Assembly: GCA_028870115.1 (NCBI GenBank)
Contig: JAGWQH010000041.1
Coordinates: 1 to 42,518 of the forward strand
DNA: 42,518 nucleotides
Origin: Candidatus Methylomirabilota bacterium
GTDB taxonomy: Bacteria > Methylomirabilota > Methylomirabilia > Methylomirabilales > Methylomirabilaceae
Reading direction: 5' to 3'
In this document: piece after piece, positions 1-42,518 of the stretch
Numbering within the stretch: the stretch's first letter is position 1
How the letters are laid out: each line of letters begins with the position of its first letter
The notes under the pieces: generated by a model
Told to the model about the DNA's origin: nothing
The model's database searches: none
What the model saw: only the letters and a program-made list of their open reading frames with translations
Position numbers and translations under genes: made by a program

Positions 1-244
1 CCCCCGCGATCAGGACCGACAGCGTATTGCCGGCGGCAATCAGGCCGATCTTGGTGGCATTGCGGAAGGCGGCGGAGGCGCCGACCAGATCGGTGAAGGT
101 ATACTTGGCCCCCACGACGATCGCCTTCGGCTTGCGGGAGGGGGGTGGCTGGAGGCGCAAGGCGACCTGCAGGATCGGCTCGGTCGCGTCACACACGATG
201 GTGATGCCCAGCGGTTTAAACCGGACCTTGCGCGTGCGCGTCAT
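1..244 (-). CDS. sigma-54-dependent activator, N-terminal part (cut by window edge)
   Basis: Reading leftwards from an ATG at 244, the first 81 codons give a short basic N-terminus, then a stretch matching the start of the sigma-54 interaction AAA+ domain: a 'YTFTDLVGASAAFRNA' segment and a strand ending in 'LSVLIAG', just where Walker A (GESGTGKE) should follow; the window ends there. An in-frame TGA lies upstream of 244, so the N-terminal regulatory part is only about 46 residues with no room for a full receiver or PAS domain. An AGGGAGGACGAGG stretch precedes the ATG. It would be an enhancer-binding ATPase that activates sigma-54 promoters. It lies about 170 bp downstream of the molybdoenzyme operon, on the same strand, but is separated from it by a terminator. 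Family assignment is fairly sure; its target is unknown. Confidence 0.65.
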   Translation of the reverse strand, partial: MTRTRKVRFKPLGITIVCDATEPILQVALRLQPPPSRKPKAIVVGAKYTFTDLVGASAAFRNATKIGLIAAGNTLSVLIAG

Positions 245-392
245 CGTCGGTCCATCCTCGTCCTCCCTGGTGGGGTGGGCGGCGCCCGCTCCTCGTGGCC
301 GGGCACTGCTCTCGTCTCACACCTAGCAACTCTTGTTCCAGGTGGAAGGGGGGAGGATAGATGCTAGGGGTAAGGAGTGGACCGACGTAATC

Positions 393-416
393 AAAAAAGG
401 ATCGCTATGCTACCCT
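393..416 (-). terminator. rho-independent terminator of the molybdoenzyme operon
   Basis: Read on the minus strand, AGGGTAGC-ATA-GCGATCCT forms a stem with one A:G mismatch and one G:T pair, followed directly by a run of six T. The stop codon of the chaperone gene (410-412) lies inside the stem. It separates the operon from the truncated sigma-54 activator downstream. Confidence 0.5.
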
Positions 417-1147
417 TGGCTACTGGGAGCGTATGGGCACTGCAGAGAATCATCCCCCATCAGGGTATCGACAACCGGACCGCCGACAGGTACGGGCGAC
501 ACCTGCAGGCGTATCACCTCGGCACGCACCATGGCGCATAGCGATTCTCCTAGGGTGGCGTAGAACGGATGAGGTTTGCATAGGCTCAACTGCGCGGTCA
601 ACGCGTCGATCCACGTCCCCAGATGGTCCTGAACAAACCGCTGCTGAGCCGTGCGGGTGATCTCCATGGGTTCCTGCCACCCCTCTGCTACGGCGTATGC
701 CTCCTTTAAGGTCAGGAGACTCATGAACTCAAGTTCAAGGCCGATATGATCTTCACGATGAGTATCGCCAGTAGTGGGGCACAGTCCGAACGCCAAGTAG
801 AAACCGGCTATATCGGCGAGGCTCGCCGATCGGCCCAGGAGACGCCCGGCATCGCCGTAGGCGGTCTCGTACAAAGGGCAGCGTGCAACCGGGCCAAAGA
901 GGCGGACATGCTCGGGTTCGAGCGTCTCTTCATCCGTACTGAGGAGGAGTCTGTTGGCGTGCTGAAAGGGCTGCTTCACCCCCGTCGGCCATGGACGCGA
1001 ACCGGTCAGCAGCGCGCTCCACCGTGCTTTCAGTTGTTGTACGACGGCGTTGGAAGGGTAGGCGAATCCCAGGGCCAGCGCTTGAAAGGCAACGCTACGG
1101 AACAATGCGGTGGAGACCTGCTTTACCACGCTATAGGTATCCGGCAT
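410..1147 (-). CDS. TorD/NarJ-family molybdoenzyme chaperone
   Basis: A 245-residue, mostly helical protein of the TorD/DmsD/NarJ superfamily, cytoplasmic chaperones that bind the Tat signal peptide or apo-catalytic subunit and hold it until the molybdenum cofactor is loaded. Seen: the family's central signature region with 'EHVRLFGPVARCPLYETAYG' (about residues 80-100), followed by 'DIAGFYLAFGL' and 'DHIGLELEFMSLL', as in chaperones next to type II DMSO reductases. An upstream ATG at 1159 exists, but GGAG lies six bases before the ATG at 1147, so I use the latter. It is the last gene of the operon and most likely matures the large subunit encoded at 3321-6800. Confidence 0.85.
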   Translation of the reverse strand: MPDTYSVVKQVSTALFRSVAFQALALGFAYPSNAVVQQLKARWSALLTGSRPWPTGVKQPFQHANRLLLSTDEETLEPEHVRLFGPVARCPLYETAYGDAGRLLGRSASLADIAGFYLAFGLCPTTGDTHREDHIGLELEFMSLLTLKEAYAVAEGWQEPMEITRTAQQRFVQDHLGTWIDALTAQLSLCKPHPFYATLGESLCAMVRAEVIRLQVSPVPVGGPVVDTLMGDDSLQCPYAPSSQG

Positions 1148-1234
1148 CTTGATCTCCATCTCCTGCTTACAGTCAAAAGATGATCGATCTGAGATCCTCG
1201 ATCTCGGACTCCAGGACCGGCGATTCAGGATGTT

Positions 1235-2092
1235 CTACTTGGCTAATCTGAAAGGGATCCAGGTGGACCATGCCTTGCGTGCTCCGACCTCCCGATTGCC
1301 GCCATCCCACACTGCAAATGCGATGACGGTTTCGTCGCCAGGCTGAAGACGAGGTTGGTTCTCACTCACACCGACCAGCGGATGGGTGATGACGACCCGC
1401 CAGACACCGTCTCTCCACTCACCCTTGCCGTCCGCCTGCTGGTCGGAGTGAACGGTCATCGTGCCCCAACCCTCCGCTATTTGATCGAGAACGGGTGATT
1501 GCTTATGTCGCGAGATCGGGTTGTCAAGACCTAAGGCCCCCGTATACGGTCCAACGTCAATCGCCTTCAGTACCTGGTCGGGGTAGATATCCACCAGGGT
1601 ATTGGGGTAGAGGTCCCGCACTGTCGGCTCGCCTTTATCGACGTCGCGCTGGAACGCCGCCCGCCATTGCCAGATAATCACCCTTCCCCCGGGGTCCCCC
1701 ATCATTGGGCTGGGTAAGGCGTCTTTTCTGTACCGGACCGGCAGCTCGACAGCCACCTGGTCCGCGAACTTATCCGAAACAATACGGTCATTCATTGTAA
1801 GATCTTTCCATTCCAACAGGATCGCGAGCCATTGTCCGTTGTGTGCAGCCTTCACGCTGAGCGATCTGACGGACGCATTGGGATTTTTGGGGATGGCGAT
1901 TACCTGCGGCAGCATAGTGACGTTGACCGCCGGCGCTTGTTTCCAGAATGTTGCCTGGAGATCTGTCAGATGCCCTTGATCTTTCACACGGATCGCTTGA
2001 AGCAGTTCCGCGTCGGAAGGAGAGGCTGCCACCGCGAGGCTCAATGTCAAGACGGCGAATATCAACGGACTGAGGTGATACCGTCTGTTCAT
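1235..2092 (-). CDS. haem-b-binding gamma subunit, ethylbenzene dehydrogenase/NxrC-like
   Basis: Exported protein of about 285 residues. The ATG at 2092 is followed by a basic start and a hydrophobic stretch ending in a signal-peptidase-like site ('AVAASPSDA'). A GTG at 2107, directly after the nxrB-like stop codon, is an alternative start that adds five residues. The mature part matches the gamma subunits of type II DMSO-reductase-family enzymes (ethylbenzene dehydrogenase, chlorate and selenate reductase, nitrite oxidoreductase), which bind one haem b and pass electrons between the Fe-S subunit and periplasmic cytochromes. Supporting features are 'LLEWKD', 'FADQVAVELPVRY' and a late 'VAFAVWDGGNREVGARKAWS'-type ending. 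I did not assign the axial haem ligands. Translationally coupled to the beta subunit. Confidence 0.8.
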   Translation of the reverse strand: MNRRYHLSPLIFAVLTLSLAVAASPSDAELLQAIRVKDQGHLTDLQATFWKQAPAVNVTMLPQVIAIPKNPNASVRSLSVKAAHNGQWLAILLEWKDLTMNDRIVSDKFADQVAVELPVRYRKDALPSPMMGDPGGRVIIWQWRAAFQRDVDKGEPTVRDLYPNTLVDIYPDQVLKAIDVGPYTGALGLDNPISRHKQSPVLDQIAEGWGTMTVHSDQQADGKGEWRDGVWRVVITHPLVGVSENQPRLQPGDETVIAFAVWDGGNREVGARKAWSTWIPFRLAK

Positions 2093-2103
2093 GATCTCCT
2101 CAC

Positions 2104-3231
2104 TCACGAGATATTTGTGCGAAAGGTTTGAAACTGTTCGTCGTAGGCAGCTCGGATGTGAATAGGTTCATTCATCGGTACCCGCGCCACCTCGGTACCC
2201 TTTTCGTCATAGCCGAGCGCGTGGCTGCCCTCGATCTTATAATGGTAGATGATCTCCGGGGTGCTGCCGAAGAGGAGGAGCGCGCCCAGCAGCCTGAGGT
2301 TCTCGGAGGCGCTGCGGTAGGTGGCGATCGCCTCCTCAACGCCCCAGCCGAACATCTGATACAGAAAGGCTGGGGGCACGTGCACCGGGGGGATGTAATA
2401 CACATTGGGCTCCAGGCCGAACTGCGGATAGAGCGGCTTGGCAACCTTCGCCAGATGGATAAGGTAATCCAAGGGGTTATCTTCTCTCGCCTTGTCCGGG
2501 GGTGAGATGAACCCTTGCAGGCGAATCTTGCCGATGCAGGTGATGGCACATTGGGTCTGCCGTCCATTTTCGATGGCCGGATAGCAGCCAATACACTTCT
2601 CCGAGACGCGGGTCATGGAATTGAAATAGACCTTCTTGTAAGGGCAGGCTCTCACGCATTCGCGGTAGCCGCGGCAGCGATACTGGTCCAGCAGCACGAT
2701 CCCATCTTCCTGGCGTTTGTAGATCGACATACGAGGACAGGCGGCCAGACAGGCCGGGTAGGTGCAATGATTGCAGATACGCGGCAGATAGTACAACCAT
2801 TGCATGTGGGGCATCTGCAACCAGGCGCCCTGCGCCATGTTGCCGTAGGAGTCGTCTTCACCTACGTTGGGGTTGGCATAGTCCAGGTCATCAGGCAGAT
2901 ATCCGAGAATACGTTCCCCGCTGGGCGCTGCTTCGAACAGGGTCTGTCCCTGGTAGGGAAACGCTCGCATATCCTGCACGCCCAGCTTCTCGAGAATACG
3001 AACGTCCCATCCCAGCGGGTAGTACCCGTACGGCTTCGTCTCCACGTTGTTCCAGAACATATACTCCTGACCGCGTCCGGGCGTCCAGGTCGTCTTACAG
3101 GCTACCGTGCATGTTTGACACGCAATGCACTTGTTGGTATCCATAATCATGGCAAACTGCTTATGGGGCCTTATCCCCTCATACGGATACTCCATCTCGC
3201 GGCTGATTTGCCAGTTGTATACCTTCGGCAT
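2104..3231 (-). CDS. iron-sulfur beta subunit, NxrB/NarH-like
   Basis: 375 residues with four ferredoxin-type cysteine groups: C35/C38/C41/C45, C153/C156/C161/C165, C186/C192/C196 with Tyr189 where a fourth cysteine would stand, and C213/C216/C228/C232. NarH has Trp at the Tyr189 position and a 3Fe-4S cluster there, so three 4Fe-4S and one 3Fe-4S clusters are expected. The protein would carry electrons from the molybdenum subunit to the haem-b subunit. It has no signal peptide of its own; in this family it is exported by the Tat pathway together with the catalytic subunit. TGGGAGGA precedes the ATG. The segment '[19 protein letters not shown]' and the overall length resemble NxrB of periplasmic nitrite oxidoreductases. 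Second gene of the operon, 89 bp after the large subunit. Confidence 0.9.
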
Positions 3232-3250
3232 CAGAATCCTCCCAGGGGTA

Positions 3251-3297
3251 ACTGCCGGCAGTCAGCTATCAGTGCAAGCGCTATTGCTTGCTGCTGA
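3251..3297. promoter_or_regulatory. intergenic palindrome and nested hairpin between alpha and beta subunit genes
   Basis: ACTGCCGGCAGT (3251-3262) is a perfect 12-bp palindrome. Next to it TCAGC...GCTGA encloses GCAAGC...GCTTGC (3262-3297). It sits in the only sizeable gap between the two enzyme subunit genes and has no T-run, so it is more likely an mRNA stability or processing element than a terminator. Inference only. Confidence 0.35.
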
Positions 3298-3320
3298 AAG
3301 CTGTTGGCTGAATACTGGTG

Positions 3321-6300
3321 TCATGCCTTGGTCAGTCTCACAAACCCGCCCCTCAGGTACTGCTTCACGGTGTCGCTCTCGGTGCTCGGTCGAAGCCCCA
3401 ACGTCACCGGGCGCCATAGCCCTTTACCGCCGAGACCTCCGTCCTCGGCCTTCGTAAATTTTGCGAGCGATTCCCTTGGGGCGCTGGTGACGCAGTGCAC
3501 GTCCACGTTAAATCCTCTGGTGATTTCGTGGGTCCAGGACTTGCGGGAGATCAGCGTGTGGGTCTGGTGCGTGGGTTTGAGCCAGGTCCTCGTGAGGCTC
3601 TGATGGCCGCCGTATCGAAACAGGGCCTGATAGTTGGTCTCGGCGTTCTTCGCAATGCCGTCCGGTCGGGTTTCGTGCGCCTTGACCGAACCCGGCGTCG
3701 CCATGTAGCCATTGAACCACATACGCGTGATGCCTTGTGGGGTGCCCGGGTAGTAGCGCGCACGCGCCAAGAGTCGGGCTACCTTGTACTCTTCCTTTCG
3801 CTTCGGGTCGTTCCAGCCGCGAAAGGGCTGCTCCTCCGGATCGCCGTCGATCCATACATAATCGCCATCGTGAATTCCCATGGCCTTGGCGTCGTCGGGA
3901 TTGATGTCCACATACATCTCGCCGGTGTCGGGCATTCGCTTATCACGCCGGTAGATATCGCCGAAGGGCCCAAAGAGCGCGGCCATAAAGTCGGTGTCGA
4001 TCGGCATGGTGTGAGCCCCGTGGCGGTACTTTGGCGTATGGAACACATGATCCCACCCGCGATCCTTCAACGGGTGTGTCGACGCAAGCAACTGTGCGAC
4101 GGTATAGATCGTATTGCGCATCTGACGGGCGGTGTGGCTCCGATCATCCGGCGTGATCCCCCAGTCCTCCGGTCGCTTAGGCCGAATCGCCGGATGAGGG
4201 GCCGCCGCGATGCTGCAAGGATCGTAGAAGGTGGCCTCTGACGGCTCGCGATGCACGATCAGATTTTCTCCCGCGTCAATGAATTCGGGCTCCGGGCGGT
4301 AGAATTCCAAGCGACCCGTTTTGGTATACCAGGGTTTGGACTCCTGCACCTGTTCAAAGCTGTTGATGCGCGGGTAGGTCCGCGTGTTCAAGAGGGCTGG
4401 AATCCCGACCTTCGCCAGCTTTTCCAACTCTTCGAAGCGATACCCTTTCAGGGGCGCAGACCCGTCGATAATGCGTTGCAGGTAAACCTCGACGCGGTTG
4501 GCGGCGATGAAGTGCCACATCTGTTCAAAGCGGGGATCGCCGGTGAGCCTGCCCAGCTCGCGCGCCACCCCCAGGTAGGTGTCATTGTCGGACACGGTAG
4601 TAAAGGCGCGGCGAGCCGGCGTGCGTGGATAGGCCTGAAGGAACGGATTGGTGTTGGAGGCAGTCATGTCGGGATACTTGAACTCCATCCACGAATCCAC
4701 GCCGTAGACGATATCACTGAACTCGCATGAGGCCGTCCACCACCAATCGTTGTAGACCACCAGCTCGGCGCGCGGCAAGGTGTTGAACGCCACATCGTAA
4801 AAGCCTTTCTGGTTGCCCAGGCTAGAGTTGGAGTTGACCTGCCAGATGCTCTTGGTGGGCGTGGGGAGATGGGCGCCCGTCGTAATCTTTTTGCTCCCCG
4901 CCTTCATGATCCGCTCGCCGTTGGCCCAGTAGTGCATCGATTCAGGCCGAAGGTAGTAACGGGTTATGATCGGGCCCGTGGGATCCAATTGGAGTTGGAA
5001 CGGATCTTCTATTGTCCAGCGACCGATCCCGGACAACAGAGTGTTCTTGTAGTTGCCGGAGAAGCTGCCGATATTCCCCCCATGGCGACCCAGGCTGCCT
5101 GCCAGCGCAAGAACCAGAAAAATGGCCCGATCTTTGTTGTCGTTATTCCAGAACTGGTTGGGTCCCATGCCGCAGGCGATGAGTGTTTTGCCGCCGCTGG
5201 CGGCGATGTCGCGCGCTAACGTCAGAATCGCATCTTTCGGCGCCCACGTGAGCCGGCTGCAGAGCTCCGGGGTCATGTTGGCATTGAGGTACTCCTGGAT
5301 CAGATCAAATACCGGTCTCGCTACGACCTTTTGGCCGTCGGCCAACGTCACATCGAAGCTTCCCGAGAGGGCCGGATCGATCCCCAGCTTGGTGAAGTGC
5401 GCGCCAAGATCGTCGTGGCCCACGGCCACAGGACGATTGGCGCGCGCATCCCACATGGCGAAATCGGCCAAATCGTGTGCCAGATACTCCGGCACCTGCA
5501 CACCGTTTTGTTGTGGGGTGGGCGGAGGGATTTTCCCCTTGGGCACCATCTGGGTCCAGTTTTGCCAGGCCTTCTCTTGATACCCCGGGAAAAGATCTTT
5601 GGCTGCGAGGCGCTGCAACGTATCCATTCGGATCAACGTAGGCAGATCGGTGAACCGCTTGACGAAGTCGGCGTCGTAGCGCTTCTCCGCTATTATTACC
5701 TGGGCAAGACCCAGGGCGAAGGCTGGATCTGTGCCCGGTCGAATAACCACCACGTTGTCGCATTTACTGGCGGTGGCGGAGTACTCGACGGTCACGGTCA
5801 CGATTTTGACGCCTTTAAGCCGCGCCTCTGTCATCCAGTGACTGTCGGGCATCTTGGTGGTGATCCAGTTCATTCCCCATATCACCGCCAGCTTGGCGTT
5901 TTCGACGTCAAACAGCTCGAAGTCATTCGTCTGATCACCGGTGACCATCGGATGCCCCGGCGGGAGGTCGGTGTGAAACGAATAGGAATCCCATGCGCCG
6001 GCCCCTTTGGCCTCCTGGGGACCGACTTCCCGGATGTGGTGGTCCAGGAGCGCCATGCTGTTCCCCATCCGGAATGCTCCAAAGATTCGTACGGCCCCTT
6101 GCTGGGCCATTCCTCCGCGAAATTTCATGACGCGGGTTCCGGCCCCGCCCACTTGCTCAACCATATCCGGGTCGTAACCCTGGGCAAGCAGGTACGCCTT
6201 GCCCTGCTCACCGGAATAGGTTCTCGCGATGTTATACAGCGCCTTGGCATGGTAGGCGTAGGCTTCCTCGTGCGAGACCCGGACCCAGTGATCCCAGCCT

Positions 6301-6800
6301 CGCTGCATCAGATCCCTCGGCGCCGCCCCGGTCATCGGATCGCGCGGAAACCCCTTGTCTACCCACTCCTTGAACCCGCGGCGGATGAAGGCCCCATCGA
6401 TGCGGCGGTCGCCATACAAGCGACGGGCCAGGACCAAGCCCTTCTGGCAGCAGCGCGGGTCCCAGCGATGACTGGTCTTGTTCCCATACAGATCAGTGGC
6501 CTTGCCGTAGCCGTAGGTAGGCTCGATCCGGACCAGGACGTTGTTTTTGACAAAGCCGTTGAGGAGGCAGTTGTGCGTGTCGTTGGGACAGCAGAGAAAG
6601 ACAAAGGTCTTATCGGTGCGGAAGATGTCGCGGTAGATCCGCTCCCAGTCGCGGTTGGGATACGCGGCCAGGGGATTGGGCACCGACACCGGGGCCAGAT
6701 AACGGTACTGCGCAAACAGATCCTCAGGAATCAATACCGCGCCGAGTCCGGCCATACCAGCCAGCTTGAGAAAGCCGCGCCGAGAAAGTCTGCGTCTCAT
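3321..6800 (-). CDS. molybdopterin catalytic subunit, NxrA/NarG-like (type II DMSO reductase family), Tat-exported
   Basis: About 1159 residues, as expected for NxrA/NarG-type catalytic subunits. The start is ATG 6800, with AAGGAG six bases upstream; a GTG at 6806 overlaps that site. A twin-arginine signal (SRRGFLK) and hydrophobic stretch end near 'LFAQ', so the enzyme faces the periplasm. An N-terminal Fe-S motif lies at about residues 70-118 ('CCPNDTHNC' and a later CC pair). 'HTDLPPGHP' (Asp about 278) aligns with the molybdenum-ligand Asp222 region of E. coli NarG, which makes this type II. The 'EPTYGYGKATDLYGN' and 'HRWDPR.CQKG' stretches resemble periplasmic nitrite oxidoreductases more than membrane NarG. 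A bis-MGD cofactor binding C-terminal domain is present. The substrate (nitrite, nitrate, chlorate or another oxyanion or hydrocarbon) cannot be decided from sequence alone. First gene of a sigma-54-type operon. Confidence 0.9.
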   Translation of the reverse strand: MRRRLSRRGFLKLAGMAGLGAVLIPEDLFAQYRYLAPVSVPNPLAAYPNRDWERIYRDIFRTDKTFVFLCCPNDTHNCLLNGFVKNNVLVRIEPTYGYGKATDLYGNKTSHRWDPRCCQKGLVLARRLYGDRRIDGAFIRRGFKEWVDKGFPRDPMTGAAPRDLMQRGWDHWVRVSHEEAYAYHAKALYNIARTYSGEQGKAYLLAQGYDPDMVEQVGGAGTRVMKFRGGMAQQGAVRIFGAFRMGNSMALLDHHIREVGPQEAKGAGAWDSYSFHTDLPPGHPMVTGDQTNDFELFDVENAKLAVIWGMNWITTKMPDSHWMTEARLKGVKIVTVTVEYSATASKCDNVVVIRPGTDPAFALGLAQVIIAEKRYDADFVKRFTDLPTLIRMDTLQRLAAKDLFPGYQEKAWQNWTQMVPKGKIPPPTPQQNGVQVPEYLAHDLADFAMWDARANRPVAVGHDDLGAHFTKLGIDPALSGSFDVTLADGQKVVARPVFDLIQEYLNANMTPELCSRLTWAPKDAILTLARDIAASGGKTLIACGMGPNQFWNNDNKDRAIFLVLALAGSLGRHGGNIGSFSGNYKNTLLSGIGRWTIEDPFQLQLDPTGPIITRYYLRPESMHYWANGERIMKAGSKKITTGAHLPTPTKSIWQVNSNSSLGNQKGFYDVAFNTLPRAELVVYNDWWWTASCEFSDIVYGVDSWMEFKYPDMTASNTNPFLQAYPRTPARRAFTTVSDNDTYLGVARELGRLTGDPRFEQMWHFIAANRVEVYLQRIIDGSAPLKGYRFEELEKLAKVGIPALLNTRTYPRINSFEQVQESKPWYTKTGRLEFYRPEPEFIDAGENLIVHREPSEATFYDPCSIAAAPHPAIRPKRPEDWGITPDDRSHTARQMRNTIYTVAQLLASTHPLKDRGWDHVFHTPKYRHGAHTMPIDTDFMAALFGPFGDIYRRDKRMPDTGEMYVDINPDDAKAMGIHDGDYVWIDGDPEEQPFRGWNDPKRKEEYKVARLLARARYYPGTPQGITRMWFNGYMATPGSVKAHETRPDGIAKNAETNYQALFRYGGHQSLTRTWLKPTHQTHTLISRKSWTHEITRGFNVDVHCVTSAPRESLAKFTKAEDGGLGGKGLWRPVTLGLRPSTESDTVKQYLRGGFVRLTKA

Positions 6801-6830
6801 GGCCACCTCCTTGTTTGGTAATTTGAGGTC

Positions 6831-6846
6831 AGCAATCGCCGTGCCA
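6831..6846 (-). promoter_or_regulatory. sigma-54 (-24/-12) promoter of the molybdoenzyme operon
   Basis: On the minus strand TGGCACG-GCGA-TTGCT matches the sigma-54 consensus TGGCACG-N4-TTGCW at every defined base. The predicted transcription start near 6820 is about 20 bases before the large-subunit ATG at 6800. An NtrC-type activator gene lies on the other side of the same intergenic region. Confidence 0.8.
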
Positions 6847-6955
6847 CAACCGGCTCTGGACGGCCTCCATCGGGAGATCGCCCGCCCGAGAGGCTTTCGA
6901 GTGATTATCCGGCTACGGGACGGCTGCTAGGAGCATGGCTAACAGCAATGAGTAA

Positions 6956-6973
6956 TGGGGCGGCACCTCCCCA
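6956..6973. promoter_or_regulatory. upstream activator site, dyad 1
   Basis: TGGGG-N8-CCCCA followed by CAT. An identical layout recurs at 7021. The centre is about 145 bp upstream of the predicted sigma-54 start, the usual distance for an enhancer-binding activator. Probably bound by the NtrC-type regulator encoded at 8516-9892; this link is inferred from position. Confidence 0.6.
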
Positions 6974-7020
6974 CATTTAAGGAGCTGCCTGTAACTTATT
7001 AAGATCTAACCGGTGTATGC

Positions 7021-7038
7021 TGGGGTTGTGATGCCCCA
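7021..7038. promoter_or_regulatory. upstream activator site, dyad 2
   Basis: TGGGG-N8-CCCCA followed by CAT, the same half-sites, spacing and 3' flank as the dyad at 6956-6973. The two centres are 65 bp apart (about six helical turns). Paired sites of this kind are typical for NtrC-family oligomers. Confidence 0.6.
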
Positions 7039-7120
7039 CATAACTCACAAAAGTCCCAGTTCTTCAAGCAACCAGATGGGATGGATCGGGTTCGCTAAGG
7101 AGGAAGGCGTAGCATAGAAG

Positions 7121-7150
7121 TTGACCAGCCTCTTTTGAAGAGATTAGAAT
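7121..7150 (+). promoter_or_regulatory. sigma-70-type promoter of the two-component genes
   Basis: TTGACC, an 18-base spacer and TAGAAT, five of six matches at each element. Transcription would start near 7157, just before the histidine kinase gene. The dyad at 7021-7038 lies about 85 bp upstream of the -35 box, so the regulator might also influence its own gene. Confidence 0.55.
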
Positions 7151-7173
7151 ACTACTGATTCAGCACTCGTATC

Positions 7174-8496
7174 ATGGGAGTCATCGCGGAGACAAAAGAA
7201 ACGCCAATGAAAGCAAACGATAGCATTCTTGGTCTCTTGACGCGAAGCCATCCGCCCTCTCCGATTTACGATTTCGCGGCCCTCCGAGTTGCGGCCATCA
7301 TTGCGAGCTACGGATGGCTCTCGTTGACCCCTCTTTCCCAACCCCAGCGAGGTACGGTTACCCTCTTACTGTACGCCTTCACACTATACTGCATCCTTCT
7401 GTACGCCTGGATTGTAACCCACCAGGAGCAGATGAGGCGACTCAACCTCCTGGTCCTGGTGATCGATCTGGGTTTTTCCCTGGTCCTGATTCGACTGACC
7501 GGCGGTGTCGAGAGTCCTTTTTTTCTGGCGCTCTATTTGATCGCCGCCCTGCAGGCCTACTATTATGGCCTCCGGCGCGGCGTTGCGGTGCTGGTCTCAT
7601 CCTCCTGTTTATACGTGATGACTATCTGGCCTACCTGGCAGCCGACCTCCGCCAGCATCGTCTCTCTACGGTTGGGCTTCATCATTCTGGTGGTGGTGCC
7701 TCTCGTGATCCTCTCCGAACGGGAGCGGCGGGGGCGACGCGAGCTGGAAGCCGTTAATCGCGAGCTGGAGGAAGACGTGACCAGGCGCGTCGCCCTGGAG
7801 CGACAGGTGCGCCAGGCCGAGAAGTTGAGTGCCTTGGGAACTCTTTCAGCGGGTCTCGCGCACGAGATCAATAATCCTCTTGGGATTATCACCTCCCGCG
7901 TCGAATTGGCCCTGATGGATGCGCATGAAACGGAAGTTCCGAAGCAGTTTATTGATGACCTGAAGGTGATCGAGAAGCATGCGCAGCGGGCGGCTCGCGT
8001 GGCGCGAGGGCTGTTGTCCTTCTCCCGGCCTGCCACCGGGCAATTGCTGCCCCTGGACCTGAATGGGGTCATCGAGGAGACCCTGCTGCTGATCGAGGGG
8101 CAACTTGAAAAGGAACAGATCGTTCTGGAGCGGCGCCTCGCTCCTTCACTGCCGAAGGTGATGGGGAACGTCAGCCAACTGGAGGAGGTGCTGCTCAATC
8201 TGTTCACAAATGCTCGCGACGCGATGACCGCGGGCGGTCGCATCCGCGTGGAGAGCCGCTTAGCGGCAGACGAGGCAAGCGTGCAGATTCTGATCGCTGA
8301 TACCGGAGAGGGAATCCCCGATGTGCTTGTCCAGCAGATCTTTGACCCATTCTTCACCACGAAGAAGACCGGTACAGGGTTGGGCCTCTCGATCAGCTAC
8401 GGAATTGTCAAAGAGCACAGGGGGAGATTGGATGTCCATAGCGAGGCGGGGAAAGGGGCCACCTTTATCATGACGTTGCCGGCGGGGGACGTGTGA
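7174..8496 (+). CDS. membrane sensor histidine kinase (NtrB-type)
   Basis: 440 residues. The N-terminal third (about 35-180) holds five to six hydrophobic segments with short loops, so sensing is probably in or at the membrane; there is no large periplasmic domain. A linker helix (about 181-215) leads to the HisKA domain with the phospho-acceptor in 'LAHEINNPLG' (His230). The HATPase domain has the N box 'NLFTNARDAM' (Asn346), G1 'DTGEGIP' (376-382), F box 'FDPFFTTK' and G2 'GTGLGLS' (400-406). It would phosphorylate the regulator encoded directly downstream (19-bp gap). ATG 7174 has no clear ribosome site; ATG 7207 is an alternative start. Divergent from the molybdoenzyme operon, suggesting it senses a signal for that enzyme, e.g. 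substrate or redox state. Confidence 0.9.
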   Translation: MGVIAETKETPMKANDSILGLLTRSHPPSPIYDFAALRVAAIIASYGWLSLTPLSQPQRGTVTLLLYAFTLYCILLYAWIVTHQEQMRRLNLLVLVIDLGFSLVLIRLTGGVESPFFLALYLIAALQAYYYGLRRGVAVLVSSSCLYVMTIWPTWQPTSASIVSLRLGFIILVVVPLVILSERERRGRRELEAVNRELEEDVTRRVALERQVRQAEKLSALGTLSAGLAHEINNPLGIITSRVELALMDAHETEVPKQFIDDLKVIEKHAQRAARVARGLLSFSRPATGQLLPLDLNGVIEETLLLIEGQLEKEQIVLERRLAPSLPKVMGNVSQLEEVLLNLFTNARDAMTAGGRIRVESRLAADEASVQILIADTGEGIPDVLVQQIFDPFFTTKKTGTGLGLSISYGIVKEHRGRLDVHSEAGKGATFIMTLPAGDV

Positions 8497-8515
8497 GGAT
8501 GAGAGAAAGGACAGG

Positions 8516-9892
8516 ATGCTAGGTCGAGTACTCGTGATCGATGATGAGGTGGACATGCTCGAGAACTGCGCCAGGCTTCTCACCCGCTTTGGCTACGATG
8601 TGATGACCGAGGCCGAGAGCGACAAGGTGGCCATGCTGTACGATCGGGAGAGGCCCGACCTGGTGCTCACAGACCTTCGAATGCCTGGCCTTGACGGCCT
8701 AGGCGTCCTTCAGGCGATCCGGGCGATCGATCCCGAAGCGACCGTGATCCTGATCACCGCCTTTGCCACGATCGAGACCGCCGTCGAGGCGATCAAAGAG
8801 GGGGCGTTCGACTACCTGCCTAAGCCGTTCTCGGCCGATCAACTCAGGGTGTGTGTGGAGCGGGCGATGGGTCAGCGTCGTTTGCGGGAAGAGAACCGAC
8901 GACTCCTGGAGCGACTCGCCGAGACTCACCGCTTCGACAACATCATCGGCAGGAGCCTGCCGATGCTTCAGGTCTTTGAGACCATTAAGAAGGTTGCGAA
9001 GAGCGAGGCCAATATCCTGATCATCGGTGAGACGGGGACCGGCAAAGAGCTGATAGCCAGGAGCCTCCATGTCAACAGCCGCCGGGCGGCAGGTCCGTTC
9101 ATTCCCGTTGACTGCGTCTCGCTTCCCGAGAACCTGCTGGAGAGCGAGCTATTCGGACACGAGAAGGGCGCATTTACGGGAGCGCAGGCTACCCGTCCCG
9201 GACTGTTTGAATTTGCCAGCGGTGGGACTATCTTCCTGGACGAGGTGGGCGATATCAGCCTGAATCTTCAGGCGAAGTTGCTGAGAGTTCTGCAGGAACG
9301 TCAGGTACGGCGGGTCGGGTCCAACCGGATCATCGAGGTGGACGTGCGCGTCATCTCGGCCACCAACCACGACCTAGCCCAGGCAGTCGCCACGGGCAGA
9401 TTTCGGGAAGACCTGTACTATCGCCTGAATGTGATTTCACTTCCGCTGCCGCCCCTGCGAGATCGCACGGGAGATATCCAGTTGATCGCGCATCACTACC
9501 TCACAAAGTATGCGGCCGGCAGCGGGAAGGAGGTCAAAGGCGTGACGCCGGAGGCGATGCAGCTCTTAGAGGCGCACAACTGGCCTGGGAACGTCCGCGA
9601 ACTGCAGAATGTTATGGAGCGAGCCGTGGTCCTGGCCGAATACGAGCTGGTCCAGCCACAGGATCTGCCGGAACAGATCCGCGTCAAGGTCGAGGCTGCC
9701 TCACCACTTTCGCCGAATGAGCTGCCGCTCAAGCGGGCAAAAGAGGTATGGGCCGGCTCGTTTGAGCGGGACTATCTGATCCATCTCCTCAAGCGACATG
9801 ACGGCAATATTTCGCAGGCTGCGAAGGCCGCCTGTGTGGATCGGAAAACGGTTCATCGCCTGATGAAGAAGTATGGGATCAAGCTCTCGTAG
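8516..9892 (+). CDS. NtrC-family response regulator, sigma-54 activator
   Basis: 458 residues in the classic three-domain order. The receiver domain has the acceptor Asp53 in 'LTDLRMPG' and Lys103 in 'LPKPF'. The AAA+ domain has Walker A 'GETGTGKE' (171-178), the sigma-54-contacting loop 'GAFTGA' (218-223) and Walker B 'GGTIFLDE' (about 236-243). The C-terminal Fis-type helix-turn-helix contains 'GNISQAAKAA'. The intact GAFTGA loop means it can remodel sigma-54 holoenzyme. The only clear -24/-12 promoter I found lies in the adjacent divergent region together with two dyads, so the molybdoenzyme operon is its most likely target. Co-transcribed with the kinase. Confidence 0.92.
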   Translation: MLGRVLVIDDEVDMLENCARLLTRFGYDVMTEAESDKVAMLYDRERPDLVLTDLRMPGLDGLGVLQAIRAIDPEATVILITAFATIETAVEAIKEGAFDYLPKPFSADQLRVCVERAMGQRRLREENRRLLERLAETHRFDNIIGRSLPMLQVFETIKKVAKSEANILIIGETGTGKELIARSLHVNSRRAAGPFIPVDCVSLPENLLESELFGHEKGAFTGAQATRPGLFEFASGGTIFLDEVGDISLNLQAKLLRVLQERQVRRVGSNRIIEVDVRVISATNHDLAQAVATGRFREDLYYRLNVISLPLPPLRDRTGDIQLIAHHYLTKYAAGSGKEVKGVTPEAMQLLEAHNWPGNVRELQNVMERAVVLAEYELVQPQDLPEQIRVKVEAASPLSPNELPLKRAKEVWAGSFERDYLIHLLKRHDGNISQAAKAACVDRKTVHRLMKKYGIKLS

Positions 9893-9947
9893 CGGTCCGG
9901 CCCGCAGGGTCGCGTGCAATGATAGGTGAGGAAGGTCGCCTTTTCCC

Positions 9948-9976
9948 TTGACAGGATGGGCCTAAGTGATTGAAGA
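9948..9976 (+). promoter_or_regulatory. possible promoter of the tRNA-Val/thrS unit
   Basis: A perfect TTGACA (9948-9953) is followed after 17 bases by TGAAGA, a poor -10 element; GAAGAT or AGATAT one to three bases later are alternatives. It sits 36 bp before the tRNA-Val gene. Confidence 0.3.
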
Positions 9977-10012
9977 TATGCGTCGTTGACCGCGAAGGCG
10001 GTGAGGCTATTT

Positions 10013-10087
10013 AGGCGCGTAGCTCAGGGGGAGAGCGCTTGCTTGACACGCAAGAGGTCGGCGGTTCAAGACCGCCCGCGCCTACCA
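10013..10087 (+). tRNA. tRNA-Val (anticodon GAC)
   Basis: A full cloverleaf can be drawn: acceptor AGGCGCG/CGCGCCT, U8, D arm GCTC/GAGC, anticodon stem CTTGC/GCAAG with loop TTGACAC (anticodon GAC, reading GUC/GUU), variable loop AGGTC, T arm GGCGG/CCGCC with TTCAAGA loop. Discriminator A and an encoded CCA end the gene. It lies about 130 bp before thrS on the same strand and may share its transcript. Confidence 0.95.
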
Positions 10088-10094
10088 TTGCTTG

Positions 10095-10141
10095 CGGCAC
10101 CCGGCGACCTGTGCGTGGTACGCAGGCAGGTTGTTGTGCCG
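10095..10141 (+). promoter_or_regulatory. thrS leader hairpin with a tRNA-Thr-like anticodon loop (candidate operator)
   Basis: CGGCAC/GTGCCG closes an inner stem ACCTG-TGCGT / ACGCA-GG-CAGGT. Opening its top two pairs gives a seven-base loop GTGGTAC that presents U33, GGU at anticodon positions and A37, the layout of the tRNA-Thr(GGU) anticodon loop. In E. coli, ThrRS represses its own mRNA by binding anticodon-like hairpins in the thrS leader. There is no T-run, so a plain terminator is less likely. A processing stem after the tRNA is the alternative. Confidence 0.4.
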
Positions 10142-10216
10142 GTTAGAATCACCTAAGCAGAAAAGGGCATCATATCGTTGCTGGTGCCCTGTTCTGTTCA
10201 AAGACAGAGACAGCGC

Positions 10217-12286
10217 GTGAGTGAGACCCGAACCCAATCGATTGTTGTCACTCTGGACGACGGACGGCGATACGAATTCTCTGCCGGTGTGACGGTGCTG
10301 GCGGTGCTGGAGGCCGTGGATCCGGCAGCCAGGAAAGAGGCGATCGGCGCGACCGTCAACGGCCGTCTCGTGGATCTCTGCAGTCCCATCGAGGCAGATG
10401 CGCACGTGACGTTAATCAGCACCACGTCGCCGGAAGGCCTGTCGATGCTTCGGCATAGCGCCGCTCACCTGATGGCAGCCGCCGTGCAGAAGCTTCTGCC
10501 TGGCTCAAAATTTGCGATCGGTCCGGCCGTCCAGGACGGTTTTTACTATGACATCGAGCCGACTCGCCCGCTCACCCAGGACGATCTGCCGGCCATTGAG
10601 GCCGCGATGCGCGAGATCTCGGAGCAGCGGCTGCCGTTCGTCAGGCTTGAGGTCCCGCTGGATGAGGCGATTGCGAAGGCAGCGGCGCTGAACCAGCCGT
10701 ATAAGATCGAGCTCTTGGAGACCATTCGTGACCGGGCGACGGCTGCATGTGGAGCCGCCGACCTGTCTGCGTGCAGCGCACCGGCAGGGCAGGATGAGCT
10801 GGCGCATGAGGTGGACCCGGCGGCGCAGCGGGCCAGCTTCTACACAACCGGCGATTTCATCGATCTCTGTCGCGGTCCCCACGTCCTGGACACATCGATG
10901 ATCCGCTTCTTCAGACTGACGCATCTGGCCGGCGCATACTGGCGGGGCGACGAGCGGCGACCGATGCTGACCCGAATCTACGGGATCGCGTTTCCGACAC
11001 AGGAGGCGCTTGAGGCGCATCTGTTTCTCCTGGAAGAGGCGAAGCGGCGGGACCATCGGCGTCTGGGCCGCGAACTGGACCTCTTCAGCATCCATGATGA
11101 GATTGGCGGTGGATTGGTCCTGTGGCATCCGAAAGGGGCGTTAGTCCGGAAGCTCATTGAGGATCTGTGGCGTGAGGAGCATCTCAAGAACGGCTATGAT
11201 CTTGTGTATACGCCGCACGTCGGCCGGGCGAAGTTGTGGGAAACCAGCGGCCATCTTGACTTTTATCAGGAGTTCATGTATCCGAGAATGGAGATGGAAG
11301 GGAACGACTATTACGTCAAGCCGATGAACTGCCCCTTTCATATCAAGTTATTTCAATCCAAAGTCCACAGTTACCGGGAACTGCCGGTACGGTTTGCCGA
11401 GTTGGGGACGGTCTATCGCTTCGAACGTGTCGGTGTGCTCCATGGGCTCCTGCGCGTTCGGGGGTTTACTCAGGACGACGCGCATATCTTCTGCACGCCG
11501 CAGCAGATGGTGAGCGAGGTAGCCCGCGCCGTCAGCTTCAGTCTGTCCTTTCTCGGCAGCTTTGGTTTTGACCGGTATGACGCCTACATCGCCACGCGAC
11601 CGGAGAAGGCGATCGGGGATCATGGGCTCTGGAATGACGCGACTGAAGCGTTGCGCCGGGCGGCCGACGATGCCGGCCTCGCCTATCAGGTTGACGACGG
11701 GGGCGGCGCCTTCTATGGGCCGAAGATCGATCTCAAGGTAAGAGACGCCTTGGGCCGCGCCTGGCAGTGTACTACGATCCAGTTCGATTTTAACCTGCCG
11801 GAACGCTTCGACATTACCTATGTCGGCGAGGACAACCGACCGCATCGACCCTTCATGGTGCACCGCGCAATCCTCGGATCGTTGGAGCGGTTTTTTGGAG
11901 TATTGGTCGAACATCATGCCGGCGCCTTCCCGACCTGGCTTGCGCCGGTGCAGGCGCGGCTGGTGCCGGTGGCGGATCGTTTCCAGCCGTATGCCCAACA
12001 GGTCTCCGAGCAACTCAGGACTACAGGGATACGTACGGAAGTGGATGTGCGGAACGAGAAGGTCGGCTACAAGATTCGGGATGCGGAGGTGCAGAAAACC
12101 CCCTATATCCTTGTGGTAGGGGAAAAAGAGGCCACTTCAGGCGCTGTCTCGGTGCGAAAGCGCGGCGGGCGGGATCTGGGTGTTATGCTGATCGATCAAT
12201 TCGCAGCCGCGATTCAAGAGGAACTCAAGCCGGCTCTGAAGGCCGCCGTGCCGGCTTCATATGAAGGAGGGAGCATCCATCAGTAG
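10217..12286 (+). CDS. thrS: threonyl-tRNA synthetase
   Basis: Cytoplasmic class II enzyme that charges tRNA-Thr; about 690 residues, normal for the bacterial form. The N-terminal TGS domain ('VVTLDDGRRYEF') is followed by the second editing domain with 'HSAAHLMAAA' (the HxxxH pattern) and 'DLCRGPH'. The catalytic core contains motif 2 ('GVLHGLLRVRGFTQDDAH') and a C-terminal anticodon-binding domain ending near 'PYILVVGEKE'. The frame is open back to a TTG at 10178, but family alignments begin just before 'VVTLDDG', so I take the GTG at 10217; no strong ribosome site is seen for either. Its 3' end overlaps the upstream ATG candidate of infC, and the gene leads the conserved thrS-infC-rpmI-rplT-pheS order. 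Confidence 0.95.
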   Translation: MSETRTQSIVVTLDDGRRYEFSAGVTVLAVLEAVDPAARKEAIGATVNGRLVDLCSPIEADAHVTLISTTSPEGLSMLRHSAAHLMAAAVQKLLPGSKFAIGPAVQDGFYYDIEPTRPLTQDDLPAIEAAMREISEQRLPFVRLEVPLDEAIAKAAALNQPYKIELLETIRDRATAACGAADLSACSAPAGQDELAHEVDPAAQRASFYTTGDFIDLCRGPHVLDTSMIRFFRLTHLAGAYWRGDERRPMLTRIYGIAFPTQEALEAHLFLLEEAKRRDHRRLGRELDLFSIHDEIGGGLVLWHPKGALVRKLIEDLWREEHLKNGYDLVYTPHVGRAKLWETSGHLDFYQEFMYPRMEMEGNDYYVKPMNCPFHIKLFQSKVHSYRELPVRFAELGTVYRFERVGVLHGLLRVRGFTQDDAHIFCTPQQMVSEVARAVSFSLSFLGSFGFDRYDAYIATRPEKAIGDHGLWNDATEALRRAADDAGLAYQVDDGGGAFYGPKIDLKVRDALGRAWQCTTIQFDFNLPERFDITYVGEDNRPHRPFMVHRAILGSLERFFGVLVEHHAGAFPTWLAPVQARLVPVADRFQPYAQQVSEQLRTTGIRTEVDVRNEKVGYKIRDAEVQKTPYILVVGEKEATSGAVSVRKRGGRDLGVMLIDQFAAAIQEELKPALKAAVPASYEGGSIHQ

Positions 12287-12788
12287 AAGTGTTCGGGTGA
12301 ACGAGCGGATTCGGATCAAAGAGGTGAGGGTGATCAGTCCGGAGGGGGCGCAACTGGGGATCCTGCCGATCCAGGAGGCCCTTGAGACCGCCCAGAAGCT
12401 CGCGCTCGATCTGGTAGAGGTGGCGCCGGACGCCAAGCCGCCTGTCTGCCGGATCATGAATTATGGGAAGTATCGGTACGAGCAGAACAAGAAGACGCGG
12501 GAGGCGAGAAAGAAGCAGACGGTCATCCAGATCAAGGAGATTAAGCTCCGACCCAAGACCGATGATCATGATTTTCAATTCAAGGCCAGACACGCCGAGC
12601 GCTTCTTGAAGGAGGGGAATAAGACCAAGGTGACCCTGATGTTCCGGGGCCGGGAGATGGTTCATATCGAGCGCGGGAAGGCGCAGTTGGACCGTTTTGC
12701 GGAGGCGCTCCAGGAGGTCGCTGCGATCGAGCAGTACCCCAGGCAGGAGGGCCGGAATATGGTGATGATCCTCACCCCAAAGCATTGA
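12279..12788 (+). CDS. infC: translation initiation factor IF-3, probable ATC start
   Basis: About 170 residues with the expected two-domain structure: N-terminal 'VRVNERIRIKEVRVI', 'PPVCRIMNYGKYRYE', and the C-terminal domain 'FRGREMVH' and 'MVMILTPKH'. IF-3 binds the 30S subunit and checks start codons. The reading frame has an ATG at 12261 inside the thrS end, but no ribosome site precedes it; instead that ATG is followed at once by AAGGAGG (12263-12269). Eight bases after this site stands ATC (12279), in frame at the point where IF-3 proteins usually begin. E. coli infC uses AUU, which IF-3 discriminates against to control its own level, so ATC here suggests the same loop. Start assignment is inference; identity is firm. 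Confidence 0.93.
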   Translation: MSRSVRVNERIRIKEVRVISPEGAQLGILPIQEALETAQKLALDLVEVAPDAKPPVCRIMNYGKYRYEQNKKTREARKKQTVIQIKEIKLRPKTDDHDFQFKARHAERFLKEGNKTKVTLMFRGREMVHIERGKAQLDRFAEALQEVAAIEQYPRQEGRNMVMILTPKH

Positions 12789-12803
12789 CAGGGAGGAGCG
12801 ACG

Positions 12804-13007
12804 GTGCCGAAGATCAAAACACTGAAAGGGGCAGCCAAGCGGTTCAAGGTGACGGGAACCGGCAAGATCAGACGCTACAAAGCGTCAAAAAGCCACTTGC
12901 TGACCGGTAAGTCGAGGAAGCGAAAACGAAATCTGCGTCAGCCGGGTCTGGTGTCCAAGGAGGATACGGCCCGAATGAAGCGATTGATTCCCTATCTGGG
13001 GAAGTGA
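12804..13007 (+). CDS. rpmI: 50S ribosomal protein bL35
   Basis: 67 residues beginning at GTG 12804 (GGGAGGAG ahead), rich in Lys/Arg, with the family's opening '[20 protein letters not shown]' and '[20 protein letters not shown]'-type core. A small rRNA-binding protein of the large subunit. Between infC and rplT as in most bacteria, with 15- and 18-bp gaps, so translated from the same mRNA. Confidence 0.97.
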
Positions 13008-13025
13008 GGAGACTGGGAGGGAAGG

Positions 13026-13385
13026 ATGCCACGCGCAAAAGGTGGATTCAAGACGAGACGTCGCAGGAACAGGGTTCTGAAAGAGGCAGAAGGCTACTTT
13101 GGAAAACGAAGTAAGGCATACAGGAGCGCGCAGGAAGCGGTCGATCGGGCAAAGCGGTACGCCTATCGCGATCGAAAGGCCCGTAAGCGGGAGTTCCGCA
13201 GCCTGTGGATCATCAGAATTAATGCGGCGGCCCGCTTATCCGGGCTGTCGTACAGCGCCATGATGGGTGGCCTTAAGAAGGCCGGTGTGGCGGTAGACCG
13301 GAAGGCCATGGCCGATCTGGCCATCCAGGATCCGTCGGCGTTTACCAAATTGGCGGAGACTGCCCGGGAGCAGTTGGCAGCCTGA
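13026..13385 (+). CDS. rplT: 50S ribosomal protein bL20
   Basis: 119 residues, normal length. The opening '[20 protein letters not shown]', the '[17 protein letters not shown]' segment and the '[18 protein letters not shown]' helix are typical. It binds 23S rRNA early in 50S assembly, and in several bacteria represses the infC-rpmI-rplT mRNA. Start ATG with GGGAGGGAAGG just upstream. Confidence 0.97.
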
Positions 13386-13411
13386 GGATCGCGATATGGT
13401 TTGCCCAGACT

Positions 13412-13440
13412 AGCCCCGACCCGTGTCGGGGCTTGTTGTT
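13412..13440 (+). terminator. hairpin between rplT and pheS (terminator or attenuator)
   Basis: AGCCCCGAC-CCGT-GTCGGGGCT is a perfect nine-pair stem followed by TGTTGTTG. The tail is U-rich but broken by G, so termination would be partial, leaving read-through into pheS 11 bases later. E. coli pheST is controlled by an attenuator at the same place in the operon; no leader peptide with repeated Phe codons is obvious here. Confidence 0.55.
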
Positions 13441-13451
13441 GTGGGGGAGAG

Positions 13452-14504
13452 GTGGAGGCATTGCGGCAGGAACTGGAGGATCTGAAGGCGGCGGCGCTCA
13501 CGCAGATTGAGCAGAGCGCGGACTCGGCCCAGCTCGAACAGGCGCGCGTGCAGTACCTCGGCCGTAAGGCTAGATTGACGGCGATCCTTCGACAATTGGT
13601 CACGCTTCCCCCGCAGGAGCGGCCGGCGATCGGGCTGCTGGCCAACCAGGTCAAGCAGGCGATTGAGGAGCGTATCGCGGCCAGACGTGCAGTCCTGGAA
13701 TCAGTCCCGAGCGATGAACTGCTGGCGGCAGATCGGATCGACGTTACCCTGCCTGGGAGGCGGCCGACTGTAGGCCGTTTACATCCCCTTACTCAGATTA
13801 TCCGTGAGATCTGTCAGATTTTCGCGGAGATGGGATTCGCCGTCGTCGAGGGGCCTGAGGTGGAGTGGGACTACTATAACTTCGAGGCCCTCAATATTCC
13901 CGAGGATCACCCGGCTCGGGAGATGTGGGATACCTTCTGGATCGATCCGGCCAGCGCCCGTTCCGACAAACCGATGCTGCTCAGAACGCACACCTCGCCG
14001 ATGCAGATTCGCATCATGGAACAGACCAAGCCGCCGATCCGCGTCGTGGTGCCCGGCAAGTGTTATCGATACGAGGCAATAGACGCCAGCCACGAGAGCC
14101 AGTTTCACCAGATTGAAGGACTGGCAGTTGATGAGCACATTACCTTTGCCGACCTGAAGGGGACGCTCTATGCCTTTGTGCGCCGTCTCTTCGGCGAAGA
14201 GCGGAAGATCCGCTTTCGGTGCGACTACTTCCCGTTCGTCGAACCTGGCGTCGATATGTCGATCGACTGTTTCCGCTGTAAGGGGGCTGGGTGCCGGCTA
14301 TGCAAGGAGAGCGGATGGCTCGAGATCCTGGGCGCGGGGATGGTGCATCCGAATGTCCTGGCGCGCGTCGGGTACGATCCGGCGCGCTACACCGGCTTCG
14401 CCTTCGGTCTGGGCCCGGCGCGCGTCGCCATGCTCAAGTACGGCATCGACGATATCCGCCTGTTCCACGGCAACGACCTTCGCTTCCTCCAGCAGTTCCC
14501 CTGA
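13452..14504 (+). CDS. pheS: phenylalanyl-tRNA synthetase alpha subunit
   Basis: About 350 residues. An N-terminal coiled coil ('VEALRQELEDLKAAALTQIE') is followed by the class II catalytic core with 'HPLTQIIREICQIFAEMGF', 'VEGPEVEWDYYNFEALNIP', motif 2 around 'GKCYRYEAIDASHESQFHQ' and motif 3 'GLGPARVAMLKYGIDDIR'. It catalyses Phe-tRNA formation only as an alpha2beta2 tetramer with PheT. The open frame extends back to TTG 13401, but this would translate through the hairpin at 13412-13433; GTG 13452 follows GGGGGAGAG and fits the family N-terminus. Unusually, pheT does not follow: the next gene is an unrelated coiled-coil protein, so pheT must be elsewhere. Confidence 0.96.
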   Translation: MEALRQELEDLKAAALTQIEQSADSAQLEQARVQYLGRKARLTAILRQLVTLPPQERPAIGLLANQVKQAIEERIAARRAVLESVPSDELLAADRIDVTLPGRRPTVGRLHPLTQIIREICQIFAEMGFAVVEGPEVEWDYYNFEALNIPEDHPAREMWDTFWIDPASARSDKPMLLRTHTSPMQIRIMEQTKPPIRVVVPGKCYRYEAIDASHESQFHQIEGLAVDEHITFADLKGTLYAFVRRLFGEERKIRFRCDYFPFVEPGVDMSIDCFRCKGAGCRLCKESGWLEILGAGMVHPNVLARVGYDPARYTGFAFGLGPARVAMLKYGIDDIRLFHGNDLRFLQQFP

Positions 14505-14538
14505 GACCTCTCTTCCTTCGCGCTTACACATCCACTGC

Positions 14539-14565
14539 TTGACATGGTTCCACCGCTGGCATAAT
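14539..14565 (+). promoter_or_regulatory. sigma-70-type promoter before the coiled-coil gene
   Basis: TTGACA (14539-14544) and CATAAT (14560-14565), 15-base spacing; a 17-base alternative uses TAATCT. The resulting leader to the gene at 14739 is about 165 bases and contains CGGTAAG...CTTACCG and CGGCCAC...GTGGCGGCCG inverted repeats, so it may be structured. The rest of 14505-14738 holds no gene that I can support. Confidence 0.45.
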
Positions 14566-14738
14566 CTGCTGTCGCGGTAAGCATCGCAGGAGTGTAGTTT
14601 AGGACTTACCGTGCCGGCTTATGTAGGAGACAGTTCCGGCCACTGCGGGAACCCCAATGTGGCGGCCGAGAGTTCGACGCTTAGAGCGAGTAGACTGTCG
14701 TAACATCCCAGGATCCGTGAATGGAGGGAGGTCTGTTC

Positions 14739-15764
14739 ATGGCAACGCCGAAATCGCCGTCAGCTAAACCAAAACGATCAAAGGCCGAGGTCAAACGGGA
14801 GTTTGAGGAGATTGTTGAAGAGGTCGCAGCGGCCAAGGAGGCATCGACTGCGAAAGCCGAAGCGATTGTAAAACAGAAGGAGCAGGATATTCGCCAAGTC
14901 GTTTCAGATCTCACCGTAGAAGGGGTGGCCCAGGGGATCACGGGCTTGAATGTGGAGATCTCCAGGTTTCTCTCCGGTCTCTCTGATAAGCTGGTCCGTG
15001 AGGTGAACACGCTGGCATCGGTCCGCGAGGCCATTGCTTTGGAACAAACGGAACTGGAGAAGTTGCACAAGATCGACGTGGCCACAACGGCTCTGGATAT
15101 GCTCGTGAAGGAATACCAACAGCAGAAGGAGATCTTGGAAGTCGAGATCGCAGCCGCGAAGGCGGCGTGGACCGAACAGGATCGACAGCGAGAACGGGAT
15201 CAGAAGGAGTATGAGGATACCCTAAAGAAGCAACGTCAACGCGAGGTCGAGGAGTACGAATACAAGAAGGCGCTGGACCGCAAGAAGGCGCAGGACAAAT
15301 ACGAGGAGGAGATGCGCCTGCTCGAAAAGAAGAACCGTGAGAGGCAGGACACTCTGGAAAAGAGCTGGCAGTCGAGAGAAGCGGAGTTGAAGGAGAAAGA
15401 AGCCGCGTTCGCTCGGTTGTCGAAGGAGGTCGAAGAGTTCCCGGGACGGCTCCAGCGAGAGGTCCAGCAGGCTGTTGCGGGGGCGGTCCAGTCGGTCGAG
15501 CGGCGGCATGAGCAACAGATCGCGCTGTTGGCAAAAGATGCAGAGACCGAGCGGCGTGTGGCGGCATTACAGGTTACATCTCTTCAGGAAACTGTGTCGA
15601 GGCAGCTCACGTATATCGAATCGGTCGAGAAGCGCCTCGAGGAGGCGAAGCGGCAGGTTCAGGAGATTGCGGTCAAGGCCATCGAGGGCGCTTCTGGCGC
15701 TAAGGCCCTGGCGCATATTGAGCAGATCGCAATGGAACAGGCAAAAACCCGAACTCAGCCGTAG
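14739..15764 (+). CDS. long coiled-coil protein of unknown function
   Basis: 341 residues, highly charged (Glu, Lys, Arg, Gln) and almost entirely heptad-like from about residue 20 to 320, with Lys/Glu-rich repeats ('KALDRKKAQDKYEEEMRLLE'). There is no signal peptide, membrane segment or catalytic motif. The start is ATG 14739, with GGAGG seven to eight bases ahead; an ATG at 14721 overlaps that site. A hydrophobic patch near residues 50-80 ('VEGVAQGITGLNVEISRFL') recalls bundled filament or scaffold proteins. It has its own promoter and replaces pheT downstream of pheS. I do not recognise a named family; a cytoplasmic structural or scaffold role is a guess. Confidence 0.75.
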   Translation: MATPKSPSAKPKRSKAEVKREFEEIVEEVAAAKEASTAKAEAIVKQKEQDIRQVVSDLTVEGVAQGITGLNVEISRFLSGLSDKLVREVNTLASVREAIALEQTELEKLHKIDVATTALDMLVKEYQQQKEILEVEIAAAKAAWTEQDRQRERDQKEYEDTLKKQRQREVEEYEYKKALDRKKAQDKYEEEMRLLEKKNRERQDTLEKSWQSREAELKEKEAAFARLSKEVEEFPGRLQREVQQAVAGAVQSVERRHEQQIALLAKDAETERRVAALQVTSLQETVSRQLTYIESVEKRLEEAKRQVQEIAVKAIEGASGAKALAHIEQIAMEQAKTRTQP

Positions 15765-15932
15765 GAGCCTGTTGACTCACTTTCAGTTGTTGATGCGATG
15801 CGGGGGCGCCTGATAGACCAAAAGGAGATCGAATTCAGGAAACGGTGGCTCGATGAGTCGATGGAGGAACTCCGAACACTCGTGGGCCGCGCGCGCCTGG
15901 GACACCCCGTCTCTCCAAGTTAGACTGCTGTG

Positions 15933-16022
15933 CCACGGCTGGAGCTCGCGCGTATCGCCATGCTCAAAGCCGACATCAAAGATATCCGCTTCTTCCACGC
16001 CTATAACGTTCGCTTCGTCTGA
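15933..16022 (+). pseudogene. remnant of a pheS 3' end
   Basis: The frame reads 'ELARIAMLKADIKDIRFFHA' then 'YNVRFV' and stop. This aligns with the end of the intact pheS at 13452-14504 ('ARVAMLKYGIDDIRLFHG', 'NDLRFL'), motif 3 of class II synthetases. It is preceded in the same frame by a 41-codon open stretch from ATG 15798 ('MRGRLIDQKEIEFRKRWLDE...') that ends in TAG at 15921; that stretch is not recognisable as PheS. It looks like a decayed partial duplication or the scar of a recombination event next to the missing pheT. Short, so moderately sure. Confidence 0.5.
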
Positions 16023-16082
16023 TCATTCTCATGAGCCAGAACACCGCAGCTACAAAAGCATCGTTTCGCCCATGAACCTTTG

Positions 16083-16207
16083 GTGACGCAATATAAAGAA
16101 GCGTTGGATATACTACATTATGGGATTGCGATCGCCCCATGGGCGTCGGTGATCCGTACAGTCTCTTTCGACTTCTGTTGGAGGATGAGGAGCTCTACTT
16201 GCAATAA
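16083..16207 (+). pseudogene. frameshifted gene remnant, family not recognised
   Basis: One frame gives 'TQYKEALDILHYGIAI'; after a shift near 16130 another gives 'RPMGVGDPYSLFRLLLEDEE' to a TAA at 16205-16207. Both halves look like normal coding sequence and join into a plausible C-terminus, but no single frame spans them. It lies in a 360-base stretch (16023-16382) that otherwise holds nothing I can support. Confidence 0.3.
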
Positions 16208-16382
16208 TGCGAAGATTGCTTTACTTTGTTTGCAATTCAATATGAGTCGCTGGCGCATCAATAGACATAACGATTGATGGCATACACGGGCTACGCCTCA
16301 TTTTCCTATTTTCTCTACTGGCGCTATGCAAGCCACTCAACGAGAGCATTAGCCCACTTGTCATTATTTGTGGAGGAGCTCT

Positions 16383-16943
16383 ATGGAAGAGAAGGAAGAG
16401 ATAGAAGAAACGCAAGAAGCGAAGCATACATCTTGGGTAAAAAAGGTCATGGCCATGTTGGCCATCGGGGAAGCCGTTGTGATTTTCATCGGTATTCAGT
16501 TCATGCCCTGGGGTCGAGCGACTATTAACCTTCCTGTGAAAGCAGAGCCGAAATGGGACAGCCCCAAAACGAGAGAGTTGTTCTTCCGCGCCTGTGGCAA
16601 TTGTCACAGTAATCAAACCGTCTTGCCGTGGTACGACGTCGTCGCACCGATTACGTGGATCATCAAACGCGACATCGATAAAGGTCGCGCCGTCCTCAAT
16701 GTATCAGAATGGGGACGCGAGGAGAATGAAGCTGACGAGGCTGCAGAAGCTGTCCGAAGCGGCTACATGCCGCCTACACGCTATACCATCCTACACCCGT
16801 CGGCAAGACTCACGGATTCCGAGAAGCAGGCGTTCATCCCAGGATTGGTTGCCACATTCGGCAGCGAGCATAAGAGCGAACAGAAGAGTAAAAAGAAGGT
16901 GTCCGACTCGATACGATTCTTCCCCGTTCACGAGGATGAATAG
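16383..16943 (+). CDS. membrane-anchored haem-binding protein (Haem_bd family)
   Basis: 186 residues. ATG 16383 has GGAGG six bases ahead. A charged N-terminus, one membrane segment (about 25-45, 'AMLAIGEAVVIFIGIQFM') and a periplasmic part with a single CxxCH haem c site (Cys71, Cys74, His75; 'CGNCHSN'). The following 'VLPWYDVVAPITWIIKRDI' and 'GRAVLNVSEW' are typical of the Haem_bd family, small monohaem cytochrome-like proteins of uncertain electron partner. It ends with a Lys-rich tail. Monocistronic, 66 bp before the acyl-CoA dehydrogenase. Confidence 0.8.
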   Translation: MEEKEEIEETQEAKHTSWVKKVMAMLAIGEAVVIFIGIQFMPWGRATINLPVKAEPKWDSPKTRELFFRACGNCHSNQTVLPWYDVVAPITWIIKRDIDKGRAVLNVSEWGREENEADEAAEAVRSGYMPPTRYTILHPSARLTDSEKQAFIPGLVATFGSEHKSEQKSKKKVSDSIRFFPVHEDE

Positions 16944-17009
16944 AACACGGGCAGACGCGCGCCTTTCAACAACCGTGGCGGCCAGATCTCAACACCGGAG
17001 CGGCGAAGG

Positions 17010-18161
17010 ATGGACTTCGAGCTAAGCGAGGAGCAGCGAGCCATCCAGGCTATGGTCCGGGAGTTTGCCGAGCGGGAGGTCGCGCCGGTCGCTGCCGATC
17101 TCGACGAGCGAGAGACGTTTCCGGCTGAGATCGTCCGAAAGCTCTCGGAACTGGGACTGATGGGCATCCTTCTTCCCAAAGAGTACGGCGGCTCGGGGAT
17201 GGACTACATCAGCTATACCGTGATCCTTGAGGAGCTTGCGCGGTTCGATGCATCGGTCGCGTTGACCGTAGAGTCGCACAACTCGCTCTGCAGTAACCAT
17301 ATCTACCTCTTCGGAGGTGAGGCTCAAAAGAGGGACTATCTTCCCCAACTGGCCGGTGGGCAGGCCATTGGCGCGTGGGCGATGACAGAGCCTGAGTCGG
17401 GAAGCGATGCAGCCGGTATGCAGGCTACTGCGACACGTGAAGGGGATCAATGGGTGCTGAGCGGGACGAAGAACTTCATCACCCAGGGGAGTGTGGCGGG
17501 TATCTACGTGATTATGGCGCGCACTAATCTGGCGGCGCGGGAAAAGGGGATCTCGGCCTTTATTGTCAAGAAGGGGACGCCCGGGTTGCGGGTCGGCCGG
17601 AAAGAGCACAAGATGGGATTTCGGGCCTCCGATACGGCCCAAGTTATCCTGGAAGGCGTGCGCATTCCGGGGACAAACCTGTTGGGCGAGCTGGACCACG
17701 GCTTTATTGATGCGTTGACGATCCTGGATGCGGGGAGGATCGGGATGGCCGCCCTCAGCGTGGGCATTGCCCGCGGCTGTCTGGAGGAGGGGCTGAAGTA
17801 CGCCAAAGCACGACAGGCCTTCGGCCGGCCGATCGCGGACTTCCAGGCGATTCAATGGAAACTGGCGGATATGGCCACCGAGATCGACGCGGCCAGGCTC
17901 CTGGTTTTGCAGGCCGCCTACCTGAAAGATGCTGGTCAGCCGTTCACGAAGGAGGCGTCGTACGCCAAGCTCTTCGCCGCGGAGGTAGCCATGAAGGCCG
18001 CCACTGAGGCGGTTCAGATCCACGGCGGTTATGGCTACATCAAGGAACACCCGGTTGAGCGCTATTTCCGCGATGCCAAGTTCTGCGCCATCGGCGAAGG
18101 GACCTCGGAGATCCAGCGACTGATCATCGCCCGCGAGCTGTTGGGTCGAGCATATGTATAA
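17010..18161 (+). CDS. acyl-CoA dehydrogenase
   Basis: 383 residues, full length. FAD enzyme making trans-2-enoyl-CoA from acyl-CoA, passing electrons to ETF. Seen: N-terminal helical domain from '[20 protein letters not shown]'; the FAD/substrate signature '[16 protein letters not shown]'; 'GTKNFITQG'; the second signature '[20 protein letters not shown]'; 'QIHGGYGY'; and the base Glu in '[10 protein letters not shown]' (about residue 363), the position used by short/branched-chain and butyryl-CoA dehydrogenases. It begins a run with MeaB and a CoA-transferase, so a short- or branched-chain acyl-CoA substrate is plausible. Exact substrate unknown. Confidence 0.92.
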
Positions 18162-18199
18162 AGACGGCGCGGGGTGCTGCGCCCGATGTGCGGTAACGC

Positions 18200-19165
18200 A
18201 TGGAGCTGGTGGAAAAAATTCTGAAGGGTGATGTACGTGCGGCGGCCCGCCTCATGACGATGATCGAAAACGGCGATGCCGAGGCCAGGGCTGCACTGAA
18301 GTTACTCTACCCCCACACCGGCTCGGCTCACATCATCGGGATCACCGGTCCGCCGGGCTCCGGGAAGAGCACGCTGGCGGACCGGCTCACGGAGGAGCTG
18401 CGAAAACGCGACAAGACGGTGGGGATTGTGGCGGTGGATCCGACGAGCCCGTTTACCGGAGGGGCGATTCTGGCAGATCGGATCCGAATGCAAAGCCACA
18501 GCCTTGACGTTGGCGTCTTTATCCGCAGCATGGCGACGCGAGGCCACCTGGGCGGCCTGGCCCGCGCCACCAACGAGATCGTGGACGTTATGGATGCGGC
18601 AGGGAAAGAGATCATTCTGATCGAAACGGTAGGAGTCGGCCAGGATGAGGTGGAGATCGTGGGAACGGCGCATACCTGCGTGGTGGTCTCGGTTCCGGGC
18701 CTCGGCGACGAAGTGCAGACCTTTAAGGCGGGTGTCCTGGAGATCGGCGACCTGTTTGTGGTCAATAAGGCCGACCGGGAGGGCGCGAACCGGATCGCCA
18801 CCGACCTTGAGATGATGCTGCAGATGGCGCCTGTCTGCGTGCCACGCACAGGCAGGCCGGAGGGCGCCGGCTGGTCTCCAAAAGTTCTCAAGACGGTCGC
18901 CACCACGGGGGAAGGCGTCGCAGCGCTCCTGGATGCGATCTTCGAGCACAGGGCCTTTATGGATGAGCGTGATCTGCGGAAGCAGAAGGGGCGGGAGCGA
19001 AGTGAGCGTACATTTCGGACGCTGTTACAGGAGACGCTCACGACCAAGGTGTTGGAGCAGTTCGATCGAAACGGGGGGATGAAGGAGTTGATCGCTCGTA
19101 TCGCCGATCGCGCGCTCGATCCGTATACCGCTGTGGAACAAGTCCTCGCCAAGATCGGCCTGTAG
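18200..19165 (+). CDS. meaB: MeaB/ArgK-type GTPase, chaperone of a B12-dependent acyl-CoA mutase
   Basis: 321 residues of the G3E GTPase group. Walker A 'GPPGSGKSTLADRL' (about 50-63), 'VDPTSPFTGGAILADRIRM', 'ETVGVGQDEVEI' and the base-specific 'VNKADREGANR'. MeaB proteins gate adenosylcobalamin delivery to methylmalonyl-CoA mutase and protect it from inactivation. No mutase subunit is in the window. The 38-bp gap after the acyl-CoA dehydrogenase and 12 bp before the CoA-transferase suggest one operon. Confidence 0.93.
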   Translation: MELVEKILKGDVRAAARLMTMIENGDAEARAALKLLYPHTGSAHIIGITGPPGSGKSTLADRLTEELRKRDKTVGIVAVDPTSPFTGGAILADRIRMQSHSLDVGVFIRSMATRGHLGGLARATNEIVDVMDAAGKEIILIETVGVGQDEVEIVGTAHTCVVVSVPGLGDEVQTFKAGVLEIGDLFVVNKADREGANRIATDLEMMLQMAPVCVPRTGRPEGAGWSPKVLKTVATTGEGVAALLDAIFEHRAFMDERDLRKQKGRERSERTFRTLLQETLTTKVLEQFDRNGGMKELIARIADRALDPYTAVEQVLAKIGL

Positions 19166-19177
19166 GGGGTGATGAGC

Positions 19178-20149
19178 ATGGATGTGCTGCAGGCGGGAGT
19201 CGGTGAATTCAGCGTGACAGACCCGGACGATCTGCGCGCTTTCATGCGGACCGGGAAGCGGCGGGAGCTGGTGGATAAGGTCATGCCCGAGGCTGAAGCG
19301 GTTCGCCGGTACGTGAAGGACGGCGATTACGTCAGCTTCGACTTCTCCTCCTTTACCCGAGGCCCGGCTTCGCTCGTTCGTGAGATCATTCGCCAACGGC
19401 GAACGCAGCTCTGGTTTGCGGCCAAGTTCACGCTAATGGAGACCACGCTGCTGGCGGCCGGAGGCTGCTTGCGAGGCGTCGATGTGGGCTTCCTGGGTCT
19501 TGGCCGCCTGATCAGTAAGTTGGTAGAGGATGGGCGGATCAAGGTGACCGAGTGGACGAACGGGACCTTGACGCTACGCCACCTGGCCGGAGCGATGGGG
19601 GTACCGTTTCTACCGACCAGGAATCTGCTGGCCACCGACACGCTGACCTATTCCGGCGCCAAGGTGGTGCAGGATCCCTTTACCGGCAAGCCGATCGCGC
19701 TGATTCCCGCCGTGAACCCCGATGTGGGGCTGATCCATGTCCATCAGTGCGATATCTATGGGAACGCTCGCTGCTTCGGTCCGGGTGTCTCACCCCTCGA
19801 GACGGCGATGGCCTCCAAACGGACTATCCTCTCAACCGAGGAGATCATCACGACCGACGATATCCGCAAGGAGCCTTCGAAGACCACCATCCCGTACTAC
19901 ATGGTGGATGCCGTCGTCTACGCCCCGTTTGGGTGTCTGCCCGGCGGGACGCAGGGGCTCTACGAGATGGATACCGCGCACTTCCTGGAGTTCATGATCG
20001 CCTCACGCGACGAACAGAAGATGGCCGTCTATCTCGACAAATATATCTACAGCGTGGCCTCGCATGAGGAGTTTCTGGAGAAGCGGGTGGGGATGGTGAG
20101 TCTCCTGGAACTGAAGCGACAGGCGATGATCAAGGAGGGGTATCATTGA
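19178..20149 (+). CDS. CoA-transferase subunit alpha (glutaconate CoA-transferase/IpdA-like)
   Basis: 323 residues. Class I CoA-transferase alpha subunit with the glycine-rich 'SFDFSSFTRGPASLVREII' start of the CoA-binding fold, 'GLGRLISKLVEDGRI', 'AVNPDVGLIHVHQCDIYGNA' and 'YYMVDAVVYAPFGCLPGG'. Possible starts are GTG 19169, ATG 19172 and ATG 19178; the AGGGGG eight bases ahead favours 19178. It pairs with the beta subunit that overlaps its stop codon. It may move CoA between dicarboxylic or ring-derived acids; the family also includes IpdAB, whose members act as ring hydrolases, so transferase activity itself is not certain. Confidence 0.88.
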   Translation: MDVLQAGVGEFSVTDPDDLRAFMRTGKRRELVDKVMPEAEAVRRYVKDGDYVSFDFSSFTRGPASLVREIIRQRRTQLWFAAKFTLMETTLLAAGGCLRGVDVGFLGLGRLISKLVEDGRIKVTEWTNGTLTLRHLAGAMGVPFLPTRNLLATDTLTYSGAKVVQDPFTGKPIALIPAVNPDVGLIHVHQCDIYGNARCFGPGVSPLETAMASKRTILSTEEIITTDDIRKEPSKTTIPYYMVDAVVYAPFGCLPGGTQGLYEMDTAHFLEFMIASRDEQKMAVYLDKYIYSVASHEEFLEKRVGMVSLLELKRQAMIKEGYH

Positions 20150-20943
20150 ACGGGAGCGAGTTCAGCGAATCAGAGTTCATGATCTGCCAGTGCGCTCGGC
20201 TGATAAAGGACGGTACGTTGGTCTTTATCGGCTATGGGATGCCGCAGATCGCCGCGATCTTGGCTCAGCGCCTGCATGCTCCCCGGATGGCCCAGGTCTA
20301 CGAATTCGGTGCGGTCGGCGCGCTGCCAGAGACTCCGTTCGTCCGCTTCACGATGGGCGGGCCACGCAACTGCTATCGATCGCTCGCCTGGACCAGCATG
20401 AACACCATCTTCGCGCAGGCCCAGCTCGGGATGATCGATATGGGCGTCCTTGGCGCCACCCAGATCGACCGGTTCGGCAACATCAACTCGACCATGGTCG
20501 GGCGCGACTACCACCGTCCGGAGAAGCGGTTTCCGGGGAGCGGAGGGGCGAACGAGGTGTTGTCCCAGTGCTGGCAGACAGTGATCGTCTTCAAGCACGA
20601 ACGCCGCCGTTTCGTGGAGAAGGTCGATTTCGTGACCTCACCCGGGTATCTGGATGGCACACCCGGGGCGCGCGAGCGGGCCGGCTTACCGAAAGATACC
20701 GGGCCCTGGCGAGTGGTCACATCCAAGGCGTTGTACGGATTCGATGAGCAGACCAAGCAGATGACCCTGCTGGGGGTCCTGCGCGGCCTGACCGTGGATG
20801 ACGCCCTGAAGGAGATGGAGTTCACGCCGCTCATTGCGCAACAACTTGAAGAGCTTGCACCCCCGACTGCTGAGGAGCTTCGCATCCTTCGGGAAGAGAT
20901 CGACCCCGACCGAGCCATCATCGGCGGGACCGCCGCAGACTAA
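20146..20943 (+). CDS. CoA-transferase subunit beta (glutaconate CoA-transferase/IpdB-like)
   Basis: 265 residues starting at TTG 20146, which overlaps the alpha stop codon (TTGA) and has AAGGAGG ideally placed, so the pair is translationally coupled. 'FIGYGMPQIAAILAQRLHAP', then 'VYEFGAVGA' with Glu53 at the position of the catalytic Glu54 of Acidaminococcus glutaconate CoA-transferase, and 'DMGVLGATQIDRFGNINSTM'. The catalytic Glu supports true CoA-transferase chemistry through a glutamyl-CoA intermediate. Downstream, 20944-21221 has only short frames with no recognisable gene. Confidence 0.88.
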   Translation: MNGSEFSESEFMICQCARLIKDGTLVFIGYGMPQIAAILAQRLHAPRMAQVYEFGAVGALPETPFVRFTMGGPRNCYRSLAWTSMNTIFAQAQLGMIDMGVLGATQIDRFGNINSTMVGRDYHRPEKRFPGSGGANEVLSQCWQTVIVFKHERRRFVEKVDFVTSPGYLDGTPGARERAGLPKDTGPWRVVTSKALYGFDEQTKQMTLLGVLRGLTVDDALKEMEFTPLIAQQLEELAPPTAEELRILREEIDPDRAIIGGTAAD

Positions 20944-21221
20944 CGACGGTAGGGCTCCTCGACTCGACATGGGGCAGCGAATATGCCCGATCCCATTCGG
21001 CAAGATTCTTCCAAACGCTGGGAGCCGGCGTTACGTGCCCTTATCGAAACCCTCCGCCAACCCACCCATTTCGCTCGCAAACCGGCTATCTGTTCCAATT
21101 GAACTCGGCCAGGCGTTCCGATACTGGTGCAGCTTAGTGACCGTGCAGTAGCACAGGATTTCGATAATCGCTCGCGCCTCAATCGGGGCATTCGACTCAT
21201 AGTGAGGAACAGCATTCGGAC

Positions 21222-21250
21222 TTGACAGCCATTAAAAAGGTATATATTTT
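21222..21250 (+). promoter_or_regulatory. promoter of brnTA copy 1
   Basis: TTGACA with 17 bases to TATTTT (or 15 to TATATT) in a very AT-rich stretch that contrasts with its surroundings. The predicted start is within a few bases of the brnT ATG at 21259, and no ribosome site lies between, so the mRNA may be leaderless. BrnA-type antitoxins usually repress this promoter. Confidence 0.5.
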
Positions 21251-21258
21251 ATACTTTA

Positions 21259-21519
21259 ATGGAATTTGAATACGGCGAGGAAAAAAGTCGAAGAAACAAG
21301 GCAAAACACGGGATCGACTTCATAGAAGCGCAACGTCTCTGGGAAGACTCCGAACGGGTTGAAATCCCAGCGAAAACAGACGATGAAACGCGCTCTATTG
21401 TCATAGGTCTTATCGATCGAAGGCACTGGTCCGCGGTCTTTACCCACAGAAGCGACAAGACGCGAATTATCTCAGTCCGTCGTTCACGACGTGAGGAGAT
21501 CCACATTTATGAAAGCTAA
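21259..21519 (+). CDS. brnT: BrnT-family toxin, copy 1
   Basis: 86 residues. Typical opening 'MEFEYGEEKSRRNKAKHGID' (family pattern EWDxxKaxxNxxKHGv) and late 'TRIISVRRSRREEIHIYE'. BrnT is a RelE-fold ribonuclease toxin blocked by BrnA. It overlaps the antitoxin gene by 11 bases. The middle is more diverged from the family than copy 2 at 34360. Confidence 0.82.
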   Translation: MEFEYGEEKSRRNKAKHGIDFIEAQRLWEDSERVEIPAKTDDETRSIVIGLIDRRHWSAVFTHRSDKTRIISVRRSRREEIHIYES

Positions 21520-21733
21520 AGCGTTCGACGAGAAATTCGATAAGGGCGAAAGTATCCTGAGACATCTCGATCTGTCGAAGGCCATTCGCCCCGGGAGCCA
21601 ACAGCGAAGGGTGAACGTTGATTTTCCGGTCTGGATGATCGAATCACTCGATAAAGAGGCCAAGCGACTCGGCGTGACTCGTCAATCAATCATTAAGGTC
21701 TGGATCGCTGAGCGTTTGCAGAAGCATGCATAG
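21509..21733 (+). CDS. brnA: BrnA-family antitoxin, copy 1
   Basis: 74 residues from ATG 21509 (GAGGAG upstream inside brnT). A flexible N-terminal part is followed by a ribbon-helix-helix DNA-binding domain: 'RRVNVDFPVWMIESLDKEAK' and 'LGVTRQSIIKVWIAERLQ'. It should neutralise the adjacent BrnT and repress the common promoter. 21734-22000 holds nothing that I can support. Confidence 0.82.
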   Translation: MKAKAFDEKFDKGESILRHLDLSKAIRPGSQQRRVNVDFPVWMIESLDKEAKRLGVTRQSIIKVWIAERLQKHA

Positions 21734-22000
21734 GTGGTCGAACCAGGCTTAGAGCTGTTCTCACTGCGCTCGGCGGCTCAAGCGCCTCGTGAGGCGCCAA
21801 AGTGTAGTTTGATGATGCTCACGGGAACCGCGCCTACCCGCCGAGTGGGGTAAAGAATACACCCCCGCCATCTTGAGTCTCATGTATCGGTTGCAGTGCC
21901 CTGTCTTGCCCATGCTTGGTTCATTACCCTTCATCAAGGTATCTTGGACCAGCATCCTGCTCGCGAGGCAACTGGCGATCATCGGGAGCAAGGCTGGGGA

Positions 22001-22590
22001 CTAATCTCCCCGTATGTCCTCGGCCAAACGAATTCCCGTGAATTGCCACCGCTTCTCGGGCTGAAAGTAGTTGCGGTAGCTGATCCGGATATGATCTCTT
22101 GGTGTGACGCAGGAACCACCCCTGAGAACCATTTGGTTCACCATAAACTTACCATTGTACTCTCCGAGCGCCCCCTCCGCCGCTCGATAGCCGGGATACG
22201 GCAGATACGCGCTGTCGCTCCATTCCCAGACATCGCCACACATCTGGAGAGGTTGTACGTTCCCTGTTCTCCGGTCGCCAAGTGGGACGGGATGGTACGC
22301 TGCAGAGTCGAGGAAGTTGCCCTCTATTACCTGAACGCCTAAGGCCTGCGCTGCAACTTCCCATTCAGCTTCGGTGGGCAGACGCTTGCCCGCCCACTTC
22401 GTAAAGGCATCTGCCTCAAAGTAACTCACGTGGCACACAGGTGCATCCTGCCCAGGGGCCTCAGACCCGACAGCGTGAACATGTCAAACCTCATCGCTCC
22501 GCAGCCGGTAGACCGGTCTCAACAGATTGCCGGCCAAGATCTACTTGATGTCCGTCAGTAACGGCTCTTGATGCTGCTGCATGGGGCAAG
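22001..22590 (-). pseudogene. egtB: decayed egtB (ergothioneine biosynthesis protein)
   Basis: The 3' part is an open frame of 145 codons from 22438 with the FGE-sulfatase-like domain of EgtB: '[20 protein letters not shown]', '[19 protein letters not shown]', '[20 protein letters not shown]'. Upstream the family pattern continues only in pieces: '[10 protein letters not shown]' (other frame), 'ILAGNLLRPVYRLRSDEV', and 'QQHQEPLLTDIK' with its neighbourhood of the DinB-type iron site. It is broken by frameshifts near 22455 and 22480, in-frame TGA and TAG codons, and a two-base loss in the HEQQHQE motif. The N-terminal third is missing. EgtB would be an iron enzyme joining a thiol to hercynine; here it cannot be made. 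Confidence 0.8.
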
Positions 22591-22618
22591 AGTCTCGAAG
22601 GCTAGAGTCGACACTCGT

Positions 22619-22824
22619 CGGTCACCCATCTGGCGTGGGAAGACGAGAACTTTCTCCTTGCACACGACGCGGGTATCCGTCACGATGGGGCATGGAAATC
22701 ACACGGAGGGATTGATGGCCAGGCAAGCCTCTTAGCGCTGTTGCGAGCGCCCTCTAGCGGAACCCTTGAGCGTGCAGTCTGGACCGTCTGTATCTATCAT
22801 GATGGCCTGATGGAGGAGATTCCA
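22619..22824 (+). other. open frame without start, directly upstream of and in frame with the selenoprotein gene
   Basis: After a TAG near 22613 the frame stays open to the ATG at 22825 and reads 'AWEDENFLLAHDAGIRHDG' and 'IDGQASLLALLRAP'. There is no suitable start codon before ATG 22810. It may be the tail of another decayed gene, or chance. I do not recognise a family. Confidence 0.25.
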
Positions 22825-23172
22825 ATGGGACGAGTTGATTGGAGATACCACCGCCCTGGGTGAAAGAGCTGCACCAAGACGCAAGAGTTTCTTGCGAAAC
22901 ATCGTGTCGAGATCGGGGTGCAGGTGGATGCGAAGAAAACAACCCTGAAGGATCAGGAGGCGCTTGCGCTGGTTCGAGAGGTGGACGAGATCTACGCGAC
23001 GAAAGGGCAGAAGGTTATCCACGTTGACCTGCGGAAGGACAAGCCGGACAGGGCTCAGCTTTTGGCGCTCCTGCTGGGCCCGAGCGGGAACCTGCGAGCC
23101 CCGACCCTTCGGAAGGGACGCACGCTTGTGGTCGGCTTTGACGTGGCGACCTACGAGCAATTGCTTCGATAG
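22825..23172 (+). CDS. probable selenoprotein: ArsC/Spx-like thioredoxin-fold protein with UxxC motif (TGA at 22861 read as Sec)
   Basis: From ATG 22825, with GGAGGAG six bases ahead, the frame reads 'MGRVDWRYHRPG', a TGA (22861-22863), then 'KSCTKTQEFLAKHRVEIGVQ' and on to a stop at 23172: 115 residues with the TGA as position 13. The TGA takes the place of the first Cys of a CxxC redox motif (U13-K-S-C16), at the N-terminus of a thioredoxin-fold protein of the ArsC/Spx type; the late 'LRAPTLRKGRTLVVGFD' fits that family. A SECIS-like hairpin follows (22880-22896). Without Sec decoding the natural ribosome site would serve a 12-codon peptide, and the rest would need a GTG at 22918 inside the domain with loss of the active site. 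The function is probably a thiol/selenol oxidoreductase; the substrate is unknown. Confidence 0.78.
22880..22896 (+). promoter_or_regulatory. bacterial SECIS-like hairpin
   Basis: CGCAAG-AGTTT-CTTGCG, a six-pair stem with a five-base loop whose second base is G. The loop begins 22 bases after the TGA. Bacterial SECIS elements lie within the coding sequence just after UGA, with a small apical loop 16-37 bases downstream and a G among its first two bases; this one satisfies all three points. Confidence 0.7.
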
Positions 23173-23828
23173 GCGCCCCTTGGTTGGGACCCGGCCCCTC
23201 CATCAGCTTTTTCGCCAGGATCGGAGAAGCGAATCATTGCATAGTGGCTGGCCGCATTGCCCAACGCGGCCGTCTGGTGGAAACGGCTGAAGGCAGCCTG
23301 CGAGAACGAGGGAGATGGACTCATTGTCGTCGCACCGCGTATCCCTATTCGTCGCGGGTGGCGAGCCCGTGCGCCGCCACCGCGCCTGCTACCCCGCCCA
23401 TCCACTCGGTCTGGCGTAGATTCTGACCGGTGGCCACCGCTTCCGCACTCCATTCGGACTGATGGACGTCCCACAGCGGCCGGTAACGTCTCCGGCTTAG
23501 GTCCTACCGCTCTGGATCTCGTAGGCGATGTTTTGATCGCCGCGGCCGATCGGTCCCGAGGACAAATCCCGGCCAATGGAATGCATCAATAGGGCGATAT
23601 TCCGTGGTATAGTGAATGTGGTTGCGGAGTAAGTGCCCCCTGGTGGCCCGCCGGTATGTGCGTACTACGAAATGTTCATTGATCACTGAGGTGGCGAGAT
23701 GACAGAGCGCGAGGGGATGCGTGTGTGCATGCTGGAATGGGCGCTGACGGGGAAACATGCGTTAAGGTCCAGAGCTGTCTTTACCAACACCTGGTATTGC
23801 TGATGCTTGGTTCAGATCGATCGTTGTA
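23173..23828. other. 656-base stretch without a supported gene
   Basis: Short overlapping frames exist on both strands, none with a recognisable family or ribosome site. A TATAGT at about 23612 could be a -10 element for the following penicillin-binding protein gene, but no convincing -35 box accompanies it. Together with the egtB remnant it suggests a decaying region. Confidence 0.4.
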
Positions 23829-25883
23829 ATGCGAACGAACTACTCTAGAGCCAAATGGCGAGCGATAGTCGTTGCCCTTCTGATAAGCGCGACACTCGGC
23901 GCCACTGCATGGGGAGCCCCTCCGGCGCGCGAGGAGGATCTGCCCAACCTGCCACAACTGGCGATCTTTCAGCCCGGCGAGCCAAGCCTCCTTTACGATG
24001 ATGAAGAAAGGGTGCTCAGCTCCGTTGTTCCGGAATACCGGGTCTTTGTCCCGCTTTCCCGGATTCCCTTGAAGTTACGACAGGCTATCATCGCCGCCGA
24101 GGACGCCCGCTTTTATGAGCATGGGGCGCTTGACCTGCAAGGGATCGCCAGGGCAGCCGTGAGAAATCTTATGTCTGTTTCCGTAAAGGAAGGGGGCAGT
24201 ACCATCACGCAGCAACTTGCGAAGACTCTGTTTTTAAGCCACGAGCGGACTATCGGACGGAAGGTCAAGGAGCTGCAGCTTGCCAGTGAACTCGAACAGC
24301 GCTACACAAAAGATCAGATCCTGGAGATGTACCTGAATTCCATTTATTTCGGTCATGGGGCGTACGGGGTCGAGGCAGCCGCACGGACCTATTTCAGCAA
24401 AAGCGTCACGGAACTCACCCTGCCGGAAGCGGCGCTGCTCGCCGGACTTCCCCGCGCGCCCGGCAGGTACTCGCCGCTGATCGATGCCAAGCGCGCCAAG
24501 GCGCGTCGGCAGTACGTACTGGACCGGATGGCGGCAACAGGCGCGCTCAAACAGGCCCAGGCGCGCCGGGCCAATCTTACGCCTGTTTCGGTGAATCCGA
24601 TGTTTCGATCGAAGGGCATGGCGCCATGGTTCGTCGATTATGTCCGACAGTATCTTGAGACGCGCTTGAGCCAGACCCTGGTCCGCCAAGGTGGGCTGAA
24701 GATCTATACGACATTGAATGCCGGCATGCAGCGGGCAGCGGTCAAGGCGATGAGCCGGGGTATTGCTGCCATCGTCAAGCGTAAGGACGGACAAAAGGAG
24801 GGTGGAAACGCGGCACCGGAGGGGGCGCTGGTTGCCCTTGATGCCAGGACCGGTGAGATCAAGGCGTGGGTGGGCGGCTCAGACTACGGCCGGAGCCAGT
24901 TTAACCGGGTTGTGCAGGCGCGACGCCAGCCCGGCTCGGCCTTCAAACCGCTCGTCTATGCGGCGGCGTTTGAGCGGGGACTTACGCCGTCGACCGTTAT
25001 TGACGATGCCCCCATCAGCTTTGAGATCGGTGCGGGGAGGCGAAGTGAAACGTGGGCCCCAGAGAATGTGGACCGTAAGTATCGTGGGCTGGTGACGCTT
25101 CGTCAGGCGCTTGAAGAGTCGATCAATGTTCCGACCGTCCGCCTGATTGCCGCAATCGGGGTCGATCCGGTCATCGACCTTGCCCATCGGCTTGGGATTA
25201 CCTCGGAGCTTCGGCGGGAGTACGCCCTCGCCCTTGGAGTCTCTGAGGTAAGTCTGTTGGAGATGGCGTCGGCCTATCAGGCGTTCGCCAATCGTGGGAG
25301 TTGGACACCGCCCTTCGCCATCCGCCGGGTAGTGGGTCCTGGCGAGACCGTACTCGAAGAACAGTCGCCCCAGCCGCAACAGGTCTTGCGCGAGGAGGTC
25401 GCCTTTGTCCTGACCTCGGTCCTTGAGGGCGTGGTCGAACGCGGGACGGGTAAGGCCGCCAGGCGTATCGGGCGCCCGGTCGCCGCGAAGACCGGGACCA
25501 CTCAGGCTGCAGAAGATCTCTGGTTCATCGGGTATACCCCGAGTGTTGTGGCGGGGATCTGGCTGGGTTACGATCAACGCCGTCCGATCGGCTCTCACGA
25601 GACGGCCGGCAAAGTAGCCGCGCCCATCTGGGTTGATTTTATGAAGCAGAGCCTTGGCAATAGCCCCGTTGAGGCCTTTCTCCCGCCTGAAGGGGTCGTT
25701 CAGGTGCTGGTCAATCGAAAGACGGGACAGCCGACCTCATCGAGCGATCCCGATGCCTTCGGCGAATACTTTATTAGAGGACAGGAAGAGCTGGCGCCTT
25801 CAGCCCTAGTGCTGCCAACGACTAACGCCGCTTCACCGGGGCCGAGCGATAACGCCGTCCTTCCGCCTCTCCCCAGCCAGTGA
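23829..25883 (+). CDS. penicillin-binding protein 1A (bifunctional peptidoglycan synthase)
   Basis: 684 residues, class A PBP length. An N-terminal hydrophobic segment (about 10-30) anchors or exports it. The GT51 transglycosylase domain has the catalytic 'EDARFYEHGALD' (about 90-101), 'GGSTITQQLAKTLFLS' and 'ELEQRYTKDQILEMYLN'. The transpeptidase domain has Ser in 'PGSAFKP' (about 369), 'SIN' and 'KTGTT' (about 553). It polymerises and cross-links peptidoglycan at the outer face of the inner membrane. A Pro/Ser-rich tail ends the protein. ATG 23829 has no strong ribosome site. No operon partner. Confidence 0.95.
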   Translation: MRTNYSRAKWRAIVVALLISATLGATAWGAPPAREEDLPNLPQLAIFQPGEPSLLYDDEERVLSSVVPEYRVFVPLSRIPLKLRQAIIAAEDARFYEHGALDLQGIARAAVRNLMSVSVKEGGSTITQQLAKTLFLSHERTIGRKVKELQLASELEQRYTKDQILEMYLNSIYFGHGAYGVEAAARTYFSKSVTELTLPEAALLAGLPRAPGRYSPLIDAKRAKARRQYVLDRMAATGALKQAQARRANLTPVSVNPMFRSKGMAPWFVDYVRQYLETRLSQTLVRQGGLKIYTTLNAGMQRAAVKAMSRGIAAIVKRKDGQKEGGNAAPEGALVALDARTGEIKAWVGGSDYGRSQFNRVVQARRQPGSAFKPLVYAAAFERGLTPSTVIDDAPISFEIGAGRRSETWAPENVDRKYRGLVTLRQALEESINVPTVRLIAAIGVDPVIDLAHRLGITSELRREYALALGVSEVSLLEMASAYQAFANRGSWTPPFAIRRVVGPGETVLEEQSPQPQQVLREEVAFVLTSVLEGVVERGTGKAARRIGRPVAAKTGTTQAAEDLWFIGYTPSVVAGIWLGYDQRRPIGSHETAGKVAAPIWVDFMKQSLGNSPVEAFLPPEGVVQVLVNRKTGQPTSSSDPDAFGEYFIRGQEELAPSALVLPTTNAASPGPSDNAVLPPLPSQ

Positions 25884-25923
25884 CGTATTTCCAGCATGTT
25901 CGTACGACCGCTGAATCACGCCC

Positions 25924-25954
25924 GTCTGTGTGTCGCACGCAGACAGTAGATTTT
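25924..25954 (+). terminator. terminator after the PBP gene
   Basis: GTCTGTGTG-TCG-CACGCAGAC forms a nine-pair stem with one G:T pair, followed after a few bases by TTTT. Located 40 bases after the PBP stop codon. Confidence 0.5.
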
Positions 25955-25956
25955 GG

Positions 25957-25986
25957 TTGCGCGGTGATTCCATATTTCGCTATAGT
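25957..25986 (+). promoter_or_regulatory. promoter of tRNA-Glu
   Basis: TTGCGC (weak -35) and TATAGT (-10, five of six) with 18 bases between; transcription would start about 25 bases before the tRNA. Confidence 0.45.
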
Positions 25987-26016
25987 GAGTGGGGTTATCC
26001 AGTCACTTCACCGCAT

Positions 26017-26092
26017 GGCCCCATCGTCTAGTGGCCCAGGACGCGGCCCTCTCAAGGCCGAAACACGGGTTCGAAACCCGTTGGGGCCACCA
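26017..26092 (+). tRNA. tRNA-Glu (anticodon CTC)
   Basis: Acceptor GGCCCCA/TGGGGCC, D arm with GTCTAGTGGCCCAGGAC, anticodon stem CGGCC/GGCCG with loop CTCTCAA (anticodon CTC), T arm CGGGT/ACCCG with TTCGAAA loop, discriminator A and encoded CCA. It marks the left border of the accessory region. I searched for a repeat of its 3' end as an integration scar and saw none in the window. Confidence 0.95.
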
Positions 26093-26223
26093 ATATGTTT
26101 AGGTGGTTACGAAGTCTGTCTGTCTTTGGACAAGTCTCCGGTGACCAAATAGTGACTATTCCGCCGCAGCAACCGACCTAGCCTCGTGGTGAAGGTGGTG
26201 TTGATTTGGAGGTGACTACACTG

Positions 26224-26448
26224 ATGAGCGAAGAAAAAAAATGGAGCGTGGAGCGAAACTTTCGGCGACTCGTCATGATCCTGTCTGTGGTGAGCTTCGG
26301 CCTTGGGATGATCCCTGCTTTTTTCATTGGTCACTGGCTTTTCTTTTTTGGGTGTATTGGCGCCTTCGTGGGATGGCTATGGATTGCATATTTTATGGCG
26401 CGACGGTTGGAACGAATTCATGGGAAATGGCTCTGGCGTGGCCCCTAG
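26224..26448 (+). CDS. small membrane protein
   Basis: 74 residues from ATG 26224 (GGAGGTG about nine bases ahead); a TTG at 26206 is an alternative start. It has a charged N-terminus ('MSEEKKWSVERNFRR') and two closely spaced membrane segments (about residues 17-36 and 38-58), with a basic tail 'ARRLERIHGKWLWRG'. No family recognised. First gene after tRNA-Glu. Confidence 0.6.
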   Translation: MSEEKKWSVERNFRRLVMILSVVSFGLGMIPAFFIGHWLFFFGCIGAFVGWLWIAYFMARRLERIHGKWLWRGP

Positions 26449-26658
26449 TCGCGCCACCGCGTCATACGGTACAACTCACCTTTCGTTGTTTTTGGTCTTG
26501 TGGAGCATGACGGTCTTACCCTGAAGATCGATATCGGCCTACGTGAGCCCCCCCGAGATTTCCCCCTGTCTCATCCCGCTGTGTTGGCGGCAAGCTGAAC
26601 GGCCCGCAGCCCGACTGAATGCTGTGAGCACGTTTCAAGTACCCGCACCCTCTGTTCC

Positions 26659-26714
26659 GATACAAGGCTGCCGGCCTTTGTCGACCTCTGAAACGGCTCA
26701 TGTGATAGTGAGGC
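26659..26714 (+). repeat. dispersed repeat, copy A
   Basis: GATACAAGGCTGCCGG...TTTGTCGACC...CGGCTCATGTGATAGTGAGGC. It matches copies at 27571-27604 and 27682-27736 (CCGGCC.TTGTCG.C..TCT.A..CGGCTCA core). It lies just before a gene start, as copy 2 does, so it behaves like a cassette boundary. Confidence 0.5.
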
Positions 26715-26736
26715 ATAACTGTGAACCGGGGCAGTA

Positions 26737-27486
26737 ATGAGTAAGATCGCACAAGTCACCTTCTTCTTCTGGATCATGAAGATCTGTGTAACCACTCTCG
26801 GTGAGACAGCCGGCGATCTCCTTTCGATGACGATGAACGTCGGTTACGGCGTGAGTTCTATCATTCTGATCGGTCTGTTCCTGATTTCTGTTGTTGTCCA
26901 GCTTAAGGCGACCAGGTTTCATCCTGTACTGTATTGGACCGTGATCCTCACGACAAGTACGGCCGGCACAACAATGTCAGATTTTATGGATCGAACCCTG
27001 GGGCTTGGTTACATGAAAGGCTCACTGATCTTGATTGCGTGTTTGCTGGTGGTGCTGGCGGTTTGGCGTATCAGCGAAAAGACGTTATCCGTTAGTAACA
27101 TCCAAACAACCAAAGCGGAACTGTTTTATTGGACGGCCATATTGTTTTCCAACACATTGGGTACAGCCTTGGGGGATTTCCTGGCCGATGATTCCGGCCT
27201 GGGTTTTTTTGGCGGGGCCGCTCTCATCGGGGGGATGCTCGGGTTGGTCGTCCTTGTCGCCACCTTCACTCGACTTAATCGAGTCATGGTGTTCTGGATT
27301 GCCTTCGTTTTGACTCGTCCGTTTGGAGCAACCTTTGGGGATCTTCTTACAAAGCCCGTTGAAAAGGGCGGACTCGACTTCGGCACTGTTGGGTCTTCCC
27401 TCATCCTCGTTTCCTTGCTCGCAACATTCATCATATATACGAACATGACAGAGAAGCGCGTATTGAGTCAGGAGGTAAGCAAATGA
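26737..27486 (+). CDS. multi-pass membrane protein with four internal repeats (COG4705-like)
   Basis: 249 residues, about eight membrane segments. The protein repeats one unit four times, each with a glycine/aspartate signature: 'TTLGETAGDLLS', 'TTAGTTMSDFMDRTLGLGY', 'NTLGTALGDFLADDSGLGF' and 'RPFGATFGDLLTKPVEKGG'. The conserved Asp in each repeat lies near a membrane face, which suggests transport or ion binding, but the family (uncharacterised membrane-anchored proteins, COG4705) has no settled function to my knowledge. Ribosome site weak (GGGGCAG). Flanked on both sides by members of the dispersed repeat. Confidence 0.75.
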   Translation: MSKIAQVTFFFWIMKICVTTLGETAGDLLSMTMNVGYGVSSIILIGLFLISVVVQLKATRFHPVLYWTVILTTSTAGTTMSDFMDRTLGLGYMKGSLILIACLLVVLAVWRISEKTLSVSNIQTTKAELFYWTAILFSNTLGTALGDFLADDSGLGFFGGAALIGGMLGLVVLVATFTRLNRVMVFWIAFVLTRPFGATFGDLLTKPVEKGGLDFGTVGSSLILVSLLATFIIYTNMTEKRVLSQEVSK

Positions 27487-27493
27487 AAATTGT

Positions 27494-27545
27494 GCCTCAC
27501 CAGCGGCTGCACAGGACGTCACCCTGCGGGTGCCGCCGGTGAGCC
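27494..27545 (+). repeat. attC-like imperfect palindrome with altered core boxes
   Basis: GCCTCAC...GTGAGCC ends enclose CTCACC-a-GCGGC-t-GCACAGG ... CCTG-cgg-GTGCCGCCGGTGAG, a long stem with unpaired single bases as in integron attC sites. The ends differ from the canonical GCCTAAC/GTTAGGC by a paired change, so the fold is kept while the recombination box is not standard. It follows the stop codon of the gene at 26737-27486 by eight bases. Confidence 0.4.
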
Positions 27546-27570
27546 TTAAGGGCATGGCACAGAGCTTGTC

Positions 27571-27604
27571 GAGATAGGCCGCCGAAGCTGGCAGCGTTTG
27601 TCGG
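27571..27604 (+). repeat. dispersed repeat, copy 1
   Basis: GAGATAGGCCGCCG...GTTTGTCGGC, the same opening and closing blocks as copy 2 at 27682, which is 111 bases further on. This copy lacks the CGGCTCA...GTTAGAC end. Confidence 0.45.
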
Positions 27605-27681
27605 CCGGATAGTCTTGATCGGTTAGGGTAAGTGTGGGATATTGCGAATAAATTCGACGTTGACAAGTGGAGCCGTCTTGG

Positions 27682-27736
27682 GAGATAGGCCACCGGCCCT
27701 TGTCGGCTTCTAACGCGGCTCACTTAATAGTTAGAC
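27682..27736 (+). repeat. dispersed repeat, copy 2, ending in an attC-type core GTTAGAC
   Basis: GAGATAGGCCACCGG...TTGTCGGCTTCTAACGC, then CGGCTCACTTAATA and GTTAGAC (27730-27736), which fits the attC insertion core GTTRRRY. The next gene starts 32 bases later, the usual distance in a gene cassette. The long left partner expected for an attC site is not clear. Confidence 0.5.
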
Positions 27737-27767
27737 CAATAGGACCGCCAGCGCTGAGCTACAGGTC

Positions 27768-28346
27768 ATGACAGAGACGCAGATCGCTGAACTGTTCGAG
27801 CGACTAGGTCGTCTCGTCGCCGCTACCAAACAGAAGACCGGGGAAGGCAGCTCTTGGAACTACACCTTCCCAGATGGCGAGACTCACCGCTACGTGATTC
27901 GCGGACTAAAGTCCCATGCAGAGGCCGAGGACAGCGCCTTCAACCTCCTGATCTGGATCTGGAACGCAAAGGACTATCTGAAGCGGAGAGCAGATATCCG
28001 CGGACAAAACGCGCAGATTGTCGAGGACGTTGTGAACGCTGATCCGGCGTTGGCGGTATGTGCGGATCTTGCTAATCGCCTTAAACACGGCGAGCTGAGG
28101 TGCAGCAGGTCGGGATGGTATCCGAAGTTCGGGGTGATGTCGTTCACCGCGCCACAGGCCGCACTTGGTTCTCTCACCTTCGGTGCATTCGAAGTCGCCG
28201 TGGAGATTGCTGATCCTAGTTTGGTGGAGTTTAATCTGCCCGTTATCGACCAAAGCGATGCAGAGGTGGGTAATGCCTTTGAGTTCGCCGCAAGAGCGCT
28301 CTCGGCCCTTGAACAGCTCAAAGCGCGGATCGAAGAGGCGGTCTAA
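27768..28346 (+). CDS. cassette-borne hypothetical protein
   Basis: 192 residues, soluble, no signal peptide. Mixed alpha/beta composition, with 'DSAFNLLIWIWNAKDYLKRR' followed by 'CADLANRLKHGEL', an arrangement of helices with an Asn/Lys/His motif seen in several uncharacterised cassette and defence-associated proteins. I do not recognise a named family. The gene lies exactly as in an integron cassette: it begins 32 bases after GTTAGAC and its TAA stop is embedded in GTCTAAC, the left box of the attC-like site at 28341. Confidence 0.65.
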   Translation: MTETQIAELFERLGRLVAATKQKTGEGSSWNYTFPDGETHRYVIRGLKSHAEAEDSAFNLLIWIWNAKDYLKRRADIRGQNAQIVEDVVNADPALAVCADLANRLKHGELRCSRSGWYPKFGVMSFTAPQAALGSLTFGAFEVAVEIADPSLVEFNLPVIDQSDAEVGNAFEFAARALSALEQLKARIEEAV

Positions 28347-28409
28347 CGAGCCGCTGGAGCGGTCCGGTTTCGCCGACCGCTCAGTGCCAAGTTGGGCGGC
28401 TGGTTAACG
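28341..28409 (+). repeat. attC-like site 1
   Basis: Left box GTCTAAC (28341-28347, fits RYYYAAC), right box GTTAACG (28403-28409, fits GTTRRRY only in part). Between them nested inverted repeats pair with extrahelical bases: TAAC/GTTA, AGCCGC/GCGGCT, AGCGGT/ACCGCT, CGG/CCG. The 69-base length and the GCTGGAGCGG...CCGCTCAG arms are typical of attC sites. Confidence 0.6.
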
Positions 28410-28482
28410 GTCGCAAGAGTGGCGAATCGGCGCGAACGCTTGGCGAGACGAACATGGCTGGACAGGAAAAATAAGGGTGAGC

Positions 28483-31400
28483 ATGAGCAAGACTGTTGAC
28501 CAAGGCAAAAACGAAATCGCCAAGCTGTGCCAGTACTTCGCGACCAACCGCCAGGCGTTTCTTGCCCCAGGCGTCAAGGAAGCTCACATCCGCCAATCGC
28601 TGATCGACCCCCTGTTTGAATCGCTAGGCTGGGACGTCCGCAATACCGCGATGACCGCGCCCCAGTACCGGGAAGTCATTCCCGAGGACAGCCTGGACGT
28701 GGAAGGGCAACAGAAGGCCCCGGATTATACGTTCCGTGTCGGCACCCTGAGCAAGTTTTACGCTGAGGCCAAGAGGTGTGGCGTCAATATCAGCGCGGAT
28801 CCCGCTCCCGCCTATCAGCTTCGCCGATACGGGTGGAGCGCCAAGCTCGCGCTGTCCATTCTGACCGACTTTGAGGAACTGGGCGTGTACGATTGCACCG
28901 CGCGCCCCCGCCCGAGCGACAAGGCGAGCCATGCCCGAATTCAACACTTCCGTTTCGACGAATACTCCGACCGTTGGCGCGAGTTGTGGGACGTGTTTTC
29001 GCGCGAAGCCGTCTGGTCCGGGGCGTTTGACCAGTACGCCGCGTCCAAGCGCAAGCGCGGCACGTCCGAAGTGGACGTGGAGTTCTTGAAGGAAATCGAG
29101 GGCTGGCGGCTCGCGCTGGCCGGGAACATCGCCCTTCGGAATAAGGACCTGTCTTTGGATGATCTGAACGCGGCCGTACAACTGACGATTGACCGCGTGG
29201 TGTTCCTTCGCATGGCGGAAGACCGGGGGCTTGAACCTGAGCAGCAACTTTTGAAGCTGTGCGAACGGCCCGACATTTATCCCCGCTTCATACGCGACCT
29301 GTGTCGCCGGGCCGACCAGAAGTACAACTCCGGGCTGTTCCATTTCCAGAAGGAAACCGGAGTACCAGAAGATCCCGACCGGATCACGCCGAAGCTGGCA
29401 GTGGACGACAAGGTGTTGAAGTCGATCCTACAAAGCCTGTACTTCGCCTACGGTTCGCCCTATCACTTCGGTGTCCTGCCCGTCGAAATCCTTGGAACCG
29501 TCTATGAGCGGTTCTTGGGCAAGGTGATTCGACTGACGGCGGGTCACCAAGCCAAGGTTGAGGAAAAGCCCGAAGTGCGCAAGGCTGGGGGCGTCTACTA
29601 CACGCCGGCCTACATCGTCGAGTACATCGTCAAGCACACCGTTGGCCGACAGATTGAAGGGCGAAGCCCCACCCAACTGGCTGGCGGCAAGGACAGACCC
29701 CCGCTCCGCGTCCTGGACATGGCGTGCGGAAGCGGGTCATTCTTGTTAGGCGCGTACCAGTGCCTTCTGGACTACTGCTTGAAGTGGTACATCGAACACA
29801 AGCCGGAAATCTGTAAGAAGGCCGTCTACAAGGATCCCCGCAACGGCCAATGGCGGCTCACCATCGAGGAAAAGAAACGAATCCTCACGACGCATCTCTT
29901 CGGCGTGGACATCGACGCCCAGGCCGTGGAGGTGACCAAACTCTCTCTGCTGCTGAAGGTACTGGAAGGCGAAACCGACCAAAGCCTGCACTTAGGCCTA
30001 TTGCCCTTCAGCGACCGCGCTCTTCCCAACCTCGCCGACAACATCAAGTGCGGCAATTCCCTGATCGGCCCGGATTACTTCACCGGCAAGTTGAATCTCG
30101 ACCCCGAGGAAATGAAGCGGGTCAACCCGTTTGACTGGAGCCAAGGCTTCCCAGACGCGATGAAGGCCGGGGGCTTCGACTGCATCATCGGCAACCCGCC
30201 GTATGTCAGGCAGGAATCCTTATCCAGCATCAAGGACTATTTGGAACAAAATTACGAGGCATACGTCAGTGCTGCGGACCTATACACCTATTTCATGGAG
30301 CAAGGTGTCAGGTTGCTCCGTGATGGTGGCCGCTTTAGCTTTATCGTGTCCAGCAGCTTCCTTCGTACGACCTACGGCCAGATGCTCCGCCGCGTGCTGA
30401 AGAAACACGCCGCCGTGATGCGCATCGTTGACTTCGGCGGGCTGCCCGTGTTCGAGAACGCCAAAGACACCTACGTGTGCATTCCCCTATTGGCCAAAAC
30501 CAGGCAGCCCGCACGCGTGGAAGTCTCGCGGCTTCCCTCGCTGCAATTCCAGGATATGAACGCAATCGTGAGCGCCAACCGGTTTACCATTCCGCACGAG
30601 CGACTCTCCGCTGAGGCGTGGGCGTTGACGTCGGATGAGGAAGCTGGGGTTTTCGCCAAGGTGATGAAATCTGGAAAGCCGCTGGGAGATTATGTTGGAG
30701 CCAAGATTTTCTATGGAATCAAGACCGGCTTGAATGGGGCCTTCGTCATCGACCACACTATGCGCGATCGCCTGACCGACGAACACCCGAAAAGCGCGGA
30801 ACTCATCAAACCCTTCCTAGGCGGCGAGGAGATTCGGCGCTACCTCATCGAGGACGATGGGCGGCATCTCATCGTCATTCCGTCTGGCTGGACTCGGCAG
30901 GAAATGGCCAAGGCTGGAAAGAGGGCAGAACACATTTCGGAACGTGCCGCGTGGGCTTGGTTTTCCACGGAGCATCCGAGCATCGTCGTGCACTTGGAGC
31001 CATTCGAGGATGCTCTTCGCAAGCGTCAAGACCAAGGCGACTACTGGTGGGAGCTTCGACCTTGCAACTACTACGAGTATTTCGACCGCTCCAAAATCAT
31101 CTTCCCCGACATCTGTAAAGAGCCGCGATTCTACCTCGACCGGAGCGGCATTTATCTGGCCAATACCGCCTATTGCCTCGGCGTGGACGACACTTACCTG
31201 CTCGGCATCCTGAATAGTCGCCTGTTCTGGTTTGCGATCAGCAACATCAGTATCCCGTTCGGCGTCCGGGCGGGCAAGTACCGCTACCGACTCATCTACC
31301 AATACATGGAGAAAGCCCCAATCCGAGTTATTGATTTCTCCAACAGCGCCGACAAAGCCCGCCATGACCGCACGGTAACACTTGTCGCTTCAATGCAGAC

Positions 31401-31554
31401 CTTACACAAGCAACTTGCTACCGCAAAGTCTGCCGCGCAGAAGGCCATCATCCAGCGCCAGATTGACGCGACGGACGCGGAGATTGACCGGCTGGTGTAC
31501 GACCTGTACGGCCTGACGGCCGAGGAAATCGCCATTGTAGAAGGTGAACGATGA
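28483..31554 (+). CDS. type IIG restriction-modification enzyme (fused nuclease and N6-adenine methyltransferase)
   Basis: About 1023 residues. An N-terminal PD-(D/E)xK-type nuclease region ('PDYTFRV' about 76, 'YAEAKR' about 93) precedes a helical connector, then an Eco57I/TaqI-type methyltransferase with AdoMet motif I 'VLDMACGSGSFLLG' (about 410) and catalytic 'NPPY' (about 569, preceded by 'FDCIIG'). The C-terminal third is a TaqI_C-like target-recognition region with repeated Trp/Tyr-rich segments. One chain would both cleave and methylate (GTG 28477 is an alternative start; ATG 28483 has AAGGG upstream). BREX PglX shares the methyltransferase part, but no other brx/pgl gene is present. 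It overlaps a small frame before the DUF3800-like gene. Confidence 0.88.
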   Translation: MSKTVDQGKNEIAKLCQYFATNRQAFLAPGVKEAHIRQSLIDPLFESLGWDVRNTAMTAPQYREVIPEDSLDVEGQQKAPDYTFRVGTLSKFYAEAKRCGVNISADPAPAYQLRRYGWSAKLALSILTDFEELGVYDCTARPRPSDKASHARIQHFRFDEYSDRWRELWDVFSREAVWSGAFDQYAASKRKRGTSEVDVEFLKEIEGWRLALAGNIALRNKDLSLDDLNAAVQLTIDRVVFLRMAEDRGLEPEQQLLKLCERPDIYPRFIRDLCRRADQKYNSGLFHFQKETGVPEDPDRITPKLAVDDKVLKSILQSLYFAYGSPYHFGVLPVEILGTVYERFLGKVIRLTAGHQAKVEEKPEVRKAGGVYYTPAYIVEYIVKHTVGRQIEGRSPTQLAGGKDRPPLRVLDMACGSGSFLLGAYQCLLDYCLKWYIEHKPEICKKAVYKDPRNGQWRLTIEEKKRILTTHLFGVDIDAQAVEVTKLSLLLKVLEGETDQSLHLGLLPFSDRALPNLADNIKCGNSLIGPDYFTGKLNLDPEEMKRVNPFDWSQGFPDAMKAGGFDCIIGNPPYVRQESLSSIKDYLEQNYEAYVSAADLYTYFMEQGVRLLRDGGRFSFIVSSSFLRTTYGQMLRRVLKKHAAVMRIVDFGGLPVFENAKDTYVCIPLLAKTRQPARVEVSRLPSLQFQDMNAIVSANRFTIPHERLSAEAWALTSDEEAGVFAKVMKSGKPLGDYVGAKIFYGIKTGLNGAFVIDHTMRDRLTDEHPKSAELIKPFLGGEEIRRYLIEDDGRHLIVIPSGWTRQEMAKAGKRAEHISERAAWAWFSTEHPSIVVHLEPFEDALRKRQDQGDYWWELRPCNYYEYFDRSKIIFPDICKEPRFYLDRSGIYLANTAYCLGVDDTYLLGILNSRLFWFAISNISIPFGVRAGKYRYRLIYQYMEKAPIRVIDFSNSADKARHDRTVTLVASMQTLHKQLATAKSAAQKAIIQRQIDATDAEIDRLVYDLYGLTAEEIAIVEGER

Positions 31555-31630
31555 CAAAAACGACGCCCGACAACCGGTTGCAGTGGACGGTGTTCCGCCA
31601 CCGCCGAACCGGAGCGTTGAGCACTCACAC

Positions 31631-32440
31631 ATGACGCGAATCTGGATATATGGCGACGAGTCTGGCACAATGCCTGCCTCTGACGGAGATGCGCCGTTCG
31701 TTGCAGCGTTGCTGGTGTCGCGGAACACGATCGCCGAAGTCGGGAGGCGGTCTCGCTCCGTTAATTGGCTCGTCTGTAGCATCCGCGCCCTGGAACTCCG
31801 ACCGTCTATCGCATACGTGAAGCCACGGCCTGGATTCGCCAAGACTTGGGCAGCCAAAACCGATCTAATGGACACCATGGCTCGTGCTCGTAGACTGGTT
31901 ACCGGCCGACATGACTACCTTCCCCAGGCTGGAATGCCACGACGCAACCACGTTTGGATTCGTGCGACACAGCAAGCTCTGTTGCAGTCAACCCTCAGCA
32001 GCCTGTTCGTTGGTCCAGTGGTCGAGGTGACGCTTGTCCTGGACCGAAAGACGATGGCTGACGAGACAGAACGCTTCATGCGAGATCGCGTTGACGCTCT
32101 TATCCCGCTCGTCAAGGACCAGCTTCTCCGACTCAGGTCTGCGCATCCCGAACACGCCGCCCAGATCGACGGGTATTATGAGAATCTTCAGGCCACTTGC
32201 ATCAAGTTTGAGTGGGGCAGCCCGGAGAAGCAGGCTGGCCTATGGTTATCGCACCACCTCGCGTGGCTTACTCACCGTGAGCTTATGGGGCAGAATAAGA
32301 AGTCGCTCTTCGATGCATTGACTTTGGACGGTCATCGTCACTTCTGCCGAGATGTCACCGACAACCTCCTGCAGCCCATCACGGATGAGGCCATCGAGAA
32401 CTGGAAGAGAGCCACTGGCCTACCGGTTCCAAAGATATGA
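31631..32440 (+). CDS. DUF3800-like protein (RNase H-like fold)
   Basis: 269 residues from ATG 31631. It opens with 'IWIYGDESGT', the DESG signature that opens DUF3800 proteins, a family with an RNase H-like fold and acidic residues that suggest nuclease activity, often found in defence loci. Further acidic positions are in 'EVTLVLDRKTM' and 'HAAQIDGYYENLQ'. The frame is open back to a GTG at 31544 overlapping the restriction gene, but the family begins at the DESG strand. It is co-directional and 76 bp from the restriction-modification gene, so a functional pair is likely. Function unproven. Confidence 0.65.
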   Translation: MTRIWIYGDESGTMPASDGDAPFVAALLVSRNTIAEVGRRSRSVNWLVCSIRALELRPSIAYVKPRPGFAKTWAAKTDLMDTMARARRLVTGRHDYLPQAGMPRRNHVWIRATQQALLQSTLSSLFVGPVVEVTLVLDRKTMADETERFMRDRVDALIPLVKDQLLRLRSAHPEHAAQIDGYYENLQATCIKFEWGSPEKQAGLWLSHHLAWLTHRELMGQNKKSLFDALTLDGHRHFCRDVTDNLLQPITDEAIENWKRATGLPVPKI

Positions 32441-32507
32441 AAGTTCACCGCTACCGCCATTTCACGCGGTGTCGCTAGGCGTGGAAGCAGGTTTATGAGA
32501 ACAACGT

Positions 32508-32568
32508 GTCTAACAGGCGCATGGAGACCGGCGCGCGAGAAACGCGGCTCATACGCACGACGTTCGAC
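32508..32568 (+). repeat. attC-like site 2
   Basis: GTCTAAC (32508-32514) and GTTCGAC (32562-32568) are inverted with one mismatch. Inside, GGCG/CGC and ATG-g-AG-a-CCG-g-CGCG / CGCGGCTCAT pair with single bulged bases on one arm, the hallmark that directs strand choice in attC recombination. The right box departs from GTTRRRY at one position. 61 bases long. Confidence 0.55.
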
Positions 32569-32604
32569 AGTCCCCTCTGTGTCAATATAAGTGAGACAGA
32601 GGGG
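32564..32604 (+). promoter_or_regulatory. promoter with flanking inverted repeat (possible operator) of the HEPN gene
   Basis: TCGACA (32564-32569) and TATAAG (32586-32591) at 16-base spacing. The -10 region lies in the loop of CCCCTCTGT (32572-32580) / ACAGAGGGG (32596-32604). A regulator bound there would block the promoter. The next gene starts at 32674. Confidence 0.45.
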
Positions 32605-32673
32605 GAAGCCTAATCCAAAAGCGCTGGGCGACAAACCAATAACTACCGAGACGCTCTGCAAGGCCGTGTCAAC

Positions 32674-34113
32674 ATGAAACAGCAGGTACTGTTTACGACG
32701 ATTCAATCTGGAGACTGTACCGTCAAGAACGTACGCTGCACATTCACCATCCCCGTTCGTCTCAGCGACCCGCTTGAGTTGTGCTTCGCCCCGACCCGCG
32801 AGCAAGCTGATCTCCTCGGCTTTCCATTCAAATTCTCTGTCTCAGGCCAAATCGAAGACTCCGAGGGAAGGCCCGTCTTCGCCATCCATGCTGATAAAGT
32901 GTTCCAGAAATATGGCGGCTCGACCCAATGGGGTCCAGCTATCCGCGAATACGTCATTCTAGGTGATCCTCATGATCTGACAGTCGACGATCTGTGGAAT
33001 CCCTCCGGAGTCGACACATTCCAGGCGGCGAAGGGCAGCTTTTGGCTTACACCGAATATTTTCCTCGCTCCAGACAAGTTCCTTCTGCTCAAGATTACCG
33101 GGGCGAGCAAAATCCTCAAGCATCGTTGTATTCGTTTCCAACTGTTGAACGGAACTAAAGTGACCTTCGACACCCACTATCGAAGTATTGACCACGAAGA
33201 AGGGAGTTTGCGAGTTCCAGAACTCGTGGCAGTATTCGAGTTGGCCTCAAAGGAACGGGTTCCAGAAACGCTTACTCTCCTGGATGATCTCCTGCTCCTT
33301 GTTTCATTTGCGGCACGGCAGAGGTGCGTCTGTCTCGGATGGGATGCGGCTGACTCCTCCGGATTGACGAGGTACTTCAGGAGAAGTATGCGGGCTCCAA
33401 CAATTAGGAAGGACCACAGTTTCAACGAGGCCCTGATATTGCCGGAGGACTTCAAGAAGTTCATTCGGTGCACATACCGACGCTTTGCGACCAGCCCTCA
33501 ACAGGACCTCCTGCGCCAGGCCCTTCAACGGCTTGTTTTTGATGAGGACTCGATCTTCGATCACTCCTTTCTTCGGCTATATTCAGCCGTTGAGACACTC
33601 GTATTCTTCTTCCGGGGCAAGAACGCGCCTGAAGAGGTGTTATCGGCCGAACGATGGGAGCCGATCAAGAAGGAACTCGAGAAGGAACTGAGGAAGTTTC
33701 TTAAGTCCCATAACCTCAGCTCTAACGAGAGGAAACTTATGTACGAAAAGCTTCCTGAGCTGAACCGAGTAGCATTCACGACGGCACTGCAGGAATTCCT
33801 GTCCAAGTACCCGGTAGAGCTTTCTGACTTGTGGCCGCTGGCCTCCGCCGGGCCGAATGCAATTTCTCTTTCCGACATTCGACACCGCTTGGTCCACGGC
33901 GATTGGATCAACCCGGAGGAAAATCGTGCGCTAGCAATCGCTCTGGAGCACCTCCGGTGGACCGCAGAACGCCTCACCTTGGCAACGCTTGGGTGGCCGA
34001 TAGAAAAGTCACGAGTATACCTTTTGGAGGAAATGGCGAATGCTGACTTTCAACGTGAGTCCCAGCAGGCTATGACGTTCCTCGCGTCAAGATGGAAGCG
34101 TACCAATTCCTGA
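32674..34113 (+). CDS. HEPN-domain protein, ApeA-like
   Basis: 479 residues. The N-terminal half is beta-rich with no recognised motif ('VLFTTIQSGDCTVKNVRCTF', 'EYVILGDPHDLTVDDLW'). The C-terminal part (about 290-450) is helical and carries 'SDIRHRLVHGDW' at about 400-411: the R-x4-H motif of HEPN ribonucleases. This two-part layout resembles ApeA, an abortive-infection protein that cleaves tRNA during phage infection. No separate antitoxin gene is adjacent, in line with a self-contained sensor-effector. ATG 32674 lacks a strong ribosome site. Lies between attC-like sites 2 and 3. Confidence 0.7.
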   Translation: MKQQVLFTTIQSGDCTVKNVRCTFTIPVRLSDPLELCFAPTREQADLLGFPFKFSVSGQIEDSEGRPVFAIHADKVFQKYGGSTQWGPAIREYVILGDPHDLTVDDLWNPSGVDTFQAAKGSFWLTPNIFLAPDKFLLLKITGASKILKHRCIRFQLLNGTKVTFDTHYRSIDHEEGSLRVPELVAVFELASKERVPETLTLLDDLLLLVSFAARQRCVCLGWDAADSSGLTRYFRRSMRAPTIRKDHSFNEALILPEDFKKFIRCTYRRFATSPQQDLLRQALQRLVFDEDSIFDHSFLRLYSAVETLVFFFRGKNAPEEVLSAERWEPIKKELEKELRKFLKSHNLSSNERKLMYEKLPELNRVAFTTALQEFLSKYPVELSDLWPLASAGPNAISLSDIRHRLVHGDWINPEENRALAIALEHLRWTAERLTLATLGWPIEKSRVYLLEEMANADFQRESQQAMTFLASRWKRTNS

Positions 34114-34283
34114 ATTGAGAGGCAGCGAGTTACGCTCTCAGTGTGGTCTAAGGTGGATACCGGCAACTCATGAACCGTAGAGGCATACTGGAGACTGGCA
34201 TGAAGCCCAAAAGACTGTCCGCAGATATCATGGCGGAACTGGAAGCGGTCAAGGGAGAAAATAGGGATAGAAACCATTAACAC

Positions 34284-34312
34284 TTCACACAAACGGTTTC
34301 TGTCGTTATTAT
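34284..34312 (+). promoter_or_regulatory. promoter of brnTA copy 2
   Basis: TTCACA and TATTAT with exactly 17 bases between, five of six matches at each. The start near 34319 leaves a 40-base leader that includes AAGGA just ahead of the ATG at 34360. The rest of 34114-34283 holds nothing I can support. Confidence 0.55.
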
Positions 34313-34359
34313 CCTCGAATGATCGGACTTTTTGACATACCGATATAAGGAAGATATGA

Positions 34360-34644
34360 ATGGAATTCGAATGGGATAGAGAAAAAGCAAAAAAGAATGA
34401 CAGAAAACACAAGGTGTCATTTGATGAAGCCATGACTGTATTTTATGATCTGTTATCGGCAACTTTTGATGATCCAGACCATTCGGTCGGCGAGCAAAGA
34501 TTAATAACCGTGGGTTACTCTTCTCATGGGCGTTTGCTTGTGGTCTCACATACGGAGAGGGACAGAGCTGTACGAATTATCAGTGCTCGTCTTGCAACCA
34601 CTCAAGAAAGGAAACGACATGAAAGTCAAAGCAAAAAAAATTAG
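34360..34644 (+). CDS. brnT: BrnT-family toxin, copy 2
   Basis: 94 residues, close to the family pattern: 'MEFEWDREKAKKNDRKHKVS', 'FDEAMTVFYD', 'DPDHSVGEQRLITVGYSSHG', 'VVSHTERDRAVRIISAR' and 'ATTQERKRHE'. RelE-fold ribonuclease toxin. It overlaps its antitoxin gene by 26 bases. It is not a recent duplicate of the pair at 21259: identity is limited to family positions and base composition differs. Confidence 0.88.
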   Translation: MEFEWDREKAKKNDRKHKVSFDEAMTVFYDLLSATFDDPDHSVGEQRLITVGYSSHGRLLVVSHTERDRAVRIISARLATTQERKRHESQSKKN

Positions 34645-34876
34645 CGATGAATTACGGCCCGAATACAATTTTGATTATTCAAAAGCTGTTCGTGGCAAGT
34701 ATTACAAACGCATTTTAGACGAAGGAGCCAACGTTGTCATGCTTGAGCCAGATGTGGCCAAGGCATTTGTTGATTCGGCCTCAGTAAATGATGCGTTGAG
34801 ATCATTACTTGATTTGACACGAACGACTCAGCGCCTAACAAAACACTCCAGCGGACGGGCGATTGCTCGCCGCTGA
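34619..34876 (+). CDS. brnA: BrnA-family antitoxin, copy 2, with a tail encoded by an attC-like site
   Basis: 85 residues from ATG 34619 (AAGGAAACGAC upstream). 'ISDELRPEYNFDYSKAVRGK' and 'LEPDVAKAFVDSASVNDALR' are the antitoxin pattern with a C-terminal ribbon-helix-helix. After 'RSLLDL' the usual family end is passed; the frame runs on through the attC-like site as 'TTQRLTKHSSGRAIARR' because the TAA of GCCTAAC is out of frame. The last 15 or so residues are therefore attC-encoded and probably unstructured. Confidence 0.8.
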   Translation: MKVKAKKISDELRPEYNFDYSKAVRGKYYKRILDEGANVVMLEPDVAKAFVDSASVNDALRSLLDLTRTTQRLTKHSSGRAIARR

Positions 34877-34893
34877 GTTTGGTCGTGTTAGAA
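34833..34893 (+). repeat. attC-like site 3
   Basis: GCCTAAC (34833-34839, fits RYYYAAC) and GTTAGAA (34887-34893, fits GTTRRRY except the last base). Inner pairing: CTAACA/TGTTAG, CAGCG/CGCTG and GGCGA/TCGCC around a TTGC loop. 61 bases. A new gene begins 18 bases after the right box. Confidence 0.6.
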
Positions 34894-34910
34894 CTCTCAA
34901 GGAGGATCCG

Positions 34911-35126
34911 ATGAGTAACCATGGATCATTTTCCGGCAATCCGAAGACGGAATGGCTTGTTGACGATAGCGGTGCTGATCGCAATATGCGCCTGCTCAAA
35001 TCGATTGCTGAGGAACAATTTGTCCAAGACAAATTTCAAGAACTTGCTGTCGATTTGAAATTACTGCGCGATGACGCGACGATTGCGGAGTTGGACGCGG
35101 TGATTGACAGGCATCTTCAGTTCTAA
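34911..35126 (+). CDS. small cassette-borne protein of unknown function
   Basis: 71 residues from ATG 34911 with AAGGAGG at ideal distance. Acidic and helical: 'WLVDDSGADRNMRLLKSIAE', 'DKFQELAVDLKLLRDDATIA', 'ELDAVIDRHLQF'. No family recognised. It starts 18 bases after attC-like site 3 and its TAA stop lies in TTCTAAC, the expected place of the next attC left box, so it fits the cassette pattern. Confidence 0.6.
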   Translation: MSNHGSFSGNPKTEWLVDDSGADRNMRLLKSIAEEQFVQDKFQELAVDLKLLRDDATIAELDAVIDRHLQF

Positions 35127-35186
35127 CCTCGCGGTCGAGAGGGACGCTCCGCCAGGCCCGCTGTGCCATCCTGCTTGTGCCCATTG
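35121..35186 (+). repeat. partial attC-like site 4 at the right border of the cassette region
   Basis: TTCTAAC at 35121-35127 is followed by a G/C-rich arm (GCGGTCGAGAGGGACG...CCAGGCCCGC). No convincing right arm is present before the end of the convergent ribonuclease gene at 35187, so the site appears truncated or decayed where the accessory region meets the conserved gene. Confidence 0.3.
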
Positions 35187-36656
35187 TTACACCCGCGCGA
35201 AATCGATGAACCCTTGCTCTATATTGGTATCGAGGAGTTCGACGCGGACGCGATCGCCGACGTCAAGCCCCTCGAATCCCTGGACAACCTTGCCCTCTGC
35301 GGAGGGGTGAATGATACGTACCCAGGTCCCTTTCTTGGATGCGCCGGTGACGATGGCGTCGAAGCGCTGCCCGATCTTCGATTCAAGGAGCAGCGCGGCC
35401 GCCGATTTTCGGACCTGCCGCTCGACCTTGTTCGCATGGTCTTCCTGCTCGGTACAGTGTTGCGCGAGCGCGCCGAGTTCCTCAAGGCTGTACGGGACCA
35501 CATGTTGAGCCAGCGCGGCTTTGAGCAGCCGCTGCGTGAGCAGATCCGGGAAGCGTCGGTTCGGGGCCGTAGAGTGCATGTAGGCCTGGACCGCCAAGCC
35601 GAAGTGGCCCGGAGACGTCTGGCCGGGACCCTCCACCACATACTCGCCCCGTCCGATCAGCTTGACGACGGCCAGCGAGAGATCGGGAAACCGCATTGGG
35701 TCCGCCTGACGCCGCGTCGACAGGAACGCCTCTAGAGCGGCGGCGTCCGGCTCGGGTGGGAGCCGCGCGTGCAGGTGGCCCGCCAGCTCCACGATTCGCT
35801 GCCATCGATCCGGCGAGCGCAAGATCCGGCGCAGTGACGGCAGGCCACGCGCCTCGAGAAACCGGGCCGTGACACGATTTGCCCCGATCATAAGATCCTC
35901 GATCAGTTCCTGAGCCCGGTTCTTCTCCTCTACGCGCAGATCAGTCAGTACGTCGTCCTCAAACACGGCGCGCGGCTCGATCGTTTCCAGGCTGAGTGCG
36001 CCGTGTACGTGCCGCACGGTCCGGAGTGTCTGAGCCACCCGATCCTGAATACGGAGCTGTTCGTCGAGCCCGGCCACGGTGGCCACTCGCCCAGGGGCGG
36101 AGCCCCTGCTGTCGAGCCAGGCGGCCACGCTGTGATAGGCGAGCTTCGCGTGGTTGACGACCCAGGCGCGATAGATATCCGAATTGCCGAGCGAGCCGTC
36201 CGAGTTGACCACCATCTCGATCACGATGGCCAGCCGCTCCTCATCCTCGTTCAGCGACGTCAGATCGGTGGAAAGGGTCAGGGGAAGCATCGGGAAGATC
36301 TCGGCCGCTGTATAGACCGACGTGGTGTTGTGCTGAGCGTGCCCATCGGTGGCGGAGCCCTTGGGAACCAGCGCGTCGACGTCAGCGACCGCCACCAGGA
36401 TCTTCACGACCCCTCCGCCGATGGGCTCTGCGACCGTGAGCTGATCGAGGTCACGGGAGTCGTCATTATCGATCGAGCACCAGAGCAGGCTTCGCAGATC
36501 ACGGATGGCCTGGGTAGGCTCGGTCGCCGGGGGTGTAAGTCCACTGAGTTCCCGGACGACCGCGGGTGAAAAATCCGGGAGTAGCCCACGCGCCAGCATC
36601 ACGCGGCGCGCAATCGCCTGGAGATCGTGGCGATGTCCTTGTCCGGTGTGACTCAT
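35187..36656 (-). CDS. RNB-domain exoribonuclease (RNase II/R family, short form)
   Basis: 489 residues. It lacks the N-terminal cold-shock domains of RNase II/R; after about 45 residues the RNB catalytic domain starts. Active-site segment 'SIDNDDSRDLDQL' (61-73): Asp63, Asp69 and Asp71 match E. coli RNase II Asp201, Asp207 and Asp209, but the fourth magnesium ligand (Asp210) is Gln72. Other core parts are 'YHSVAAWLDSRG', 'NRVTARFLEARGLPSLRRI', 'YMHSTAPNRRFPDLLTQRLL' and a C-terminal S1-like OB fold ('FDAIVTGASKKGTWVRI'). It should degrade RNA 3' to 5'. Runs convergent to the cassette array and marks its right edge. Confidence 0.88.
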   Translation of the reverse strand: MSHTGQGHRHDLQAIARRVMLARGLLPDFSPAVVRELSGLTPPATEPTQAIRDLRSLLWCSIDNDDSRDLDQLTVAEPIGGGVVKILVAVADVDALVPKGSATDGHAQHNTTSVYTAAEIFPMLPLTLSTDLTSLNEDEERLAIVIEMVVNSDGSLGNSDIYRAWVVNHAKLAYHSVAAWLDSRGSAPGRVATVAGLDEQLRIQDRVAQTLRTVRHVHGALSLETIEPRAVFEDDVLTDLRVEEKNRAQELIEDLMIGANRVTARFLEARGLPSLRRILRSPDRWQRIVELAGHLHARLPPEPDAAALEAFLSTRRQADPMRFPDLSLAVVKLIGRGEYVVEGPGQTSPGHFGLAVQAYMHSTAPNRRFPDLLTQRLLKAALAQHVVPYSLEELGALAQHCTEQEDHANKVERQVRKSAAALLLESKIGQRFDAIVTGASKKGTWVRIIHPSAEGKVVQGFEGLDVGDRVRVELLDTNIEQGFIDFARV

Positions 36657-36826
36657 CTCATTCCACTTCTCTGATCAGGGCTTGGACCTATGGCACGCCG
36701 TCGAACAATGTGCCTCTGAGTCGTTCCGCCGGTACGGTTCGATTTCCCTGGACTCGTTCAAGGGTTGCTGGTTGTCAACTGCACAATGTACGCGAGATCT
36801 GTGAGCATCGCGCGGGTGACCCTGCC

Positions 36827-37408
36827 TTAGTGTGGTGACTGCGGTTTCGCTCCCGGTGATGGAGGTTGGGGTGAGGGAGCGACGGGGGCTGCTGGCCCCA
36901 GGCCTCGTTTGATCACGACGGTCGTCTGTGGCGAGGCCACGATAATTTCCGTAGTGCTGAACCCTCCCCAGTACAACTCCACGACGTGCGGACCGGCTGC
37001 CACTGGGACTGTGGCAGGCCCGTGGAACTCCTTGGCGAGTCCCACCTTTATCCCGTCGATAACGATCTCGGTCTCCTCTGGCGTTACCTCGATCTGCAAA
37101 GAGGCATCAGGAGAAAACGAGGGCGGAGCGGTGGGGGGCGGATAGTCCGGCGGCGCCTCGTAGGGGGCCGGATAGGGAGCCGGATAGGCCGGGGCTGGCG
37201 GATAGTAGCCGGGAGGCGGATAAGGAATCGCGTAGGGATACGGATAAGGGTACCAATAGCCCGGATAAGGTCCGAGCGGTACGCCGAGATTCAGGCCGAA
37301 CGAGAAATGGGTCCGCGCCAGGGCCGGACCAACCGGAATGACGATCAGGCTTGTCAAGATCAGGGCCGCGATCACGCCCAGAGTGTGAACCCGCGTCGTT
37401 TTTATCAT
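36827..37408 (-). CDS. exported Pro/Tyr-rich protein with PEGA-like domain
   Basis: 193 residues. Signal peptide (about 1-31, ending 'VGPALA'), then a proline/tyrosine-rich linker from about 45 to 100 with repeated PYP, PPGYYP and YPAPY units, then a PEGA-like beta domain ('ASLQIEVTPEETEIVIDGIK', 'VPVAAGPHVVELYWGGF'), then another proline-rich tail. PEGA domains are small surface/periplasmic folds of unknown role, probably binding or linking the cell envelope. Start has AAAGGAGGTG upstream. Same strand as the three following envelope genes. Confidence 0.75.
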   Translation of the reverse strand: MIKTTRVHTLGVIAALILTSLIVIPVGPALARTHFSFGLNLGVPLGPYPGYWYPYPYPYAIPYPPPGYYPPAPAYPAPYPAPYEAPPDYPPPTAPPSFSPDASLQIEVTPEETEIVIDGIKVGLAKEFHGPATVPVAAGPHVVELYWGGFSTTEIIVASPQTTVVIKRGLGPAAPVAPSPQPPSPGAKPQSPH

Positions 37409-37659
37409 CTGCTACACCTCCTTTGCTGTTTACTACGCTTCCCGGCTTCATTGATTAAGATACGGACTGGAGCAACGGCTCCTAAATCCTCCTACCTGTG
37501 ATGCCTCATTAATACCGTGCTTCTGGCATCGCTCGGCCAAGACGCGGATTACAGCGTAGATTAGTGCCGACGGACCATAGTTGTGCACGACTGGAGATAG
37601 GCACGAGCCCCCCTGCCGTCGCTGGACCGGCCAGACTGGTGCATGGCCTAGCCGCTCCG

Positions 37660-38169
37660 TCAGGGCCCCGGGGACGCCGGCGTTGACAGCGCTGGGCCCG
37701 CGTACGGGGTGGGGTAGGGCGACTGGCACGGCGCGGCTACCCAGTTGCCGTAAGCATCATAGCAGCCTTGAGAAGACGGGGCAACGGGCGCGGCCGGTCT
37801 ATACTGTACGGGTGGATAGGTGGTATACGGATTTCCGTAATACGGGTAGTAGGGATACGCTGGATACCCGTAGTAAGGGTATGCCGGGTAACCGTAGTAG
37901 GGATACCCGTACCACAGCGGCCATCCGACGCCGATCCCGATCCCAAACCGGATACCTCCCCCATGGAACCCGTGATGGCCAAAGCCCCCGTGGAATCTAT
38001 GGCTGAAGCCACCCTGAAATCCGCGGCCACCCCCGTGAAATCCTCCACCCCCTCGGAATCCCCCGTTCCTGGCCAGCGCCGCGGTCGGGATCGCGAGGGT
38101 GAGAATGACTGTGAGGACCAGGGCCGTGACTGTACCCCACCAGCCGCCACGTTTCCTCGGTAGTCTCAT
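37660..38169 (-). CDS. exported Gly/His- and Tyr/Pro-rich low-complexity protein
   Basis: 169 residues from ATG 38169, with AAGGAG seven bases ahead; a longer frame back to 38253 has no ribosome site. A basic start and a hydrophobic signal segment end in 'TAALA'. The mature part is first Gly/Phe/His-rich ('GGFHGGGRGFQGG'), then Tyr/Pro/Gly-rich with tandem 'YGYPAYPYYGYPAYPYY'-like units, then a Cys pair ('GCYDAYGNWVAAPC'). Such proteins are found in many proteobacterial envelopes, with unproved adhesive or structural roles. The tandem repeat may vary in number between strains. Confidence 0.7.
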   Translation of the reverse strand: MRLPRKRGGWWGTVTALVLTVILTLAIPTAALARNGGFRGGGGFHGGGRGFQGGFSHRFHGGFGHHGFHGGGIRFGIGIGVGWPLWYGYPYYGYPAYPYYGYPAYPYYPYYGNPYTTYPPVQYRPAAPVAPSSQGCYDAYGNWVAAPCQSPYPTPYAGPALSTPASPGP

Positions 38170-38314
38170 GTTCGTTCTCCTTTGAGAAACCAGACGCATT
38201 CGACATCTAAAATATAATACGTCTCCCGGGCGGCCCTGGGAACATCTTCTCAAGGGGAGGACTGTTGCTCGGGGTTTATCAGAGGATCCTTCGTGAAGTC
38301 TTGGTGGGCGTCAG

Positions 38315-39301
38315 CTAGCGGGTGGGTGGTGACGACGCTCCCGCTTGCTTCCAGGTCTGGTCCGGATTGTAGGTCTGTATGGCGCGAGCGACGTATTCCG
38401 TGTCCGGGCCGAGATCCTTCTCATAGATGACGCCCCGGTAGTTCACGAGGAAGGTCATGACGCCCGAAACCCCGTACTGCGCCGGGTAAGCGACGAGCGC
38501 AAACCCGCCGATCATCTTGCCGTTGACGACGTAGTCGTGGGCGCCGCCTGGCGCGGCGGGGCCCTGCGCCGTCAGGATCCGATAGACATAGCCATGGTAG
38601 GGAGTCGGCTTATCGCCCGATGGCTTGCGGGAGTAGCCCTCCGCCCTGGCATTCGCGACGAACACGCCCAACGGGCTCAGTTCTTCGCCTTCCTTGGTCG
38701 GCCAGTAGAGCCCGTTCTTCTTGCCTTCGTCGCTACGGAACTTCATCGCGTAAGTGAGCAGCCCGTCGTCTTCGCGGGGTACCCGCGCGTACTCGCGCTG
38801 GGCGTCAACGTAAGCCAGGCAGACTTGCATAGTATTCAGCTCGTTGCGGCCGATGCGACGGTTAAGGATCTCCTCTTTTCCTGCGGCGGTATCGAAACGC
38901 CACGTGTCTCCTTCTTTTACCACCGGGATCGGCAGTGGCCACTCATCCTGGCCGATGATTATCACCGCTTTCGTCTCAGCGGGACGTTCCAGTTTGTGCA
39001 ACTGGTCGTAGGCGCGGACGAAGCGCTCCCGCTCCTGCGTATCGGCCACCGCATCACCGGACGCGATGAGCGGCCTGCCCTCCGGGCCCAGGATAGTAGC
39101 GAGGGTCTCCATGTCTCCGGTCTTTACGGCCTCGACGAGGGTCTGGACTGCCTCCTCCGGCGAGGCGAAGCTCTTCTGACGCTGCGGGTCGGCAGCGACA
39201 GCGTCCCGGGTTCCGGCGACGCCGATAAACAGTGCCACCACTACGATCATGGCCAGTCGGCCGATCAGGGTAGGACACGCAAATCGCTTATATGCAGACA
39301 T
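38315..39301 (-). CDS. DUF2950 family exported protein
   Basis: 328 residues from ATG 39301 (GGAGG upstream); ATG 39325 is an alternative. Signal peptide ending 'DAVAA', then the DUF2950 pattern: 'SFASPEEAVQTLVEAVKTGD', 'LATILGPEGRPLIASGD', 'WPLPIPVVKEGDTWRFDTAA', 'RRIGRNELNTMQVCLAYVDA', 'PTPYHGYVYRILTAQG' and 'FALVAYPAQYGVSGVMTF'. Periplasmic, function unknown. It lies 67 bp downstream of the DUF3300 gene; the two families are commonly encoded side by side, suggesting a shared envelope role. Confidence 0.88.
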   Translation of the reverse strand: MSAYKRFACPTLIGRLAMIVVVALFIGVAGTRDAVAADPQRQKSFASPEEAVQTLVEAVKTGDMETLATILGPEGRPLIASGDAVADTQERERFVRAYDQLHKLERPAETKAVIIIGQDEWPLPIPVVKEGDTWRFDTAAGKEEILNRRIGRNELNTMQVCLAYVDAQREYARVPREDDGLLTYAMKFRSDEGKKNGLYWPTKEGEELSPLGVFVANARAEGYSRKPSGDKPTPYHGYVYRILTAQGPAAPGGAHDYVVNGKMIGGFALVAYPAQYGVSGVMTFLVNYRGVIYEKDLGPDTEYVARAIQTYNPDQTWKQAGASSPPTR

Positions 39302-39368
39302 CCTTACCTCCTGCAGAACTGCCATGCTTCACAGACTCCCCGCACATGCTGAAAGGCGGCGGGTTCGT

Positions 39369-40514
39369 TTAATGCCGCCCGCGGGGCCCCTTATCTGCTC
39401 CTCCGCGCCCGCCTCCTGCCGGCGCCTTCGGGACGCTCGGAGCCTGCCGTGCGGCGCTCGCGCCCATTCGGCTCATGCGCCCGCGGTTGCTGAAGTTCCG
39501 GATCTCGCCCCCGCGTCCCAGCCCCTCGAACACGGCTGGTGGGCGAGGCGTCTGAGGGATCGACGGCGCAACAGGGCTGCGTAACGGCCCCGATGACTGC
39601 GGCACCTGTGGCGCACGGCCGCGGAACGCCTCCCGGGCGCCCGCGCCAGGCAGCGGGCCCTGGCCGAAGCGCTGCCGTACGCCTGGATCATGGTAGGGGA
39701 CACCCCGGCGGTGGCTCGCATCGTGATGCCAGGTGGGGGTGATGATGGTGGTTCGGTTGAAGGTGTTGAAGTTGTGCACGTTGACGACCGTGACGTGGTG
39801 ACGGTGCCAGTCGAAGCCGCCCCAGAGGACCGACCCCACGGCCAGGCCGACACCGAACGACAACACGCTGGCCCCGACCACGTATCCCGGCGGATACCAA
39901 TAATACGGAGGGTAAGCCGGCGCCCACCACAGCCCGTACACGACAGTGGGGTCGTAGATGGGGACGTAGATGATCTCCGGGATTACGGGCTCGATCCTGA
40001 TGGCCTGCGGTTCGGTAACGACGATCTGCTGAGGGGTGCTCTGGAGGTAGCCTGCGGCCTGCGCCCTGACCCGCAGCGTCTGGATGGTAGCCATCACGGC
40101 CGGCTGCTGGGCGAGGAAGGCGTCCCCCAGTCTCTGGGTCCAGTCCAGATTCGCGTCCATCATGGCGAGCACCTGGGGGAATGCCGTCAGCGATTTCACG
40201 CTCGGATCCCAGGGCTGCTGTTGCATCGCCTCTTCCAGTTGCGGACCTATGACGTTCGGATATGCTTTGACCCAGCGAGCCGCCTGCACCACCTCCAGCG
40301 GATAGGTGGACGCCATCAGGATCTGCGCCAGGAGCGCATCGGGATATAGGGCGATCGGCGCCAGAAGCTGATCCAGCTCTTCCTGCCGGAAGGTCGGCGG
40401 CGCGGGTATCCCTGCGGGGGGCGGCGGCTGGAACTGCCCGAAAGCGCCGGGTGGCGCTGCCAGCACCAGGATCAGGACTCCAAGCAATCCGCGCCGTACC
40501 GCACCTTTCATCAT
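39369..40514 (-). CDS. DUF3300 family exported protein
   Basis: About 380 residues. Signal peptide ending 'PGAFG', a proline-rich stretch, then the DUF3300 core: 'ELDQLLAPIALYPDALLAQI', 'ASTYPLEVVQAARWV', 'WDPSVKSLTAFPQVLAMM' and 'IEPVIPEIIYVPIYDPTVVY'. A hydrophobic Tyr/Pro segment (about 205-240) leads into a His/Arg/Pro-rich tail of low complexity, as in other members. Function unknown. Three consecutive possible starts (GTG 40517, ATG 40514, ATG 40511). Confidence 0.88.
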   Translation of the reverse strand: MMKGAVRRGLLGVLILVLAAPPGAFGQFQPPPPAGIPAPPTFRQEELDQLLAPIALYPDALLAQILMASTYPLEVVQAARWVKAYPNVIGPQLEEAMQQQPWDPSVKSLTAFPQVLAMMDANLDWTQRLGDAFLAQQPAVMATIQTLRVRAQAAGYLQSTPQQIVVTEPQAIRIEPVIPEIIYVPIYDPTVVYGLWWAPAYPPYYWYPPGYVVGASVLSFGVGLAVGSVLWGGFDWHRHHVTVVNVHNFNTFNRTTIITPTWHHDASHRRGVPYHDPGVRQRFGQGPLPGAGAREAFRGRAPQVPQSSGPLRSPVAPSIPQTPRPPAVFEGLGRGGEIRNFSNRGRMSRMGASAARQAPSVPKAPAGGGRGGADKGPRGRH

Positions 40515-40931
40515 CACGCTGCTGCCTCGCTCTTCTTGGTGTCGTTCAGCCCGATGACGGCTGATCGGTCGATGACCCTGGGCTCATCTTAACACCTTTG
40601 ACAACAATTCGCCATACCGCCCTCTCCGGCCGGGGCTGGGCGGACCGGGCTCCATCATTCCTCTTCCCCTGTGCAGCGTGGCCAACTTGGCCAAGTACGA
40701 GATCAGGACCGAACCGTGTCGTTGGCGTCACCTGCGCCATAGTTCCAGCGTAATAGGTCAATAGAGGGGTGGCCTACCCATTCGCGGATTGACGTGCAGA
40801 AAGTCGCACGGGGGTCAGGGACAGGGACGCGATCCCTGTCAACCAACAGGGGGCCTCATTCGTTACTCAAAGTGAGATCACGTATCGGATGGACGCCTTG
40901 ACGACCGCGCCGCCATGGCAGAGTCAGTGCC
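40515..40931. other. intergenic stretch with one perfect inverted repeat
   Basis: No gene is supported. GACAGGGA-CGCGA-TCCCTGTC (40820-40840) is a perfect eight-pair hairpin without a T-run on either side. Decayed 5' sequence of the sigma-factor remnant probably occupies the last part. Confidence 0.4.
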
Positions 40932-41210
40932 ATGGACCGCCCGGTTGCGTGGGACCGGTGGCTTACGCGAGTTGCGATCAATGCCTGTCGTGACCGGCAG
41001 CGCAAGGCCTGGTGGTGCTTTTGGCATGACCCGCTCGAAACTCGTGGGCATATCTGGCGCGTCTTCCGCCAACTGCACCAGCGGCAGCGAGAGGTCTTCG
41101 TGCTGCGCCACCTGGAAGGGTGGCCGACTCAAGATGTGGCCGAGGCGTTGAGTCTTAGCACCGGAAGTGCGAAGCGTCATCTGTTCCGGGCTGTGGCGCG
41201 CCTACGCTAG
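40932..41210 (+). pseudogene. truncated ECF sigma factor
   Basis: The frame gives 92 residues covering only the end of region 2 and region 4 of an ECF-type sigma factor: 'WLTRVAINACRDRQRK' and 'LHQRQREVFVLRHLEGWP', then the helix-turn-helix 'QDVAEALSLSTGSAKRHLFR'. The core-binding and -10-recognising region 2 is missing; upstream the frame meets a stop and no homologous sequence is seen. It cannot work as a normal sigma factor. The next gene looks like the remains of its anti-sigma/metal-sensing partner. Confidence 0.65.
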
Positions 41211-41227
41211 GAGCTTTGGGAATACTC

Positions 41228-41548
41228 ATGACGCGCTGTCTACGTGACCGAGCCTTACTCCTCGTCCATTACGGCGAGGGCCATGCGACGCAGCGGGAAC
41301 TCCGGGCCGCGCGCGACCAGTTGGCCGAGCAACTCTATACTCCGGATCCAGTGAAGGCCGAATCCCTCACACCCCTGATCCAGCAGATCAGCAAGCTCCA
41401 TGGACCTCTCGCGCAAGAATCGCTACAGATTGCCCTGGAGGTCCGCAACGTGCTTACCCTCCAGCAACTGGCCAAGGCGAAACAGCGTCGGCAACGATTG
41501 AACGAACTGCGTACGGAGATGCGGAAACGGCTTGAGGAGGATCGTTAG
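41228..41548 (+). pseudogene. collapsed anti-sigma / Spy-CpxP-like protein
   Basis: 106 residues. The first 22 or so ('MTRCLRDRALLLVHYGEGHA') resemble the start of an anti-sigma factor, before the zinc-binding His/Cys group that is absent here. From about residue 25 the sequence is the helical end of a Spy/CpxP-like periplasmic metal-sensor ('LTPLIQQISKLHGPLAQESL', 'VRNVLTLQQLAKAKQRRQRL'). No membrane segment or signal peptide lies between, so an internal deletion probably fused the two ends. It might still be expressed as a small soluble helical protein. Confidence 0.5.
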
Positions 41549-41549
41549 G

Positions 41550-41999
41550 GTGGAGAGAGGGCAGACGGCTATTTGCCAAATCACCCGCGGCGATGATCCT
41601 TCTCACGAGAGACGAGTGGTCGGCCGAATTCTCGTGGTTGATGATAACGCGGAAAATCGCGCTCTCTTGGCAAACATCTTGAGCGTGCGCGGGTATAGCG
41701 TGACCACGGCTCCCGATGGGATGATCGCGTGGAGCCTCCTGGAGCAATCCGGAGATTTCTTCGAGCTCGTCATCACCGACCTCATGATGCCGAGAGTGAA
41801 CGGTATTGAGCTTCTGGAGAGGGTTCAGACGGCCTACCCGCGGATCAAGGTCGTTTTCGTCACCGGCCACTTTGAGGAGGAGATCACATCCAGGGCTCGA
41901 CGGCTGGGGGCCTTCGCGGTGCTCCCGAGACCCTGCGAACTCGAGCGGCTGCTTGGAATCATCAGGCGTATTCTTCCGTACTCCCCTACGATAGAATAA
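41550..41999 (+). CDS. stand-alone response-regulator receiver protein
   Basis: 149 residues from GTG 41550 (GAGGAGG nine bases ahead, inside the preceding frame). It is a single receiver domain: acidic pair in 'ILVVDDN', acceptor Asp in 'VITDLMMPRVNG', Thr in 'VVFVTGH'. The usual Lys of the last strand (LPKPF) is Arg in 'VLPRPCE'. No output domain follows, so it would act by protein-protein contact, as in chemotaxis or phosphorelays. No kinase is adjacent. Confidence 0.85.
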   Translation: MERGQTAICQITRGDDPSHERRVVGRILVVDDNAENRALLANILSVRGYSVTTAPDGMIAWSLLEQSGDFFELVITDLMMPRVNGIELLERVQTAYPRIKVVFVTGHFEEEITSRARRLGAFAVLPRPCELERLLGIIRRILPYSPTIE

Positions 42000-42082
42000 A
42001 CAGCGTTCGTGGTCGGCGTTATCATCCTGTTCCAGGCAACGCTTATCGCCCAGGTTATTGCGGAGCGCGGACAGCTCTGCCG

Positions 42083-42518
42083 ATGAAACAGTATACGTCA
42101 CTGTCTGACACATGGGGTCCCGTTTCTCGATCCGCAAGAGCGGTGTCACACATTGGTGTGGCATGCCTTGTCGCGCTTGTCGGCGTTCTTATGGGAGGAT
42201 GCAGCACGACAGCCGAACTGTCGAGTGTATGGAATAATAGTGAGATAGTAATTGACGGCATCGCCGCCGAGTGGACATCCCATTTCTTCTATCTCAAAGA
42301 TGCTCAGGTTTTTCTCGGCATACAAAACGACTCGGACTTTCTCTATGTCTGTCTCATGTCCTCAGAGGGGCAATTCCGACGGCAGATGATGGAACGGGGG
42401 TTGACCGTATGGCTGGAGCCTGACGATGGCAAGAAACTGGGAATTCATTATCCAGTTGGCCTGCCGGGCCACGGGACACCGGTGGCATTCGACCGGGAAA
42501 ATAGCCGAAGTTCGGAAG
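42083..42518 (+). CDS. lipoprotein, N-terminal part (cut by window edge)
   Basis: From ATG 42083 the frame is open to the window end (145 codons). A basic start and hydrophobic segment end in the lipobox 'LMGGC' (Cys about residue 39). The mature part begins 'SEIVIDGIAAEW' and continues 'DAQVFLGIQNDSDFLYVCLM', the pattern of CBM9/DOMON-like beta-sandwich domains that often bind sugars or haem. The function is unknown. Confidence 0.6.
   Translation, partial: MKQYTSLSDTWGPVSRSARAVSHIGVACLVALVGVLMGGCSTTAELSSVWNNSEIVIDGIAAEWTSHFFYLKDAQVFLGIQNDSDFLYVCLMSSEGQFRRQMMERGLTVWLEPDDGKKLGIHYPVGLPGHGTPVAFDRENSRSSE

Follow-up and report, generated by a model that had tools for sequence, protein, structure and literature searches.

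Selenoproteins resembling the arsenate reductase ArsC have been described repeatedly, and in more than one form. A report of 2006 described ArsC-like selenoproteins (PMC1794560), and the selenoproteome of the Global Ocean Sampling survey, published in 2008, included a UxxC family designated "Arsenate reductase 2" (cd03032) (PMC2398784). A UxxC arsenate reductase-like family is also found in a review of 2022 (PMC9312934), and a review of 2026 gives the UxxC family NF041106 by accession under the name "Arsenate reductase-like protein" (PMC13188914). ArsC selenoproteins with a UxxS motif exist as well (PMC2398784, PMC13188914). The 2026 review further describes one Methylomirabilota assembly for which 63 selenoproteins are predicted (PMC13188914); the organism considered here is close to Candidatus Methylomirabilis, within a phylum already known for selenoproteins. 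The gene examined below adds one more member to the listed family, from a bacterium related to Methylomirabilis, the nitrite-dependent methane oxidiser.

The window, that is, the whole stretch of DNA that was analysed, comprises 42,518 nucleotides of contig JAGWQH010000041.1. On its forward strand a Shine-Dalgarno-like site, GGAGGAG at 22812-22818, lies 6 bases 5' of an ATG at 22825, from which a frame runs for 12 codons, meets a TGA at 22861-22863, and continues for another 102 codons to a TAG stop at 23170-23172. With the TGA translated as selenocysteine (U), the complete gene (22825-23172) specifies a protein of 115 residues in which U13 lies within the sequence GUKSC and opens a UxxC motif (U13-K-S-C16). 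The initial annotation had proposed this ribosome site with its six-base spacing, the interrupted frame, and the placement of the TGA at the head of a CxxC motif, all of which are borne out by direct reading and translation of the sequence. Its prediction that a standard gene caller would go astray also proved correct, as the table-11 list of open reading frames holds only the truncated form that begins at GTG 22918 (22918-23172). A search of the whole genome recovered the full gene again, with one TGA inside, and the locus illustrates how a selenoprotein lost by a plain gene caller can be regained from raw sequence. No sigma-70-like promoter was found by consensus just upstream, a result that carries little weight in this phylum.

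The read-through protein is an ordinary member of the NCBIfam family NF041106 (ArsC_rel_Se_1, "ArsC family (seleno)protein"). It matches positions 1-107 of the 107-position profile with a score of 144.1 bits (E 2e-42), against a curated cut-off of 85 bits, and no feature separates it from that family, with which it has in common the full-length match, the selenocysteine of the UxxC motif, a downstream SECIS-type hairpin, and the occurrence of Sec/Cys pairs across phyla. Its likeness to "Arsenate reductase 2" (cd03032; PMC2398784), another ArsC/Spx-like UxxC selenoprotein, is at the level of class and motif. The nearest homologues, 84-87% identical, are labelled Candidatus Methylomirabilis or Methylomirabilota, and among 95 genomes from the phylum 35 carry a member above the cut-off, each with exactly one TGA. 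More broadly, 80 loci from named genomes include representatives of Methylomirabilota/Rokubacteria, Acidobacteria, Planctomycetota, Gemmatimonadetes, the Melainabacteria/Obscuribacterales group, Verrucomicrobiales, Tectomicrobia, Bdellovibrionales, and the myxobacterium Minicystis rosea; a search of plasmids found no relative. The description of the gene in the initial annotation as an "unannotated-looking selenoprotein" is right as to selenoprotein but not as to its being unannotated in general, because NF041106 exists and is listed in the 2026 review (PMC13188914); the family is already known and the gene is not novel.

The codon at the selenocysteine site varies among homologues in a highly restricted way. 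Across many phyla, 97 distinct homologous sites have TGA in 86 cases and TGC or TGT in 11, with no other codon found, and a first-pass tally likewise gave TGA in 82 of 93 loci. Position 13, at which the initial annotation had proposed comparing homologues, is accordingly Sec or Cys in all of them, and the TGA at codon 13 together with C16 provides the (U/C)xxC arrangement, Sec or Cys in first place, that membership of NF041106 calls for. Such pairing of Sec and Cys at one site is the pattern that a genuine selenoprotein should show.

Bacterial SECIS elements are short and variable, and surveys of them describe a hairpin with an apical G located about 16-37 bases 3' of the TGA. The corresponding element here is a seven-pair hairpin, CGCAAGA-GTT-TCTTGCG, at 22880-22896 on the forward strand; its stem begins on the 17th base past the TGA (16 bases between), as the initial annotation had claimed, and the first base of its apical GTT loop is G. 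The in-frame TGA is thus followed by an apical-G hairpin at the expected distance, the combination by which a bacterial selenoprotein gene is recognized. Folded with little flanking sequence, the hairpin has an energy of -8.5 kcal/mol (z -3.4, with none of 200 shuffles as good), but when 45 bases are folded together the z-score falls to only -0.7. As the fold energy of a single sequence is weak evidence, the case for the hairpin is carried by comparison among homologues. An Rfam scan of the window returned two tRNAs only and no match to a SECIS family, which does not count against the hairpin given how short and variable these elements are.

In that comparison, 93.7% of stem cells are paired in Sec forms versus 48.1% in Cys forms. 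Of the 86 Sec forms, 66 have all seven pairs and 78 have six or more, a level reached by 0 of the 11 Cys forms. When the partner strand is slid by one base, pairing in the Sec forms is 37-52%, and the best other slide, of two bases, gives 67%; the 48% pairing of the Cys forms is no better than in such slid versions. The apical loop begins with G in 85 of 86 Sec forms. At the pair adjacent to the loop, GAG (Glu) has TTT as its usual partner and GGG (Gly) is matched exclusively by a partner ending in C (TTC), so that an amino acid change is coupled to a synonymous one (counts for Glu or Gly codon versus TTT or TTC, 50/12/0/23; Fisher p 2e-12, a value that overstates the independence of these related sequences). 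In some Planctomycetota the stem starts with CCC or CTC in place of CGC and the partner bases match. In the Sec forms Leu23 is encoded by CTT in 77 cases of 86, a codon absent from those listed for this Leu in the Cys forms. Constraint on the protein alone would not explain this contrast, and the family offers a clean comparative case of Sec forms with the hairpin and Cys forms without it.

The machinery that the initial annotation had taken to be implied, and had suggested looking for, is encoded in the same genome, whose assembly (2.8 Mb in 122 contigs) is about 100% complete with 3.9% contamination. Matches above the respective cut-offs were found for selA (596 bits), selB (386 bits, full length), and selD (396 bits), along with a tRNA-Sec gene, selC, at 65.9 bits and with anticodon TCA. 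Among the genomes sampled, selA scores above its cut-off in 28 of 29 with a Sec form versus 6 of 11 with a Cys form (p 0.004); some of the absences may reflect incomplete assemblies. The selD gene (L017, G000:C66:1534-2460) holds one in-frame TGA of its own, and the selenophosphate synthetase of this organism is probably itself a selenoprotein.

The locus is almost certainly a true selenoprotein gene, in which UGA 13 would be decoded by means of SelB and the hairpin to yield a small redox protein of thioredoxin fold belonging to the ArsC/Spx superfamily. Every check put forward in the initial annotation that lends itself to computation came out on the side of this reading. That the TGA is instead a real stop, or a miscalled TGC or TGT, with either the 84-codon frame from GTG 22918 or nothing being made from a pseudogene, is the reading to which the table-11 list, with its GTG form only, would lend itself, and the open frame taken alone, a run of 102 codons, has a chance of about 3% at this GC content. 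A chance open frame is excluded, however, by the conservation of frame and TGA in 35 of 35 above-cut-off members within the phylum and by the differences between the gene and four congeners, which fall mostly at third codon positions. Miscalling, which the initial annotation had named as one of the findings that could overturn it, is very unlikely because independent relatives share the TGA, and the hairpin is conserved in the TGA forms only. Comparison with relatives effectively refutes a pseudogene or sequencing error, which is scarcely credible.

The structural model of the protein is a confident thioredoxin-like fold (pLDDT 94.5) in which U13 lies just before the first helix and the sequence LRAP precedes a core strand, where the cis-proline loop usually lies. 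Among solved structures, Spx and ArsC-related proteins come closest to it. Agreement with these is confined to the core (TM about 0.55, rmsd 6-8 A), so that catalysis cannot be transferred from either. Residues 55-68 form a beta hairpin in the model (strands 55-60 and 63-68), whereas ArsC and Spx are helical in the matching middle segment. The label "ArsC/Spx-like" in the initial annotation holds for the fold family, but does not demonstrate an arsenate reductase or an Spx regulator. An arsenate reductase proper, in which Sec13 would stand in for the catalytic Cys of ArsC and attack arsenate, is suggested by the match to PF03960 (ArsC), by the ArsC-related proteins among the structural matches, and by the known UxxS selenoproteins of ArsC type. 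It is nevertheless unlikely, as the motif here is UxxC instead of UxxS, the Pfam score of 28.2 bits is barely above the cut-off of 24, no ars genes were recognised among recurrent neighbours, and the middle segment as modelled departs from ArsC. The UxxS form of ArsC (TIGR00014) has the superfamily and the position of the chalcogen residue in common with the present protein, which differs in its second Cys at +3, its weak sequence similarity, and a gene context in which nothing related to arsenic was seen. A selenium-based regulator of Spx type, in which UxxC would serve as an oxidant-sensing switch and the protein would bind RNA polymerase alpha, is quite improbable. Spx of Bacillus subtilis (PDB 1z3e, 6ghb) is the closest solved relative by both profile and fold, sharing the thioredoxin-like core and an LRxP motif, and its CxxC and LRRP align with U13-C16 and LRAP; yet here Sec replaces Cys, the middle segment is predicted as a beta hairpin and short helices, and the score against the Spx/MgsR family TIGR01617 is 38.8 bits, well below the cut-off of 75.

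Judged from sequence and model, the most likely activity is that of a Sec/Cys thiol oxidoreductase. W6, Y8, and R10 never vary in the alignment of homologues, C16 is present in 99 of 100, GPxxxLRAP is found in all, and the residue preceding G61 is always Lys or Arg. Ribosomes would start at ATG 22825 and, at UGA codon 13, SelB bound to the hairpin would deliver Sec-tRNA-Sec, as in established bacterial Sec decoding, after which translation would run on to the TAG at 23170. The selenol of Sec13, located where the first helix begins, would then most likely attack a disulfide, peroxide, or other oxidised substrate. Cys16 would resolve the intermediate by forming a selenenylsulfide, to be opened by a reductant of the thioredoxin or glutathione type. 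Judging by the invariance of Arg10 and Arg91, the conservation of Lys/Arg60, and the location of the LRxP motif at the cis-proline loop, these residues probably hold the selenol in its ionised state or bind an anion.

Gene neighbourhood was rejected as a guide to function. Clustering of the neighbours of 80 homologues and the congeners gave no gene conserved beside the family across phyla, and so no clue to a substrate; the largest cluster covers 13 loci, and its sequence is that of a common protein kinase. Neighbours common to other Methylomirabilis, judged by sequence to be probably a lytic-transglycosylase-like and a zinc-transporter-like protein, are not adjacent to the gene in the window. 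The window does contain, at 21259-21733 (+), a BrnT-type toxin gene (80 bits) followed by an overlapping CopG-like antitoxin gene (21.6 bits, below the cut-off of 28). At 22001-22438 (-), an open reading frame matches part of the formylglycine-generating-enzyme (FGE-sulfatase) domain; its best stretch begins at profile position 94, and the front part seems to be missing.

A second ArsC/Spx-like Sec subfamily, sister to this one, occurs in the same phylum. It is marked by the motif YNxxGUPxC..AREFLS, a conserved P-V loop, and an RG motif, and is represented by L049:541-861(+), L050:1498-1818(-), L131-L138, and L139-L168. These UPxC proteins score roughly 27-51 bits against NF041106 in genome searches, and 58.6 for L049 by hmmscan, below the cut-off of 85; with L049 as the query, no other NCBIfam model scored above its cut-off. 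The subfamily has its own near-invariant SECIS-type hairpin, GCGAGGGAGTTTCTCTCGC or GCGAGAGAGTTTCTCTCGC, and TGA is found in 30 of 30 copies retrieved. A full-length copy with one TGA is present in about 32 genomes, and a copy without TGA in two further genomes. Two genomes of the window's own genus, G006 and G011, have the UPxC protein, with no NF041106 member found. A search of 199 Acidobacteriota genomes, run without a positive control there, gave no match at E 1e-20, and the subfamily has no obvious row in the table of the 2026 review (PMC13188914). Tentatively, NF041106 proteins may be neither arsenate reductases nor Spx regulators but a class of selenol oxidoreductase in their own right, with the middle segment remodelled, accompanied by an undescribed Sec-dependent UPxC sister in Methylomirabilota that replaces it in some genomes. 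The search with the sister profile also returned many short TGA-containing matches of about 67 residues in Methylomirabilota, several per genome (for example, G008:C10:307656-307856, G006:C48:13982-14179, and G022:C95:8659-8859), which are possibly glutaredoxin-like Uxx-star selenoproteins.
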